In this document: one piece after another, positions 1 through 64,000 of the stretch
Layout: every line of letters starts with the position of its first letter
Position numbering within the stretch: the stretch's first letter is position 1
Program-made: the position numbers and the translations under genes
NCBI GenBank assembly: GCA_019429275.1
Contig: JAHYJC010000022.1
Location: forward strand, 1 to 64,000
Origin: Lentimicrobium sp.
GTDB taxonomy: Bacteria; Bacteroidota; Bacteroidia; Bacteroidales; Lentimicrobiaceae
DNA: 64,000 nucleotides
Reading direction: 5' to 3'
The notes under the pieces: model-generated
What the model saw: only the letters and a program-made list of their open reading frames with translations
Told to the model about the DNA's origin: nothing
The model's database searches: none

Positions 1-355
1 ATCATGTTCCCGTACCCCAAGTGTCATGTTTATCATTTGGGTGTCGCCTGGAAATATCGGTAATAATAGTTGTCCCATGACAGCTAAGATAAGTATTATT
101 ACTTTACGCGTATCATTGTATTATATATTGATAATCAGTTATAGGTATTGGAAGTCTGAAATTTAAAAAGTTAAATTTCCCTCTATTGCAGATATCAATG
201 AAACCGGGCTTTTTTACTAAATAACTTAAAAAGATAACAAGCAAAAAAAATGGCGTTCCCTATAAAAATAATTTTAGCAATAAGAGATAAAAACGAACAG
301 CCCGCTTCGCAGCAGGCTGTTTGTTTTTAGAAAAAATTATAATTCAGTTAAGTCG
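1..355. other. Gene-poor left edge, downstream of the giant T9SS gene
   Basis: No convincing gene was found here. The stretch is AT-rich and holds the terminator of the next minus-strand gene at 289-328. On the minus strand, roughly positions 109 to 1, a frame encodes a short hydrophobic, signal-peptide-like run, but its only ATG (78-76) lies inside that run, so a gene leaving the window to the left is possible but unproven. Confidence 0.4.
284..328 (-). terminator. Rho-independent terminator of the 2260-aa T9SS gene
   Basis: A 14-bp stem (289-302 with 315-328, one G-U wobble) closes a 12-base loop. Read on the minus strand it is followed by a run of five T. It sits about 30 bases past the stop codon of the minus-strand gene that ends at 356. 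Confidence 0.85.
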
Positions 356-3300
356 TTATCTGACAAAGACTTTGGCGACCATTGTTCCTTCAGAACTTAC
401 TAATCTTACAAGATAAATTCCTGCCGGAATGTTCAAAGGAACAGTATAACTATCTGAACCTGAAAGTCTCCTGTTGATTACCTGTTGACCCTGGAGGTTG
501 ATAAGTGTAAACTCATAAGTGCCTGCATTTAAGGCTTCAATCCTTAAATCGTTTCCTGAAGCATAAACTTTTATAGCTTTTGTATCAGGACTGTCAACTC
601 CGATTGAAATCAGATCGAGTACCAGCACACCCTCAAGTCCGCCATTCGGATTTCTGGTATCGGTATCAATCCAGATTCCGGAAGGAACATTGTAGACATT
701 TTCAATTGCTCCGTCATTCAGTCCTCTGACTTCAACGCGCTGCACGCCGGCGCTGTTCACATTGGGAACAATGCCACCCCATGCTCCGTCGTGCGCAGCA
801 ACTTCATTGATATAGAAGGGAGCGTAAGAAGTAACGGAAGCAAAATCTACTTCACAACTTTCGATATGAGTTCCATACAATGGGCGCCCGTTACCGTTAA
901 TATTATCATACAGGAAGACGATATCTTTCGGACTGTCACCGCTTATGCCTCTGATGGCCGTGCCATGAGTCGGATTGGCTTCGGTTCCGAACTGAAGCAC
1001 AGTTGCATAATCATCGGTGGTTAACCGATATGCTTCTGTTGTGCCTTCACTTCCGTTGTTCAGCATTATACGCATAAACAACTGATTACCAGGTGTGAAG
1101 CGCGCATTTCCTGTAGGCTCTGTGATGAACCACCCCGTAAATGATCCGGCAGCATCGGTTGTAAATACTCCGTGCTCGCCCGGATTGGCAAGTGAAGTAG
1201 CTGTTGTGCGGCTGAATGTGCCATCTGCTCCCACAAAAATGCAGTTACCGGCGCCGTTGTAATCGGCAGCATCAGTTTCAACCACAATTTTGTTGTAATA
1301 GCGGTAAGTGGCATTGGGCAAAAGGTTGGTCAGTGTTGCATAGTATGCGAATGGCACACGACTATTGTTTGTGCCATTAATACCTTCGATAAAGAGAGGC
1401 AGCGTTACAACTGATAATTCAGGTAGGCCGACAGGGGTGACTGCTCCATTGCATGTTACGGTTTTATCGGTTGCACCTCCTCCGGCATTTACAATGGTTT
1501 GGCCGTTGTAATCTCCTGCAGCGAGACCAGCCTTAAGCCTTACAGAAACGGTTTTAGGTTGTCCGGTTATTATTCCTGAAGCAAAAGGAAAGCTCAGGGA
1601 TGAAACAAATGTTGTTCCATCAGAAGATATCTCATAATCTGCTGGAGCTGTAACGGAGATATTTCCACTGCCTTCCAGGTTGGTTCCACTTAAGATATAG
1701 GTCTGAGCTGTGGAAGGGCCATTGCCTTCGGTGTAGGTAAATCCGTTCAATACAGCTGGGCTCACATTCAGCACCGGTGTTGTTCCTCCGATTAAATCGA
1801 TAACGAGAATGTCAACATCACCACCTAGAGGATTGCGGGTATCGGTGGTTCCCCAAACCCCGTCAGAAGAGGTATTGGTGGTGACAACGGCACCGGAAGT
1901 TCTGCTTCGCTCTTCAATGAGCATAATACCATTGGGGTTCACATTCGGAACAATTCCGCCCCATGATCCATCATTGCCCTGTACTTCTGTTGAATAGAAT
2001 GTTGCATAAGTGCCTGCCGCTGCAAAGTCAACACCAGTTGTTTCTATGCTGGTGCCATAAAGCGGACGGCCTGTTCCGGAAACATTGTCGTACAGAAATA
2101 CAAAGTTCTTAGGAGTAGCTGTTGAAATTGCACGTATTCCGGTGCCCTGAAGAACATCATTTTCAACACCGAAATTAATGACACCTGCTGAAGCAGTTGA
2201 AGTCAACATTGTTAAGACAGCAGTACCTTCATTTCCGTCATTCAGCCTGAGGCGCATGAAAACCTGATTTCCCGGTGTAAATCTGCTGTTTCCTGTGGCT
2301 TCAAGAATAAACCAGCCTGAGAATGAACCAGCGGCGTCGGTCAGAAATTCTCCATACTCACCCGGATTAGCAAGAGATGTGCTTGAGGTACGGGTAAAGG
2401 TTCCATCTGAGTTAACAAAAATCGGATTTCCTGCACCGTTTGTGGTAGGTGAATCAGTTCCGACAACTGCCTGATTGATATAACGGTAAGTGCTGTTAGG
2501 ACTGAGATTTGAAATGCTGAGCCAGAATGCATAAGGCAATCGTTGTGAGTTTGAAGCTATCCCCTGAATCCATTGGGGAATGATTTCGCTGGTGATTTCG
2601 GGTTGATTTACCGAAGTAACAGATCCATTGCAGGCTACTGTTTTATCTGTGGCACCACCACCGCTGTTTGAAATCAGTTCGCCGTTGTAATTTCCTACGG
2701 CAAGTCCGGCTTTAAGCCTTACAGAAACAGTTTTTGGCTGTCCGGTAATCACACCTGCGGCAAAAGGAAAGTTAAGGGATGCAAAAAAAGTCGTTCCATC
2801 AGAGGAAATTTCATAATTTGCAGGGGCTGTAACTACAATATTTCCAGTGCCTTCAAGGTTTGTTCCGCTTAACTGATAGGTTTGGGTTGCAGATGGGCCG
2901 GAACCTTCAATATAAGTAAAACCATTGAGGACTGAAGGATTAACGGTCAGCACAGGCGTTGTTCCACCGGTAAGGTCAATTACCAGAATGTTAACATCGC
3001 CGCCAACCGGGTTGCGGGTATCGGTTGTTCCCCAAACTCCGTCAGCCGAAGTATTGGTATTGACCACTGCTCCTGTGGTTCTGCTCCGTTCTTCAATAAG
3101 TTTTACCCCGTTGCTGTTTACATTGGGAATAATTCCGCCCCAGGACCCATCATTTCCCTGCACTTCTGTTGTATAAAAGGTTGCATAAGAGTTGAAAGAT
3201 GCATAGTCAAGACCAACTGTTTCGACGCTGCTTCCATAAAGCGGACGACCCGTTCCGGCAACGTTATCATAAAGAAAGACAAAGTTTTTTGGAGTTGCAG

Positions 3301-6300
3301 TAGAAATTCCACGGATACCGGTTCCCTGAAGAACATCGCTGGTAGTGCCAAAGTTAATGACACTTGCTGAATTGGTTGTTGTCAGTCGGGTAGCAACGGC
3401 AGTTCCACCATTTCCGTCATTCAGCATCAGGCGCATGAAAACCTGATTGCCTGGGGTAAATCTATTGTTTCCGGTAGCCTCGAACATAAACCATCCTGAA
3501 AATGAGCCGGTTGCATCTGTAATGAACTCACCATACCCACCTGCGGTGGACATTGAAGGAGAACTTGTACGAATGAAAGTACCGTCTGAATTTACTAATA
3601 TGGGATTACCTGCACCATTAGCCGTTGGTGTATCGGTTCCAATTACAGCCTGGTTGAAATACCTGTAAGTAGCATTGGGTGTGAGATTGGCAAGTTCAAG
3701 CCTGTAAGCAAAAGGAAGCCTTTTGTTGTTGGTTCCGTTTACACCCTGAATCCATTGAGGAACAGTTTCGGATGCTATCGCCGGCAAAGTTGCTGAAGTA
3801 ACCGATCCATTGCAGGTTACAGTTATATCGGTAGCTCCACCACCGGCATTAATGATGGTTTCTGCGTTGTAATCTCCGACAGAAAGGCCGGCTTTCAATC
3901 TTACAGAAACAGTTTTTGGTTGTCCGGTGATAACTCCGGCAGCAAATGGATAGCTCAGCGAGGCGGCAAAAGTGGTTCCGTCAGACGAAATCTCATAATT
4001 GGCCGGAGCTGTTACAATAATATTTCCTGAGCCAATCAGTCCTGTACCATTTAACTGGTAAGTCTGTATCTGGGATGGTCCAGCTCCTTCAACATAAGTG
4101 AAACCACTGAGTGTAGCCGGTGATACCGAAAGAACCGCATTTGCCATTACGGCAATTTCAAAATTATCCAACTGCCATGAGCGGTAGAAGTTTGGACTGT
4201 AGTGATATTTAAAAGCAATAAATACGGAAGGAGCCGAAATTGATGAAAGATTTACAGTGCCAGAAGGCGTCCAGGTTTGTTCGGCAGTCGGATATGCAAA
4301 AGACAACTCGGTCCAGGTGTAAGATGTTGGATCGCCAAGTCCGGGATAGTCCGTAGAGTAAAGAAGTTTGAAATAATTATCTTCATTATCGATGCCATAT
4401 CTCATCCAGCTGCTGAAATTGAAACCGACATTGGTATTTGCCACAAGGTCAATTCCGGGCAAAATAAGCCAGTCTTCTTCGAGTTCACCTGAATTAAATC
4501 CGTTCATCGAAGCATAACCCAGGGCCGAATTGTGAATCCAGGTTTTTGTATCGCCAGATACGCTGTATGGCAGGCAAAGTCCCAAGCCGGTGGTAAAATC
4601 TTCTGTATAGGGCAGCGTTGTGAAGGCAGCATTCTGAACCATACCGTTACAGGTAACATTGGTTGTAGTAGCAGCGCCGCCTGAATGGGAAATAAGTTCG
4701 TTATTGTAAGTTCCGGCAGGCAGTCCTGCTTTTAACCTCACCGAAACTGTGATGGGTTGACCGGTGATCACTCCCGAAGCAAAAGGCAGATTCAACTGAT
4801 TGACGAAAGTTGTTCCATCCAGTGAAATTTCATAATCTGCGGGTGCGTTTACAACTATGTTCCCCGAACTGAATAGATTCAGTGCACTTACAGTATATGT
4901 CTGTACTGCCGATGGGCCGGCTCCTGTTACGTAGTAAAATCCATTCAGGGTAGTTGGTGAAACAACAATGGCTGGATCGGTTCCAAGATTGAGGTCGATT
5001 ACCAGCACCTCTGTGGTGCCACCGGTCGGGTTTGCAGTATTTACAGTTCCCCAGACACCGTTTGGAGAAGTATCGGCGTTAACTATTGCCCCGGAAGTCA
5101 GCGATCTTTCCTCAACGCGCCTTACACCGTTGGCATTTATATTGGGAACGATGCCCCCCCAGGAGCCGTTGACTCCGGAAACATAATCTCTGTAAAATGG
5201 AGCATATGAGGTAATTGCAGAAAAATCAATTCCTGTGGTTTCAATGCTTGTGCCAAACAAAGGCCGGCCGGTACCATTGATATTGTCATAAAGGAAAACA
5301 AAGTTTTTTGGAGCAGCACTTGAAATAGCCCTGATGGCAGTGCCTTCAGTAACGGACGCTGTTTCACCAAAACTTATGGCTGTAGTAAAATCAACAGATG
5401 TAGGATAACTTACAGCAGTGGTTCCTTCAGCACCATTGTTCAATCTGATTCTGGCATATACCTGGTTGCCGGCATTAAAACGTGCATTTGTTGTAGTTTC
5501 ACTTATAAACCAACCGGAATATGAACCCGAAGCGTCGGTGGTAAACTCTCCATAACCCCCTGCCGTGGAAAGGCTCGGGCTTGAAGTACGTGTAAAAGTT
5601 CCGTCTGCATTGACATAAATCGGATTCCCTGCTCCACTGATTGTTGGGCCGTCTGCCGATGTAACCAACTGATTTATATAGCGATAGGTGGCATTTGGCA
5701 GCAGATTTGAAATGGTTGCCCTGAAAGCAAAAGGAACCCGGTTATTGGACGGTGCCGCAGCATTGATAAACTGCGGCAAAACAGCTGCGGTAATAGCTGG
5801 TGCCGGACTGATAGCAATGGAACTGCTGGTGGCCTGTGTCAATCCGGTTGAATTTGCATTCAGCGTATAACTACCCTGACTGCTGAATGTAATGTCATTG
5901 AAAGTTGCAATGCCTGCAACTGCGGCACGGGTAGCTGTTCCACCAAGAGTTCCTGACCCTGATGCGATTGTCAAAGTAATATTGCCTGTAAATCCAGGGT
6001 CCACAAGTGCATCCGCACGCCGGGCTTCAACTGTAAATGTTGTTATGGGCTGGCCAACGGTTCCTGTAGCAGGAAAATTGACAAAGGCAAGTTGAGTTGC
6101 CGGATTTGAAACCACATAGCTCTGCTCTGGCGAAGTGGTTGTAGCTGCTCCGTTGTCGGTGGCTGTAATGGCATAATAAACGGTGGTGCCGTCAGGCTGT
6201 GCCGGAATGTTACTTGCTGTGGTGTATGTATTGCCACTTGCAAGAGGCATATTGATTGTATTGGGAAGGTTTCCGCTTGTGGTTCCCCATTTGAGTACCA

Positions 6301-7138
6301 CCGAGGTTATGGTTCCATCGCTGTCGGTGACATCGGCCGATACAGAAACCGTTGTAGAAGGAGTGATGCCTGAGGCGGGGGTTTGGACGATATTGGAAAT
6401 GATTGGGGGAATGTTGCCACCAGCTGCAGTTGCCGCATCAGCCCAAGTGGATGCAACCCTGATTCCATCAACTATAACACGCTCAGAAGCATTATATTGC
6501 CGGAGAGCTATAGAACCAACGTTACTGAAACTTGCTGTTTCGGTAAATGTAGCATCTGCTGTTGCGGGTTCTGATGATGGAAAACTATTAAAAACATATA
6601 AGCTGGAGATCTTTGTTGCAATATCAAGTTTAATAACTATAAGAACAGGAACATCTGGACTGATAGAAATGTAGGATGTCGGAGTACTACTTCCAATACC
6701 AACCCCATTTCCAGCCGCATTTACCCAAACCCTGGTGAAAAAAGTTGTTCCAATTGTGGTTTGGCCAAAATGAAGAAAGTACCCTGCTGAATTTGTACTT
6801 TGGGTTTGAATAATGAAGGCCGCATAAACAACCCCTGAAGTTTGTTGCGGAAATGTTTTATGCACATCCTCTCCATTATTATCAAGGTTGGCAGCACCTC
6901 CGATTCCGGATCCCAAATAACCGGCAAAGGATAGGCCATTGGTAACATCAATTGCTTGAGTACCCGCTCCGCTATGAGCGTTCCAGCCATTATCAGTAAG
7001 TAGCGCGCCTATGGAATAATCAAAATTTTCAACCATCAGTGATTGAGAAAATCCCTGAAATCCTGTTAAAGAAAGGATTGCGACCAATAGAGGAAATATA
7101 TTGCTCCGACCTTTGAGTTTTTGAAAATACTTTTTCAT
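356..7138 (-). CDS. Giant modular T9SS-secreted surface protein
   Basis: This 2260-residue secreted protein has a signal peptide (about 1-31) and a C-terminal T9SS type A sorting domain (about 2183-2260; GIYLVRL core, ending KVFVR). By eye the order is: an anchor-type N-terminal region (32-240), Ig-like segments (245-450), then two alternating modules. Module A (about 270 aa) starts near residues 450, 1117, 1511 and 1903. Module B (about 115 aa, with GFTYVEGAGPS-like and VSVRLKAGL cores) starts near 718, 998, 1393 and 1783. A choice-of-anchor-J or cleaved-adhesin-like segment (about 833-997) separates B1 from B2. The final three B-A pairs are near-identical in layout, with a DNA period of about 1.18 kb. 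No catalytic motif was recognised, so a surface adhesin or structural role is an inference. The upstream minus-strand gene shares the same modules. Confidence 0.9.
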   Translation of the reverse strand: MKKYFQKLKGRSNIFPLLVAILSLTGFQGFSQSLMVENFDYSIGALLTDNGWNAHSGAGTQAIDVTNGLSFAGYLGSGIGGAANLDNNGEDVHKTFPQQTSGVVYAAFIIQTQSTNSAGYFLHFGQTTIGTTFFTRVWVNAAGNGVGIGSSTPTSYISISPDVPVLIVIKLDIATKISSLYVFNSFPSSEPATADATFTETASFSNVGSIALRQYNASERVIVDGIRVASTWADAATAAGGNIPPIISNIVQTPASGITPSTTVSVSADVTDSDGTITSVVLKWGTTSGNLPNTINMPLASGNTYTTASNIPAQPDGTTVYYAITATDNGAATTTSPEQSYVVSNPATQLAFVNFPATGTVGQPITTFTVEARRADALVDPGFTGNITLTIASGSGTLGGTATRAAVAGIATFNDITFSSQGSYTLNANSTGLTQATSSSIAISPAPAITAAVLPQFINAAAPSNNRVPFAFRATISNLLPNATYRYINQLVTSADGPTISGAGNPIYVNADGTFTRTSSPSLSTAGGYGEFTTDASGSYSGWFISETTTNARFNAGNQVYARIRLNNGAEGTTAVSYPTSVDFTTAISFGETASVTEGTAIRAISSAAPKNFVFLYDNINGTGRPLFGTSIETTGIDFSAITSYAPFYRDYVSGVNGSWGGIVPNINANGVRRVEERSLTSGAIVNADTSPNGVWGTVNTANPTGGTTEVLVIDLNLGTDPAIVVSPTTLNGFYYVTGAGPSAVQTYTVSALNLFSSGNIVVNAPADYEISLDGTTFVNQLNLPFASGVITGQPITVSVRLKAGLPAGTYNNELISHSGGAATTTNVTCNGMVQNAAFTTLPYTEDFTTGLGLCLPYSVSGDTKTWIHNSALGYASMNGFNSGELEEDWLILPGIDLVANTNVGFNFSSWMRYGIDNEDNYFKLLYSTDYPGLGDPTSYTWTELSFAYPTAEQTWTPSGTVNLSSISAPSVFIAFKYHYSPNFYRSWQLDNFEIAVMANAVLSVSPATLSGFTYVEGAGPSQIQTYQLNGTGLIGSGNIIVTAPANYEISSDGTTFAASLSYPFAAGVITGQPKTVSVRLKAGLSVGDYNAETIINAGGGATDITVTCNGSVTSATLPAIASETVPQWIQGVNGTNNKRLPFAYRLELANLTPNATYRYFNQAVIGTDTPTANGAGNPILVNSDGTFIRTSSPSMSTAGGYGEFITDATGSFSGWFMFEATGNNRFTPGNQVFMRLMLNDGNGGTAVATRLTTTNSASVINFGTTSDVLQGTGIRGISTATPKNFVFLYDNVAGTGRPLYGSSVETVGLDYASFNSYATFYTTEVQGNDGSWGGIIPNVNSNGVKLIEERSRTTGAVVNTNTSADGVWGTTDTRNPVGGDVNILVIDLTGGTTPVLTVNPSVLNGFTYIEGSGPSATQTYQLSGTNLEGTGNIVVTAPANYEISSDGTTFFASLNFPFAAGVITGQPKTVSVRLKAGLAVGNYNGELISNSGGGATDKTVACNGSVTSVNQPEITSEIIPQWIQGIASNSQRLPYAFWLSISNLSPNSTYRYINQAVVGTDSPTTNGAGNPIFVNSDGTFTRTSSTSLANPGEYGEFLTDAAGSFSGWFILEATGNSRFTPGNQVFMRLRLNDGNEGTAVLTMLTSTASAGVINFGVENDVLQGTGIRAISTATPKNFVFLYDNVSGTGRPLYGTSIETTGVDFAAAGTYATFYSTEVQGNDGSWGGIVPNVNPNGIMLIEERSRTSGAVVTTNTSSDGVWGTTDTRNPLGGDVDILVIDLIGGTTPVLNVSPAVLNGFTYTEGNGPSTAQTYILSGTNLEGSGNISVTAPADYEISSDGTTFVSSLSFPFASGIITGQPKTVSVRLKAGLAAGDYNGQTIVNAGGGATDKTVTCNGAVTPVGLPELSVVTLPLFIEGINGTNNSRVPFAYYATLTNLLPNATYRYYNKIVVETDAADYNGAGNCIFVGADGTFSRTTATSLANPGEHGVFTTDAAGSFTGWFITEPTGNARFTPGNQLFMRIMLNNGSEGTTEAYRLTTDDYATVLQFGTEANPTHGTAIRGISGDSPKDIVFLYDNINGNGRPLYGTHIESCEVDFASVTSYAPFYINEVAAHDGAWGGIVPNVNSAGVQRVEVRGLNDGAIENVYNVPSGIWIDTDTRNPNGGLEGVLVLDLISIGVDSPDTKAIKVYASGNDLRIEALNAGTYEFTLINLQGQQVINRRLSGSDSYTVPLNIPAGIYLVRLVSSEGTMVAKVFVR
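600..4145 (-). repeat. Three tandem ~1.18-kb repeats inside the giant T9SS gene
   Basis: Three consecutive B-A units (about 2960-4145, 1790-2960 and 600-1790) recur with a period of about 1180 bp. The same DNA phrase, encoding the VSVRLKAGL core and its flank, is seen near 1540, 2720 and 3900. A fourth, more divergent B copy is near 4740. The repeats are imperfect at DNA level, so they are probably not very recent. Confidence 0.75.
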
Positions 7139-7220
7139 TTGTTATTTTATTTGTCAATGAATAATTCAGAAAATTTTTTAATGAAATATTTTTTGGTGGA
7201 ATAACAATTTTCACCTATTG

Positions 7221-7273
7221 AAAAATCCGTAACTCCTGTTGCTATTTGAAATAACAATAAGAGTTACGGATTA
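7221..7273 (-). terminator. Rho-independent terminator of the 699-aa T9SS gene
   Basis: A perfect 12-bp stem (7224-7235 with 7261-7272) extends inward through an imperfect AT-rich helix. On the minus strand a T run follows. It separates the two T9SS genes into different transcripts. Confidence 0.85.
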
Positions 7274-7297
7274 TCAGAAATGCTTTTTATCGAAAGC

Positions 7298-9397
7298 CTA
7301 CTTCACCATCACCTTACTGCTAACCATGCCTTTGTTGCTTAAAATGCGGACAATGTAAACTCCGGCAGGAGCATCGAGTGTGTAATTGGCAAAGGTTCCG
7401 TTAAGGGCAAACTCAGCAACCTGCTGCCCGAAAAGATTTACAACCTGGACAGTTCCTTTGATTTGCTGATTGAGTTCTATGCTCAGGTTTTTGCCATAGG
7501 TAAATATTTTTCCCATTTCGCTTTCAGGCGAACCAATTCCGAGGGTGGTATTGATAACCAAAACGGTTTCGGTTCCTCCAGAAGGATTTTTGGTATCAAC
7601 CCCTGACCATACTCCATTATCTGAAGTGTGATTGCTTACGATGGCACCGGTGGCAAGGCTGCGCTCTTCAACCCTTTTTACTCCATTGGCATTGTTGTTT
7701 GGCACAATACCGCCCCATGAACCTTCTGAGCCGGCTACAGTGGAGGCGTAAAATTCAGCATAGGTTCCGGCAATAAATTCAATGCCGCAGGCTTCAACCT
7801 GGGTAGCATAAAGCGGACGATCGGTTCCGGCTGTGTTGTCGTACAACAAAGCAAAGTTCTTTTGAGCGAAATTACTGATGCCTCGAATGGCAGTCCCGGT
7901 TGTGTCGGCTGAATTTGTATAAAAACCAAGAACTTTAACACTTTCTGAAGTAGTAAGCCGGGTTGCTTCAGTTGATCCGCCAGCTCCGTCATTGAGCATA
8001 ATGCGCATAAAAATTTCGTTGCCTGGTTTAAATCTTGCATTACCAGTTGGCTCTGTAATAAACCATCCGGCATAAGATCCGGCCGCATCGGAGGTAAATT
8101 CACCATACTGACCCGGAGTAGTCATTGATGTGCTGGTAGTACGTGTAAAAGTGCCTGTAGAAGGATTTACAAAAATACAGTTTCCTGCACCGTTGTAGTC
8201 AGGTCCATCTGAACTGGCTACGGCTTTGTTGTAATATTTATAGGTAGATGAAGGTAATAAATCGGAAAGGGTGGCATGGAATGCAAATGGAACCCTGTTT
8301 TGATTGGAAGGGGTTGCACCTTCAATAAACCTGGGCAGGATAACAGAAGAAATTGTGGCTTCAACACCTGAGGTGACAGAGCCACTTAATGGTACATGTA
8401 ATTCAGGGGCGCCTCCTCCGGTAACAACCATATTGCCTGAATAAGTGCCTGCCGACAGACCGGCTTTCAGACGAATGCGGACCGGAACATTACCGTTGCC
8501 GGGAAAACTTCCGTTTTCGTAAACCACTGAACCTGGATCAATGAAAAAATCGGTACCATTCGTCGACCATTCAAAATCAGCGGGTGTGTCAAAGGTTACC
8601 GTTCCGCTTGCCGGAGTAAGGTTAAATGCATTTAAAGTAGTAATTTGTACTTCTGACGGGCCATTTCCAACAGTATAGGTAAATCCTGTAAGATTGTTGG
8701 GTGATGCTGTAATCATAGGTGAGCTTCCGATTCCGGCAATGGTTACATTGTCATAGCGCAGGGTTCCACTGGTACCGTAAGTGGAAGTTGAAGTTGCTGC
8801 ACCATAGTTTGATCCATCAACAAATTCAGTAACAATTCTTACACCAAAAGCCGCATTTCCTGCAACTCCGGCAATTCCTGAGAAATCTGCACCTCTCTGG
8901 TACCAGGTATCACCGGCATCAGCAATGAACCGCCCGTTATCGAATCCTTTGTCAATACCACCAACAGTATTTACAGCATTAGAAGCATTGGCTTCAAAGT
9001 TTTGCCAATCGGTTCCGGTGAGCGTATACTGAACTCTGAGACGGTTGGCAGAGGTATTGCTGTGACGCCCGTCCCAGTTAAGTGAAATGGCGCTGAATCC
9101 TGAAGTTGAAGTCAGAAATTCAACACCGGCAGTACCTGATCCTGTTCCCTGAGCCGGATAAGTACTAGAATTCCAGGCGCGGCCACCAGTACCTGTCCCG
9201 GTGTATCCTGTCGCAAATGTGGCAGTAGTTCCACCAACAAGCGCAGCAGTTCCCGATCCGGTGCTGGGCGTGATTACGTCTCCTTCAAAAGTCCATTGTG
9301 CTATGGTAACCTGAGCAGAAACAGTGCTCCCTAAGAGCCAGATTTCGGCCAAAAGTAAAAATGAAACCATAAATGTTTTTGCGTAGTTTTTCTTCAT
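7298..9397 (-). CDS. T9SS-secreted protein with one A/B module pair
   Basis: This 699-residue exported protein has a signal peptide (about 1-28, cleaving near VSAQ), an N-terminal beta-rich region (30-230), one B module (about 232-340, GFTYTVGNGPS), one A module (about 345-617, with TPGQYGEF, GWFITEPTGNARF and GSWGGIVPN) and a T9SS type A C-terminal domain (about 625-699, ending SSKVMVK). It is a short relative of the 2260-aa protein downstream on the same strand, and the two probably arose by duplication and module gain. No enzyme motif was recognised. Surface attachment or release by T9SS is the known fate of such C-terminal domains; the substrate or partner is unknown. Confidence 0.9.
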   Translation of the reverse strand: MKKNYAKTFMVSFLLLAEIWLLGSTVSAQVTIAQWTFEGDVITPSTGSGTAALVGGTTATFATGYTGTGTGGRAWNSSTYPAQGTGSGTAGVEFLTSTSGFSAISLNWDGRHSNTSANRLRVQYTLTGTDWQNFEANASNAVNTVGGIDKGFDNGRFIADAGDTWYQRGADFSGIAGVAGNAAFGVRIVTEFVDGSNYGAATSTSTYGTSGTLRYDNVTIAGIGSSPMITASPNNLTGFTYTVGNGPSEVQITTLNAFNLTPASGTVTFDTPADFEWSTNGTDFFIDPGSVVYENGSFPGNGNVPVRIRLKAGLSAGTYSGNMVVTGGGAPELHVPLSGSVTSGVEATISSVILPRFIEGATPSNQNRVPFAFHATLSDLLPSSTYKYYNKAVASSDGPDYNGAGNCIFVNPSTGTFTRTTSTSMTTPGQYGEFTSDAAGSYAGWFITEPTGNARFKPGNEIFMRIMLNDGAGGSTEATRLTTSESVKVLGFYTNSADTTGTAIRGISNFAQKNFALLYDNTAGTDRPLYATQVEACGIEFIAGTYAEFYASTVAGSEGSWGGIVPNNNANGVKRVEERSLATGAIVSNHTSDNGVWSGVDTKNPSGGTETVLVINTTLGIGSPESEMGKIFTYGKNLSIELNQQIKGTVQVVNLFGQQVAEFALNGTFANYTLDAPAGVYIVRILSNKGMVSSKVMVK

Positions 9398-9884
9398 ATT
9401 AAAAGTGGATTAGTTGTTTGTTAATTGGAAATATCTTGCTAAGAGTGAACTTAAAGGTAAGGTGTCAAATAAATTATTTATTTACAAAAATAAGTCATTT
9501 TTATATTGGCTTTCTCATTAAATCTTAAACAATTTGACGAAAAGTTCTTAACAGATTATTTGAATTACTTCTATACTGTAAATCAATTACATAGCGAAAT
9601 ATTAGAATTTTCATAATCATTTCACATGAATGACATAACTTCAAAAATAATTCAAAAATTCAAGTTACAAAAACACTATTTAAACTGTACAGACTTATAT
9701 AAATTACAACATTTTATTAACTTAAAACATAACAAAAAATATTTAAATAAATGAAAAACAAGTTATTAAAATAATATATAACTCTACAATATAAAATTGG
9801 TCTGGTTTCATGTAAAACATTTTTTGTTTTATTCCTATGTATTTTGTGTTAGTTTTGAAAAGCTATTCATCAAAGTATCAAACC
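9398..9884. promoter_or_regulatory. AT-rich divergent promoter region
   Basis: These 487 bases between the minus-strand T9SS gene and the plus-strand phosphate operon are very AT-rich and contain no ORF I would defend. Near-consensus -7 elements are visible: on the minus strand TACCTTTA at 9459-9452, and on the plus strand a TATTTTG-like element about 45 bases before the DUF47 start. No clear Pho-box-like direct repeat was seen. Confidence 0.45.
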
Positions 9885-10532
9885 ATGTTGCTCTTCAGGC
9901 ATGCGCAGAAGTCTATCGAATTGATTGACAGTTTCCTGAATCTGATTGATCAGGGGTCAATACTCTTTAAGGAAGGCGTAAAAAACTATCTTTATGGTAA
10001 CCGGGAAAGTTTTTTAAGCAATCTTATGACTTTATCAAACCTTGAAACTGAAGCAGATATTCTGAAAAGGAAAACTGAGAACATCCTGTATACCCAATCC
10101 TTAATGCCTCAACTGAGAGGCGACATACTAAAACTTCTGGAAGAGCTGGATAATATCATTGATCTGGCGAAAACAAGCCTGTTTCAGTTTGATGTTGAAA
10201 ATCCTTTTATACCTGCTGAATTAAATCAGGATATGGTTAAACTCACCGAACTTTCAGCAGCTGCCATTGAATCCGTTATTCCTGCAGCACGGGCTTATTT
10301 TAAAGATCCTGAATCTGTTAAAGAGAAACTTCACAGAGTTTATCTTTATGAAAAAGAGGCTGATAAGCTTGCAGATGCCATCAAGAGAAAGGTTTTTCAT
10401 GAAATGCCGGGACTGAAACTCAGTGAAAAATTTCATTTGCGGTACTTTACATTACATATTGAAACATTATCAGATGCTGCTGAAAAGGCGGCAGATGTAC
10501 TATCAATAATGGCAATTAAAAGAACCCTTTGA
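9885..10532 (+). CDS. PhoU-like DUF47 family protein
   Basis: This protein of about 215 residues is a predicted all-helical bundle of the DUF47 (TIGR00153, PhoU-related) family. It has the typical N-terminal acidic-helical segment with charged repeats such as NLETEADILKRK and EKEADKLADAIKRK, and it ends in helices rich in Ala, Glu and Asp. DUF47 proteins are usually encoded just upstream of PiT phosphate permeases and are thought to modulate them, as here: 17 bases separate it from the PiT gene. I chose the ATG at 9885, giving an MLLFRHAQKS start of typical family length. An upstream start at 9837 would add 16 residues that resemble no family member and would overlap the promoter-like sequence. 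Confidence 0.85.
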   Translation: MLLFRHAQKSIELIDSFLNLIDQGSILFKEGVKNYLYGNRESFLSNLMTLSNLETEADILKRKTENILYTQSLMPQLRGDILKLLEELDNIIDLAKTSLFQFDVENPFIPAELNQDMVKLTELSAAAIESVIPAARAYFKDPESVKEKLHRVYLYEKEADKLADAIKRKVFHEMPGLKLSEKFHLRYFTLHIETLSDAAEKAADVLSIMAIKRTL

Positions 10533-10549
10533 ATTCTTAACCAGGTACA

Positions 10550-12304
10550 ATGCAGTTTTTAATTTTCCTGTCCAGCGGTCTGTTTTTAGGATGGTCATTA
10601 GGGGCTAACGATGCTGCCAATATTTTTGGATCTGCCGTAGGTTCCAAGATGATAAGGTTTAGGAAAGCGGCGTTGATTGCCAGTATTTTTGTTGTTATCG
10701 GCGCGGTATTTCAGGGCCGTGGCAATGCAGAAACACTTTCTGGTTTGGGTGCTGTTGATGCATTGGCAGGTGGATTTGCTGTTTCTTTGTGCGCAGCTTT
10801 CACGGTTTACTGGATGACCCGTTATGCCATTCCAGTTTCAACAAGTCAGGCCATTGTTGGTGCCATTATTGGCTGGACCATTTTTGTCGGGAAGCAAATC
10901 GATTACAGGATTTTATCAATAATTGTAAGCACATGGGTTACAAGCCCGATACTTGGACTTGTATTTGCTGCTCTGCTCTTTTTGGCATTCCGTTCACTTC
11001 TGCGCCGCCTCAAAATTCATGTTGTAATACTTGATGCTTACATAAGAATATCACTTATCGTTGTTGGCGCCTTTGGCGCCTATAGTTTGGGAGCCAACAA
11101 TATTGCCAATGTAATGGGAGTATTTGTCCACGCTGCACCGGATATTCTTTTGGATTTTGGATTATTTACTCTTGACGGAGTACAGTTGCTATTCCTTATT
11201 GGTGGAATTGCCATTTCAACGGGAATTTTTACCTATAGCGAAAGGGTGATGAATACTGTTGGCAACGGCATACTTTCACTTACATCCGAAGCGGCCATTG
11301 TGGTGGTTTTGTCTCAGGCGCTGGTGTTATTTGTTTTTTCATCATCATGGCTTTCTAATTCTTTCGTTTCCATTGGCCTTCCGGCCATTCCTCTGGTCCC
11401 GGTTTCAAGCACCCAGGTGGTTGTGGGCTCAGTTATTGGAATTGGTATGGTAAAGGGAGCCAGGGAGATCAAATACAGAGCACTTGGCGAAATTGCTTTA
11501 GGATGGATAACCACACCATTGGCTGCGGGTGTACTTACCTATTTTGTACTGTTCTTTGTGCAGAATGTTTTTCATCTCGATGTAACATCTTCAGGACTAG
11601 CATCAGGAGGTTCGGTCATAGGAAATGCTGATCGTGAAATATTACCCGGAACGTATCAATATGTTAATTTGATCCTACCTGGTGTCATGATATTAACATC
11701 ACTGGCAATAGTTGTTCTGGTATTTTTGGTCCTCAGGCAGCAAAAACTCAGGTTGAAAGCCGAAAATGAACTTCTGCAAGAGCAAAATAACTATTTCCAG
11801 GCTCAAAAGGCATTGAGTAATATGGAGGTTTCAGCCATACAGACAGAAAACAATTTGCTGAACCATAAACTTGAACAACGCAGGAGTGAATACACAAATA
11901 TTGCATTAAATATCAGCAGTCAGAAAGAATTTCTTCAACGCATAGCCGGTCTGGTTGATCAAATCAGAAATTCAGAGCATAAAACTGAGCAGGATGAACG
12001 ATTAAGAGACTTAAGTCTTATTCTTAAGCAAAAAATGTCGTTTGCCAGCGAAACAGAAGAGTTCTACTCAAAAATTGAATTGACCGACAGAGAATTCAGG
12101 CAGAAACTTACCAGTGCTTTTCCCGGCATTACTGAGCAGGAGAAGAAACTGGCAATTCTGTTAAGGCTGAATCTCTCTTCAAAGGAAATTTCTTCGATGC
12201 TTGGGATTTCGCCTAAAAGTGTTGAAATTGCAAGGTATCGGCTTCGTAAACGTATTAACCTCAAAAAAGGTGATAACCTGATTCAATACATACAAAACCT
12301 TTAA
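10550..12304 (+). CDS. PiT inorganic phosphate permease fused to coiled coil and LuxR-type HTH
   Basis: Residues 1-396 form a PiT-family phosphate transporter: about ten membrane helices, the duplicated signature GANDAANIFG (about 18) and GANNIANVMG, and the VPVSSTQVVVG motif of the second half. After the last helix the chain continues without a break into a polar, Gln/Glu-rich coiled coil (about 398-500). It ends in a C-terminal helix-turn-helix (about 525-575; LSSKEISSMLGISPKSVEI then RYRLRKRINL), like the LuxR-type domains at the ends of many Bacteroidota regulators. Ordinary PiT proteins lack this DNA-binding tail. The frame is open throughout, so the fusion is not an assembly join of two ORFs within this sequence. 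It lies between the DUF47 gene and a porin gene. A membrane-tethered phosphate transceptor-regulator is inferred, not shown. Confidence 0.9.
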   Translation: MQFLIFLSSGLFLGWSLGANDAANIFGSAVGSKMIRFRKAALIASIFVVIGAVFQGRGNAETLSGLGAVDALAGGFAVSLCAAFTVYWMTRYAIPVSTSQAIVGAIIGWTIFVGKQIDYRILSIIVSTWVTSPILGLVFAALLFLAFRSLLRRLKIHVVILDAYIRISLIVVGAFGAYSLGANNIANVMGVFVHAAPDILLDFGLFTLDGVQLLFLIGGIAISTGIFTYSERVMNTVGNGILSLTSEAAIVVVLSQALVLFVFSSSWLSNSFVSIGLPAIPLVPVSSTQVVVGSVIGIGMVKGAREIKYRALGEIALGWITTPLAAGVLTYFVLFFVQNVFHLDVTSSGLASGGSVIGNADREILPGTYQYVNLILPGVMILTSLAIVVLVFLVLRQQKLRLKAENELLQEQNNYFQAQKALSNMEVSAIQTENNLLNHKLEQRRSEYTNIALNISSQKEFLQRIAGLVDQIRNSEHKTEQDERLRDLSLILKQKMSFASETEEFYSKIELTDREFRQKLTSAFPGITEQEKKLAILLRLNLSSKEISSMLGISPKSVEIARYRLRKRINLKKGDNLIQYIQNL

Positions 12305-12315
12305 ATCAAACCAAT

Positions 12316-13701
12316 ATGAGAAAAATTAAACAAATGAAATGGGTTGTATTGCTGATGGCCATTTGGTTAAATGGCAACATCATAAAAGCACAGGAGACAG
12401 ATACTACCGTGCGCTACAACCAATACGGGGTAAAAGTAAACCGTACACGACTTCAGGCGGAGGAGCGAAATGGAATTTTGGTACTGGAAAGCAAAGACCA
12501 GAAATACAAAATCTGGTACGATGCACGCGTGCAGCTGGATGGTGCCATGTTTTTCGGCGATACTTATAATCCGATAGGCAACGGTACCTCAATTCGCCGT
12601 GCCCGTTTCGCAGTAAAAAGTCAGTTTACTGAACAATGGTATGGAGAGTTTGATATGGATATTTCAAACTCCGAGCTTGAACTTAAAGATGCTTATCTGG
12701 AATTTTCGCCAAACCAAAACCTCAGTTTCAGAGCCGGTCATTTCAAAGAAGGTTTTTCTGTAGAATCAACTACCACATCAAGGTATTTGACCTTTATAGA
12801 GCGACCAATGGCTGTGCATATTTTTGCTCCCTCACGGCATATCGGTGTTTCTGCTATTTATAGTAAAAACTGGTTATTTGGTATGGGAGGTGTTCATTTT
12901 CAAACCGTAGGAGATCCTGAGGAACGCCTGTTTTCTAAAGACAACAACAAAGGCTATGGCGTGGATGAAGGTGTTTCATTCACAGGAAAACTTGTGGCTA
13001 TGCCTTTTTACAGCGATTATAATAAAGGTCTGCATTTTGGTATAGCAGGGTCTTATCGTACACCCAAATCGGATGCCGAAATCCGGGGCCACGAGCGCTA
13101 CAGCATACGTTCATTAACATCGATCAACCGGAAAAAGTATATGGATACTGATTTAATTCCTTTTGTTGATTATATAGTACTCGGAGACCTTGAACTTGCA
13201 GGATATTACAAAAACTTTCGTTTCCAGGGCGAATACCTGCTAAGCAATGTTCACAGGAAGAAATTTGATGAAGTTCTTCCAACAGAAAAGTTTGATGGAT
13301 GGTATGCTTTCGGAAGTGTGCTTCTTTTTGGAGGTAAATATAATTACAATACCAGCGAGGCTGAATTTACCCAACCAACCCGCGGCCAGAGCTGGGGCGA
13401 TTTGGAGCTATCATTTCGCTATGATTACCTGAGTTTAAATAGCAGCATGGATGGAATTATGGGTGGTGCCGGAGAAGGTTATACCCTTGGCCTCAATTAT
13501 CATGTAAACAACAACGTGAAAATCATGCTGAATTATGCCTACCTGAATCACGACCGCTACGCAAGTGGTAAAAATAAACTCTTTGTAGGCTACGATGAAA
13601 ACGGAGTACTTACCCGCGATCCCAGAAAGGTTGTTGATGCTATGGGCAAAGCAGGAGAGGACTTTAGCTTTGTAAGTGTAAGATTGGAAGTTGATTTTTG
13701 A
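12316..13701 (+). CDS. Phosphate-selective porin O/P-like outer-membrane protein
   Basis: This 461-residue protein has a signal peptide (about 1-25, cleavage near IIKAQ) and a beta-barrel-like body of alternating aromatic and polar strands ending in an aromatic C-terminal residue (VRLEVDF), as expected for an outer-membrane barrel. The features IRRARF, ELKDAYLEF and RAGHFKEGFS match the OprO/OprP porin family (Porin_O_P). It begins 11 bases after the PiT-HTH gene, so it is almost certainly co-transcribed, and would bring phosphate or polyphosphate across the outer membrane for the inner-membrane PiT. Substrate is inferred from family and context. Confidence 0.87.
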   Translation: MRKIKQMKWVVLLMAIWLNGNIIKAQETDTTVRYNQYGVKVNRTRLQAEERNGILVLESKDQKYKIWYDARVQLDGAMFFGDTYNPIGNGTSIRRARFAVKSQFTEQWYGEFDMDISNSELELKDAYLEFSPNQNLSFRAGHFKEGFSVESTTTSRYLTFIERPMAVHIFAPSRHIGVSAIYSKNWLFGMGGVHFQTVGDPEERLFSKDNNKGYGVDEGVSFTGKLVAMPFYSDYNKGLHFGIAGSYRTPKSDAEIRGHERYSIRSLTSINRKKYMDTDLIPFVDYIVLGDLELAGYYKNFRFQGEYLLSNVHRKKFDEVLPTEKFDGWYAFGSVLLFGGKYNYNTSEAEFTQPTRGQSWGDLELSFRYDYLSLNSSMDGIMGGAGEGYTLGLNYHVNNNVKIMLNYAYLNHDRYASGKNKLFVGYDENGVLTRDPRKVVDAMGKAGEDFSFVSVRLEVDF

Positions 13702-13721
13702 TAATTTAAAATATAAAAAAA

Positions 13722-15794
13722 ATGAAAACAAAAATATTTTTATTGGTGCTGATCATTGCAGGACTCAGTTTCTCTTCCTGCGTGAAAGATGAAGTTTTCG
13801 AAGGTCCTCCTGTGTTGAGCGAGCTTTCAATTTCACCGCAGGCTCCGGGTGAAACTGACAATGTAATTGTAAGTATAAAAGCTACTGATATGAATGGAAT
13901 CAAATCAGTTACGCTTTTCTATAAAGTCGAACAAGGGTCTTTCATAAGCCTTGCAATGACAGGTATGGGAAGCACTCCCAACATCTATACAGCTCAGATT
14001 CCGGCCCAGGGAGCTGGGAAAACAGTTGCTTATTATGTTGAAGCTGAAAATGAGAACGGTAAAAAAGCTTTTGCGCCTAGTGGTGCTCCTGAAGCAACAG
14101 GTGCCTATACCATTGGAGCGCCAAGCATTGTGCTGAACGAAGTTTACAGCAGAGGTACTGTAGATGCTCCCGACTGGGTTGAAATTTATAATAACTCCGA
14201 TAGTCCTGCCGATATCAGTGGATATAAAGTCTATGATCCGGGTGGACAATCGGGAAGTAAACCTAAAAAGGAAATTCCTGCCGGAACTGTTCTTGCCGGC
14301 CGTGGATTTTATGTAATTGTGGTTGATGATGGCACAGAGAGTGGATTTGGTTTGTCAAGCGGAGGAGATCAGGTTTGGCTCGAAAATGCTTCGGGTAATA
14401 TAATCGACAATGTTGAACATCCTGCTTTTGAACCAACCCAGTCGTATGGTAGAATTCCTGATGGCACAGGTGCATGGCAAATTCTTGACAGGATTACCCG
14501 CGGTGCAGCAAACGATGATTCACCTCCCGCTCCGGTAATTCTGATCAATGAATTATATTCTCGCGGAACTGCCGAAAATCCTGACTGGATTGAAATTTAC
14601 AATGCAACTACAATGGCGGTGGATATCAGCGGTTATAAAATTTATGACAATGGCGGACAAGCCGGCACCAAACCCAAAAAAGAGATTCCTGCCGGTACAA
14701 CAATTCCTGCAAAAGGTTTCTATGTAATTGTGGTGGACGATACCGATGCAAGTGGATTTGGATTATCGAGCGGTGGTGAACAGGTTTGGTTTGAGAATGC
14801 TTCCGGAACAATAATAGACAATGTTACCTTCCCGGCTCTCGAAGAAACACAATCCTATGGCCGTTATCCCGATGGCGATGCCAACTGGCAGGTGTTGTTC
14901 ATTGCGACTCCGGGCGCAGCCAATGATAATTCTCCTGCCCCTGTGGCGGTTGTATTGATGAATGAAATTTACTCCAGGGGTAATGCTGAAAATCCTGACT
15001 GGATAGAAATTTTCAACACTTCCACAACCATTGCGGCTGATATCAGCGGATTTAAAATCTACGACAGTGGCGGACAAGCAGGCACCAAACCCAAAAAGGA
15101 GTTTCCGGCAGGAACAGTAATACAGCCCGGAGGATTTTTTGTAATTGTTGTGGATGATGCAGATGCCAGCGGTTTTGGACTTTCAAGCGGTGGTGAGCAG
15201 GTTTGGCTTGAAAATACGGCAGGAACAGTTGTCGATGATATTACATTCCCTGCACTTGCCGAAACTGAATCATATGGTCGTTATCCCGATGGTTCAGCCA
15301 ATCTGCAAATACTCAGCATTGTTACACCCGGCGCTGCAAACGACAATTCAACTCCTCCACCTGCTGTAGTCATCCTTATGAATGAGATTTACTCCCGTGG
15401 CACCGCCGAAGATCCCGATTGGATTGAAATCTACAACGGTTCAGCCATAGAAGTGGATATCAGTGGATTTAAAATTTATGATGGTGGTGGTCAGGCCGGT
15501 ACAAAACCTAAAAAGGAATTTCCAGCTGGAACTGTAATTCCTGCCGGTGGTTTCTTTGTTATTGTAACTGACGATGCTGATGCCAGCGGTTTTGGCCTTT
15601 CCAGCGGCGGTGAACAGGTTTGGCTCGAAAATGCAGCAGGAACTGTTATTGATGACATTACCTTCCCGGCATTCGAACCTACACAATCATACGGAAGAAA
15701 GCCTGACGGATCGGCCAACCTCTTTATTTTTACCGAAATAACCAGAGGGTCTTCTAACAACAACGCAGGAACACTGCCTAAATTAAGAAGATAG
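13722..15794 (+). CDS. Lipoprotein with four tandem lamin-tail domains
   Basis: A 690-residue lipoprotein with a type II signal peptide and lipobox LSFSSC (Cys about 20). An Ig-like segment (about 25-130) is followed by four near-identical lamin-tail (LTD) repeats of about 137-140 residues. Each opens with NE(I/V/L)YSRG, continues with DW(I/V)EIYN and SGFGLSSGG, and ends in QSYGR. Repeat starts at DNA level are near 14127, 14538, 14952 and 15372. Bacterial LTDs are often found on secreted or surface proteins and with nucleases, but no nuclease domain is present here. It is the last gene before the phosphate-operon terminator, 20 bases after the porin gene. Its link to phosphate (for example binding DNA or phosphate polymers at the surface) is an inference from position only. 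Confidence 0.88.
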   Translation: MKTKIFLLVLIIAGLSFSSCVKDEVFEGPPVLSELSISPQAPGETDNVIVSIKATDMNGIKSVTLFYKVEQGSFISLAMTGMGSTPNIYTAQIPAQGAGKTVAYYVEAENENGKKAFAPSGAPEATGAYTIGAPSIVLNEVYSRGTVDAPDWVEIYNNSDSPADISGYKVYDPGGQSGSKPKKEIPAGTVLAGRGFYVIVVDDGTESGFGLSSGGDQVWLENASGNIIDNVEHPAFEPTQSYGRIPDGTGAWQILDRITRGAANDDSPPAPVILINELYSRGTAENPDWIEIYNATTMAVDISGYKIYDNGGQAGTKPKKEIPAGTTIPAKGFYVIVVDDTDASGFGLSSGGEQVWFENASGTIIDNVTFPALEETQSYGRYPDGDANWQVLFIATPGAANDNSPAPVAVVLMNEIYSRGNAENPDWIEIFNTSTTIAADISGFKIYDSGGQAGTKPKKEFPAGTVIQPGGFFVIVVDDADASGFGLSSGGEQVWLENTAGTVVDDITFPALAETESYGRYPDGSANLQILSIVTPGAANDNSTPPPAVVILMNEIYSRGTAEDPDWIEIYNGSAIEVDISGFKIYDGGGQAGTKPKKEFPAGTVIPAGGFFVIVTDDADASGFGLSSGGEQVWLENAAGTVIDDITFPAFEPTQSYGRKPDGSANLFIFTEITRGSSNNNAGTLPKLRR
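14127..15750 (+). repeat. Four in-gene lamin-tail repeats (~415 bp period)
   Basis: The four LTD-coding units recur every 411-420 bp with strong DNA similarity, for example around the GGQAGTKPKKE- and SGFGLSSGGEQVW-coding stretches. Copies 2-4 are closest to each other, which points to internal duplication. Confidence 0.8.
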
Positions 15795-15805
15795 CTGAAC
15801 CTTAT

Positions 15806-15842
15806 TACCCGACAGGTTTTATCAAAGCCTGTCGGGTTTTTA
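15806..15842 (+). terminator. Rho-independent terminator ending the phosphate operon
   Basis: The 10-bp stem ACCCGACAGG/CCTGTCGGGT (15807-15816 with 15828-15837) is followed by a T run. It lies 12 bases past the LTD lipoprotein stop codon. Confidence 0.92.
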
Positions 15843-15913
15843 ATATTGAAATGATATTTTATTTGTCCGGCAGCATAGCTCTGTCAGGCATGTTAATTCG
15901 TAATTTTTAAAAA

Positions 15914-16555
15914 ATGTCAAAAGAAATAATAGAGATTGGAGAACAATCCAAGCCAAGGTTTGAATTCCGTTCTTTCGGACAAAATTTCGATTCAGCCCAC
16001 AAACGAATGGCACGTCTTTCTGTCCCAATTCCTGAAAAAGTCTGGGAACGACAATCGGAAGAAATCTACATCATGTCGCGTACCAACGATATCAACAATA
16101 CCAAAATTCGTAACGGAAAGATGGATATAAAAACCTTTGTTCAGACCGTTGATGGACTTGAACAATGGAATCCGCTCATGAAAGGTGAATTTCCAATGAA
16201 GGCTGCTATTTTGCGCGATGAAGTTTTTCCGGCATTTCAGGTAATAGTGCCCGATCTCCTGAAAGATGAATACACCTATGAAGAATTTATGGCCATTATT
16301 GAAAATCACCCTGATCTACAGGCAGTAAAAGTGAATAAAAGGAGGTTTGGCTATATGGTAAATGATACGATTTGCGAATATGGCGAGATACTTATCAATG
16401 GAGCAAAAGTTGTAACCATCAATTCAGAATCTACTGAAGTGCACGACATCAAAAAGACACTGAAAGATATTGGTGCCGATGCTTTTGAGAACATCAACTA
16501 CCTGCAGGCCATCAAACGTGTAATTGGAATGATAAACAAACCGCTGGCAAACTGA
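15914..16555 (+). CDS. Probable divergent CYTH-like domain protein
   Basis: This 213-residue cytoplasmic protein has no signal peptide. I do not recognise it as a named family, but its strand pattern resembles the CYTH/triphosphate-tunnel fold: an N-terminal RFEFRSF (compare ExExK), a central NTKIRNGKMDIKTFV (compare the paired basic strands that follow the first motif), and a C-terminal YGEILINGAKVVTINSEST stretch ending in a SYP-like NINYLQAI segment. A canonical CYTH gene follows after 14 bases, which supports the assignment by context. The acidic first motif is not a clean ExExK, so catalytic activity is doubtful. Fold assignment is inference; the pairing with the CYTH gene is what is seen. 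Confidence 0.55.
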   Translation: MSKEIIEIGEQSKPRFEFRSFGQNFDSAHKRMARLSVPIPEKVWERQSEEIYIMSRTNDINNTKIRNGKMDIKTFVQTVDGLEQWNPLMKGEFPMKAAILRDEVFPAFQVIVPDLLKDEYTYEEFMAIIENHPDLQAVKVNKRRFGYMVNDTICEYGEILINGAKVVTINSESTEVHDIKKTLKDIGADAFENINYLQAIKRVIGMINKPLAN

Positions 16556-16569
16556 TAATCAGTAAAATT

Positions 16570-17037
16570 ATGGCAAACGAAATCGAAAAAAAATTTTTGG
16601 TGGTGGGTGAGTTTAAGCACCTTGCACATAAGCAAACCCGAATAACCCAGGGATATCTGTGTTCAGTACCCGAAAGAACCGTAAGAGTGAGAACAAAGGG
16701 CGATCGTGGATTTATTACCATCAAGGGAATCGGTAATGCTTCAGGTGCAAGCCGGTATGAATGGGAAAAGGAAATTCCCGAAACTGAAGTCAAGGAATTG
16801 CTTCAGATATGCGAACCGGGGGTGATCGATAAAACCCGCTACCAGGTAAAAGCAGGTCCACATACCTATGAAGTTGATGAGTTTTATGGTGAAAATCAGG
16901 GACTGACGGTTGCTGAAGTTGAATTGTCGGATGAAAATGAAACTTTTGAAAAACCTGATTGGCTGGGAGAAGAAGTTACGGGAGTTGTAAAGTATTACAA
17001 TTCAATGCTTATGAAGCATCCTTACACAAAGTGGTAG
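16570..17037 (+). CDS. CYTH domain protein, probable inorganic triphosphatase
   Basis: A compact 155-residue CYTH protein with the diagnostic EIEKKFLV (ExExK) at residues 4-11, then TVRVRTKGDRGFITIKG with paired basic residues, YEWEKEIP, KTRY, and YEVDEFYG...LTVAEVEL, all typical of the short bacterial CYTH type. Members of this class hydrolyse inorganic triphosphate (triphosphate tunnel metalloenzymes); some related proteins are class IV adenylate cyclases or thiamine triphosphatases. The short length and lack of an added CHAD domain favour inorganic triphosphatase. It lies between the CYTH-like gene and an SLC13 permease, in a run of four same-strand genes. Confidence 0.85.
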   Translation: MANEIEKKFLVVGEFKHLAHKQTRITQGYLCSVPERTVRVRTKGDRGFITIKGIGNASGASRYEWEKEIPETEVKELLQICEPGVIDKTRYQVKAGPHTYEVDEFYGENQGLTVAEVELSDENETFEKPDWLGEEVTGVVKYYNSMLMKHPYTKW

Positions 17038-17098
17038 CAGGTTCAATCTCTTGGAAACCGGTTTATTGCCATTACAAATTCTCGCAAAAGGTCATTTT

Positions 17099-18718
17099 AT
17101 GAAGCAAGTTGATGTAGAAGCAGATCAGACATTCGATCTGCTCGATATGCAAAACTACCGCATAGAGAAGCTGCCGAAAAGACAAAAAACCGGTTTTGAA
17201 CGCTGGTTGGCAATTGTCGGACCTGTTCTTGCTGTTTTGTCTTTCATCCTGTTCGCTTTTGTTATTAAACTGCCTTTTCTGCAGGATATTGATTCAGCTC
17301 AATTGGTGTCGGATGAAGCGAAAAAAGCCTTTGAGAAACTTGGTTCATTTCAGTTTACCCGGATGAATGAATTTATGCTGGCAATTTTTATTGCCGGCAT
17401 CATTCTGTGGATTACCGAAGCTATACCCAATTACCTGACTTCGCTCATCATTATCGTGAGTATGGTTTTGAGCGGTGTTTTGAGTGAAAAGGTTGCCTAT
17501 GCTCAACTGGGGCATCCTGTTATGTGGCTGAACATTATGTCGTTCGTGCTTGCCAGTATGCTTGTTGCTACAGGTGTTGCCAAACGATTTGCACTCTGGT
17601 TTATCCTGAAGTTCGGCAAAAATGCCGGAACCATTTTCCTGAGTTTCATTGTAATCAATGTGGTTTTATCGGCGTTTATTTCGGCAACAACTGCAAAAGC
17701 TGCCATTTTATTACCCATTTTCATGGTAATTGCTGCCATATACGGGGCAAGGGGAGGAGATGCCCGCAATAACTTCGGGCGAAGCATTGTTCTGCAAAAC
17801 CTTTTCTACATCAACATCGGTGCCAGTGGTTTTCTCACCGGTTCGGGCGCAAACCTGCTTGCGGCTGCTCTGATAGCCGGGGCAACAGGTTCAACAGTTT
17901 TCTTTTCTGATTGGCTTTTTGCCATGTTTCCCATTATGATTGGGATGCTGTTGATAGGTTACATTCTGGCGATGAAGATTTTTTTTCCACTTTCATCCGA
18001 AGAACGCTTGCCTCAAATTGAAGGTGGAATGGATAGGCTCAGAGAAGAATATAAAAAACTGGGCGAAATTAACCGCGATGAGGTTAAGTCGGTAATAATC
18101 TTTTTGCTGATACTTGGGTTCTGGTCAACCGACCGTTTACACGGTATCAGCCCAACTGCTGTGGCTTTTGTCGGGGGCGTGGTGGCTTTGCTGCCACGCT
18201 ACGGCATCGTTAACTGGAACGATGTGGATATACCCTGGCACCTCATGCTGTTTTCGGCAGGCGCCTACACATTAGGAGCAGGATTGGATGTCACCGATCT
18301 GCCATCAATCAGTGTAAATGCTTTTTTTGATCAACTGGGCATCAGCAACCACACTCCATTCTGGGTGCTTTACCTGATTCTTACGGCGGTTATGATTTTC
18401 AGTGCTCTGATCTTTCAGTCCAAAACAATGAGGGCCATGATATTTATTCCCATTGCCATTGGGGTGGCCGGCCGTTTCGGATTCAGTATTGTCAGCCTGG
18501 CTTTGCCGGTAGCCTTTATGATTGAGCATGTTTATGTGCTTCCGTTTAACAGCAAGCCGGCGGCCTTATTGTATGAAACAGATCAGTACAGCCTTACCGA
18601 AACTTTCAGGTATGGATTTACTCTGATGGTCATTGGATGGATCATTAATATCATCGCCGGAGAAACCTGGTTCAGATTTCTTGGAATTACTCCGGATGGA
18701 GTTTTTGGCCTGTTTTGA
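17099..18718 (+). CDS. SLC13 (DASS) family anion permease
   Basis: About 539 residues with a cytosolic N-terminus and about 11-12 membrane helices, resembling the DASS/SLC13 family of dicarboxylate, citrate, sulfate and phosphate transporters. The two re-entrant hairpins read ISATTAKAAILLPI and FQSKTMRAMIFIPI, where Na-coupled members carry SNT motifs; the basic Lys and Arg here recall Na-independent exchangers. I chose the ATG at 17099, preceded by an AAAGG-type ribosome site, rather than a TTG at 17051. The substrate cannot be told from sequence. Proximity to CYTH and phosphate genes makes phosphate or a phosphorylated or dicarboxylate anion possible. Confidence 0.82.
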   Translation: MKQVDVEADQTFDLLDMQNYRIEKLPKRQKTGFERWLAIVGPVLAVLSFILFAFVIKLPFLQDIDSAQLVSDEAKKAFEKLGSFQFTRMNEFMLAIFIAGIILWITEAIPNYLTSLIIIVSMVLSGVLSEKVAYAQLGHPVMWLNIMSFVLASMLVATGVAKRFALWFILKFGKNAGTIFLSFIVINVVLSAFISATTAKAAILLPIFMVIAAIYGARGGDARNNFGRSIVLQNLFYINIGASGFLTGSGANLLAAALIAGATGSTVFFSDWLFAMFPIMIGMLLIGYILAMKIFFPLSSEERLPQIEGGMDRLREEYKKLGEINRDEVKSVIIFLLILGFWSTDRLHGISPTAVAFVGGVVALLPRYGIVNWNDVDIPWHLMLFSAGAYTLGAGLDVTDLPSISVNAFFDQLGISNHTPFWVLYLILTAVMIFSALIFQSKTMRAMIFIPIAIGVAGRFGFSIVSLALPVAFMIEHVYVLPFNSKPAALLYETDQYSLTETFRYGFTLMVIGWIINIIAGETWFRFLGITPDGVFGLF

Positions 18719-18802
18719 AGATTTAGCATTGAAAGACAGAATCAAATCCAAACAAGAAGTTTTTTCCATGAAAAGTTGAAAATAACGCAGTAAATTTAAT
18801 GC

Positions 18803-20260
18803 ATGATTGAAGATCAGGTTAAAGTACACGATAAGTTCTCCGTTGAGATAAAACTGGGATTCAATGCCAGGCGAAAGCAGGAGGTGAGCGACTTTGCCGT
18901 AAATACCTGGATTTTTATTCCAAACAGTCTTGATATCAACCGTGCAACCTATCAGAAAACGGATTTTTACCGCGATCTTAAATCAAACATTCGTTTGATA
19001 ACCCCATCCTATTTGCTTCGCGATATTGCAAACCGGAACAAGGAACCCTTTGCCCTTGTGGAAAAATCATTTCAGGAATTGGCGTCAAAACCAACACGCA
19101 CAGGGGTAGCAGAATACGAATATCACATCAGGATGTTTGTTTCTATTATAAAAAGTGCTTTGAGGGAAGAAATTCAGCATATTTTAAACAATGGAATTGC
19201 TGAAGATATTGAATATCTGGCGAATACCTATGTTGCCAACATTCAGTCAATTGCAGAAAACTTTCGCAACCTCAGGCGCATCATCAATGTTCCCTCTGTG
19301 AGTAAAGAACTAATGAATTACTACTTTTTTGGTGATGAATTTATCAGCAATCTTTTTGAACAGCATTCATTTAAACTATACGACGGTCTCAATAGATCGG
19401 GGCAGTTGAAAGAAGGCGTCAGTAAAAACCTGATGGCTTTAATCAATGCTGAAGTGGCTTATAAACGCGAAAAGGGCTATCCAACGGTGGAGAAGACAAG
19501 CAAAGATCGAAACCGCGATTTGGTATTCAGGTTAAGCCTTTTGAAAAAGTATGCCGAAAATGAGCTTTTTCTTAATACAAATCAACGCAGGGACGGGGTG
19601 TGGATTGAACAGGTTTATCTGAGTATTGCTGCCGGTTTATCGATGGTTTTTGCTACTGCAATAGCATTTTCGTTTCAGCAGAAGTATGGAAATTTAACCA
19701 TGCCATTTTTTGTTGCCCTTGTGGTTAGCTACATGCTGAAAGACAGGATAAAGGAAGTTACCCGCTACTATTTTGCTCATAAACTGGGCCGCAGATTTTT
19801 CGACCATCGCACCGACATTAGCCTGAGCGAACACAAAATTGGATGGAGCAAAGAAAGTATGGTATTTGTGCCTGAAAGTAAGGTTCCCGATGAAGTGGTA
19901 AAAGTCAGAAACCGATCGGCAATTCTTGAAGCTGACAACCGGAACAATCGCGAAAAAATAATATTGTATCGCAAACTGGTACGCCTTAACCGGAGGAGTT
20001 TAAACGAGTGTAGCCAATATCCCACCAACGGAATGAATGATATAATCAGGTTCAATGTTTCAAACTTTATCCAGAAAATGGACAACCCGATCGTACCTCT
20101 ATATTTTCCAGGCGAAAACGGACAGGTTGAAATTGTGAAAGGTGAAAAAATGTATTACATAAACCTGGTGCTGCAGTTGAACAACGAAGATCAAATCACC
20201 TATAAACGGTATCGTATTGTACTGAATCGAAAGGGAATACGAGAAATTGAGAAATTTTAG
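18803..20260 (+). CDS. Unrecognised membrane protein with two central helices
   Basis: A 485-residue protein of no family known to me. Residues 1-265 are soluble, charged and mostly helical. Two membrane helices follow (about 270-292 and 297-315). The C-terminal 170 residues are soluble, with an Arg-rich helix (about 375-405) and beta-strands near the end (MYYINLVLQL, TYKRYRIVLNRKGIREI). No signal peptide is seen. It lies 84 bases after the SLC13 gene on the same strand and ends before a converging pseudogene. Context hints at a role with the neighbouring transporter or CYTH proteins, but nothing in the sequence proves it. Confidence 0.8.
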   Translation: MIEDQVKVHDKFSVEIKLGFNARRKQEVSDFAVNTWIFIPNSLDINRATYQKTDFYRDLKSNIRLITPSYLLRDIANRNKEPFALVEKSFQELASKPTRTGVAEYEYHIRMFVSIIKSALREEIQHILNNGIAEDIEYLANTYVANIQSIAENFRNLRRIINVPSVSKELMNYYFFGDEFISNLFEQHSFKLYDGLNRSGQLKEGVSKNLMALINAEVAYKREKGYPTVEKTSKDRNRDLVFRLSLLKKYAENELFLNTNQRRDGVWIEQVYLSIAAGLSMVFATAIAFSFQQKYGNLTMPFFVALVVSYMLKDRIKEVTRYYFAHKLGRRFFDHRTDISLSEHKIGWSKESMVFVPESKVPDEVVKVRNRSAILEADNRNNREKIILYRKLVRLNRRSLNECSQYPTNGMNDIIRFNVSNFIQKMDNPIVPLYFPGENGQVEIVKGEKMYYINLVLQLNNEDQITYKRYRIVLNRKGIREIEKF

Positions 20261-20286
20261 GGTTTTTTGATGTGATCATCTTTAAA

Positions 20287-21210
20287 TCAACAACCATCAG
20301 CTTCTGCAAAATTGAGCTTTTCAAAACTTCTTTTGATGGTTTTATGGAACTTCAATTGCGGATAGCCAAAATCACTATGATCGAATCCCTCATTTTTTCA
20401 GGAAGACCATATTTTTTCCTGAAATTCTTGCCGGTATATTTCAGGAAAGTCCCCACGCTGCCGATCATGCAAGAACCCAGTCCCAGAGATTCGGCGGCCA
20501 GGGTGGCATAGGTAGCGGCAATGTATGGATCGGCCGGATCAGACATATTTCCATAAAACATCATGGCTGCTGGGGCGTCGTAAAGAAGGTGGTTTTCATC
20601 TTTTTTACGGGTTTCGGTTAAAAAAATAATCAAAGGAATTACAAACGATTTAAACATCTGATGGCTATCCTTTCGCATAAAAGGCCTCATTAAAAACAGT
20701 GATGCTGGCGATGCCATCCATTTCATTCTAATAAGCATTTCAATAAAATCGAAGCTGAACTTACGTACCTTTTCTTTATTGTCGAGTACCATCACACCTA
20801 CATCTGATGGAGGCAGTTCCATGGGAGCCGTTGATGCCATTTTCAGAATCTTTTAGAGCATCTCTTTGGTTACAGGCTTGTCTTTAAAATCAAGGATACT
20901 GCATCGGTTTAGCAATAACCGGTAAAGCTGATCAAAACCTGTAGTTTCAATATTTCGGTCAATCGGGCTGTAATCATCGGTTGCGAGGGTTCGGCCCTCG
21001 ACCATGATGGCATCATGGGGGCAAACAGCAACACAGTGTCCGCAGCCAATACATCCAAAAAGAGGATCGGGGTTTATTTTAAGTGTTTTATCCTCAATCA
21101 GAAGTTAAAAGTCCTTAAACACCATTACACATAGCCCGCATGCATTGCAGTTTTGATGGTCAATGGTTATCTGTGCAGTATCGGTGCCGGTACGGCTGGT
21201 TGCAGGACAT
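20287..21210 (-). pseudogene. Decayed ferredoxin-nitroreductase fusion gene
   Basis: Reading the minus strand, a 4Fe-4S ferredoxin domain followed by a nitroreductase domain is recognisable, but the gene is broken. The first cluster keeps CNACGLC and has lost its fourth cysteine (CVMVF). An in-frame TAA follows at 21107-21105, then an intact second cluster (CIGCGHCVAVCP), then another in-frame TAA at 20855-20853 in the DKPVTKEML-stop-KILKMAS junction. The nitroreductase body (20840-20352) is open, but its true C-terminus (GYPQLKFHKTIKRSF) lies in another frame near 20365-20287, so a frameshift is present too. The 5' end is uncertain. Three independent lesions argue for real decay rather than a single sequencing error. 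Confidence 0.85.
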
Positions 21211-21409
21211 GTTATTGGGTTTTCACACAAAGCTATATAACCTGAAAGTGGAAATCAAGTTTTATACGTTAAATTTGTGTTCTTCAGGTATACCGGACAT
21301 TGACATGCGGATGAGTTGCCCATAAAGATTCAGGCTATGCAGTGAATTTTGAAAAATTTCGGGCAATGTGTGGTTTCGGAATTGTGTTTCAATCCTTAAT
21401 GCTTTTCAA

Positions 21410-21417
21410 TATCTTTG
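21410..21417 (+). promoter_or_regulatory. Bacteroidota -7 element TATCTTTG
   Basis: A perfect TAnnTTTG match 20 bases before the ATG at 21437. Transcription would begin close to that ATG, which rules out the upstream in-frame ATG at 21368 as the start of the glycosyltransferase gene. Confidence 0.65.
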
Positions 21418-21436
21418 CCTTGGTTTTATAGGGAGA

Positions 21437-22942
21437 ATGATCTCAAAAGATAATATATCAGCATTTATCAAGAACAGAAAACTGTTTCTTATACCGGCAT
21501 TTCTCTTGTTTATCCCTCTGTTTTTTACCGGTATCAGAACCGACCATGATTGGGGCGATGATTTTGCTCAATATCTTTCGCAGGCCGAAAATATCTTTCA
21601 GGGCATGCCTATGGCTCAAACCGGATACATTTATAATCCTGAGTACCCAAGTCTGGGCCCTAAAGCTTATCCTCCCGGATTTCCGCTGTTAATTGCGCCC
21701 ATTGTCGGAAAATACGGCTATAATATAATACCTGTAAATTATTTGATTTCAGCACTTCTCATATTGACTGCAATTTTTTCAGTTCTGCTTTTTTACAGGC
21801 AAACGGGTTGGATTTCTGCCATATTTCTCAGTGCTGTCATTTATTACAATCCTTATATAATCAGCCTTAAGGGTGAAGTTATGGCAGATATTCCTTTCTC
21901 CCTGCTTTTTTTGGTTTTTATTCTGATAATTTATGGAAGCCGGAGTATTTCAAAATATTTGTGGATAACAGCCGGAGTAATTGCCGGATTGGCCATTACT
22001 GTCAAATCAATTGGAGTGGTATTGCCGGTTTCACTGATTGTTTTCAGCATTCAGCAGTTTTTTCTTTCGCGATATCATAAAGAAACAATCAGAGAGGCTT
22101 TCGCGAAAGTTCAGCATCAAATAATGGCTGCCTTGATTGCTCTCGGGATTTCATTGCTGTTTAACCTGCTATTTATGCGCGGAACATCAGGAGGCGGTTA
22201 TCTGAACATTTATAATTACAGCATGATTTCCGAAGCCTTTGCCACAAATGTATATGTTTATTCCGAAGCCGTTAGAATGTTTTTTATAAATCCCGATTCC
22301 CCCTTATTCTGGATAGGATTTCCTGTCGGAGCAGCCATTCTTGCATTTTTTATTGCAGGGCTATTTCTTTCCTTTTTCCGAAAACCACAAATTCTTGACT
22401 GGATTACAGTGATTTATATTTCAATTCTGCTTGTTTATCCATATCATAATTCAGGATTCAGGTTTTTGTTGCCCATTTCACCTGTTATTTTGCTGTATTC
22501 TGTTAAAACAATTTCTCTGCTCACCAGCCTTGTGATGGTAAAGCGGTTGTTAATTGTCTTTTCCATGTTAATTCTTCTTACTTATATCAGAACAATTCCC
22601 GGCTATTTTATTTCTGAAGAACAAACCTTGGATGGACCCTACGCGCCACATGTTGAAACTGCTTTTGCAGAAGTCAAGGCTTTGACCGACGTTAATGCGC
22701 GGATTGTTTTCATAAAACCACGCGCTCTGGCAAGATTTGCAGGCAGAAAAAGTATGTCTCATCATCCTTTATCAAAAGCATCTGAAATTTATCATGAATT
22801 TCAATATCTGAATCCAACCCATTTTTTAGTTTATTCTGAATTACCTGATCCTGCGTTGGTTCATTATTTGCAAACCAACCAAAATGAAGTCAGGCTTATA
22901 TGGAGGGATGAGTTTTTCAGGCTATATCAAAAATCGGATTAG
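21437..22942 (+). CDS. GT39/ArnT-like membrane glycosyltransferase
   Basis: About 501 residues with roughly ten or more membrane helices. The first extracytoplasmic loop carries an acidic DHDWGDDF motif soon after helix 1, as in PMT_2/ArnT-like glycosyltransferases that use polyprenyl-phosphate sugars, and is followed by AYPPGFPLL, a common feature of this group. The donor sugar and acceptor are not readable. I chose the ATG at 21437 from the promoter element just upstream. The gene stands alone, with RecO converging 1 base past its stop. Confidence 0.78.
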   Translation: MISKDNISAFIKNRKLFLIPAFLLFIPLFFTGIRTDHDWGDDFAQYLSQAENIFQGMPMAQTGYIYNPEYPSLGPKAYPPGFPLLIAPIVGKYGYNIIPVNYLISALLILTAIFSVLLFYRQTGWISAIFLSAVIYYNPYIISLKGEVMADIPFSLLFLVFILIIYGSRSISKYLWITAGVIAGLAITVKSIGVVLPVSLIVFSIQQFFLSRYHKETIREAFAKVQHQIMAALIALGISLLFNLLFMRGTSGGGYLNIYNYSMISEAFATNVYVYSEAVRMFFINPDSPLFWIGFPVGAAILAFFIAGLFLSFFRKPQILDWITVIYISILLVYPYHNSGFRFLLPISPVILLYSVKTISLLTSLVMVKRLLIVFSMLILLTYIRTIPGYFISEEQTLDGPYAPHVETAFAEVKALTDVNARIVFIKPRALARFAGRKSMSHHPLSKASEIYHEFQYLNPTHFLVYSELPDPALVHYLQTNQNEVRLIWRDEFFRLYQKSD

Positions 22943-22943
22943 C

Positions 22944-23669
22944 TCATGAAAGTATTTCATGCAAAACTCTCACGGTTTTCATTTCACCCATTTCGGGAAT
23001 ATGGAGCCTGTAAAATTCAATAAGCCGGTCAAGGAGGTCATTTCTTATTTCAACCGAAAATACTATTTCTTTAAGAGAGTTGAAATCTGAAAGTTGAAGT
23101 TTTTCGAGCAACAGCGCAGACTGGCCGGATATATAGTAACGGTGAAGTGGTTCTGAATCAAGGAATATTCCCTCTTCCATATCGAAATATCCGCCATCCG
23201 ATACTTTTGATAATGCTGGTGCAAATCCCAGAAATTTCGTTAGCCTTAGCATAAAAAGCAAATGAAATAAAGGGATCGGAATTTCAGAATTAGACAAAGA
23301 ATCAAGCGTTGTTTCAATGAAACTGAAAATGTTTTGATTAGGCTCTTCTTCTTTTATGCACTTATAGAGAAGTTCATTGATAAACATCAGCACTGCACTT
23401 CTTGACATATCGTCAGTTATAAGCTGTATGTTTTTGCATATAATCGCCTCTCCAATAAAATTAAGCCCTCTGTTTTCGCGATGATTCACGATTAGTTCAA
23501 GCATATTCATATTGCTGAACAAAGCAGATCTGAGTTTTGATTTTTTACTGTACAAGCCTTTAACAAGATATGATTTCAGCCCATAATTTTCAGTATATAT
23601 TTTTACGATAGCACTTGAATCAGAGTATCTGATCACATGAAAAACAAAACCACGGGTTCTTGATTGCAT
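22944..23669 (-). CDS. recO: DNA repair protein RecO
   Basis: A 241-residue RecO: an N-terminal OB-fold (about 1-80; TRGFVFHVIRYSDSSAIVKIYT, GLKSYLVKG) followed by the helical C-terminal domain. It acts in the RecFOR pathway, loading RecA onto gapped single-stranded DNA. No zinc-binding cysteines are seen, as is common in Bacteroidota RecO. The ATG at 23669 gives the usual start. The gene is convergent with the glycosyltransferase, one base apart. Confidence 0.93.
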   Translation of the reverse strand: MQSRTRGFVFHVIRYSDSSAIVKIYTENYGLKSYLVKGLYSKKSKLRSALFSNMNMLELIVNHRENRGLNFIGEAIICKNIQLITDDMSRSAVLMFINELLYKCIKEEEPNQNIFSFIETTLDSLSNSEIPIPLFHLLFMLRLTKFLGFAPALSKVSDGGYFDMEEGIFLDSEPLHRYYISGQSALLLEKLQLSDFNSLKEIVFSVEIRNDLLDRLIEFYRLHIPEMGEMKTVRVLHEILS

Positions 23670-23838
23670 GGTCTAAAATTAAGGTATTTGGCTTTGCATT
23701 TTTTGCCCTGTTTAAAAAAAGTGTTTAAAAACTGCATTAGACCGTATTGAGTAATTATTTGAAAAATAAACATAATATAGGATTTTGGATTTATTAAATC
23801 CTTACTTTAGCATTCTACAATCTCAACCCCATCAAGTC

Positions 23839-24690
23839 ATGAAAGAAATCATTGTAGCCATAGATTTTTCGAAAGGATCAATTCACGCACTCGATTATGC
23901 CATAGCTTTTGCTAACCAGATGAAGAGCAACATTATGATGGTTTGGGTTGACAGTAAGGCCAGCCAGGATTTTGCTTTTTCGGCCGAAACAAATGAATTT
24001 CGTGATGAAGCTGTCAAGAGTATGGAAGATATTCTCAAATCGAGGAAATCTGTACTGAAAAACGGAAAACTTTCATATAAGCTTCGAACGGGAAAGGTAT
24101 ATCAGGAGATAGCGAATCAAGCGAAAATAAATGAGGCTTCACTGATTATTGCAGGTACACATGGTGTTACAGGGTATGAAGAATTTTGGATTGGAAGCAA
24201 TGCTTATCGCATAGTTTCTTATGCTCCTTGCCCGGTAATTACTGTCAGGTATGATTTTCACATGAAAGAAGATAGGATTAAAAGCATTGTTTTGCCAATA
24301 GACAGCACCACCGATACCAGGCAAAAAGTGCCCTTTGCTGTTCACGTGGCAAAGGCATTCGGAGCTGATATTCACGTGCTTGCATTATATACAACCAGCC
24401 TCAAAACGGTTCAACGGAAAGTGGACAATTACGCCCGCCAGGTACAAAAGTTCATTAGCGACGAAGGCATCAATCATTATATTGAAAGTGTTCAGGCTGA
24501 TAACATTACCAATGCATCAATTAATTATGCAAATAAAGTAAACGCCGACCTCATTGCTATTATGACTGAGCAGGAGACTACTGCGTCAAATATTTTGCTC
24601 GGACCATATGCCCAGCAAATGGTGAATTATTCACCGGTGCCTGTTCTCAGTATACAACCTAAAGAAATATATTCAATTTCTACACGTTAG
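23839..24690 (+). CDS. Universal stress protein with two UspA domains
   Basis: A 283-residue tandem UspA protein. Domain 1 (about 1-145) opens with KEIIVAIDFSKGS and has the nucleotide-binding signature GTHGVTGYEEFWIGSNA (about 106-122). Domain 2 (about 150-283) has SIVLPIDSTTDTR and a GPYAQQM end motif. Such proteins bind ATP and act in stress survival. The ATG at 23839 aligns exactly with the paralogue on the opposite strand (28211-27360, also 283 aa), so the upstream in-frame start at 23785 was not used. A TACTTTAG element lies just upstream. The SPOR gene begins 6 bases after its stop. Confidence 0.9.
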   Translation: MKEIIVAIDFSKGSIHALDYAIAFANQMKSNIMMVWVDSKASQDFAFSAETNEFRDEAVKSMEDILKSRKSVLKNGKLSYKLRTGKVYQEIANQAKINEASLIIAGTHGVTGYEEFWIGSNAYRIVSYAPCPVITVRYDFHMKEDRIKSIVLPIDSTTDTRQKVPFAVHVAKAFGADIHVLALYTTSLKTVQRKVDNYARQVQKFISDEGINHYIESVQADNITNASINYANKVNADLIAIMTEQETTASNILLGPYAQQMVNYSPVPVLSIQPKEIYSISTR

Positions 24691-24696
24691 TAAATT

Positions 24697-25125
24697 ATGC
24701 GTTTCATAAATTTTTTACTTTTTTTTATGTTAATTATTCCTGCTGCGTATGCTCAAAAGGGTAATGTTGAGGTTATAGCTGATGACCGGATTGATTTATT
24801 GGTTGAAAAACACAAATACCTGAACCGACACCAGGCGGTGCTCAACGGCTGGAGAGTTCAAATCTTTTTTGATGCTGGTGCACTTTCAAAACGAAAGGCT
24901 ACAGATGCTCAGCATCGTTTTACAGCACGTTATCCGGGAATTGAAGCATATCTTTCTTTTAAAGAACCCTACTATCGCGTAAGGGTGGGTGATTTCAGGA
25001 CAAGAATTGAAGCCGAAGGATTTCTTCAAAAAATTAAAGGAGACTATCCGAATTCATTTGCTGTTAGCGAAATGATTTTTCCACCCCCTTTGGTCAGAGA
25101 CAGGGCAAGATCGTCTGACGAATAG
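24697..25125 (+). CDS. Secreted SPOR-domain protein
   Basis: A 142-residue protein with a signal peptide (about 1-20, ending AYAQ) and a SPOR domain (about 50-125; GWRVQIFFDAGALSKR, YRVRVGDF, EAEGFLQKIK). SPOR domains bind peptidoglycan stripped of stem peptides, usually at division sites. The adjacent Usp gene (6-base gap) suggests one transcript. A short basic tail ends the protein. Confidence 0.85.
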   Translation: MRFINFLLFFMLIIPAAYAQKGNVEVIADDRIDLLVEKHKYLNRHQAVLNGWRVQIFFDAGALSKRKATDAQHRFTARYPGIEAYLSFKEPYYRVRVGDFRTRIEAEGFLQKIKGDYPNSFAVSEMIFPPPLVRDRARSSDE

Positions 25126-25203
25126 ACACATTAGAAATATGCCTTTTTCTTTTGATGCACTTATCCTATGAATAAAAATTCAGCATCACCTTTATTGCAA
25201 GTT

Positions 25204-26079
25204 CTATTCTTTTTTTGACTGATCCCACCACTGATCTTCAAAAAAGAACGCGGTCACCAGTTCCCTTGGCGTAAATTCAAAATAATAGTTTACAGGAGTA
25301 ATGGCTTTTGGAGGGTTTTCCCAAAGTTCTGAATTAGGAGCTTCAGGTTCAAAAATTGCATGGGTACGCGTGCTGAAATCAAAGGGCGATCTTTTTCGTG
25401 AATCAGAAAGCACATAAAACTTCTTACCAGCTTCACGGCAAACCAGGGCAATGGGGTAGGTGCCTATCTTGTTGGTAAAACCATCGACAAATACATTGTC
25501 AGCGCCAACCACTGCAAAATCAATTTCATTGATAAATCTTCCAATGGCAGCTTCATTGATCAGGTGAACTTTGCAGCCCAGGTCAGAAAGCAGGCGGGCT
25601 TCAAGTTTTCCTTCAAAAACAGGACCCGACATGGTTTGGTAAACCGATGGGAAAATATGATGGTTAGCCAGATGTTCAAACAAAACATGAATGGTATAGC
25701 TGTTGCTGTGAAGCAGTATTTTTTTGTTGTGAAAATCAACAAGTCTTGCCATTTTTTCAGAAGCCATATCAATACTTTCTTTCCACTGCCCAGTATAATC
25801 ATCGATGAAATGCTCAATTTTTTTCTTCGATTTTTCAAGATTGAGATCATTGACCTGAACCTCCTCAATCAAATAAAAAAACTGTTGAAGAAAATGGTGA
25901 AGAACTGCCAGGTCGGGGAAATGGTTGGTTACTTTGGTTAGATTTTCATGAAGGTACGCAGCATCTATTTCATTACCGTTAAGGTAAGTGCGGATACTTT
26001 TTATTATTTTCTCAAGTATGGCGGCAGATCCTGAATAATTATCAGAAATCAGTTCACGGATTTTTAATTCGAAGGACAT
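25204..26079 (-). CDS. IF-2B alpha/beta/delta family protein
   Basis: A 291-residue member of the eIF-2B/ribose-1,5-bisphosphate isomerase/MtnA superfamily. The C-terminal Rossmann-like half shows the family core: FEGKLEARLLSDLG, then DFAVVGADNVFVDGFTNKIGTYPIAL, and the FYVLSDSRKRSP basic strand. Bacterial members are sugar-phosphate isomerases or of unknown role. It is transcribed away from the fructose-bisphosphate aldolase gene, so a sugar-phosphate role is plausible but not proven. The N-terminal 130 residues are helical and divergent. Confidence 0.82.
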   Translation of the reverse strand: MSFELKIRELISDNYSGSAAILEKIIKSIRTYLNGNEIDAAYLHENLTKVTNHFPDLAVLHHFLQQFFYLIEEVQVNDLNLEKSKKKIEHFIDDYTGQWKESIDMASEKMARLVDFHNKKILLHSNSYTIHVLFEHLANHHIFPSVYQTMSGPVFEGKLEARLLSDLGCKVHLINEAAIGRFINEIDFAVVGADNVFVDGFTNKIGTYPIALVCREAGKKFYVLSDSRKRSPFDFSTRTHAIFEPEAPNSELWENPPKAITPVNYYFEFTPRELVTAFFFEDQWWDQSKKE

Positions 26080-26165
26080 AATTTAAAAAATTAACAATCA
26101 GATATTTAGCCAGAATAATCGGTGCAGGCAAAAAGATTTGCCGGCAAAGATCTATGAAATTTATT

Positions 26166-26173
26166 TATCTTTG
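26166..26173 (+). promoter_or_regulatory. Bacteroidota -7 element TATCTTTG for aldolase
   Basis: A perfect TAnnTTTG match 42 bases before the aldolase ATG. A TTTG at 26137-26140 could be the upstream element, though its spacing of 25 bases is longish. Confidence 0.6.
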
Positions 26174-26215
26174 CGAATATAATTCATAACAGTTCAATTA
26201 AATCAAAATTGCAAG

Positions 26216-27295
26216 ATGTCAGAAAAAATTTTTGATAAAATAAAACCGGGTGTTGTAACCGGAAACGATGTACAGGAAGTTTTCAGGATTGCCCGTGAAA
26301 ATGGATTTGCCTTGCCCGCTGTCAATGTTGTTGGCACCGATTCTATCAATGCTGTGCTTCAGGCAGCCAAAGAGGTAAACTCTCCGGCCATTATACAATT
26401 TTCAAACGGAGGAGCACATTTTTATGCAGGTAAATTCCTGAATAATGAAGGAGAAAAGGCTGCCATTGCTGGAGCTGTTTCAGGAGCTATGCATGTGCAT
26501 AAAATGGCAGAACTGTATGGAGTAGCAGTGATTCTGCACACCGACCACGCAGCTAAAAAGTTGTTGCCTTGGATTGATGGGCTGCTCACCGAAGGTGAAA
26601 ACTTTTTTGCTAAAACCGGTAAACCACTTTTCAGTTCTCATATGCTCGATCTCTCGGAAGAGCCGCTTCATGAAAATATCGAAATTTCCGGAGAGTACCT
26701 CAAGAGAATGAGTAAGCTGGGAATGACCCTTGAAATTGAGCTTGGTGTTACCGGTGGTGAAGAAGACGGCGTTGACAATACCGGTGTTGACAGTTCAAAA
26801 CTCTATACTCAGCCCGAAGAAGTTTGCTATGCTTATGAACAACTTTCAAAAATCAGTCATCGGTTTACCATTGCTGCATCTTTTGGCAATGTTCATGGAG
26901 TTTATAAACCCGGTAACGTAAAACTTGAGCCGATAATTCTCAAAAAGTCGCAGGATTACATTCAGAAAAAATTCAATACTGTTGAAAAACCTGTGAACTT
27001 TGTATTTCATGGCGGTTCAGGCTCTGGCACTCAAGAGATTCGTGAAGCCATTTCATATGGAGTGGTAAAAATGAACATAGATACCGATACCCAATGGGCT
27101 ACCTGGAAAGGAATAAAGGATTATTACAAAAAGTATGAAGGTTACCTGCAGGGTCAGATTGGAAATCCTGAAGGCGAAGATAAACCCAATAAAAAATATT
27201 ATGATCCGCGTAAATGGTTGAATGAAGCACAAAAAACCATGATTAACAGGCTAAAATCTGCTTTTGAAGATCTGAATAACCTAAACAGAAGCTAA
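26216..27295 (+). CDS. fbaA: Class II fructose-bisphosphate aldolase
   Basis: A 359-residue zinc-dependent aldolase of the E. coli FbaA type, the same length as that enzyme. It cleaves fructose-1,6-bisphosphate to glyceraldehyde-3-phosphate and dihydroxyacetone phosphate in glycolysis and gluconeogenesis. Visible motifs include VILHTDHAAKK (catalytic Asp and zinc His), LEIELGVTGGEEDG, FGNVHGVYKPG (zinc His) and FHGGSGSG (zinc His with the phosphate loop), plus the NIDTDTQWATW end motif. It is monocistronic, with its own -7 element and a terminator shared with the converging Usp gene. Confidence 0.97.
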   Translation: MSEKIFDKIKPGVVTGNDVQEVFRIARENGFALPAVNVVGTDSINAVLQAAKEVNSPAIIQFSNGGAHFYAGKFLNNEGEKAAIAGAVSGAMHVHKMAELYGVAVILHTDHAAKKLLPWIDGLLTEGENFFAKTGKPLFSSHMLDLSEEPLHENIEISGEYLKRMSKLGMTLEIELGVTGGEEDGVDNTGVDSSKLYTQPEEVCYAYEQLSKISHRFTIAASFGNVHGVYKPGNVKLEPIILKKSQDYIQKKFNTVEKPVNFVFHGGSGSGTQEIREAISYGVVKMNIDTDTQWATWKGIKDYYKKYEGYLQGQIGNPEGEDKPNKKYYDPRKWLNEAQKTMINRLKSAFEDLNNLNRS

Positions 27296-27310
27296 GTGAA
27301 ATGCACCAGA

Positions 27311-27351
27311 TAAAAAATTCCCCGACATTTGATCGCCGGGGATTTTTTTTT
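27311..27351. terminator. Bidirectional terminator between fbaA and usp
   Basis: The stem TCCCCG/CGGGGA (27319-27324 with 27337-27342) is flanked by an A run on the left and a run of eight or more T on the right. It can therefore end both the plus-strand aldolase transcript and the minus-strand Usp transcript. Confidence 0.85.
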
Positions 27352-27359
27352 GGAATGGT

Positions 27360-28211
27360 TTAATAACCCATCGATATAAGCATTTCTTTGGGATGAACAC
27401 TTAAAACAGGTATGGGAGAATGATGTACCATTTGCTGTGCATAGGGTCCAAGCCAGAGATTGGCTGCTGATTTCTCTTGTTCGGTCATGATGGCGATAAG
27501 ATTGGCATCAATAGATTTAGCATACTCAATGGTTGAATCGCTGATGTTATCAGAATTCATTTCTGTGACAATGTAATTTACATTACGCTCTTTCAGGTAT
27601 TTAGCAGCCTGTTTTGTGTAGCTCATTATGGTGCTCCTTACGTTCTCAACAGAGGTAGTATATAGAGTAAGAATGTGAACCTCAGCGCCAAACATAAGGG
27701 CAAGGTCAGAAACGAAAGGTATTTTTTGTCTTGTTTCCATGCTTGAATCGATGGGAGCAATAATTTTGCTGAGATCGCGTGAAACCTGAACTCCGGCCCT
27801 GATGGTAATCACCGGGCATGGCGAAGCAGTTACAATCCGGTTTGCATTGCTACCAATCCAGAATTCTTCAAATCCCGATGATCCGTGCGTGCCTGCAACA
27901 ATGAGCCAGGCTTCGGATTCTTTTGCCTGATTTACAATTTCTTTATAGACTTTACCTTCTCTTATCATGTAATCCAGTTTTGAATCAGGCAGCTGATCCT
28001 GGTATTTGTTGATAAGGCGGATAAACTGATGCTCAACCTCTTCCAGCAAGTCATCCGAAAGGTCAGAAGAAAGTATGGTTTTTGTGGTATAAGGGTTGTT
28101 TACCCACAACATCAGAAGGTTTGATTTTGATTTTTTTGCAATGCTGATTGAATGTTCAAGAGCATTGATGGAGCAGTCTGAAAAATCAATGGCTGAGATG
28201 ATTGTTTTCAT
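27360..28211 (-). CDS. Universal stress protein, tandem UspA (second copy)
   Basis: A 283-residue paralogue of the protein at 23839-24690: same length and domain order, with matching motifs (MKTIISAIDFSDCS, GTHGSSGFEEFWIGSNANR, KIIAPIDSSMETRQK, GPYAQQMVHHSPIPVLSV). Both copies keep the glycine-rich ATP-binding signature. It converges on fbaA with a shared terminator. The two Usp genes lie on opposite strands about 2.7 kb apart and could be co-regulated under stress. Confidence 0.9.
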   Translation of the reverse strand: MKTIISAIDFSDCSINALEHSISIAKKSKSNLLMLWVNNPYTTKTILSSDLSDDLLEEVEHQFIRLINKYQDQLPDSKLDYMIREGKVYKEIVNQAKESEAWLIVAGTHGSSGFEEFWIGSNANRIVTASPCPVITIRAGVQVSRDLSKIIAPIDSSMETRQKIPFVSDLALMFGAEVHILTLYTTSVENVRSTIMSYTKQAAKYLKERNVNYIVTEMNSDNISDSTIEYAKSIDANLIAIMTEQEKSAANLWLGPYAQQMVHHSPIPVLSVHPKEMLISMGY

Positions 28212-28384
28212 GGCCTTTCAGAATTGGATTTGATTTGCTAAATTAGGAATAATATGTTTGATTATCAATTATCAGGTAAAATTTTCTGCAATGCTTAAAT
28301 GATAAAATTCAATGCCATTGATATGCTTCGCAAAAAATAATTAATTCAATCTTTCAATCGCGTTGAATAATTCAGGTTAGTGAA

Positions 28385-28918
28385 TCAAACTAAAATTTTC
28401 TTTTCATCCGGGGTAATTATCTCATCAAGTTCTTCGAGATGGTGCCTGATAAATGGCAGAATAGATGGCAGTAATTTTTCAAGTGGTTGATAAAATAATG
28501 AATTTTTCTGTTGCTCAGGAGTTATAAGACGGTTTTTAGGATCGATATAGGCCAGGGCATAAATGAGTGCCGAAAATATCAGCAAAGACTTCAGAACACC
28601 AAATCCTGCTCCAGTAATTCTGTTTAAAAATCCAAGTGCAACTGCTTTCACAATTTTCTCAATCGCTTTTCCGATCAATTGAACAATCACCACGACGAGT
28701 GCAAAGCAGATGAGAAAACCGACAAAATAGAGATAACGGCCTTCTGAGCCTGTAATTTCAATCAGCAATTGTTGAACACTTCCGGCAAACCTGAATGATA
28801 GTATGATTCCTAAAAGAAATCCGACAAATGAAGCCACACTTATGATGAAACCTTTAAAAAAGCCCGTGATGGCAGCAATAATAAGAGAAATAAAAATTAC
28901 AGCATCTATGATATTCAT
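28385..28918 (-). CDS. cvpA: CvpA family membrane protein
   Basis: A 177-residue protein with four predicted membrane helices in its first 140 residues (IDAVIFISLIIAAITGFFKG start; FAGSVQQLLIEITG loop; RITGAGFGVLKSLLI). This is the CvpA/colicin V production protein pattern, now linked to envelope homeostasis. The charged C-terminal tail is cytoplasmic. It follows the MlaF-like gene by 12 bases on the minus strand, so it is probably the last gene of that lipid-transport operon. Confidence 0.85.
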   Translation of the reverse strand: MNIIDAVIFISLIIAAITGFFKGFIISVASFVGFLLGIILSFRFAGSVQQLLIEITGSEGRYLYFVGFLICFALVVVIVQLIGKAIEKIVKAVALGFLNRITGAGFGVLKSLLIFSALIYALAYIDPKNRLITPEQQKNSLFYQPLEKLLPSILPFIRHHLEELDEIITPDEKKILV

Positions 28919-28930
28919 AAGCCAGGAGAA

Positions 28931-29674
28931 TTATTTCAATTTTCGGGTTAGTTCGGTAGCAAACACAAATTCATTTAATTCGGCATTGTCGCTTTTCAGG
29001 ATGGAATCTTTATCACCTTCCCACCACAATTTTCCTTGATGGATGTAGGAAATTTTATCGCCAATTTCAATCACCGAGTTCATATCATGTGTGTTGACGA
29101 CAGTTGTAATGTTATACTCTTGGGTAATTTCACTTATAAGTTTGTCAATTACATTGGCAGTCAGCGGATCGAGTCCCGAATTGGGCTCATCGCAAAAGAG
29201 GTATTTTGGATTCAAGGCAATGGCACGGGCTATGGCAACCCTTTTTTTCATACCTCCGCTGAGTTCGGCCGGAAATAATTTATTTACATTCTCAAGCCTC
29301 ACCCTTGAAAGGCAGAAGTTTGCCCTTTCAACCTTTTCGGCCATGGTTTGACCGGTAAACATGGTAAGTGGAAAAATTACATTCTCTTCAACAGTCATTG
29401 AATCGAATAAGGCTCCCCCCTGAAAAAGCATGCCAATCTCCTGGCGAATCATTCTCATTTCGTCGAACGACATTTTTGAGAAAACCCTTTCATCATAAAG
29501 TACTTTACCGCTGTCTATCTCAAAAAGTCCGACCAGGCATTTCATGAGAACAGTTTTTCCTGAACCACTTTGTCCGATGATTAGGTTGCACATTCCCGGA
29601 TCAAACCTGACTGACACATTATCCAGCACAAGATTATCGCCAAATGATTTGGAAACATTTATTGCTTCTATCAT
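28931..29674 (-). CDS. mlaF: MlaF-type ABC transporter ATP-binding protein
   Basis: A 247-residue ABC ATPase with Walker A GQSGSGKT, signature LSGGMKKRVAIARAIALNPK, and Walker B YLFCDEPNSGLDPLT. The LSGGM signature and short length match the Mla/Ttg2A group, which energises phospholipid transport between inner and outer membranes. It overlaps the MlaE permease gene by 4 bases (translational coupling). No MlaD/MCE or MlaBC gene lies nearby. Confidence 0.88.
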   Translation of the reverse strand: MIEAINVSKSFGDNLVLDNVSVRFDPGMCNLIIGQSGSGKTVLMKCLVGLFEIDSGKVLYDERVFSKMSFDEMRMIRQEIGMLFQGGALFDSMTVEENVIFPLTMFTGQTMAEKVERANFCLSRVRLENVNKLFPAELSGGMKKRVAIARAIALNPKYLFCDEPNSGLDPLTANVIDKLISEITQEYNITTVVNTHDMNSVIEIGDKISYIHQGKLWWEGDKDSILKSDNAELNEFVFATELTRKLK

Positions 29675-30417
29675 GATAGAAGAAGGTTAGTCAGAATAAG
29701 ATTAAACACAATAATGGCAATGCTGCTGTGAACCACACCTTTTGTACTTGAGGTTCCGACTTCGAATGCGCCACCTTTTGTATAGAACCCGTGATACCCC
29801 GAAATGGAAACAATTAGAAAGGCGAAAACCACAGTTTTAATCATCGCATAAACAATGTCGTAACTTTCGAAAAAAGCCTTGATGCCATAAACATATTCAC
29901 TGGAAGCGACAAGGCCTGTAAAAATTCCTGCCATCCAGCCTCCAAGAATGGCCATTATCATGCTCATCAGGATTAGAATGGGGTTTACAATGACAGCAGC
30001 TACAATCTTTGGAAAAATCAGATATGTGGCCGGATTGATTCCAATGATCTCAATGGCATCAATTTGCTCGGTCACTCTCATGGTGCCAAGTTCGGATGCA
30101 ACACGGCTTCCAACTTTACCAGCAAGAATCAGGCTTATGATGGTAGGCGAAAACTCAAGTACTACCGATTGGCGGGTGACAAATCCAATGGTATAAAGAG
30201 GAATGAGAGGAGTGTCAATATTGAAAGCCGTTTGAATGCAAAGTACTGCCCCCATAAAGGTTGAAAGAAATGCAACAATGCCTACTGAATCAACCCCCAG
30301 GTTGTCGACCTCAACCATGATCTGCCTGATGAAGATAGATTGCTTTTCAGGTTTTTTAAAAACCTGCCTCATGAGAAGAATATATCTTCCGATATGAAAT
30401 AGAAACCCTTTTATCAC
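29671..30417 (-). CDS. mlaE: MlaE-type ABC lipid transporter permease
   Basis: A 248-residue permease with five to six membrane helices and the MlaE family core (LILAGKVGSRVASELGTMRVTEQIDA, SGYHGFYTKGGA). It is the inner-membrane core of a lipid ABC transporter, with the ATPase encoded directly downstream. The start is GTG at 30417-30415 (MIKGFLFH), which fits the family length; the next ATG would remove 15 conserved residues. Confidence 0.87.
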   Translation of the reverse strand: MIKGFLFHIGRYILLMRQVFKKPEKQSIFIRQIMVEVDNLGVDSVGIVAFLSTFMGAVLCIQTAFNIDTPLIPLYTIGFVTRQSVVLEFSPTIISLILAGKVGSRVASELGTMRVTEQIDAIEIIGINPATYLIFPKIVAAVIVNPILILMSMIMAILGGWMAGIFTGLVASSEYVYGIKAFFESYDIVYAMIKTVVFAFLIVSISGYHGFYTKGGAFEVGTSSTKGVVHSSIAIIVFNLILTNLLLS

Positions 30418-30647
30418 AATTAAAACATTTATGTAAAATTATAAAATTTTCCCGAACTGAGCTTTTTTATGAGCAATTGTATAAAGCGGTAAAAATTCAG
30501 CGAAGCTGTGCTTGCCAGATTAGGAAACTTAAAAACGAAATAATCGCACATTATTTCAGGTAATCTGGCAGTTTACGCATTTTTTTCATTTTGTATTCAT
30601 CATTTTCTGCATTTAGTTGTTGTACTTTGAATCAAAATCAAGAAATT

Positions 30648-31310
30648 ATGAAGCAGTTAACATTTTTTTTAGTCTTTATTCTGATGATAGCTTTCACAGC
30701 CCAATCACAGGATTACTCAAATTTTATTTCCTGCAAAGTAAATGGTGTTGACTACAAGGCAGAGGCCCGTCGGTTAAAAATTCCGACCAGAGGTATTGAT
30801 TATCTGGCAATTGCATCGTTTCAGGTTTCACCTGATGTGCAGGTTTGGATTAGGTTTTATTACCTTACCGATAGCCTTAAACCAGGGGTTTATCCAATAA
30901 TTTCTGAAAATGGGCTTGAATCAGAAGCTAAAAAAAAGGCTGACAGATCAAAAGTATGGGTTTTGGTGGACTATACCGAAGAGACCAAAGGGTTAGGACA
31001 TGCTTTTCATGATGGTGAATCTCTTTCGGGAACAGTTGCGATCGACAAAGCAACAGCCACATCTGTTGAAGGCAGTTTTGAAGCCGAGCTCACTGGCGTT
31101 TATTATAAAAAGCGTGCTGTGGCAACCATGACAGGATCAGGTATCAAGGGAAATCTGGAGAAAAAACTGATTACTAAAGCTGGTGGAGGTATGCTTGCCA
31201 ATGCCGGTCCTCATGAACATGAGAATACAAAGAAGAGTAATGAAACAGATTCCATTATTCTGAGCGAAGGGCGATTTTTTGTCGACTGGAGTAAGCCCGA
31301 AAAAGAATAA
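30648..31310 (+). CDS. Secreted protein of unknown function
   Basis: About 220 residues with a signal peptide (MKQLTFFLVFILMIAFTAQSQ). The mature part is beta-strand rich (SCKVNGVDYKAEARR, VWIRFYYLTDSLKPGVYPI, SGTVAIDKATATSVEGSFEAEL), a pattern seen in Bacteroidota periplasmic or outer-membrane-associated proteins of unknown role. I chose the ATG at 30648, just after a TACTTTGA element at 30622, over an in-frame start at 30591 that lies before that promoter-like site. The C-terminal third is charged and His/Glu-rich. Confidence 0.7.
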   Translation: MKQLTFFLVFILMIAFTAQSQDYSNFISCKVNGVDYKAEARRLKIPTRGIDYLAIASFQVSPDVQVWIRFYYLTDSLKPGVYPIISENGLESEAKKKADRSKVWVLVDYTEETKGLGHAFHDGESLSGTVAIDKATATSVEGSFEAELTGVYYKKRAVATMTGSGIKGNLEKKLITKAGGGMLANAGPHEHENTKKSNETDSIILSEGRFFVDWSKPEKE

Positions 31311-31329
31311 TTCATCCATAACATTCAAG

Positions 31330-31372
31330 GGAAGGCCTTCCGGATACAATTCCCGGAGGTTCTTTTTATTTG
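31330..31372 (+). terminator. Probable terminator after the secreted protein gene
   Basis: An imperfect GC-rich stem (CCTTCCGG near 31335 with CCGGAGGT near 31353) is followed by TTCTTTTTATTTG. It is weaker than the others because of mismatches. Confidence 0.5.
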
Positions 31373-31500
31373 TATTCAGCGAACTGATAATTGGTTATTT
31401 TCAGTGCTGTAAATTTTCGAATCCAGTATTACCTTTCTGAAAATGTTTTATAAATGAATAAGCGCTAACGTGTTCATTTCATCACATCTTAAATTATTTC

Positions 31501-32691
31501 ATGAGGGCAGATTCCTTGGATCCAGCGAATCAGGATGCTGATTCTGATCACATAAAAGTTGCACCTGTTCAGAGCGATCCTGTTGTTGAACTCGCCGAAT
31601 GTTTTAATAAGATCCTGGGAAAGCATTTTTTGCAATTGCTTGCTGATGCTATACCTGAGCCGGCGGCCATAATCTCTTCTGATTGGCAGATTATTTCTGC
31701 AAACAGGGCTATAAGTGATTTCAAAACATCAGATTCTTCTGATAAATACGTGAATGGCCGTCCGGGCGATATTTTAGCCTGCATTCATGCCATTGAAACT
31801 CCCGGAGGGTGCGGCAATACTGATTATTGCAAATTCTGCGGCATTTACAATGCAATTGTTGAGTGCCAGAGAACAGGGAAACAGATTAGTAAAGAATGCA
31901 GGCTGAGTTCAAGGTGTGAAGGTGAAACTTTTTCACATGATTTTTTGATTACAATTACCCCATATCAATATAATGATAAGATATTTTATGTTTTTACTGC
32001 CAAAGACATCAGCGATAAAAAACGGCGGATTATCCTTGAAAAGATGCTGTTTAATTCTGTTTATAATACAGTTTCAGAACTGAACGATATACTTCATGAG
32101 ATAAAGGGAACTAAAGTAAATTTGGGAATAAAGGAGTCGGGCGAGTTTGCCGAAAAAGCAGCAAACAATCTTCTGAATAAAATACTTTTCCTGAGAACTC
32201 TTGATGCTGCCGAGAAAGGAGATTTAAGACCGGCTATTATTGGTTATGATGTAAATCTGATCATGCAGGAAGTGGCTGCCTTTCTGCGTCACCATAAATC
32301 GGCAGAAGGTAAAAGTATTGTGGTGGAACCTTTCAAAGGAACATCAGAACCCTTTACTGATGTTGAATTGCTGAGGTGGGCTTTGATTAATCTTGTTAAA
32401 AATGGTTTGGAAGCTTCATTCAGAAACGATACCGTTACCATGAGTGCCCTTGAATCGGCGGGTAATATTTATTTTAACATTTCAAATCAGGGAATAATTC
32501 CTGAAGGCGTGAGGCATCAGATTTTTCAAAGATCATTTTCTACCAAGGGCTCAGATAGAGGACTGGGATCTTATTCGGTTAAACTGTTTATAACCAAATA
32601 TCTACTGGGTAAAGTTTTTTTCGAATCCGATGAACAGCAAGGCACCATATTCACCATTACTATTCCCATAGAACCAATTATTAAAAACTGA
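31501..32691 (+). CDS. PAS-domain histidine kinase with Cys-rich motif
   Basis: A 396-residue soluble kinase without membrane helices. A PAS domain (about 40-170) contains the cysteine-rich motif GDILACIHAI...GGCGNTDYCKFCGIYNA, a feature shared with a set of bacterial PAS sensors. A helical dimerisation segment has a candidate phospho-His (about 199, in ILHEIKG). The ATPase domain shows an N-box (LINLVKNGLEA) and a G-box (SDRGLGSYSVKLF). No response regulator is adjacent, so its partner is unknown. The clustered cysteines suggest redox or metal sensing, an inference from composition. Confidence 0.82.
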   Translation: MRADSLDPANQDADSDHIKVAPVQSDPVVELAECFNKILGKHFLQLLADAIPEPAAIISSDWQIISANRAISDFKTSDSSDKYVNGRPGDILACIHAIETPGGCGNTDYCKFCGIYNAIVECQRTGKQISKECRLSSRCEGETFSHDFLITITPYQYNDKIFYVFTAKDISDKKRRIILEKMLFNSVYNTVSELNDILHEIKGTKVNLGIKESGEFAEKAANNLLNKILFLRTLDAAEKGDLRPAIIGYDVNLIMQEVAAFLRHHKSAEGKSIVVEPFKGTSEPFTDVELLRWALINLVKNGLEASFRNDTVTMSALESAGNIYFNISNQGIIPEGVRHQIFQRSFSTKGSDRGLGSYSVKLFITKYLLGKVFFESDEQQGTIFTITIPIEPIIKN

Positions 32692-32715
32692 ATTTTTCCA
32701 AATTCGGTTTTTAAT
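32683..32715 (+). terminator. Rho-independent terminator overlapping the kinase stop codon
   Basis: A 13-bp AT-rich stem (32683-32695 with 32700-32712, one G-U wobble) has a TTCC loop and a T-rich tail. Its left arm contains the kinase stop codon. Confidence 0.65.
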
Positions 32716-32837
32716 TGCATAAACATCACTGAATCTCATTTTTATTAACCAATTGAGATAATCCCCTAATTATTATTTTCTTTTACATTCCGAAAGGTAA
32801 GGAATTACTATTTTTGAAGACGAAAACCTGCGTAATA

Positions 32838-33020
32838 ATGTTAAACAGAAAACATAAGATATTTATATTATTCATTTTCCTGCCGATGCTTTTGTTTTCC
32901 GCGTGTTCAACACCTTCTTACAAGCAGAATAAATACAAGAGTGCAAAAAGATATCGCGATTGCGGCTGCATGAATTACGACACAATACGATACACTACCT
33001 TATGCAGTTATGACCAATAA
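32838..33020 (+). CDS. Small lipoprotein
   Basis: About 60 residues, starting at the ATG at 32838 (the open frame extends upstream only to a TTG at 32814). Residues 1-20 are hydrophobic with a lipobox LLFSAC, and the mature tail is short, Lys/Tyr-rich and contains CGC. It overlaps the SprT gene by 11 bases. Function unknown; small basic lipoproteins of this kind occur in Bacteroidota. Confidence 0.6.
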   Translation: MLNRKHKIFILFIFLPMLLFSACSTPSYKQNKYKSAKRYRDCGCMNYDTIRYTTLCSYDQ

Positions 33021-33645
33021 CAGACCCCTGAAACAAGCCCTTGAAGAGTATTTGCCCGAAGGATGTACCGGTATGGTTCTGGATTGGTTTGCAAGTCACA
33101 GGGTAACTCTTCGTATAACCAAAAGCCGTCGCACCAAACTGGGCGATTTTCGCAACAGGGGACCGTTGGTAATTCCTGTTATTTCGGTGAATCATGATTT
33201 GAATCCATACAGTTTTCTGGTTACCCTGCTTCACGAAATGGCTCATGCTGAGATACACCTGAATCAGAAAAAAAGAATACAACCTCACGGAAAGGAATGG
33301 AAGTTAACCTATCAGCGTATTGCAAATCCATTCCTGACTCTTGAGAAATTGGATCCTGGTTTTAAGAAAGTCTTTGAACTCTACCTGAAAAATCCTTCGG
33401 CTTCAAGCATGGCACACCTGCCTCTTGCCAGAATGCTCAGGTCTTTTGATAAAAAAAGTGATATTTTTTTAATAGGAGATATTCCGGAAAATTCATATTT
33501 TGCATTGCCTGATGGAAGAGTTTTCAGAAAAGGTGGGCTTTTGCGAAAAAGGTTCAGGTGCGAATGCCTGAACAACAAAAGGGTTTATTTATTCAATCCT
33601 ATGGCAGAGATAAGCCCTTTACAAAGTAATGCTGAAGTAAAATGA
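33010..33645 (+). CDS. SprT-like zinc metalloprotein
   Basis: A 211-residue protein with the SprT-like zinc motif HEMAHAE (75-81), preceded by a typical NPYSFLVTLLHEMAH context and followed by HGKEW. This is the SprT/Spartan-related fold, known in eukaryotes for DNA-protein crosslink repair; the bacterial role is poorly defined. A C-terminal zinc-ribbon-like stretch (RFRCEC...) provides a few cysteines. Its start overlaps the small lipoprotein's end, so the two may be translated together. Confidence 0.85.
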   Translation: MTNNRPLKQALEEYLPEGCTGMVLDWFASHRVTLRITKSRRTKLGDFRNRGPLVIPVISVNHDLNPYSFLVTLLHEMAHAEIHLNQKKRIQPHGKEWKLTYQRIANPFLTLEKLDPGFKKVFELYLKNPSASSMAHLPLARMLRSFDKKSDIFLIGDIPENSYFALPDGRVFRKGGLLRKRFRCECLNNKRVYLFNPMAEISPLQSNAEVK

Positions 33646-33697
33646 TTTAGTGAAAAAGAAATTTTTTTAAAAATATGGCTAATTAATTCACAAAAAC

Positions 33698-34786
33698 ATG
33701 AATAAAAACAATTTCTGTATCATTATGGCTGGCGGTGTTGGCGCAAGGTTTTGGCCTATGAGTCGCCAGAATCATCCAAAGCAGTTCATTGACATACTGG
33801 GCAATGGGGAAACCTTGATTCAGAGTACCTTTAGGCGTTTCAGTAAAATTTGTCCCCCTGAAAATATTTATATTGTTACCAATGAAATATATAAAGCTCA
33901 GGTGCTTCAACAACTTCCTGTTGTTGAAGATCAGGTGTTGTGCGAACCTTCGCGAAGAAATACAGCGCCCTGCATAGCTTATGCCAATTACAGGATTCTT
34001 CAGCTTAACCCTGATGCCAATATTGTGGTTGCGCCTTCCGATCATATCATTTTGAAAGAAGATAACTTCACCGAAGTAATAAAATCAGCACTTAAAGCTT
34101 CGGAAGAAAACGACTGGTTGCTCACACTCGGCATCAGACCCAGCAGGCCTGATACCGGCTATGGATACATTCAGTATGATTATAGTTATGATCACGATGA
34201 CGATCATATTGTTAAGAAAGTGAAGACTTTTACGGAGAAACCACAAATTGAAATGGCCAGGCAATTTCTTGCAAGTGGTGATTTTCTGTGGAATTCCGGC
34301 ATTTTTATCTGGAGGCTGAAAACCATACTTTCCGCTTTCAATGAACATATTCCCGAAGTGGATCAGTTGTTCAGGGCAGGAATAGGAAAATATGCAACAC
34401 CCGATGAAGATGCATTTATACGTCAGACTTATGCCATGTGTAAGAGCATCTCAATTGACTATGGTGTGATGGAAAAGGCTGAGAATGTTTATGTTATGGC
34501 ATCTGATTTTGGGTGGAGCGATCTTGGTACCTGGGGCTCGCTTTATGAAACCCGACAAAAAGATGAGGCAGGCAATGCCGTGGTTGGTCAGCATGTTATG
34601 CTTTATGAAAGCCGCAATTGTATTGTAAATGTGCCTAAAGATAAGTTAGTTGTCCTGCATGGCCTTGATGGGTATATTGTTGTTGAAGACAACGGAATAT
34701 TGCTGGTGTGCCGAAAGGGTGATGAACAGCAAATCAGGCAGTTTGTAAATGATGTTTTGATTGAAAAAGGTGAAAAATATATATAA
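33698..34786 (+). CDS. manC: Mannose-1-phosphate guanylyltransferase
   Basis: A 362-residue nucleotidyltransferase. The N-terminal GTP-binding signature MAGGVGARFWPMSR with NHPKQF is diagnostic, and further family features (EPSRRNTAPC, VVAPSDHII, FTEKPQ, WNSGIFIW, DFGWSDLGTWG) are present. It makes GDP-mannose from mannose-1-phosphate and GTP, feeding glycan synthesis. It lacks the C-terminal phosphomannose isomerase domain of bifunctional enzymes. The S46 peptidase gene follows after 18 bases, so the two are likely co-transcribed. Confidence 0.95.
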   Translation: MNKNNFCIIMAGGVGARFWPMSRQNHPKQFIDILGNGETLIQSTFRRFSKICPPENIYIVTNEIYKAQVLQQLPVVEDQVLCEPSRRNTAPCIAYANYRILQLNPDANIVVAPSDHIILKEDNFTEVIKSALKASEENDWLLTLGIRPSRPDTGYGYIQYDYSYDHDDDHIVKKVKTFTEKPQIEMARQFLASGDFLWNSGIFIWRLKTILSAFNEHIPEVDQLFRAGIGKYATPDEDAFIRQTYAMCKSISIDYGVMEKAENVYVMASDFGWSDLGTWGSLYETRQKDEAGNAVVGQHVMLYESRNCIVNVPKDKLVVLHGLDGYIVVEDNGILLVCRKGDEQQIRQFVNDVLIEKGEKYI

Positions 34787-34804
34787 CCAATAAATTAAAC
34801 TAAA

Positions 34805-37018
34805 ATGAAAAAGTTAATTCTTGTGTTTTTTGTGCTCACAGCTACACTTACCAGGGCTGATGAAGGAATGTGGCTTCCGTTGTTGATCGACCGCCTGAAC
34901 CATGTGGATATGCAGCAGGAAGGCCTCCGGCTTACAGCTGAAGAAATTTACAGTGTGAACAATTCAAGCCTCAAAGATGCAATCATTCAGTTTGGGAATG
35001 GTTGTACCGGCGAAATAATAAGTTCACAGGGGCTGGTGCTGACAAATCATCACTGTGGTTATGGAGTAATTCAGTCGCACAGTAATGTTCAAAACGATTA
35101 CCTGGCCGATGGCTTCTGGGCAATGAATATGAATGAAGAACTTCCAAATGAAAATCTGACCGCTCGTTTTCTGGTCAGGATAGAAGATGTTACTCAAAGA
35201 ATAGTCAGTGAGCTTCAGGATGGTATGACCGAATCTGAAAGGAATGCTAAAATTTCCGAAATCTCCAAATCCATTCAGGATGAAGCTACAGCTGATAACG
35301 GATATCAGGCCAGGGTTGCAGGTTTCTTCAATGGTAATGAGTTTTATCTGTTTGTTTATGAGGTCTTTCGTGATGTCAGGCTGGTTGGAGCTCCTCCTTC
35401 TTCAATCGGAAAGTTCGGTGCCGATACCGACAACTGGATGTGGCCCCGGCATACCGGTGATTTCTCGATTTTCCGTGTATATACAAGTCCTGATGGCAAA
35501 CCTGCTGCATACTCAAAAGACAATGTCCCGATGAAACCCAAACACCACCTTCCGGTTTCTATTGACGGTTATGAAAAAGGTGACTTTGCCTTGATCATGG
35601 GCTATCCCGGAAGTACCAATCGTTATCTAACCTCTTATGGAGTGAATCTTGCTATTGAAATCAGCAATCCAACCATTGTGAAAATACGCGGGAAAAAACT
35701 TGCCATTATGAGGGAGGATATGGATAAAGATCGGGAAGTAGGAATTAAATACGCTTCCAAATATGCGGGAATTTCTAATTACTGGAAATATTTTATAGGT
35801 CAGACCCGTGGTTTAAAACGGCTAAAAGTGTTTGAAGATAAGCAGAAAATTGAAAATGAATTTAACGACTGGGTAAATGCTGATCCGGCACGCAAGGCAA
35901 GGTATGGGAATGTTCTTTCAGAAATTGAGAGCGCCTATAAAGTTATGACCGATTATACCCTGCAGCGTTGGTATTTTGTCGAGTCTGTGGTAAGAGGTGG
36001 TGAAATAATGTCTCTGGCACAATCATTCGCCGGTTTAGCTGCTGAGTTGAAAACTGAAAAACCCGATGAAAGCAAAATTTCGCGAATGAAGGAAAATCTT
36101 CAGAAATCTGTAGACAGGCACTTTAAAAATTATAACCAGCCCACCGATGTTAAATTACTTGCTGCCATGCTTGAGATGTTCTATCAGAATGTTCCGGTCG
36201 ATCAGCAACCCGAAACATTCAGAAGTCTGGTGAATAAAAATAAAGCTGATTTTAATAAAATTGCCGATCATATATTTGCAAAATCAGTTTTTGCAACGCC
36301 CGAAAAGGTTAATGCATTTCTGGCCAAACCATCTTCAAAGCAGTTGGAAAAAGATCCTGCCTATTCACTGGTAAGTGCTTTTATGGGTAAATATCGCGAG
36401 AACCAGAAAAATCTTGATGAACCCAATGAAAAACTTGCCCGCAATAACCGTTTGTTTGTTGCAGGTCTTCGCGAAATGAAGCCCGACCAAAAATTTTACC
36501 CCGATGCAAATTCCACAATGCGGCTGACTTATGGCAAAATTCTGGATTATTATCCTGCCGATGCGGTTCATTACAATTATGTAACTACCATGAAAGGCAT
36601 CATGGAAAAGGAAGATCCTGATAACTGGGAATTTATTGTACCCGAAAAACTGAAAGAGCTTTACAGGAATAAGGATTTTGGCCCCTATGCCATGGAAAAC
36701 GGTGAAATGCCGGTTGGATTTTTGTCAACTACCGATATAACGGGTGGCAATTCCGGTAGCCCTGTGTTGAATGGAAAAGGAGAGCTAATTGGTCTTGCTT
36801 TTGATGGTAACTGGGAAGCCATGAGCGGAGATATCGCCTTTGAACCCGAACTGCAGCGCACCATAAGTGTTGATATCAGGTATGTTTTATTTATCATCGA
36901 CAAATATGCAGGTGCAAAAAATCTGATAGAGGAGTTGAGTATTGTTCCTAAAAAGGCAAAAGGAAAAGCAGCAGCTTCAGCCGTTCAACATTCGGTTGAG
37001 CCCGAATTGGTTTATTAA
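34805..37018 (+). CDS. S46 family dipeptidyl-peptidase (DPP7-like)
   Basis: A 737-residue exported serine peptidase with a signal peptide (about 1-18). The catalytic triad is visible: His about 83 in TNHHC, Asp in TDNWMWPRHTGDF, and Ser about 650 in GGNSGSP. S46 enzymes release dipeptides from the N-terminus of extracellular peptides in the periplasm. Eighteen residues after the Ser lies Gly, not the Arg that DPP11 uses for acidic P1 residues, so DPP7-like specificity for hydrophobic P1 is predicted. A terminator follows. A close paralogue lies at 52154-54328. Confidence 0.92.
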   Translation: MKKLILVFFVLTATLTRADEGMWLPLLIDRLNHVDMQQEGLRLTAEEIYSVNNSSLKDAIIQFGNGCTGEIISSQGLVLTNHHCGYGVIQSHSNVQNDYLADGFWAMNMNEELPNENLTARFLVRIEDVTQRIVSELQDGMTESERNAKISEISKSIQDEATADNGYQARVAGFFNGNEFYLFVYEVFRDVRLVGAPPSSIGKFGADTDNWMWPRHTGDFSIFRVYTSPDGKPAAYSKDNVPMKPKHHLPVSIDGYEKGDFALIMGYPGSTNRYLTSYGVNLAIEISNPTIVKIRGKKLAIMREDMDKDREVGIKYASKYAGISNYWKYFIGQTRGLKRLKVFEDKQKIENEFNDWVNADPARKARYGNVLSEIESAYKVMTDYTLQRWYFVESVVRGGEIMSLAQSFAGLAAELKTEKPDESKISRMKENLQKSVDRHFKNYNQPTDVKLLAAMLEMFYQNVPVDQQPETFRSLVNKNKADFNKIADHIFAKSVFATPEKVNAFLAKPSSKQLEKDPAYSLVSAFMGKYRENQKNLDEPNEKLARNNRLFVAGLREMKPDQKFYPDANSTMRLTYGKILDYYPADAVHYNYVTTMKGIMEKEDPDNWEFIVPEKLKELYRNKDFGPYAMENGEMPVGFLSTTDITGGNSGSPVLNGKGELIGLAFDGNWEAMSGDIAFEPELQRTISVDIRYVLFIIDKYAGAKNLIEELSIVPKKAKGKAAASAVQHSVEPELVY

Positions 37019-37027
37019 ACAAATATT

Positions 37028-37061
37028 TTCAGGGTCGGCAACTGCTGACCCTGAATTTTTT
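37028..37061 (+). terminator. Rho-independent terminator after S46 peptidase
   Basis: The stem TTCAGGGTC/GACCCTGAA (37028-37036 with 37047-37055) is followed by a T run, and it starts 10 bases past the stop codon. Confidence 0.85.
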
Positions 37062-37151
37062 CAATTCTGGACAAAGGCCTGTTGATTGATTTTTCACAAT
37101 AAATGAAAAAAACAGGCTTTAAGTGCTTGTTTTGCAATGATTTATATATAA

Positions 37152-38978
37152 ATGGCCGCTCAAAAGTTTTTGTCAGTTCTTAAAACACTTCCTCACAATC
37201 CGGGAGTTTACCAGTATTTCGACAAAGACGGTAAGGTCATTTACATTGGTAAAGCAAAAAATCTTAAAAAAAGGGTAAGTTCATACTTTAATAATGAAGC
37301 TTCACAAACGGGTAAATTAAGGGTTCTGGTTGCACGTATTGCCGATATCCGATGGATTGTTGTTGACACAGAATATGATGCGCTGCTGCTGGAAAACAAC
37401 CTGATAAAAGAATATCAGCCCAGGTATAACATCATGCTTAAAGATGACAAAACCTACCCCTGGATTTGCATCAAAAACGAACCATTCCCGCGCGTATTTC
37501 CAACCAGGAATTTTTACAAAGACGGTAGCGAATATTTTGGGCCTTACGCTTCAGGCAAACTCATGCATACTTTGCTTGACCTGATCAGGCAATTATATAC
37601 TTTGCGCAATTGTAACCTTAATCTGAGTAAATCAAACATCAAAGCCGATAAATTTAAGGTCTGTCTTGAATATCATATCGGGAATTGCAAAGGGCCATGT
37701 GAAGGACTTCAGACCGAAGAAGATTACCTCGAAACAATTAAAGGAATAAGGAGCATCATAAAGGGAAACATCGGGATGGTGAAAAACCAGCTGACTGATC
37801 TTATGAAGCAATATGCCGAAGCATTTGCTTTTGAAAAGGCACAAATTGTAAAGGAGAAAATTGAGCTTCTGGATAAATACCAGAGCAAATCGCTGGTCGT
37901 AACACCATCCATCAATAATGTAGATGTGTTTTCAATAATTGACGACGAGAATGCTGCTTATGTAAACTTCATGAAAGTTGCATCGGGTGCAATAATTCAA
38001 TCACACACCGTTGAGTTAAAGAAGAAACTCGATGAAACCAAAGTAGAGTTGCTTACTTTGGCAATTGCTGACCTTCAGACAAGATTCAGCAGTGGGGCAA
38101 AAGAAATTATCGTGCCTGTTATGCCCGATTTTAAACTGCCTGATATTAAGTACACTGTTCCGCAACGTGGAGAGAAGAAAAAGTTGCTTGAATTGTCGGA
38201 ACGGAATGCAAAGTATTATCAGATTGATAAGCAGCGGCAAAAGGATCTTGTTGATCCATCACGAAGAACCAACCGGATTCTTGATACCATTAAAAAAGAT
38301 CTGGGTCTTAAGCAGCAACCAGCTTACATGGAATGTTTTGACAATTCAAACACCCAGGGAACCTATCCGGTGGCTGCAATGGTTGTGTTTAAAGATGCAA
38401 AACCTTCGAAAAAAGATTATCGCCATTTCAACATTAAAACCGTTGAGGGGCCTGATGACTTTGCTTCAATGGAAGAGGTTGTTTACCGGCGTTACAGCCG
38501 TTTGCTGAATGAAGGGCAGGAACTTCCACAGGTGGTAGTTGTTGATGGAGGTAAGGGGCAACTGAGCTCGGCAATGGCAAGTTTCGAAAAGCTGGGGCTT
38601 CAGGATAAAATTCAGTTGATTGGAATTGCCAAAAAACTGGAAGAACTCTACTTCCCCGGCGACCCTTTGCCACTTCATCTGGATAAAAAATCAGAAACCC
38701 TTAAGGTGATTCAGCAGATGCGCGATGAGGCTCACCGTTTTGGCATCACTCATCACAGGAAACGTCGTGAAAAAGGAACCATTAAAACCTCGCTCAGCGA
38801 AATTGAAGGGATAGGTTTCTCGACTTCTCAGGCACTTTTACGGAAATTCAAATCAATTAAAAACATCAGGCTTGCTGACCTCGAAGCTTTAAAAGAAGTG
38901 ATTGGAAGTGCCAGGGCTACAATTATATTCAATTACTTCAGAAGTGAAACCAATAAGGAAAAAGGGAATCAGGAATAA
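37152..38978 (+). CDS. uvrC: Excinuclease ABC subunit C
   Basis: A 608-residue UvrC, full length. An N-terminal GIY-YIG nuclease (about 14-95; NPGVYQYFDKDGKVIYIGKA) makes the 3' incision. A Cys-containing segment and a UVR motif (about 200-240; DLMKQYAEAFAFEKAQIVK) bind UvrB. An RNase-H-like endonuclease domain (about 390-540; YMECFDNSNTQGTYPVAAM, VVVDGGKGQLS) makes the 5' incision, and a C-terminal HhH pair (about 555-600; LSEIEGIGFSTSQALLRKF) binds DNA. It acts in nucleotide excision repair. Confidence 0.97.
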   Translation: MAAQKFLSVLKTLPHNPGVYQYFDKDGKVIYIGKAKNLKKRVSSYFNNEASQTGKLRVLVARIADIRWIVVDTEYDALLLENNLIKEYQPRYNIMLKDDKTYPWICIKNEPFPRVFPTRNFYKDGSEYFGPYASGKLMHTLLDLIRQLYTLRNCNLNLSKSNIKADKFKVCLEYHIGNCKGPCEGLQTEEDYLETIKGIRSIIKGNIGMVKNQLTDLMKQYAEAFAFEKAQIVKEKIELLDKYQSKSLVVTPSINNVDVFSIIDDENAAYVNFMKVASGAIIQSHTVELKKKLDETKVELLTLAIADLQTRFSSGAKEIIVPVMPDFKLPDIKYTVPQRGEKKKLLELSERNAKYYQIDKQRQKDLVDPSRRTNRILDTIKKDLGLKQQPAYMECFDNSNTQGTYPVAAMVVFKDAKPSKKDYRHFNIKTVEGPDDFASMEEVVYRRYSRLLNEGQELPQVVVVDGGKGQLSSAMASFEKLGLQDKIQLIGIAKKLEELYFPGDPLPLHLDKKSETLKVIQQMRDEAHRFGITHHRKRREKGTIKTSLSEIEGIGFSTSQALLRKFKSIKNIRLADLEALKEVIGSARATIIFNYFRSETNKEKGNQE

Positions 38979-38990
38979 TTTATTTTGGGA

Positions 38991-39962
38991 TTACCTGAAC
39001 ATGAAAATCTGTGGTTTGCCACCTTCAGAAACATAACCCCTGAACATTCCTGCAGCATTGAACGGCATTGAAATATTTCCCTCTTTATCCAGTGCGATGA
39101 GACCACCTGAACCACCCTGTGATTTCAGCTTTTCGTTGACAATGTATCCGGCAGCCTGATCAACCGACTCTCCAAGATACTGCATGCGGGCTGAAACATC
39201 AAAGGCCACTGAATTTCTGATAAAAAACTCGCCATGTCCGGTGCATGAAACTGCACAACTCTCATTGTTGGCATAGGTTCCTGCTCCAATAATCGGAGAA
39301 TCACCGATTCGTCCGAATTTTTTGTAAACCATCCCTCCGGTAGAAGTGGCAGCGGCCAGGTTTCCATTTATGTCAAGGGCAACTGCGCCAACGGTACCTT
39401 TGCGACCGTCCTTTTCAATCTTTGCTTTAACTTTCAGATATTCCTGCCAGCTTTCCTCGGTGTAAAAATAGGAGGGATCAACTAGTTCAATTCCCTGTAT
39501 GCGGGCAAACTCTTCGGCTCCTGCGCCGGCCATCATCACGTGGGCCGATGAATCCATCACCCTGCGGGCGGCTTCAACCGGACTTTTAATTATTGTAACA
39601 CCAGCAACGGCTCCGGCTTTCAGTGTTTTTCCATCCATAATTGAAGCATCCAGTTCTATTTTTCCTTCTGAATTGAAAACTGCTCCCTTCCCGGAATTAA
39701 AGAGTGGACATTGTTCCATCAATTGAATGGCGGCCACCACAGCATCAAGTGAAGAACCTCCTGAGGAGAGCACTTTTTCTCCTGCCTCAAGAGCCTCAGT
39801 AAGTTTTTGCTGGTAAAGGGCCCGTTTTTCATGAGTTATCCTTTCGGGGGTGACGTTCCCGGCTCCACCATGAATTACAAGTACATATCTGGTTTGCTGG
39901 GCATAAACAAAGTTTAAAATCAGAATAAATACAAGAATTAGTGATAATTTAAGTTTTTTCAT
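38991..39962 (-). CDS. Isoaspartyl peptidase / L-asparaginase (Ntn hydrolase)
   Basis: A 323-residue exported (signal peptide about 1-22) T2-family plant-type asparaginase/isoaspartyl peptidase. The proenzyme self-cleaves before Thr in GTVGAVALD (about 193-201), creating the nucleophile; other features are LVIHGGAGN, NSGKGAVFN and GRIGDSPIIGAGTYA. It hydrolyses isoaspartyl dipeptides and asparagine in the periplasm. It converges with uvrC, 12 bases apart. Confidence 0.9.
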   Translation of the reverse strand: MKKLKLSLILVFILILNFVYAQQTRYVLVIHGGAGNVTPERITHEKRALYQQKLTEALEAGEKVLSSGGSSLDAVVAAIQLMEQCPLFNSGKGAVFNSEGKIELDASIMDGKTLKAGAVAGVTIIKSPVEAARRVMDSSAHVMMAGAGAEEFARIQGIELVDPSYFYTEESWQEYLKVKAKIEKDGRKGTVGAVALDINGNLAAATSTGGMVYKKFGRIGDSPIIGAGTYANNESCAVSCTGHGEFFIRNSVAFDVSARMQYLGESVDQAAGYIVNEKLKSQGGSGGLIALDKEGNISMPFNAAGMFRGYVSEGGKPQIFMFR

Positions 39963-40035
39963 AATGATTTGAATTTATGTTTATTGTAAAAATACGGTAC
40001 GCAATTAATTGCTTATCAGCAAAAACAAGATGCGC

Positions 40036-40854
40036 TTAAATAAATTCTTCCTGTTTTAGCTTTTCAATTGCATTCAGGGTATAGAGAAACAAACCCCTGA
40101 TATCAATTATCCCAAAAAGATCAGCAGATGTAATAAATATGATGACAATGATAAACCAGCGCACAAAGTTGGCGCCCCAGACCACAGCGTACCGCGAAGC
40201 CACAAATGCGCCTATAATATTGCCGATAGCATGAATCAGTCCAAACTGCCAGTTTATTTTGTCGTTGATCATAAAAACTACAAGGGCAAAAAGTGTATAC
40301 ATAAGTACGATGAAAACCTTGATGGCATTTGCTTTTACAAGATCATAGCCTGCGCCAAGAACTATTGCTGCCAGCAAAAAATACCCAACGCCTACCTGCA
40401 CAAAGCCTCCATAAATCCCTATTACAAAAAATATCAGTATCTGCATGAAACTTATTTTTTTGGTCTGTAGCAATTCTTGTCCTTTCAGCCATTTGGCGGG
40501 CTTTGTCAGAATAAAGAAAACCATCATTAGCATAACCACGGCAATGGCTTTGCGAAAGGTAGTTTCATCGATTTGCACTGAAAGCTGCGCTCCTATCAGA
40601 GAGCCAAGTATTGTGGGTACCGAAAGCCACAGCGCTTTTCGGGTGTCAAGCAATCTTTGTTGCCTGAATGCAGTAACCGAGGTTATATTCTGTAGGATTA
40701 CCGCTATGCGGTTGGTGCCATTGGCAATATCGGCGGGCAACCCCATAAACATAAAAAGTGATAACGAAATTATCGTTCCTCCTCCGGCCAGGGTATTGAT
40801 GAAGCCGACAAATACTCCGGAAATAATTAGTACAACAATTTCAAGACCTGACAT
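40036..40854 (-). CDS. TauE/SafE family membrane protein
   Basis: About 272 residues with seven to eight membrane helices and the TauE/SafE pattern (AGGGTIISLSLFMFMGLPADIANGTNR near the start, a mirrored second half with GGFVQVGVGYFLL). Members export sulfite or other sulfur-linked anions; the actual substrate is unknown. The ATG at 40854 is favoured over an upstream in-frame TTG at 40863 because a perfect -7 element on the minus strand (40881-40874) would place the transcript start between them. Confidence 0.8.
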   Translation of the reverse strand: MSGLEIVVLIISGVFVGFINTLAGGGTIISLSLFMFMGLPADIANGTNRIAVILQNITSVTAFRQQRLLDTRKALWLSVPTILGSLIGAQLSVQIDETTFRKAIAVVMLMMVFFILTKPAKWLKGQELLQTKKISFMQILIFFVIGIYGGFVQVGVGYFLLAAIVLGAGYDLVKANAIKVFIVLMYTLFALVVFMINDKINWQFGLIHAIGNIIGAFVASRYAVVWGANFVRWFIIVIIFITSADLFGIIDIRGLFLYTLNAIEKLKQEEFI

Positions 40855-40873
40855 GTATCTCAATTGAATGGGG

Positions 40874-40881
40874 CAAAGATA
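40874..40881 (-). promoter_or_regulatory. Minus-strand -7 element TATCTTTG
   Basis: The plus-strand sequence CAAAGATA reads TATCTTTG on the minus strand, 20 bases before the ATG at 40854. It supports that start for the TauE/SafE gene. Confidence 0.6.
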
Positions 40882-40964
40882 ACGAAAGGCAGATATATCC
40901 TGAAATTATGCTCAGGCAATGTCAAATCATAAGGTGTTTGTAATGCAAAACGATGATTGATTTC

Positions 40965-40972
40965 TATATTTG
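40965..40972 (+). promoter_or_regulatory. Plus-strand -7 element TATATTTG
   Basis: A perfect TAnnTTTG match 24 bases before the TTG start at 40996. It fits a transcript starting just before the nucleoside-recognition gene. Confidence 0.6.
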
Positions 40973-40995
40973 CAACTTCAATTATAAATTGTTGA

Positions 40996-41964
40996 TTGGA
41001 AACAAACAGCGTTTTTTTTCGGCTTAAGGAATGCATTTTCTCTGCCTTGCCAAAAGGCTTAAAAACTGCATGGTGGCTTATTAAAATAACTGTACCCGTT
41101 TCGTTTGGGGTAATGTTACTTGATTATTTTGGAATTCTGCTGATTATAGCACGTTATACAGGTCCGATGTTTGAGTTTTTTGGACTTCCCGGAGTATCGG
41201 CAGTTGTCTTCATCACCCCTCTTTCCACAAATATTTATTCAGTAGTTGCATTGTTGGCCATGTTTAACCTTCCATTGCGCGAAGGCACCATTCTGGCTGT
41301 AATGTGCCTGATTTCTCATGGTTTTCTTATCGAAACTATGGTGTTGAAACGCACCGGCTCATCAGCATTAAGAATGCTTTTTTTACGCCTTGCCGGAAGT
41401 TTTTTGATTGCCTGGTTACTCAATACACTAATGCCAGGCAGTTATACAAACAATCCAATCAACACACCGACTTCAATGCCAGGATTTGGAATTGTTTTTA
41501 TGCACTGGTTAAGCTCAATTTCCTCAACGGTGATAAAAATCTTGTTGCTTGTGAATATCTTGTTGGTTTTTCAGCAGATTATAGAAGAATTTGGCTGGAT
41601 CAAAGCCATCAACAAGCCCTTATTGCCTTTAATGCGTTTAATGGGTTTGCCTGAAAACGCTACTTTATCATGGGTTGTGGGCAATCTTGTCGGATTGGCC
41701 TATGGTTCGGCAATTATGATAGATCAGCGCGAAAAAGGGAATTTGAGCGGAGAAGAAGCCGATTTACTCAACCACCACATTGCAGTTTCACATTCAATGC
41801 TCGAAGATCCGTTGTTGTTCCTTACCCTCGGTTTTACCTTGCACTGGCTGATATGGCCAAGAATTTTACTGGCTTATGCTGCGGTTTGGGTCAGGAGATT
41901 TGAGTTGTGGATGAAATCTTCAATAAAAAACAGAAAAACAATACTCGATCATGGTCAAATCTGA
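40996..41964 (+). CDS. Nucleoside-recognition (gate) domain membrane protein
   Basis: About 322 residues, eight to nine membrane helices, matching the nucleoside recognition/gate domain family (SpmA/SpmB- and FeoB-like gate). The start is TTG at 40996: it directly follows an in-frame stop at 40993 and a promoter element 24 bases upstream, and the next ATG would delete the first helix. The family transports or gates unknown small molecules. The gene is divergent from the TauE/SafE gene. Confidence 0.75.
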   Translation: METNSVFFRLKECIFSALPKGLKTAWWLIKITVPVSFGVMLLDYFGILLIIARYTGPMFEFFGLPGVSAVVFITPLSTNIYSVVALLAMFNLPLREGTILAVMCLISHGFLIETMVLKRTGSSALRMLFLRLAGSFLIAWLLNTLMPGSYTNNPINTPTSMPGFGIVFMHWLSSISSTVIKILLLVNILLVFQQIIEEFGWIKAINKPLLPLMRLMGLPENATLSWVVGNLVGLAYGSAIMIDQREKGNLSGEEADLLNHHIAVSHSMLEDPLLFLTLGFTLHWLIWPRILLAYAAVWVRRFELWMKSSIKNRKTILDHGQI

Positions 41965-42022
41965 TCTGTAACTTTCAATGGAATGTTTCTTTTGTACTTT
42001 CGCAATACCTAAAATAAAAATT

Positions 42023-44683
42023 ATGAAGGCTTTTCAGGTAGCAGTTTTAGTAATGATTTTTTTTCTGGTTGCTTGTCAGAATAACAAAAACGAAAAACTG
42101 ATCCACGATCCGGATTACCGTGATTTGGTTCACCATGAATTTTTGAGGCAGAAAGAAATTGCGGCCGGCCGCGATGCTGAACTTTTTGGCATATTCAATC
42201 AGCATCTTAATCAATCCGAAAAAGAGGGTCTGGAATTTCTGTATGCTTTTATGCCACTGAGTGATCTGGCAATGAATGATGGCGAATACTATCTTTCGCA
42301 AGTCAGATCTTCGCTCGAAGCAAAGCGCTTTTTCAGCTGGGGAAAAGATATTCCCGAAGATATTTTCCTGCACTTTGTTTTACCCTACCGCGTAAATAAT
42401 GAATATACCGATAGTGCCCGTCAGGTGTTTTTTGCTGAATTGAAAGACCGGATCAAACACATGGATATGGCTGATGCAGCGCTTGAAGTCAACCACTGGT
42501 GTCATGAAAAGGTGGTATACAAATCTACCGATGAGCGTACTTCAGGTCCGCTTACAACCGTCAGGACTGCTTTTGGGCGCTGCGGCGAAGAGTCAACTTT
42601 TACAGTTGCTGCCATGCGTGCCGTGGGCATTCCGGCCAGGCAGGTTTACACTCCCCGCTGGGCTCATACCGACGACAATCATGCCTGGGTTGAGGTATGG
42701 ATAAATGGTGCCTGGCATTTTCTGGGAGCCTGTGAACCTGAACCTGCACTTAACATGGGCTGGTTTGCCGAGCCGGTTAAGCGAGCATTGATGACCCATA
42801 CATTTGTTTTCGGAAATTACAGGGGCAATGAAGAAGTAATAGAAAAAAGCAATCGTTATGCCCGGCTTAATCTGTTGACCAACTATACCCTGACAAAGTC
42901 ACTGCCTGTAAATGTGATTCACAAAGATGGAAATCCTGTTTCAGGCGCAAATGTAGAGTTTGGACTTTACAATTATGCTGAATTTTACCCCATAGCCTCA
43001 CAATATACCGATGATCATGGATTTTGTTCTGTGACTACCGGATTTGGCGACCTGCTGGTTCACGCCTCATACAAAGGAATTTCAGCATCACAAATCGTAA
43101 AAGCAAATTATATTGACACCGTCAAATTGCTGCTTGATGACCATCCTGTTTTCCTACCTGCAGGGGAGTATCTTTTGAATGTGCCTAAAAAACAGGTAAT
43201 TGGGCAGGTTGATCCTGAGCTAGCAGAAGCAAACAGCAAGCGATTGATACAGGAAGACTCAATCAGGGGTTTATATATTGCAACTTTTATTGACAGCTTA
43301 TCAACTTTATCTCTTGCAACTGAGAATAACATAGACCCCAACATTTTAAGAGACTATCTCACCAAAAGTCGGGGAAACTGGAACGAAATTGTGAATTTCA
43401 TCAGGGAAATTACTCCCGAAGATTTGCCCTTAGCCTTCGCCTTGCTTGATAATATATCCGAAAAGGACTTTCATGATATCAAAGCAGAGATTCTGAATGA
43501 TCATTTAAATTCGCTGGATGCCTATGCTCCGGTTAACAAAGTTCAGCTCAAAGGCGGTTATAATCCATTCATACTCTCCCCCAGGATTGGAAAAGAGTTT
43601 GTAACACCCTGGCGCAGTTTCATACAGCAGTTTTTCACAAGTGAACAAGCTAAAAAGTTCAGGAATGATCAGGGAGAAATAATTAGCTGGATTCGGCAAA
43701 ACATTGTTTTGGATTCAGTGAATAACTATTATGGAGTTCCGCTGAGTCCTGAAGGTATGTTACAACTTGGCCGGGCCGATCATTATTCCAGAAATGTCCT
43801 TTTTGTAGCTATTTGCCGTAGTTTTGGGATTCCGGCGAGGTTGGATGCAGCAACCCGAAGGCCACAGTTTAGCAGCAAAGGAGACTGGGAGGATGTTTTG
43901 TTTACCGGGCAGGCTGATAAACCAATTGTTAAAGGCAAAGTTACTTTGCTGAATTTATCCGACGAAAAGGACTTTATGCCGAGGTACTTCACTCATTATT
44001 CTATGGCTCGTTTCGTCAATGGCAGTTTTGTGACTCTGGATTATGAAAATAATCCTTTATTATTGGAATTTCCTGTGAGTTTATCCATTGATACCGGGTT
44101 TTACCGCATGATTACCGGCAACCGTCTCGAAAGTGGAGATGTTTTCTGTAATGTATCCTATTTTAAAGTTCAAGCAGGAAAAAATAACTCAATTGGGATT
44201 CGCACGATTGCACAAAATGAAAAATCAGGGATCATAGGAAAAGTTGATCTGGCGGCCTCGTTTAAAGTATTTAACAAAAGGAATGAAAGGCTAAGTTCTT
44301 TTTCAGGATCAAAAGGTTTTGTTGTTGCCATCATCGACCCGGCCAAAGAACCTACAAAACACCTTATGGAAGACATTCGTGTTGTTAAGAAATCGCTGGA
44401 TCAATGGAATGGCAATATATTGTTTGTGGTTGCTCAGGATAAACTTACCAAAGGATTTTTGCCGGATAATTATAAAGATATGCCAGAATCGGCTGTTTTT
44501 GGTGTCGATGAGGGCGGAGAAATTTCCATGGCATTGAAAACCGCTTGTTCTATAGAAGGAGCGCCTCAGTGGCCAATGGTTGCCTTGATCAATCGGGCGG
44601 GTGAGATAGTCTGGCAATCAGAGGGATATCGGATAGGACTGGGAGACCAGCTGATAAAGCAGATAAAAAACCTGGAACTATAA
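42023..44683 (+). CDS. Lipoprotein with transglutaminase-like domain
   Basis: About 886 residues, starting at the ATG at 42023 (MKAFQVAVLVMIFFLVACQNN, lipobox LVAC). The first transglutaminase-like domain (about 130-250) has Cys187 in FGRCGEES and His220 in NHAWVEVW. The third catalytic position, usually Asp, falls in LGACEPEP and looks like Cys or Glu. A second, weaker transglutaminase-like stretch near residues 570-620 (YSRNVLFVAICRSFGIPARLD) lacks a clear His. The C-terminal quarter is thioredoxin-like in parts (VVAIIDPAKEP, WNGNILFVVAQDK). Membrane-anchored peptidase or peptide-binding role is inferred. A TACTTTCG element precedes it. Confidence 0.82.
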   Translation: MKAFQVAVLVMIFFLVACQNNKNEKLIHDPDYRDLVHHEFLRQKEIAAGRDAELFGIFNQHLNQSEKEGLEFLYAFMPLSDLAMNDGEYYLSQVRSSLEAKRFFSWGKDIPEDIFLHFVLPYRVNNEYTDSARQVFFAELKDRIKHMDMADAALEVNHWCHEKVVYKSTDERTSGPLTTVRTAFGRCGEESTFTVAAMRAVGIPARQVYTPRWAHTDDNHAWVEVWINGAWHFLGACEPEPALNMGWFAEPVKRALMTHTFVFGNYRGNEEVIEKSNRYARLNLLTNYTLTKSLPVNVIHKDGNPVSGANVEFGLYNYAEFYPIASQYTDDHGFCSVTTGFGDLLVHASYKGISASQIVKANYIDTVKLLLDDHPVFLPAGEYLLNVPKKQVIGQVDPELAEANSKRLIQEDSIRGLYIATFIDSLSTLSLATENNIDPNILRDYLTKSRGNWNEIVNFIREITPEDLPLAFALLDNISEKDFHDIKAEILNDHLNSLDAYAPVNKVQLKGGYNPFILSPRIGKEFVTPWRSFIQQFFTSEQAKKFRNDQGEIISWIRQNIVLDSVNNYYGVPLSPEGMLQLGRADHYSRNVLFVAICRSFGIPARLDAATRRPQFSSKGDWEDVLFTGQADKPIVKGKVTLLNLSDEKDFMPRYFTHYSMARFVNGSFVTLDYENNPLLLEFPVSLSIDTGFYRMITGNRLESGDVFCNVSYFKVQAGKNNSIGIRTIAQNEKSGIIGKVDLAASFKVFNKRNERLSSFSGSKGFVVAIIDPAKEPTKHLMEDIRVVKKSLDQWNGNILFVVAQDKLTKGFLPDNYKDMPESAVFGVDEGGEISMALKTACSIEGAPQWPMVALINRAGEIVWQSEGYRIGLGDQLIKQIKNLEL

Positions 44684-44717
44684 TTTTCTTGTTGTGTTGG
44701 GCCACCATAGCAGTCAA

Positions 44718-44744
44718 TAAAAAACCCGGGTTTTGTATCCCGGG
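44718..44744 (-). terminator. Terminator of the MacAB-like operon
   Basis: On the minus strand the stem CCCGGG/CCCGGG (44744-44739 with 44730-44725) encloses an 8-base loop and is followed by six T. It is about 40 bases beyond the adaptor gene stop. Confidence 0.85.
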
Positions 44745-44781
44745 CTCATGAAGTCAATGCATGTTATATAATGCCAATGCC

Positions 44782-45882
44782 TTATTTGGCCGGCGGAGCC
44801 TGAACATTCTGGATCTTAATTTTATCTTCTTTTTTGAGTCCCTTAAGAATTTCAACATGTAACCCGTCGCTCAGGCCTGTTTTGATAATTCTTTTCTCAA
44901 AAGTCTGTGGACCGGTCTCAACTTCGACCCAGGCCGAATCGGCTTCAAATTTCACCACACTTTCCTGAATTGCCAATACGCTATCGCGGCTTTCTAGTAC
45001 AATATCGGCATTGGCACTGTAACCTGCCCTTACAAACATATTCTCTTTCAGCGACACCGATGCCCTTATTTCAAATTGAATGGCACCATTTTCTTCAATG
45101 CCCTTAGGCGAAATATGTTCAAGCTCTGCTTTAAATCTTTCAGTATCAATGGCTCCAACGGTAAGAATCAGTTCCATGCCTTCATGTAGTTTTCCAACCT
45201 CCGATTCATCCACCTTCCCTTTAAAAATCATTTTGCCCATATCGGCAATGGTTGCAATGGTTGTTCCATCGTTAAAAGTATTGCTTTCAATTACCGAATT
45301 GCCGACTTCAACAGGAACAGAAAGCACCATTCCGGCTATGGTTGAGCGGATTAATGTATTGCTTGTAGAACCTGCGTTTTTTGTAATGCCTTCGCGGATA
45401 AGCTGGAGGTTATTTTCAGCTGATTCTACATCCTGTCGGGCAGTTTTAAGAGCCACTTCAAAATTCTGAAGCTCGGCTTCAGCAATAACCCTGTTTTCGA
45501 AAAGCGTTTTTTGCCGGTCATAATTCTTGCGGGCATCATCAATCGTAATTTTTGCCCTGCTTAATCGCGATTCGGCTTCATTAAGGCTTATCATATTAGG
45601 AATAATCCTTACTTTGGCAATCATGTCGCCCACTTTAACCACTTCGCCGGGTTCCACAAATAATTCAGAAATAATGCCTGAAATCTGTGGTTTAATTTCA
45701 ATTTCCTTACGCGGAACCACTTTTCCTGTTGCAACAGTTTTTTTTATGATGTCTGTTACAGTAGCCGTTGTCGTTTCATAAACTACAGGTTTTGCCTGCG
45801 ATTTCCAGTACAAATATGCAAGGGTACCAGTGAAAACAGCCAAAATAAGAATGCCGGCTACGATTTTAAAAACCTTTTTCAT
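44782..45882 (-). CDS. Periplasmic adaptor (membrane-fusion) protein of a MacAB-like system
   Basis: A 366-residue protein with an N-terminal membrane anchor (about 5-27), biotinyl-lipoyl halves (KEIEIKPQISGIISELFVEPGEVVKVGDMIAKV; STIAGMVLSVPVEVGNSV), a central coiled coil (about 100-160) and beta-barrel domains (MIFKGKVDESEVGKL). It would link the inner-membrane permeases to an outer-membrane channel, which is not in this window. It is the last gene of a four-gene minus-strand operon with a terminator just after it. Confidence 0.88.
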   Translation of the reverse strand: MKKVFKIVAGILILAVFTGTLAYLYWKSQAKPVVYETTTATVTDIIKKTVATGKVVPRKEIEIKPQISGIISELFVEPGEVVKVGDMIAKVRIIPNMISLNEAESRLSRAKITIDDARKNYDRQKTLFENRVIAEAELQNFEVALKTARQDVESAENNLQLIREGITKNAGSTSNTLIRSTIAGMVLSVPVEVGNSVIESNTFNDGTTIATIADMGKMIFKGKVDESEVGKLHEGMELILTVGAIDTERFKAELEHISPKGIEENGAIQFEIRASVSLKENMFVRAGYSANADIVLESRDSVLAIQESVVKFEADSAWVEVETGPQTFEKRIIKTGLSDGLHVEILKGLKKEDKIKIQNVQAPPAK

Positions 45883-45915
45883 TGAATGTTCATTTTTATG
45901 GGTTGCGAATTTTGT

Positions 45916-47181
45916 TTATTCATACCTAAGGGCATCAATTGGTTTGATAATCACTGCTTTTCTTGCCGGAATGAGTCCGGCAACAACTCCTGATATTACC
46001 AGAATTATCAGTGCTGCCATTGCCATATTGAAATCGATATTCGGATTTTTAAACAAATTGGAATCAGTTCCACTTGAGATCAGCACGAAATTGACACCTT
46101 CAAGAATAATTACTCCGAAAACCAATCCGACATATCCGGAAAAAGTTGTCAGGAATACTGATTCAAAGATAATATGGGTGATGATTTTCAGGGGGCTTGC
46201 TCCGATCGCCCGTTGAATGCCGATTTCTTTTGTCCTCTCTTTGACTATGACCAGCATAATGTTACTTATTCCGATAACCCCGGCCAGTAATGTTCCAATG
46301 CCGACAATCCAGATCAATCCGCTGATACCAATGAACAGTCCGTTCATTTGATTGTACTGTTTTTCGAGGTTAAATGACCCGATGCCTTGTGGATCGTCAG
46401 GAGCTACAGAGTGTCGTCGCTTCAGGAGTGCTGCTGCTTTTTCCTCAACTTCTGATGCTGTGAAGCCGGGTTTACAGGTGAATGCAAACCATCCGATGAC
46501 ATCTCCCCAGTTATAAACCCGCTGAAAAGTCGTTAGGGGTATAAAAACGGTTTGTTCCTTATCTCCACCAAAATTGACTCCTGAATTTTTGGGTTTAAAA
46601 ACACCCACAACCTGAAAGAAAATGCCCTGTATCTGAATGTATTGTCCAATGGCATTTTCGCCGGGTTGAAAAAGCACTTCATAAACTTTATTTCCGATTA
46701 CGGCTACCTTTCGTTTTTCGCTGATGTCAAGCTGATTAAGAAATCTTCCCTTATCGATTACAACAGGATCAATCAGATTCCATTCAGGATAGTCTCCCAT
46801 GACTGAAAATGCTCCCGATTTATTACCACGAACAACATTATTGCCCGTACTGAATCCTCCTCCCTGGGTGCGCGGTGCCAGGTGTTCAATCTCAGGTATC
46901 TCACGTTTAAGTGCTGCAATGTCATCACTTCTGAAATTGTAACTTCTGTTTCTGGGCAGTCCTTTATACGGGATTGAAGTAGGGCGCGTCCACATAAAAA
47001 CGCTGTTTGTGGCAAAATCGCCAAAATCGCTGGTTATGCCATTAAGTAGGCCGTTGCCCGAGCCCATCATGACCACAAGCATAAAAACACCCCAAAATAC
47101 GCCAAATGCTGTGAATAAAGTGCGCAACTTATTCTTTTTTAGTGCACTCATGATTTCTTGCCAGCGATCCAGATCAAACAT
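45916..47181 (-). CDS. MacB-like ABC transporter permease (copy 1)
   Basis: A 421-residue permease: N-terminal membrane helix (about 20-42), a large periplasmic MacB_PCD-type domain (about 45-275), and three C-terminal membrane helices of the FtsX type (LLAGVIGISNIMLVIVKERTKEIGIQRAIGA). It has no ATPase domain and pairs with the separate ATPase gene upstream. It is followed 33 bases later by the adaptor gene. Substrate (peptide, drug or lipoprotein) unknown. Confidence 0.87.
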   Translation of the reverse strand: MFDLDRWQEIMSALKKNKLRTLFTAFGVFWGVFMLVVMMGSGNGLLNGITSDFGDFATNSVFMWTRPTSIPYKGLPRNRSYNFRSDDIAALKREIPEIEHLAPRTQGGGFSTGNNVVRGNKSGAFSVMGDYPEWNLIDPVVIDKGRFLNQLDISEKRKVAVIGNKVYEVLFQPGENAIGQYIQIQGIFFQVVGVFKPKNSGVNFGGDKEQTVFIPLTTFQRVYNWGDVIGWFAFTCKPGFTASEVEEKAAALLKRRHSVAPDDPQGIGSFNLEKQYNQMNGLFIGISGLIWIVGIGTLLAGVIGISNIMLVIVKERTKEIGIQRAIGASPLKIITHIIFESVFLTTFSGYVGLVFGVIILEGVNFVLISSGTDSNLFKNPNIDFNMAMAALIILVISGVVAGLIPARKAVIIKPIDALRYE

Positions 47182-47245
47182 TTTTTATTTATTTTTTACT
47201 TGCACAATAAAATCTTAGCCTCAATTTCTTAATCAAAACAAAAAT

Positions 47246-48478
47246 TTATTCATCTCTTAAGGCTTCAATGGGTTTAATGGCGGCAGCCCGTCTGGCCGGA
47301 ATAAAACCAGCAAGCGCACCACAGAATACCAGCAATAACAGGGCATATATTGCTATGCTTATGTCAACTGAAGGTTGTGAAAAGAAGGGAGACTCAATTT
47401 TACTCCCCACGGTTTCGAGTACAACAACTCCAAGCACAAGTCCAAAATAGCCCGCAAAAGAAGTAATAAGAACTGATTCCTGAAGGATAAGACTTATAAT
47501 GCTCCATGGTGTTGCTCCCATAGCCTTTCTGATGCCAATTTCCTTGGTGCGGTCTTTAACAACAATCATCATGATGTTGCTTATTCCGACAATCCCGGCA
47601 ATGATGGTTCCAAATCCGATAACCCAGATAAAAGCGTTAATACTTGAAAACAACCGCATAAACGTCTGAAATTCCTCCAGACTATTCCAGGTGAAAATTG
47701 CTCTTGGATCTGTTGGATCAAACTTGTGAAGTGAGGCGAGCTTAGATCGAACATTTTGTTCAATTTGCTTGCTTTCCTCCACCGATGCATTGCCAACAGT
47801 GAGAGCAATTGTGGTAATCCTGTTATCGCCCGAAAATACACGTTGTGCCGTGCTGATGGGAAGATAAATGGTCCTCATATTGTCATCACGGCTGTCATCG
47901 TCTTTAAATAAACCAACAACCTTAAAAGGCACTCCGTTTACGTTGATATATTTACCAATCGGATCTTCGCCCTTGAAAAGTACTGCTTCAACCTGTGTGC
48001 TGATGGTGGTTGTTTTTCTGAACTGATCCACATCGGGCTGGTTAATAAATCTTCCCCTGATGATTTCCAGTTTTTCAATATCGGCATAATCGGGATAAAC
48101 ATTTCTTACATTAAAACTGCCAAACTGTTTTTTGTACGCCAATGTATTTGAACCCCAGATGTTGTAACGTGACGAACTCTTATCGATTCCTTTCACCGAA
48201 GTTTTTACAGCCTCATAATCTTCATTTATCAGTTGAATGTTGCGTCCGGGTTTCATGCCCTTATAAGGGAGGCTGGTTTGCCCACTCCACACCCAAATGG
48301 TGTTGGTGGCCGAGGATTCAAACTCTTTTTTTACACCGTTTTGAAGTCCATTGCCCGATCCGAGCAGAATAATGAGCATAAAGATGCCCCAGGCAACACT
48401 GAATCCTGTAAGAAATGTCCTGAGCTTGTTTTTCTCAATGGTAGTGAAAATTTCCTGCCATTTATCCCTGTCAAACAT
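47246..48478 (-). CDS. MacB-like ABC transporter permease (copy 2)
   Basis: A 410-residue permease with the same architecture as the next gene: N-terminal helix, periplasmic core and three FtsX helices (IIAGIVGISNIMMIVVKDRTKEIGIRKAMGATPW). The two permeases are clearly related but divergent, so they may form a heterodimer with the single ATPase. It lies 21 bases after the ATPase gene. Confidence 0.87.
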   Translation of the reverse strand: MFDRDKWQEIFTTIEKNKLRTFLTGFSVAWGIFMLIILLGSGNGLQNGVKKEFESSATNTIWVWSGQTSLPYKGMKPGRNIQLINEDYEAVKTSVKGIDKSSSRYNIWGSNTLAYKKQFGSFNVRNVYPDYADIEKLEIIRGRFINQPDVDQFRKTTTISTQVEAVLFKGEDPIGKYINVNGVPFKVVGLFKDDDSRDDNMRTIYLPISTAQRVFSGDNRITTIALTVGNASVEESKQIEQNVRSKLASLHKFDPTDPRAIFTWNSLEEFQTFMRLFSSINAFIWVIGFGTIIAGIVGISNIMMIVVKDRTKEIGIRKAMGATPWSIISLILQESVLITSFAGYFGLVLGVVVLETVGSKIESPFFSQPSVDISIAIYALLLLVFCGALAGFIPARRAAAIKPIEALRDE

Positions 48479-48499
48479 ACCGGAATGTATTAAAGATTC

Positions 48500-49192
48500 T
48501 TAAAGAGAAGGTGTTTTTCCGTTCAGCACTTCGCTTTCAATAAGCCCGTCTTTTAACCTGATGATCCGTTTGGTCATATGGGCAATATCATTTTCGTGAG
48601 TTACTATGATGATGGTAATGCCTTCCTGGTTTATTTCTTTCATAATCTGCATCACTTCATACGAAGTGGTCGTATCCAAAGCTCCGGTTGGTTCATCTGC
48701 CAGTATGACTTTTGGTTTTGAAATCATTGCCCGGGCAATTGCAACCCTTTGCTTCTGCCCTCCCGACAACTCATTCGGCATATGTTCAGCCCATTCAGCA
48801 AGACCCATGCGTTCAAGGTAGCCCATGGCTATCCGGTTCCTCTTTTTTCGTGGCACATCCTGATAGTATAGTGGCAAGGCAACATTTTCAAGGGCGTTTT
48901 TGAATGAAATCAGATTGAACGACTGAAACACAAAACCAATGTACTGGTTTCGCAGGGCGGCAGCTTTGGTTTCGCTCTGACTGCGGATCAGAGTACTGTC
49001 AAGGTAATAGTCTCCTGCATCGTAATTGTCGAGTATGCCCAGAATATTTAACAGGGTCGATTTGCCTGAACCCGAGGACCCCATTACAGACACAAATTCT
49101 CCTGGCTCAATGTCCAGATCAATGCCTTTGAGTACATGAAGACTGTTGGTTCCTGTGATGTATGATTTGTTGATATTGCGAAGCCGGATCAT
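48500..49192 (-). CDS. ABC transporter ATP-binding protein (LolD/MacB type)
   Basis: A 230-residue ATPase with Walker A GSSGSGKST, Q-loop, signature LSGGQKQRVAIARAM, Walker B VILADEPTGALD and H-loop (VTHENDIA). The LolD/MacB/FtsE-like short form fits the two permeases and adaptor downstream. It is first in the four-gene operon, with a 388-base gene-free region before it. Confidence 0.9.
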   Translation of the reverse strand: MIRLRNINKSYITGTNSLHVLKGIDLDIEPGEFVSVMGSSGSGKSTLLNILGILDNYDAGDYYLDSTLIRSQSETKAAALRNQYIGFVFQSFNLISFKNALENVALPLYYQDVPRKKRNRIAMGYLERMGLAEWAEHMPNELSGGQKQRVAIARAMISKPKVILADEPTGALDTTTSYEVMQIMKEINQEGITIIIVTHENDIAHMTKRIIRLKDGLIESEVLNGKTPSL

Positions 49193-49580
49193 TATTTCAC
49201 ACAGTTTTTAAAAATCAAAAAAATAAAATATAGAGTCTCTTTAAATGGAGTATGCAGGAATTATGCCAAATTTGTAACGAATTAAAAATGAGGCAAATAA
49301 ACAAAACTCAAAGTATTTTCCCCCTATCTTGTGTACGATGTTGCAACATATATTACCGATAGTTTTCTGCTTTTCCTGTTGTTTGGTTAGACACAAAACT
49401 GCAATGTTTGTTACAACTTATAATGCAATTTCAGGTAAACATGAGTTTTAGCCTTGTAAACCTGAAATTTCGAGGAGTGAGATTGCTCTGTAATGAAAAG
49501 CAACATAATTCAGGCATGGATAATTTCTGAAAGAAGTATTAAGGCAGAAGGGAATTTTGGTTGAAGTTTCTGAAAGAGAA
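49193..49580. promoter_or_regulatory. Gene-free region upstream of the MacAB-like operon
   Basis: These 388 bases contain no supportable ORF, RNA gene or perfect TAnnTTTG element on either strand. They lie between the minus-strand PlsC gene end and the minus-strand ATPase gene start, so the promoter of the operon should be here, but I could not pinpoint it. Confidence 0.35.
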
Positions 49581-50951
49581 TTACTTCTTCCCAAAGAATT
49601 TCACGTTCTTCAGAAGTTCCTTTTGATTCAGGGTTTCAAGAATGGATTCTCTGAGCCGGATTATCTGGCTAAAAGTGCCTTTTTTAAATTGTGACAACTT
49701 CCAAAGCTTGAACCGGCCTTTTAACTCCTGCAAATGCAAATAGTGGTAAAACGCAAACAAACCTGCAAAAGCTGCAACTATCAAAACTAATGTAGTAATT
49801 ATCAAACTTTTGGTAGTTAAAAATAAAATCAATCCGGTGAGGATGTACCACAAAAGGGAAAATATGAACCCATAACCATAATGCAATGAGGACAGAAATT
49901 GTTTATCGCGGACTTTTTTGGTCAGAATAACCGGGAGTTTGTATGGCAGATAATTGAACACCATTCCGAAAATGTGAATTGGCAGCAAAATTAGTGAGAG
50001 CAGAAATGAGACAATTAAACCTGCTAATTTTGGTATCCTTTTATGCATTAATTTCTCTTTGAGACCGTTGCGTTTCAACAAGATAAAATAGGCATCGGAA
50101 TCCTGTTTTAATTTCTGAGTCCATTCGATGTCATCTGTAGTTATGGTATCCATTTTCTTAAAAAACTCCCTGGTTTCATAGAATCTCTCAATTCTTTTTT
50201 TGCGCGGATTCAGGCTGCTTATGGTATCAATCATTTCAGCAAGCCTCATGTATGTTTTATAGAACCGGTCTTGCCTAACGTCAATCATCAGTGCACTAAT
50301 GGCTTCGCTCAACCTATCGCGAAGTTGAAGTATGGCTTTTTGAGGATTTTCCTGATACAAATGATAAAACTCAGAAACCGGAATGGGCTTCCCGTAAATA
50401 AGTAACAGATCTGTTCCTGCTCGGCTGTAGTGGGTATAATCGATTCCAATGGGAACAATCAGAATTTCTGATTCAAAGCCTTCTGATTCAGCAGTCATAA
50501 AAGCAATCCGACAGATTCCTTTTTTAAGGGGCTGAAGTTTTTTGATGGGGCTATGGGTTCCTTCAGGTAAAATGGCAATAGGCAAACCCGACATTAATAC
50601 TTTCGAAGTTCGCTGAAATGTTTCATAATTCTGGTTCATGGTTTCAGCGCCGTCGCGTGGGCGGAAAACCGGTAGAATTTTGAGGAAATAAAGAATGCTG
50701 GCTACCATTTTTTTCTTAAAAATATCGGCTCGTGCAAGAAATACAATAGGTTTTTCATAAGAAAACAGCATGGCTAATGCATCCATTAATGCATTTTGGT
50801 GATTTGCGGCAAAAATCGTCTGCTTACCTTCAGGGATATTCTCTTTTCCCAGAATAATAAATCTACGGTAAAATAAACCAAAGAATAAACCGGCTGAGAA
50901 AGAGAGCAGCCTGTAAAAAATTGAAGTTTTGTGAATATTATTTAATCCCAT
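49581..50951 (-). CDS. PlsC-type acyltransferase
   Basis: A 456-residue protein whose N-terminal 250 residues hold the glycerol-phosphate acyltransferase motifs: NHQNALMDA (HX4D) at about 48-56 and LPEGTHSP (variant EGTRS box, His for Arg). It likely acylates lysophosphatidic acid or a related lipid in the inner membrane. The C-terminal 200 residues add four to five membrane helices, an extension seen in some Bacteroidota. The BASS symporter gene lies 49 bases upstream on the same strand. Confidence 0.82.
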   Translation of the reverse strand: MGLNNIHKTSIFYRLLSFSAGLFFGLFYRRFIILGKENIPEGKQTIFAANHQNALMDALAMLFSYEKPIVFLARADIFKKKMVASILYFLKILPVFRPRDGAETMNQNYETFQRTSKVLMSGLPIAILPEGTHSPIKKLQPLKKGICRIAFMTAESEGFESEILIVPIGIDYTHYSRAGTDLLLIYGKPIPVSEFYHLYQENPQKAILQLRDRLSEAISALMIDVRQDRFYKTYMRLAEMIDTISSLNPRKKRIERFYETREFFKKMDTITTDDIEWTQKLKQDSDAYFILLKRNGLKEKLMHKRIPKLAGLIVSFLLSLILLPIHIFGMVFNYLPYKLPVILTKKVRDKQFLSSLHYGYGFIFSLLWYILTGLILFLTTKSLIITTLVLIVAAFAGLFAFYHYLHLQELKGRFKLWKLSQFKKGTFSQIIRLRESILETLNQKELLKNVKFFGKK

Positions 50952-51000
50952 TTTAAGTCCTGAAAGTTTCTGAATATCTCTTTTCGTAACTGGTAAAAAC

Positions 51001-51957
51001 TCAGGAAATAGCCGGTTCAGATCTTTTTATTGGCCTTCCCCACGACCAGAAAGTTGCAAGGCCAAGCCCCGCAAGGATGTGCCAGATTCCCCACCAGGCA
51101 GCAATAAATGCCATACCACCCATGTGGAGCTCAGGAGGGAATATTCGGGGATTAAACAGCAGCACCAGACCTAATCCGGAGTTCTGAATTCCGGTTTCAA
51201 TAGAAATTGTCCTCCTGTCAATCCGGTTGAGGCCAAATACAGAAGCTGTAAGATAACCTGATATCAGCGCCATACTATTGTGAACCAGAACTATGATTAA
51301 AATCCAGTTGATGTATTTGATGAAATAACTGTAATTGTTCCTGAAGGCCAACACTATAAAAGCAACAAAAATGATGATAGACAGGATTTTGATGGGTTTT
51401 TTAATTTTTTCAGTGATTTTTGGAAGTTTTTGGGAAAAAATAATTCCGGCTACAACCGGAATTCCTAACAGAATGATAACGGTCCTGAACATGTCAACCG
51501 GATCAATTACAATAGGTCTCAGCAATGGAGAGGTTGTGGAGTAAAGTTTCCCCCAGAAAGCAAAATTCAGAGGTGTAAAAATAATAGCCAGTACTGTTCC
51601 GGCAGCTGTAAGACTTACTGATAAAGCAACATTTGCTTTTGCAACACTTGAAATAAAATTGGAAATATTTCCACCAGGACAGGAGGCGACCAGCAACATG
51701 CCAAATGCAACCGAAGGAGTTATGTATTTACCGAAAAGCCAGACAGCCAGAAATGTGATGGCAGGTAAAATCAGAAATTGAGACAACAATCCGATTGCTA
51801 ATTTTCGTGGATTTTTGAGCAGATCCCTGAATTGTCCCCATTTTATTTCAAGGGCTACACCAAACATGATGAAACCAATGGTTATGTTCATGATGTGCAG
51901 GCTGGCCTGACTGAAATTCAGCCTTATATTATCCAGTAAAAGTAAATCTTCGTGCAT
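51001..51957 (-). CDS. Bile acid:sodium symporter (BASS) family protein
   Basis: A 318-residue protein with nine to ten membrane helices. The SCPGGNISNFISSVAKANVALSVS stretch and the ETGIQNSGLGLVLLF crossover motif are the BASS signatures. Bacterial members move bile acids, pantoate or other organic anions with Na; substrate unknown. It precedes the PlsC gene and may share its transcript. Confidence 0.85.
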   Translation of the reverse strand: MHEDLLLLDNIRLNFSQASLHIMNITIGFIMFGVALEIKWGQFRDLLKNPRKLAIGLLSQFLILPAITFLAVWLFGKYITPSVAFGMLLVASCPGGNISNFISSVAKANVALSVSLTAAGTVLAIIFTPLNFAFWGKLYSTTSPLLRPIVIDPVDMFRTVIILLGIPVVAGIIFSQKLPKITEKIKKPIKILSIIIFVAFIVLAFRNNYSYFIKYINWILIIVLVHNSMALISGYLTASVFGLNRIDRRTISIETGIQNSGLGLVLLFNPRIFPPELHMGGMAFIAAWWGIWHILAGLGLATFWSWGRPIKRSEPAIS

Positions 51958-52090
51958 AAAACCGGTTTTTGAATGATCAAAAGGTAAAGCTATGGAATTT
52001 TAATTTATAATTTACAAAGGTTTCCAATTTTTGGAGCACAAAGGCAGGTATTGAATTGCAGTATAGAGTAAGGGATAATGTTGTTCAAGA

Positions 52091-52131
52091 AAAAATCCCG
52101 GAACCACTGAATCATGGCCGGGATTTTTCCG
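52091..52131. terminator. Strong hairpin terminator after the second S46 gene
   Basis: A perfect 11-bp stem (AAAAATCCCGG at 52091-52101 with CCGGGATTTTT at 52118-52128) has T runs on both sides. It ends the minus-strand S46 transcript; the symmetry would allow action on the plus strand too. Confidence 0.9.
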
Positions 52132-52153
52132 GATAATTTCTGAAATGTAAATT

Positions 52154-54328
52154 CTATAACTCAGATACTGTTTCTATTTCGTCAATAAGGTTCTGAGCGC
52201 CGGCAAATTTGTCAATTATAAACATTATGTACCTAATGTCGACACTAATGGTTCGCTGTAATTCAGGTTCAAAGGCGATATCGCCGCTCATGGCCTCCCA
52301 GTTGCCATCAAAGGCAATTCCAATCAAATGTCCATTGCCATTGATTACAGGACTTCCTGAATTTCCGCCGGTTATATCATTGTTACTGAGGAAGTTTACA
52401 ACCATTCTGCCATCTTTGTTGGCCCATTTTCCAAAATCTTTTTTCTCAAAAAGTTCTTTTAGCCTGGTGGGAACAATAAACTCCTCGTTGGTCGGATCTT
52501 CTTTTTCCATAATGCCTTCCATGTAGGTAACATAGTCATAATGAACAGCATCGGCAGGGTAATAATCAAGCACTTTTCCGTAGGTTACACGCATGGTAGA
52601 GTTTGCATCAGGGTAAAAAACCTTATCGGGATTGGCTTTTCGCAAACCATCTACGAATATACGCTGAGCTTTTCTGAGTTTATCGTTAACCGGCCTCACA
52701 TCCTTGTTCTGAGTCATAAACGTATTGTAGAATGAGTTGGTGAGTTTGTAGGCAAGATCTTTCTCAAAAGTCTTTAACGAAGGTTTGGCAAGAAATGCAT
52801 TATATTTTTCGGAGGTTGCCAAAACCGAAGTTTCAAAAACTTTATGAGCAAACAATGCTTCGTCGCCTTTGTATTTTTTGTCAATCAAATTGTAAATATC
52901 GGGTAGTGCATCAGCAGGAATTGCCTTTCTGTAGATTCTGAGGATGGCAGAAAGAATTTTTTCTTCAGTGGGTGAGTTGTAGTTTTTAAATTGCTCCTGT
53001 CCCATGGCATAGAATGGTGCAAGTGAAGCCTGAAGGTCATCGCCTTTTTGTCCACTCTTGAGTATATTTATAATGCCTTGTGTTTGAAGTGGAAACTGCA
53101 TCATTTGCGATCCAAAAAGTGCCAGCTGAAAATTCCACAATTTTGTGTAGTATTTAATTTCTGAGAGTCGGGTATATGCATCATCAAGATCCTGAATAAC
53201 AGTCCCGTATTGTTCAACACGGCTTTCATCTGAATTTACCCAATTGGCAAAATGATCTTCAATGGCTTTTTTCTTGTCATAAACATCAAGGCGTTTCAAT
53301 CCGCGGGTTTCACCAATTTTGTTCTTCCAGAAGTTGGCAAGTCCTGCATAATTTGAGGCATATTTAATGCGAACTTCATCGCTCTTGTCCATATCGGCTT
53401 TCATGATCTCCAGGATGGTTCCACTGACATGAATGATGGCTGGATTAATTTCATTTAAGGTGGCCTGAATCCCATGAGAAGTGCGGTAACGGTCTGTTGT
53501 TCCGGGGTAACCCCAAATCATGGCAAAATCTTCACGTTTAACGCCATCAACCGATACCTTAAGATAATGTTTTGGCTTCAGAGGAATATTTTCTTTGGAG
53601 TATTCGGCTGGTTTGCCGTCAGGGCCTGAATAGATTCTCAGAACACTGAAATCACCGGTATGCCGGGGCCACATCCAGTTGTCGGTATCGCCTCCGAACT
53701 TCCCTATATCAGAGGGAGGAGCACCAACCAGTCGTACATCTTTATATATTTCATAAACAAAGCGGTAAAATTCATTTCCGTTATAAAAACTTTTTACCGA
53801 TACATCGTACATTCCGTCAGCCGATTCTTCCTTTTTTAATTCTTCAGTTACTTTGGCTATCAGAGCCGATCTTTCACTTTCCGACATTTCGGGGGTGATA
53901 TTTTCCAGAACCCGGGAAGTTACATCATCCATTTTTATCAGAAAAGAAGCGGTAAGTCCTTCATTTGGAAGTTCTTCCTCAAGATTGCGGGCCCAGAATC
54001 CGTCGGTTAGATAATCGTGCTCTATTGAACTGTGCTTCTGAATTACATCGTAGGCACAATGATGGTTTGTGAACAAAAGGCCCTTTGACGAAACGACTTC
54101 TGCAGTGCAAAATCCGCCTCCCAGACTCACAATGGCATCTTTCAGGCTTGCATTATTGATGTCGTAAATTTCCTGTGGCGAAAGTTTAAGACCTGATTTC
54201 TGCATGTCGGTGTAGTTGAGCCTTTCAACAAACATTGGCAACCACATGCCTTCATCAGGTGGATTACCTGCACGAAGGCCGGTAAACAGGGCAACAGCCA
54301 TGAAAAATGTAAAAAGTAGTTTTTTCAT
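52154..54328 (-). CDS. S46 family dipeptidyl-peptidase (DPP7-like, second copy)
   Basis: A 724-residue exported peptidase (signal peptide about 1-20), close to the one at 34805-37018. Triad residues: His in TNHHCAYD, Asp in TDNWMWPRHTGDF, Ser about 657 in GGNSGSP. The residue 18 beyond the Ser is Gly, again DPP7-like rather than DPP11-like. It processes extracellular peptides to dipeptides. The upstream minus-strand neighbour is an M49-like dipeptidyl-peptidase, and both would act in the cell envelope. Confidence 0.92.
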   Translation of the reverse strand: MKKLLFTFFMAVALFTGLRAGNPPDEGMWLPMFVERLNYTDMQKSGLKLSPQEIYDINNASLKDAIVSLGGGFCTAEVVSSKGLLFTNHHCAYDVIQKHSSIEHDYLTDGFWARNLEEELPNEGLTASFLIKMDDVTSRVLENITPEMSESERSALIAKVTEELKKEESADGMYDVSVKSFYNGNEFYRFVYEIYKDVRLVGAPPSDIGKFGGDTDNWMWPRHTGDFSVLRIYSGPDGKPAEYSKENIPLKPKHYLKVSVDGVKREDFAMIWGYPGTTDRYRTSHGIQATLNEINPAIIHVSGTILEIMKADMDKSDEVRIKYASNYAGLANFWKNKIGETRGLKRLDVYDKKKAIEDHFANWVNSDESRVEQYGTVIQDLDDAYTRLSEIKYYTKLWNFQLALFGSQMMQFPLQTQGIINILKSGQKGDDLQASLAPFYAMGQEQFKNYNSPTEEKILSAILRIYRKAIPADALPDIYNLIDKKYKGDEALFAHKVFETSVLATSEKYNAFLAKPSLKTFEKDLAYKLTNSFYNTFMTQNKDVRPVNDKLRKAQRIFVDGLRKANPDKVFYPDANSTMRVTYGKVLDYYPADAVHYDYVTYMEGIMEKEDPTNEEFIVPTRLKELFEKKDFGKWANKDGRMVVNFLSNNDITGGNSGSPVINGNGHLIGIAFDGNWEAMSGDIAFEPELQRTISVDIRYIMFIIDKFAGAQNLIDEIETVSEL

Positions 54329-54543
54329 TTGTAAAAAATTGATTATTAAGTTATTTAATATTGGTTAAACGAAAATCATTTCGAGAATAATTGTTTTCAG
54401 GATGGTATGGTGGCCAGATCCAAAAACGTGCCAACAGAATAAGTTATTGATTTACAAGTATATTATTTTTCTGCCCTTTCACTGACAGGCATATGTGTTC
54501 GAAAATATCCGGCAATTGTTCAGAAACGGACGTAACTTAGCTT

Positions 54544-56241
54544 TTACAATCCCATTACGCTTTGGCCCTGCTCAAAAACTATGTCAACAGGAATACCAGC
54601 ACCTTTTAGCCTGTCAAGATCTTTTTGCAGCTGTTCAGGGATTATTGATTTTGTCTGTATCAGATTCTTAACTTCGTCGTAAGCACCATTTCCCTGCAAA
54701 ACAAGAATTTCGCCACCCATGCCGGTGACAGCTTCTTTCATAGCATCGAAATTTATCCTGTAAGTTCCGTCATTCTGATAGGTATATGCATTTTTTGCTC
54801 CAAAATAGTCGAAAGTGAGCATATTGGCCTTGCCATGTGCACTGGCCGCCCCAAATCTTACCGAACGGAAAATGCCGGCCATGAAAGTAACGTAATTGTC
54901 CATCACTTCGCCATCATTTAGCTCACCCATTTCATAGAGTTTGGTAACCATGTATAATCCAAGAATGTCAGCTTTGGCCTCTTCAATGGCTGAATATTGC
55001 TCCTTAAGAGCCTCTCGTACCGTTCCTTTTCCGTCGAGTGTGTTTTTGATGCCAAGTCCGTGGGCTACTTCATGGAACATGGTGTTGGCAAAAAATGCAT
55101 CGAATTTAATGTATTTGCGCTGTGTTTCATCAATCAGAACATCTGAAATGGGAACCAGAATTTTATCAAATTTTGCTTTCATAGCATTCTTCAGCTGCAG
55201 CTTTCTTGAACCTTTTTTTAGCTGAACTTCTTCATCGTTGGGAAGATTAATTGCAATGGTTTTGCTGCCTGCATTGCAATCGCCGGCATAATAAACTACT
55301 TCGTATGCATTAAGGTCAGCATCAGAACCTGGTACTTCATTTTTATATTTTTGTTCAACCGGTAAGCCTTTCTGCAATTCGGGCAGCAGAGCGGCAAAAT
55401 GGGTGAGGCGATTGCTCCATTCAACATCTTTGATTAGAATGAAGGCTTCCTGCGCAGCTTTTGCGCCATAGAGGGCATCTTCATAATTTTCAATAGGGCC
55501 AACAACAAAATCAATGTTTGAGGTTTTCATATCCATCCAGGCAAAATCACTTTCCTGGTATTTATCAGTCAGCAGCGCATCAGCACGCAGGTCGAGATAT
55601 TTTTTCAAACCCTCATCTTCAGCAAGGGCTGATGCCTGTTTCAGCAATTCTGCAGCTTTTTTCACCTTTGATGCATGTGCTTCGTGATACCATACCACCC
55701 TGAGAGTACCGTCGTCATTCCGGCGAATTAAAGTATAAAGGCTTGATTTATCGGGATCAGGCAGTGCATCAAACTCCTCTTTGGTCATATCAACAGGATA
55801 AAAGTTGGCGCCAAGTGGTTTGGCCCCAATTCCTTCTATGAATGGTTTGTTCCCGTTAAGCCTGTCCCAGGGCCCATAGTTGATTCTGGCAAATTTTTGA
55901 GTTGTTTCATCGTTAATTCTTGATAAAAAGGACTCCTTATTGCCAATGGTTTGTTGCCAGAAAATTTCATCCATGATTGAAGCCACCTCAAAAAGAAGAG
56001 GAAGAATCTGTTTCTCTTTTTCAGAAAGTTTTTGAATATCAGCTGTTAAAGTTACAAGTGCATAAATGGAGAGACGCTGTGTAACATCAGTTTCTGCATT
56101 CGGAACAAGGGCTTCGCCCGCAGGAATTACACCCTGATAATTATTTTCCATTTCTTCTGCGCTTTTGGTGCTTTTATTGCACGCTGCAATAATTGTAAAC
56201 ATGGCGATAATTGCTATTACATTAACTACTTTGCGTAACAT
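54544..56241 (-). CDS. M49-like zinc peptidase lipoprotein
   Basis: A 565-residue lipoprotein (lipobox IIAAC, Cys about 21). The zinc site is FHEVAHGLG (His390-Glu-Val-Ala-His394) with a downstream EEAKADILGLY. This matches M49 (dipeptidyl-peptidase III) relatives, which use HEXXGH in eukaryotes; here the motif is the shorter HEXXH variant also found in some bacterial members. It likely cleaves dipeptides or oligopeptides in the envelope. A 215-base gap separates it from the S46 gene downstream. Confidence 0.85.
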   Translation of the reverse strand: MLRKVVNVIAIIAMFTIIAACNKSTKSAEEMENNYQGVIPAGEALVPNAETDVTQRLSIYALVTLTADIQKLSEKEKQILPLLFEVASIMDEIFWQQTIGNKESFLSRINDETTQKFARINYGPWDRLNGNKPFIEGIGAKPLGANFYPVDMTKEEFDALPDPDKSSLYTLIRRNDDGTLRVVWYHEAHASKVKKAAELLKQASALAEDEGLKKYLDLRADALLTDKYQESDFAWMDMKTSNIDFVVGPIENYEDALYGAKAAQEAFILIKDVEWSNRLTHFAALLPELQKGLPVEQKYKNEVPGSDADLNAYEVVYYAGDCNAGSKTIAINLPNDEEVQLKKGSRKLQLKNAMKAKFDKILVPISDVLIDETQRKYIKFDAFFANTMFHEVAHGLGIKNTLDGKGTVREALKEQYSAIEEAKADILGLYMVTKLYEMGELNDGEVMDNYVTFMAGIFRSVRFGAASAHGKANMLTFDYFGAKNAYTYQNDGTYRINFDAMKEAVTGMGGEILVLQGNGAYDEVKNLIQTKSIIPEQLQKDLDRLKGAGIPVDIVFEQGQSVMGL

Positions 56242-56483
56242 GGTGCGGTTTATTATGTGATTACTTTGGTTGAGTGCGCTAAATTACTGATTTTGTTTGT
56301 ATAGCCATGCCTGATGAATGATATTTTTATCATGAATCAGATGGATTGATTTTTGAAAATTTAATGATTTTGAAAGGCAATGGAATGCAATTTGAGAAAC
56401 TGAAGAGGTTATTAAAATGGATTGAATGAAGGGTTTATATTATAGGTTAGAAATTAATTTGGTGATGAAGTAATAAAATGTAA

Positions 56484-56491
56484 TAAATTTG
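56484..56491 (+). promoter_or_regulatory. -7 element TAAATTTG for the hybrid kinase
   Basis: A perfect TAnnTTTG match 26 bases before the hybrid histidine kinase ATG at 56517. Confidence 0.55.
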
Positions 56492-56516
56492 CTTTGAATG
56501 TAATATTAAAGAACGA

Positions 56517-58703
56517 ATGGACCTCCAATCAAACAAACGATTGATGCCTTTACTGGCAATTACGATGCTTATATTAATTACTGCATCTGTCATTTTTGCA
56601 TTTTTAGTCAGGCAGAAACAGAAAGTCAAAATTTCAGCAGCACTTGAAATTTTGTTTGAAAACCGTCAACCAGTGATTTTAGTTGAAAATACCCTGGAAT
56701 CCCTGTTTCTTGCAGAAAATGAATTCAAAGAATATGCATTGAGCTATGATACCATACATTTTTTAAATTATAAACTACAGGTAATGCGCCTGATCAATAG
56801 TCTGGATACCCTGCAAACAATAACCAAAGCCTTTGGTGCTGACGAAAAAGAGAGTGATGTTTCTACAATTATTGATGAACGGAACCGCGAAGCAGATAGC
56901 TATATCAGATTAAAGAGATTGACGGATTCACTTGTGATTATATCAGCAAACATTGAACTCTCTCCGTTTGAAAACCCTGAAAAAACAATTAATATTAAGA
57001 AAATCACCCCATCAAGCGGCGGCATTTTCATCGATACGCTTGATTTTATGCAAACTACTGACCTAAAGAAAAAGGGGCTCCTTGGAAAGATAAAAACATT
57101 TTTGGTGGGTGAATCGGAACAGCAAACCACCACTGCAAAAGTAGTATTGAAAACAGAGGAGACTCAACTGCCTTCTGAAGAGTTGAGTACCGTCCATGAT
57201 ACCACTTTCAACGTCGAAAACTTTACCCTGGATATTTTGAATAAGTCGAACATCTATTATCAACGCCAGTTGCGCAATTATGTGCAACGAGGGATTGAAC
57301 TAAGGCAGAGTGAATTAAAAATCATACGACTAAACAACAGGTTGTTGAGTGAAATCCGAAAAATTCTATTTGATTTAAAAAACACAGTATCTCAAAAAGA
57401 AGGAATCAATAGTTCAACTTCAGCAAGCACCATTATTCGTTCTACCAATATTTTGCACAATTCGCTTCTTATTGCTGCTGTTGGTGCTTTGATTCTTGGA
57501 ATCGTAACGGCCCTGATGATGAAAAAAATCCAAAAACATCAGGAGCGGCTGCTTGAATCCAAACAAAAAGCTTTGACGGAAGCCGACGAAAAACGCAGAT
57601 TTCTGGCATATATGAGTCATGAGTTCCGGACACCACTTACATCAGTGATTGGTTTTGCCGAGCAACTCGAGCAGGCTGGTTTAACCAACGAGCAAATGGA
57701 ATATTTGTCGGGAATCATTTCTTCATCCGAAATACTGCTCACAACGGTAAATGACATACTGGATCTGTCAAAGCTCGATTCCGGGAAAATGAAATTCATG
57801 AAGGAGCCTTTCAGGCCAGCAGCTACAATAAAGCAGACCATCAGGGCATTTAAAGGTTCAGCAGAAGAAAAGGGACTGTCTATATCCTTTGCCAGGCTTG
57901 CTGATGAAAGTATTCTTGTTGGCGACGAGGTCAGATTGAAGCAAATTCTCAACAATCTGGTGAGCAATGCCGTAAAATATACCATTAAGGGAAAGATCGG
58001 TATCAAAGCTGAAATAGAAAATGGTTCGTTTGACAAAAAATGGCTCACAATAAGCATTAAGGATACCGGAATCGGGATTCCTTCCGAAAATCTTAACGAA
58101 ATTTTTGACGAATATGTAAGAGTGCATACTGAAACTTCAGCACGCTGGGTAATAGGAACCGGACTTGGTTTGCCGGTAACCAAAAAATTAATAGAATCAT
58201 TGGGAGGATCAATTAAAGTAAACAGCAAAGTAGGCCAGGGTACCGAATTTTTATTCAGCCTGCCTTATGAGTTTTCAGAGGACATTTGCAATGAGACTTA
58301 TAAAGTAAAACCTATTCAAAACTTTGCCGACTCTGGTCTGAAACTTCTTGTTGCCGATGATAATTTTTTCAATATTCTTTTGCTCAAGACAATTTTTAAG
58401 CGTGCAGGTATTGAAGTTACTGTTGCCGAAAATGGCAAAGATGCCCTTTTGCAAATTGAAACCGGGAATTATAATATTTTACTCAGCGATATGTATATGC
58501 CGGGAATGAATGGGATTGACCTTACACGGGCCATTCGGGAAAACAAAGAAAAGAAAATCAGCTCATTACCTGTATTAATGATAACAGGTGAAGTTTCGGA
58601 AGATGCTAAAAAGGTAATGCTGGAGGCCGGTGTTAACGATTATCTGTTCAAGCCTTTTCAACAGAGCGATCTTCTTGGTTTGATTGGCAAATATGTACAT
58701 TAA
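56517..58703 (+). CDS. Hybrid sensor histidine kinase/response regulator
   Basis: A 728-residue hybrid kinase. A membrane helix (about 10-32), an extracytoplasmic helical sensor (about 35-315) and a second helix (about 317-337) lead to a HisKA domain (His about 368 in MSHEFRTPLT), a HATPase_c domain (N-box LNNLVSNAVKYT, DTGIGIP, GTGLGLPVTKKL) and a C-terminal receiver (Asp about 658 in LSDMYMPGMNG, Lys in LFKPF). No DNA-binding domain is present, so a separate HPt or regulator is needed. It is convergent with a LytTR regulator gene, their stop codons sharing a TTAA. Confidence 0.92.
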   Translation: MDLQSNKRLMPLLAITMLILITASVIFAFLVRQKQKVKISAALEILFENRQPVILVENTLESLFLAENEFKEYALSYDTIHFLNYKLQVMRLINSLDTLQTITKAFGADEKESDVSTIIDERNREADSYIRLKRLTDSLVIISANIELSPFENPEKTINIKKITPSSGGIFIDTLDFMQTTDLKKKGLLGKIKTFLVGESEQQTTTAKVVLKTEETQLPSEELSTVHDTTFNVENFTLDILNKSNIYYQRQLRNYVQRGIELRQSELKIIRLNNRLLSEIRKILFDLKNTVSQKEGINSSTSASTIIRSTNILHNSLLIAAVGALILGIVTALMMKKIQKHQERLLESKQKALTEADEKRRFLAYMSHEFRTPLTSVIGFAEQLEQAGLTNEQMEYLSGIISSSEILLTTVNDILDLSKLDSGKMKFMKEPFRPAATIKQTIRAFKGSAEEKGLSISFARLADESILVGDEVRLKQILNNLVSNAVKYTIKGKIGIKAEIENGSFDKKWLTISIKDTGIGIPSENLNEIFDEYVRVHTETSARWVIGTGLGLPVTKKLIESLGGSIKVNSKVGQGTEFLFSLPYEFSEDICNETYKVKPIQNFADSGLKLLVADDNFFNILLLKTIFKRAGIEVTVAENGKDALLQIETGNYNILLSDMYMPGMNGIDLTRAIRENKEKKISSLPVLMITGEVSEDAKKVMLEAGVNDYLFKPFQQSDLLGLIGKYVH

Positions 58704-59425
58704 ACCGGGTTCAGCGCAGAAATTACTGCCTGACGATAAGAAATGCCGATGGGTAGTTTTTCTTTTCCAATTACCACTGAGTTACCCGAAAAAGCACTGA
58801 TAAACTTTCGGTTTACAATGTAAGATTTATGTATCCTTAAAAATGATTGGGTAGGCAACTCATTCATCAACTGATGAGTGGTCGAGGTGGCAAGAATCAT
58901 TTTATCGTTTTCAACATAAACCTTTACATAATTACCATAACTCTGTAAATAAACAATATTTTCAGTATTGACTGTTTTGAAACTGCCTCCCAGATTTAAA
59001 TCAATCAATCGAGAATAAAAGGTTTCTTCAGGATGTCTTTTTACTTCCTGCAGTTGAGACCTTTCCAGTGCCCTGCCAACTGCTCGTTCGAAATGCTTAT
59101 GGGTGACAGGTTTTACCAGATAATCCACCACGTTATAATCAAAACTATTCACGGCATAGGATGCATAAGCAGTTGTAAAGATAACCATAGGCTGAAAATC
59201 AAGTGTATCAAGTAATTCAAGTCCGCTCAGCCCGGGAAGTTCGATATCGAGAAATATAAGATCAATATTTTGCGTTTTTAATATGTCAAGTGCATCAATT
59301 GCGTTATAAACACAGGCCGCAAGTTCAAGTCTGTCGTTGTCTTTAATGTAGCTTTCCATGGCCCATTGTGCGGGTTGCTCATCATCAATCACAAGGCAAA
59401 CAAGTTTTTCATTAGAATCTGTCAT
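58700..59425 (-). CDS. LytTR-family response regulator
   Basis: A 241-residue regulator: receiver domain (Asp14, Asp15, phospho-Asp60 in FLDIELPG, Lys in YLVKPV) and a C-terminal LytTR DNA-binding domain (about 140-240; TENIVYLQSYGNYVKVY, LRIHKSYIVNRKFI). Its gene lies 30 bases downstream of a LytS-type kinase gene on the minus strand, the usual pairing. The 3' end overlaps that of the hybrid kinase. Confidence 0.93.
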   Translation of the reverse strand: MTDSNEKLVCLVIDDEQPAQWAMESYIKDNDRLELAACVYNAIDALDILKTQNIDLIFLDIELPGLSGLELLDTLDFQPMVIFTTAYASYAVNSFDYNVVDYLVKPVTHKHFERAVGRALERSQLQEVKRHPEETFYSRLIDLNLGGSFKTVNTENIVYLQSYGNYVKVYVENDKMILATSTTHQLMNELPTQSFLRIHKSYIVNRKFISAFSGNSVVIGKEKLPIGISYRQAVISALNPV

Positions 59426-59455
59426 TGTGCAAAAAGTAATTGTTGGTTATATAAA

Positions 59456-60445
59456 TCACAAATTTATTAAAAGATCAATTTCTTTGATTCCATTTTTTTG
59501 GGTTTCCGAAAGGCGGTGTTTTTCAGGATAAAACAGGATTAGCCTCTTCGAAACCAGTTCAACTCCCCGTTTATTGTCTCCTGCATCAGCAGGATTTTCG
59601 GGAACCACATAACTGATTTTCATGCTTATCATTTCAACATCTGCAATTATTCTAATAGATAATGATGATTTACCATTCAGTCCTCGGCTCCGGCGAAGAG
59701 CAGATTCAACAAGTGGATGCAGTAAAAATGGCGGTATGAAAATTTCCGGCGCTTTGATTTCAGAATTAAACTCAATTGCACATCTGTCACCTAACCTGAG
59801 TCTTTCCACATCAATAAAATTTCTGATAAACGCCTCCTCTCCCTTTATCTCAACACTTTCACGGTCAGATAGATCAGTCTGGTACCGAAGCATTTCAGCC
59901 AGTTTATAAGTATAATCCAGTGCAAGATCGCGGTTAACCATTATGGTTGCAGCAACATTGTTGAGACTGTTGAATAGATAATGCGGGTTGAACTGATTTT
60001 TGATGTAATCAAGTTCAAGTACCTTTATGCTAAGTTCTTTATCCTTTTGAGCAAGTGCAGTATCTTTTGCTGAAAATAAATTATTAAACCTGTATGTGCT
60101 GAATAAATAAACAGCAACAAAAACAAAACTGATTAATATGTTGCTCGATGCAAGCGAAGGAGCAAGAATTAAACTATTGATGCGTAGCGTAATTACCCAT
60201 AAAATCAGCGTAAGCACAAAAGAAAATAAAATTGTCGAAACTACCTTTAACCTTCCCGATTTATACCATATAAAAAATACCCGAAACAGCAATCCTCCAC
60301 TGGCCAGAATCAGAAACCAAATCAACAGATAAATCAGGCCATAAATATCCATTTCAGGCCTTAACCAAATTGCAAGCAATAGAGTTAATAATAGCAGTAA
60401 TGCCGGAGAATAGCTTTTTTCTGATATTATTTTTTTAAGGTTCAT
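59456..60445 (-). CDS. LytS-type histidine kinase with degenerate ATPase
   Basis: A 329-residue membrane kinase with four N-terminal helices (about 12-115), a coiled linker, and a His_kinase (LytS) domain with His155 in NPHYLFNSL. The ATPase part (about 225-329) looks degenerate: the usual N-box (LVENA) is LVESALRRS with the key Asn replaced, and no DxGxG or clear GxGL box follows (VELVSKRL remains). ATP binding may be weak or lost, so the partner LytTR could be phosphorylated by another kinase. It is the upstream gene of a two-gene minus-strand unit. Confidence 0.85.
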   Translation of the reverse strand: MNLKKIISEKSYSPALLLLLTLLLAIWLRPEMDIYGLIYLLIWFLILASGGLLFRVFFIWYKSGRLKVVSTILFSFVLTLILWVITLRINSLILAPSLASSNILISFVFVAVYLFSTYRFNNLFSAKDTALAQKDKELSIKVLELDYIKNQFNPHYLFNSLNNVAATIMVNRDLALDYTYKLAEMLRYQTDLSDRESVEIKGEEAFIRNFIDVERLRLGDRCAIEFNSEIKAPEIFIPPFLLHPLVESALRRSRGLNGKSSLSIRIIADVEMISMKISYVVPENPADAGDNKRGVELVSKRLILFYPEKHRLSETQKNGIKEIDLLINL

Positions 60446-60619
60446 AAGTCTCCGCTAATTTAATAATTATAAAGTAATTACCCGATTTTTCTTAAAAGGT
60501 TTCCGTAGATATTCCTTAATAGATTCTTTTCAATTACTTTTTTTATCGTCTTTTATATATCGCTTTAATGCCTTTTTTTATCAATCTATTGTTTTGCCTG
60601 CTTTAAAAATTTTATCTTT

Positions 60620-62386
60620 TTAGATGTCAGAATTTACATTTTTTAAACCACTGTGCTTCGCTCCATACATAAAATAAAGTACTAGCCCGATGAGCAACCA
60701 AATCAGAAACCTCAACCAATTGGTAATTCCCAGCTGCGACATCAGATAAAAGTTTGTGAGCAGGCCTAAGGCCGGTATCAGCGATAACTGCTGCTTTATG
60801 GCTACCCATGTTACAGAAACTGCAACCACAAGAAATGTAAAATGAGGAATTTTATGTTTGACCAGATCCCAGATTGTTTCACCGGGTAAGCGATCGAAGT
60901 TTACCACTGCCAGCAAATCTTCAGGATCAAGTTTTAGCAAAATTAAAAAAACACCTACCCAAATCACAGGCAGCCAATGCCGGCTGTTGATATAAGTTAC
61001 CCTGAATTTTCCGCTCCCGCGCCGGCCCAGATTACCAACAGGAGTTTTCTTGCCATCCAGGATCAGAATGCCTCCCGAAACCAGTACAAAAGCAAACAGT
61101 GTGCCTATGCTGGTCAGGTCGGTAACTTCAGTAAGATTCATAAACAGGGTGGGTACTGCCACCAGCACACCGGTGACAACTGTTGCGAAGGCAGGGGTTT
61201 TGAACCTTGGGTGAAGCTTTGAAAATATCGGTGGCAGTAATCCGTCGCGGCTCATACTCATCCATATTCGGGGTTGTCCCATCTGGAAAACCAAAAGCAC
61301 GCTGGCCATAGCAATAACGGCACTCAGGGCTATAACTCCTGATAACTTTGTTAAATGAAGTTTGTCAAACACAAAAGCCAGAGGATCGCTTACACCAAGC
61401 AGGTGATAGCTTACCATTCCGGTGAGCACCAGGCTGATGGCAACATAAAGTACTGTGGTGATAATCAGCGAATAGATCATAGATCGGGGCAGATCGCGCT
61501 GTGGATTTTTACACTCTTCGGCTGTTGTGGATATGGCATCAAATCCGATATAGGCAAAGAAAACTCCCGAAACACCTTTCAGCACGCCACCAATACCATT
61601 GGGTGCGAATGGGCTCCAGTTCTCAGGATCAACATAAAATGCCCCTACTGCAATGACCAGAAGCAGTATGACAACTTTGAGTAAAACCATAATGTTACTG
61701 GCCCGTTTCGATTCGCGTATGCCCCGGTAAACGAGCCATGTAATGAGAAGAACAATAACGAATGCGGGTACATCGGCTATCAGTCGCAGACCTCCAAACA
61801 CTGTAGCATTTGTCCAGGCACGGAAAGCTTCAGCAAGTTCGCCGGGCAGTTCTGTTATAGCAATTCCATTGGCCATCATTGCTGAAGCCTCGGTGAAACC
61901 TCTTGAGGCGCTAAGGTAGTCAATGGCAAGGTATTCAGGAATGTGAATTCCAAAACCGGAAAGCAGTCCACAAAAATACCCTGACCATGAAATGGCAACA
62001 GCAATATTTCCGACAGCGTATTCCATGATAAGGTCCCACCCTATGATCCAGGCAACCAGCTCACCAAAACTGGCGTAGGCATATGTATAAGCACTTCCGC
62101 TCAAGGGAATTGACGAGGCAAATTGTGCATAACAAAGGGCTGAAAAACCGCAGGCAATGGCCGAAAAAACAAATAACAGCGAAACTGCCGGTCCACCTGC
62201 TGCTGCAGCATTGCCAATTGTACTAAATATACCGGCTCCGATGATGGCTGCTATGCCAAAAGAGGTTAGGTCGCGAACCCCGAGGTCTTTACGCATGGTC
62301 TGGCCGGCATCTTGTTCGCGCCGAGCATTGGCCAGTATCATTTCGACCGACTTGCGGCGGAAGAGTTGTTTATACTTCACAGGCAT
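60620..62386 (-). CDS. APC superfamily amino-acid permease (CAT-like)
   Basis: About 588 residues with 12 to 14 membrane helices. GIAAIIGAGIFSTIGNAAA is the substrate-binding helix 1 typical of the APC/CAT family, and FFAYIGFDAISTTAEECKNP is the helix 6 signature. It imports amino acids, possibly cationic ones. The ATG at 62386 was chosen over a TTG at 62404 because a perfect minus-strand -7 element lies at 62409-62402, overlapping the TTG. Confidence 0.88.
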   Translation of the reverse strand: MPVKYKQLFRRKSVEMILANARREQDAGQTMRKDLGVRDLTSFGIAAIIGAGIFSTIGNAAAAGGPAVSLLFVFSAIACGFSALCYAQFASSIPLSGSAYTYAYASFGELVAWIIGWDLIMEYAVGNIAVAISWSGYFCGLLSGFGIHIPEYLAIDYLSASRGFTEASAMMANGIAITELPGELAEAFRAWTNATVFGGLRLIADVPAFVIVLLITWLVYRGIRESKRASNIMVLLKVVILLLVIAVGAFYVDPENWSPFAPNGIGGVLKGVSGVFFAYIGFDAISTTAEECKNPQRDLPRSMIYSLIITTVLYVAISLVLTGMVSYHLLGVSDPLAFVFDKLHLTKLSGVIALSAVIAMASVLLVFQMGQPRIWMSMSRDGLLPPIFSKLHPRFKTPAFATVVTGVLVAVPTLFMNLTEVTDLTSIGTLFAFVLVSGGILILDGKKTPVGNLGRRGSGKFRVTYINSRHWLPVIWVGVFLILLKLDPEDLLAVVNFDRLPGETIWDLVKHKIPHFTFLVVAVSVTWVAIKQQLSLIPALGLLTNFYLMSQLGITNWLRFLIWLLIGLVLYFMYGAKHSGLKNVNSDI

Positions 62387-62401
62387 CGCGATTTTGCAGG
62401 C

Positions 62402-62409
62402 CAAACCTA
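62402..62409 (-). promoter_or_regulatory. Minus-strand -7 element TAGGTTTG
   Basis: The plus-strand sequence CAAACCTA reads TAGGTTTG on the minus strand, 15 bases before the ATG at 62386. It overlaps the in-frame TTG and so excludes it as the start. Confidence 0.55.
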
Positions 62410-62636
62410 CATGAATTTATGCAAATTCGCAAACACCAAAGAGAATTTAAGGTAGGTTTTAATTAAATAACCCATTCAATTTACTTAATGAGGAAGATCG
62501 GCAATTAAATTTAAAGTATCAATCCTTTTATATTCCGGTTTTTCCGTGTTTTATCATTTTGTTTTTATAAATTTGAATTTCAAAAACGGATATTTATGAT
62601 ATTTTGTAAAGAAAGTCCCGTGAAATAATATTGCCG

Positions 62637-63284
62637 ATGCATCGAAAATTACTGCTGTTTTTTCTTCTGGTATTGTTTGTATTGGGATTTATTTCTTTTA
62701 CAATTGTGAATAAAAAACTTCTGTCAAAAAATAAACCGGCAGAAGCTATAAATCTGGTCACTGAGTTGCCTGAGCTTGAAGAAGGTGACCTCATATTCAG
62801 GAAGGGCAGAAGTCTGGTGAGCAGGATTGTTTTAATGAATGACTCAAAAACTGATTACTCTCATATTGGCATCGTGGCTTTTTTTGAAAAGCATCCTTAC
62901 GTAATTCATGCAGTACCCGGTGAGCCCAATATAGAGGGAGAAGAAGTAGTGAAATGTGAAACCCCCGAAGATTTTCTTTCATCCGATAAAGCAAGTAAAT
63001 TTGCTGTTTACCGGCTAATCGAAGATACTGGTAGTTATTCTACTTTAGCTGCGCACAAAGCATTGGAATATTATCATGCACGTCTTCCTTTTGATAAGGC
63101 CATGAATTTCAGGACAGATGATAAACTTTATTGCACCGAACTTGTCTGGAAGGCTTACCTCGCGGCCGGAATAAACATAACCCACAACAGGTTTCACATG
63201 ATTAGTTTTAGTATGCTTTCTGATAGCCTGATCTTACCGGGCCATTTTATTGAAAACAAATCTTTTACGCAAATTTGTCCCTGA
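62637..63284 (+). CDS. YiiX-like permuted NlpC/P60 hydrolase
   Basis: A protein of about 215 residues with an N-terminal signal anchor (MHRKLLLFFLLVLFVLGF) and the YiiX/permuted NlpC-P60 layout: GDLIFRKG, then YSHIGIVAF...VIHAVPGEP (catalytic His first), then KLYCTELVWKAY (catalytic Cys later). Such enzymes act on peptidoglycan or lipid-linked amides. It precedes a small lipoprotein gene by 22 bases on the same strand. Confidence 0.8.
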   Translation: MHRKLLLFFLLVLFVLGFISFTIVNKKLLSKNKPAEAINLVTELPELEEGDLIFRKGRSLVSRIVLMNDSKTDYSHIGIVAFFEKHPYVIHAVPGEPNIEGEEVVKCETPEDFLSSDKASKFAVYRLIEDTGSYSTLAAHKALEYYHARLPFDKAMNFRTDDKLYCTELVWKAYLAAGINITHNRFHMISFSMLSDSLILPGHFIENKSFTQICP

Positions 63285-63306
63285 TTATTAACTAAATCTT
63301 TTATAA

Positions 63307-63711
63307 ATGAAAAATTTCATGAGAGTAACTGTAGTAGTGACAATTTTTGCATTAGGATCATTCCTGTTATCTTGTTCAGGAGGTGGGAAAACCCCTGCTG
63401 ATGTCAGCAAATCTTTCACCGAAAAAATGGAAAAGGGCGACATCGAAGCCGCGTATAAGCTCCTTGATGGCACTGCAGAAGCAACAGAAGAAGAGAGCCA
63501 GAAAGTAAAAGCATTACTTGGAGAAGGTTCAAAGCAAATCAAAGAAAAAAATGGTATCAAAAACATTGAAGTAATTGAAGAAACCATAAGTGAAGATGGA
63601 AAGGAGGCTGAAGTCACACTAAACATTACTTATGGAAACGGCGAAACAGACGAATCAACCTCAAAGCTGAAGAAAACAGACGATGGATGGAAAATGTCAC
63701 TGAGCAAGTGA
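63307..63711 (+). CDS. DUF4878-like lipoprotein
   Basis: A 134-residue lipoprotein (lipobox LLSC, Cys about 23) with an NTF2-like fold pattern: TPADVSKSFTEKMEKGDIEAAYKLL at the start and KKTDDGWKMSL at the end, as in DUF4878. Function unknown. It is probably co-transcribed with the YiiX-like gene. Confidence 0.8.
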   Translation: MKNFMRVTVVVTIFALGSFLLSCSGGGKTPADVSKSFTEKMEKGDIEAAYKLLDGTAEATEEESQKVKALLGEGSKQIKEKNGIKNIEVIEETISEDGKEAEVTLNITYGNGETDESTSKLKKTDDGWKMSLSK

Positions 63712-63721
63712 TTTTATTGAT

Positions 63722-63756
63722 AAACTGACAAGATAACTCCTGACATTTCAGTTTTT
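63722..63756 (+). terminator. Weak terminator-like hairpin after the DUF4878 gene
   Basis: A 7-bp AT-rich stem (AAACTGA/TCAGTTT, 63722-63728 with 63748-63754) with a 19-base loop and a T run. Weak but well placed, just past the stop codon. Confidence 0.4.
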
Positions 63757-63960
63757 TATAGATTCAGCCTGATGAATTTTTATTTGTGACCTGTAAAAGT
63801 CAAGCAGCTATAGCAATGCGATAAATCGAAATTTTATCGTGTTATGGTTTCTCTGAAATCTGGTTTAAATAAGTTTGTCATTATTTCATTTACCAATAGT
63901 TTTGAATTTTACCATCCTTTTTATTTATAACGGAGACCAGGCTTTACGAAGACTTTTTTT

Positions 63961-64000
63961 ATGACGAAATTTCTTATTCTTTCATTGTCAGTTATATTGA
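63961..64000 (+). CDS. Possible start of a gene truncated at the window edge
   Basis: An ATG at 63961 opens a frame (MTKFLILSLSVIL) that resembles the start of a signal peptide and runs off the right edge. Only 13 codons are visible, so its identity cannot be judged. Confidence 0.35.
   Translation, partial: MTKFLILSLSVIL

Follow-up and report, generated by a model that had tools for sequence, protein, structure and literature searches.

A PiT-type phosphate permease fused to a LuxR-type DNA-binding domain in Bacteroidales, a candidate membrane-bound regulator of its own operon

The window analysed here, 64,000 nucleotides of a Lentimicrobium sp. genome (GCA_019429275.1, contig JAHYJC010000022.1), carries on its forward strand an operon with the gene order DUF47 - PiT-HTH - Porin_O_P - LTD. 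The first gene (9885-10532) encodes a DUF47/PhoU_div protein (TIGR00153-like; Pfam PF01865, E 1.6e-18), and its start was corrected from the listed 9837 to 9885 through conservation of the motif MxxFxHAxKSIELI. It is followed by the fusion gene (10550-12304) and, 11 bp past it, by a conserved neighbour of the phosphate-selective porin O/P family, Porin_O_P (12316-13701; PF07396, E 6.1e-34). The last conserved gene of the operon (13722-15794; PF00932, E 2.3e-65) encodes a protein with four Lamin Tail Domains (LTD), which are similar tandem copies. Further downstream there is a gene with a CYTH domain, triphosphatase-like (16570-17037); CYTH-like genes were also found after the HTH-less PiT genes of two other loci (L122 and L123). 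The order of the four operon genes is kept in nearly all loci that have the fusion. A KSB1 contig (L081) shows the same order with a PiT gene that lacks the HTH, and this points to a phosphate operon that existed before it gained the HTH.

The fusion gene is a frame of 584 amino acids without any break, as the first-pass annotation had stated, and profile matches, orthologs and AlphaFold2 models agree on its parts: a PiT permease (residues 1-345), a linker, a transmembrane (TM) helix (about 374-392), a coiled coil (about 393-515) and a LuxR/NarL-type HTH (about 525-584). The PHO4 profile of Pfam matches residues 18-329 with 205 bits (E 1.9e-60, cut-off 33.7), and the PiT half resembles TmPiT (6l85) in sequence (E 6e-26) and in fold (Foldseek, E 1e-11). 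The motifs GANDAAN (N-terminal), PVST, GANNIAN (C-terminal) and PVSST are all intact, and on this basis the PiT core is probably still transport-competent. Both PiT signatures reported earlier are thus present, with the correction that the second reads GANNIAN, where N takes the position of D506 in human PiT2, a feature that nearly all relatives share whether or not they are fused.

For the C-terminus, where a GerE domain had been expected, the profile does recognize residues 528-579, but its score in the window protein (21.7 bits, E 1.5e-4) is slightly lower than the Pfam cut-off of 23.5; full-length orthologs of the fusion reach 28.0, 30.5 and 40.3 bits, all above it. The close likeness to LuxR-type output domains, also claimed earlier, is supported by the predicted structure. 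The AlphaFold2 model of the C-terminal 215 residues (pLDDT 82.9) consists of a long helix and a four-helix HTH, and its best Foldseek matches are the NarL/LuxR-family DNA-binding domains of StyR, EL222, DosR, FixJ and VpsT, with E-values of only 0.005-0.05 and, for the C-terminal domain of DosR, a TM-score of 0.73-0.78 on the target and an rmsd of about 2.1. The model of the full protein (pLDDT 71) contains the permease core, one helix of about 100 residues formed by TM segment and coiled coil, and the four-helix HTH. The Sigma70_r4_2 profile overlaps the GerE region of the window protein. A sigma factor instead of a LuxR HTH (Sigma70_r4_2, ECF matches) was rejected, since both profiles fall on the same HTH, Foldseek ranks NarL/LuxR first and the orthologs score higher with GerE.

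Eleven hydrophobic TM-like segments precede the HTH in the window protein. Tagging data place the C-terminus of PiT1 and PiT2 outside the cell (PMC3126765). In the window protein an extra hydrophobic segment (374-392) is followed by the basic stretch RQQKLRLK just ahead of the coiled coil, and such a segment with its basic flank is present in the fused proteins and absent from the two unfused ones examined. Since the permease ends outside and one helix is added, hydropathy and homology would put the HTH in the cytoplasm. This topology, with the extra TM helix and RQQKLRLK, makes it plausible that DNA is bound while the protein is still in the membrane, as first proposed.

The full-length fusion was found in 12 of 19 genomes of the genus, the window's own included, and the 11 others share 62-77% identity with it. 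An order-wide sample of 295 genomes added 15 fused loci in 10 other Bacteroidales families (44-63% identity, some with longer linkers); in the same sample the fusion of G092 is interrupted by a TAA and that of G275 runs off its contig. One genus genome (G017) has no detected fusion gene, but a contig end there carries the divergent upstream gene together with the promoter of the operon and its boxes; a gene missed by the assembly is the probable explanation. The window's genome is a draft assembly in 108 contigs, and two genes joined by assembly or annotation could in principle give such a frame. However, over 25 assemblies contain the same frame, and one of these has just 2 contigs; the recurrence of the frame across the genus and 10 other families therefore rules out an assembly join; the probability we leave to an artefact is practically nil. 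No full-length fusion was found in the plasmid collection, and in the phylum sample (395 genomes) the close PiT relatives (47-58%) have no HTH and either end near residue 345 or carry an unrelated C-terminal extension. The literature searched contained no described PiT-HTH fusion, an absence which is no proof that none exists.

Two kinds of HTH-less PiT proteins were also seen. Some orthologs (L064, L066-L073, L081 and L084) share another conserved C-terminal extension, EQKVVxxxPYEIT...GKRFxNKxxFRxEL, which is probably outside the cytoplasm because it has no TM helix. Others (L120 in G309, L121/L083 in G294) have the linker and a TM helix without the HTH, and represent possible cases of HTH loss or of a second fusion type; the L120 protein terminates just past LRQSEEKFWKNIK, which is similar to the start of a PAS domain.

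In the PiT tree, built to see whether the fusion arose once or more often, the main fusion clade is solid (100/99), while five basal fusions (G177, G275, G079, G284 and Tobar) are not separated from HTH-less PiTs; long branches spoil the placement of the decayed members described below. In the tree of the HTH (last 125 residues) a 93/87 branch separates all fusions from the Reg_prop/Y_Y_Y/TPR regulators. Because the same TM-coiled coil-HTH module is found in the genus behind Reg_prop/Y_Y_Y propellers or TPR domains, the PiT permease takes the place of a sensor domain.

The main conserved elements upstream of DUF47 are a Bacteroidota -7 box, TAnnTTTG, and the heptamer CT[CA]TACA. In the window, the presumed operon promoter has its -7 box at 9850-9857 (forward strand, TAGTTTTG), at the same distance from the heptamers as in orthologs. 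Two operator-like heptamers on the same strand were delimited by ortholog footprint: the distal box A (CTGTACA, 9685-9691), 165 bp upstream of the -7 box and with a degenerate half CACTATT 11 bp ahead of it, and the proximal box C (CTCTACA, 9782-9788), 68 bp upstream. Across 35 loci with the HTH, the region from -260 to -20 contains CT[CA]TACA 53 times in forward and 5 times in reverse orientation (2.1 expected, maximum of 8 in 300 shuffles). In most loci, from several families, the boxes start 65-70, about 120-125 and about 161-168 bp upstream of the -7 box. Each is a lone heptamer, in some cases accompanied by an 11-bp direct repeat, and PhoB boxes typically have this arrangement too. At least one box is present in 27 of the 35 HTH-containing loci and in none of the 10 loci with an HTH-less PiT (Fisher p 1e-5, a value that ignores phylogeny and is not to be taken as a probability); since box and HTH both follow phylogeny, these loci do not count as independent cases of co-occurrence. 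We infer that the candidate boxes are bound directly by the fused HTH.

Genome-wide box counts come from pattern searches of 19 genomes. The pair of box C and -7 box was found in the genus at those fused operons which conform to the pattern; its other occurrences form a background similar to that of a reversed-pattern control. The pair of boxes A and C occurs at nine genus operons, including the contig end of G017, and in few other places. In the window's genome, pst has no CTMTACA box, and the corresponding check of G010 gave boxes only inside unrelated genes. A general Pho box was not supported, given the boxless pst of the window's genome and paired boxes almost confined to the fused operon.

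Decay of the transporter is seen in family f8, whose genomes are small (100 sampled) and whose gut-type nature is a guess based on genome size and sampling. One member, L131, has an intact PiT. Six f8 fusions have lost the GAND, PVST, GANN and PVSST motifs, and in this decayed set the mean pairwise identity is 21.6% for the PiT against 64.2% for the HTH; the corresponding values among intact fusions are 62.0% and 55.6%. DUF47 and Porin_O_P still flank the decayed fusions, and boxes or close variants are kept in 4 of the 6 loci. CTMTACA boxes were not seen in the decayed-PiT loci L125 and L126, nor in the intact-fusion loci L110 and L115. In L132 (2820-3803), a single draft contig, the PiT is absent and DUF47 is in frame with the coiled-coil end and the HTH (GerE, 28.3 bits, above the cut-off), with Porin_O_P next and one box or close variant upstream; a masked run of N lies within DUF47, away from the join. 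This gene is a sign that DUF47 itself may communicate with the HTH. The decayed relatives, by assumption gut bacteria, have apparently kept the protein as a regulator after the decay of the transporter, and since HTH, operon and most boxes are retained there, the regulatory role in that lineage probably does not depend on transport.

The phosphate signalling genes of the genus were also compared. PhoU above the cut-off of TIGR02135 is present only in G006, G014 and G018, which hold a canonical PstB and no fusion, and in no fusion-carrying genome of the genus. In the fused genomes that were looked at (the window's own and G010), the PstSCAB-like operon has no PhoU. The mutual exclusion of PhoU and fusion is suggestive and not strict, because three genomes (G002, G009 and G016) have neither. 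At G000:C34:24584-25309 (L199) there is a PstSCAB-like operon without PhoU, with a PstB-like protein below the PstB cut-off and a response regulator-like gene upstream.

Because the PiT decays while the HTH is kept, the boxes co-occur with the HTH and the fused genus genomes lack PhoU, we consider it likely that the protein is a membrane-integrated one-component autoregulator with the PiT phosphate permease as its sensor. The permease core would end outside the cytoplasm, and the added TM helix would carry coiled coil and HTH into it, where the HTH would bind the CT[CA]TACA heptamers that precede the operon promoter and would control DUF47 - PiT-HTH - Porin_O_P - LTD. Phosphate occupancy or the transport state of the PiT part may set HTH activity, with DUF47 as a probable partner. 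Activation seems more likely than repression, since the boxes stand upstream of the promoter elements. Phosphate is the presumed signal, from gene neighbourhood and family, and both the sign of regulation and the role of DUF47 are putative. The first-pass annotation had proposed a regulator of its own operon that senses phosphate flux. Control of the operon from the membrane gained comparative support from the conserved operator-like boxes inside 9398-9884, the interval named in that annotation, which occur together with the HTH, and from the HTH, operon and most boxes that outlast the PiT; flux sensing is matched at least as well by occupancy of a transporter-derived receptor or by input from DUF47.

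Alternatively, a separate response regulator of the Pho type might bind at the boxes, with the fused HTH acting elsewhere or only modulating it. PhoB boxes are 11-bp direct repeats, as are the A sites of L113, L127, L130 and L131. PhoB of the Bacteroides fragilis PhoRB system binds the pstC promoter (PMC3547664). However, a PhoB-like protein would be hard to reconcile with the pst results from the window's genome and G010, with paired boxes nearly unique to the fused operon genome-wide, with their absence from all ten operons of HTH-less PiTs and with their persistence beside decayed PiTs, and we regard it as unlikely. Release of the HTH from the membrane, by intramembrane proteolysis or an internal translation start, with the PiT setting only the release, would suit the position of a soluble segment (coiled coil and HTH, about 190 residues) after a single TM helix. 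This seems quite unlikely to us, as the conserved operon contains no protease gene and the authors of the DadR study propose that the signal is relayed to a DNA-binding domain within the same membrane protein (PMC9734109).

The solute carried or sensed might also be another oxyanion such as sulfate. The PiT family also includes the sulfate permease CysP, and the best NCBIfam match of the protein is in fact CysP (NF053884), although with 86 of 400 bits it falls far below the cut-off. With DUF47 and Porin_O_P as neighbours, the PHO4 score and the Na/phosphate transporter TmPiT as closest solved structure, we judge a solute other than phosphate very unlikely.

The proposed membrane-integrated autoregulator bears on the old question of whether transceptors sense by transporting or by binding. 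The family provides natural variants in the same operon, namely an intact PiT with HTH, a motif-less PiT with HTH and a DUF47-HTH without transporter, together with a defined candidate operator. In genomes that lack PhoU it would be a candidate circuit of phosphate control, and it suggests that DUF47, an uncharacterised neighbour of PiT permeases, takes part in signalling. In the window protein the motifs for transport and those for signalling are both intact. We propose only tentatively, and with some doubt, a true phosphate transceptor that would import phosphate, read its own occupancy, control the operon from the membrane and replace Pst-PhoU signalling, and that in gut Bacteroidales would have changed stepwise into a transport-dead receptor and, once, into a soluble DUF47-HTH regulator.

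The PHO4 core and both signature motifs are shared with the PiT family (TmPiT 6l85, PitA and PiT2), whose permeases lack the HTH and the extra TM-coiled coil and are regulated by separate systems. CbrA, an SLC5 transporter domain with a sensor kinase (PMC8871633), is also a transporter fused to a signalling output, and transport may be dispensable for its signalling; its output, however, is a histidine kinase of a two-component system, while PiT-HTH has the DNA-binding domain on the same chain. Bacteroidota membrane LuxR-type regulators with Reg_prop/Y_Y_Y or TPR domains have this TM - coiled coil - HTH output module as well, within the same genomes, but their sensor is a propeller or a TPR domain and not a permease. 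The 10-12-TM LuxR regulators of Coriobacteriia, such as DadR, HcdR and CadR of Eggerthella lenta (PMC9734109), are likewise one-component proteins with a polytopic N-terminal part of transporter size and a C-terminal LuxR-type HTH, encoded beside the genes that they switch on. The 11 TM-like segments of the window protein fall within their range of 10-12. Compared by description, the TM domains of DadR are of undefined, very diverse sequence, whereas here there is a recognisable PiT with intact motifs, an added TM helix with coiled coil and a DUF47 partner. By analogy, PiT-HTH may be seen as a variant of these transporter-like membrane LuxR regulators that would work like DadR.
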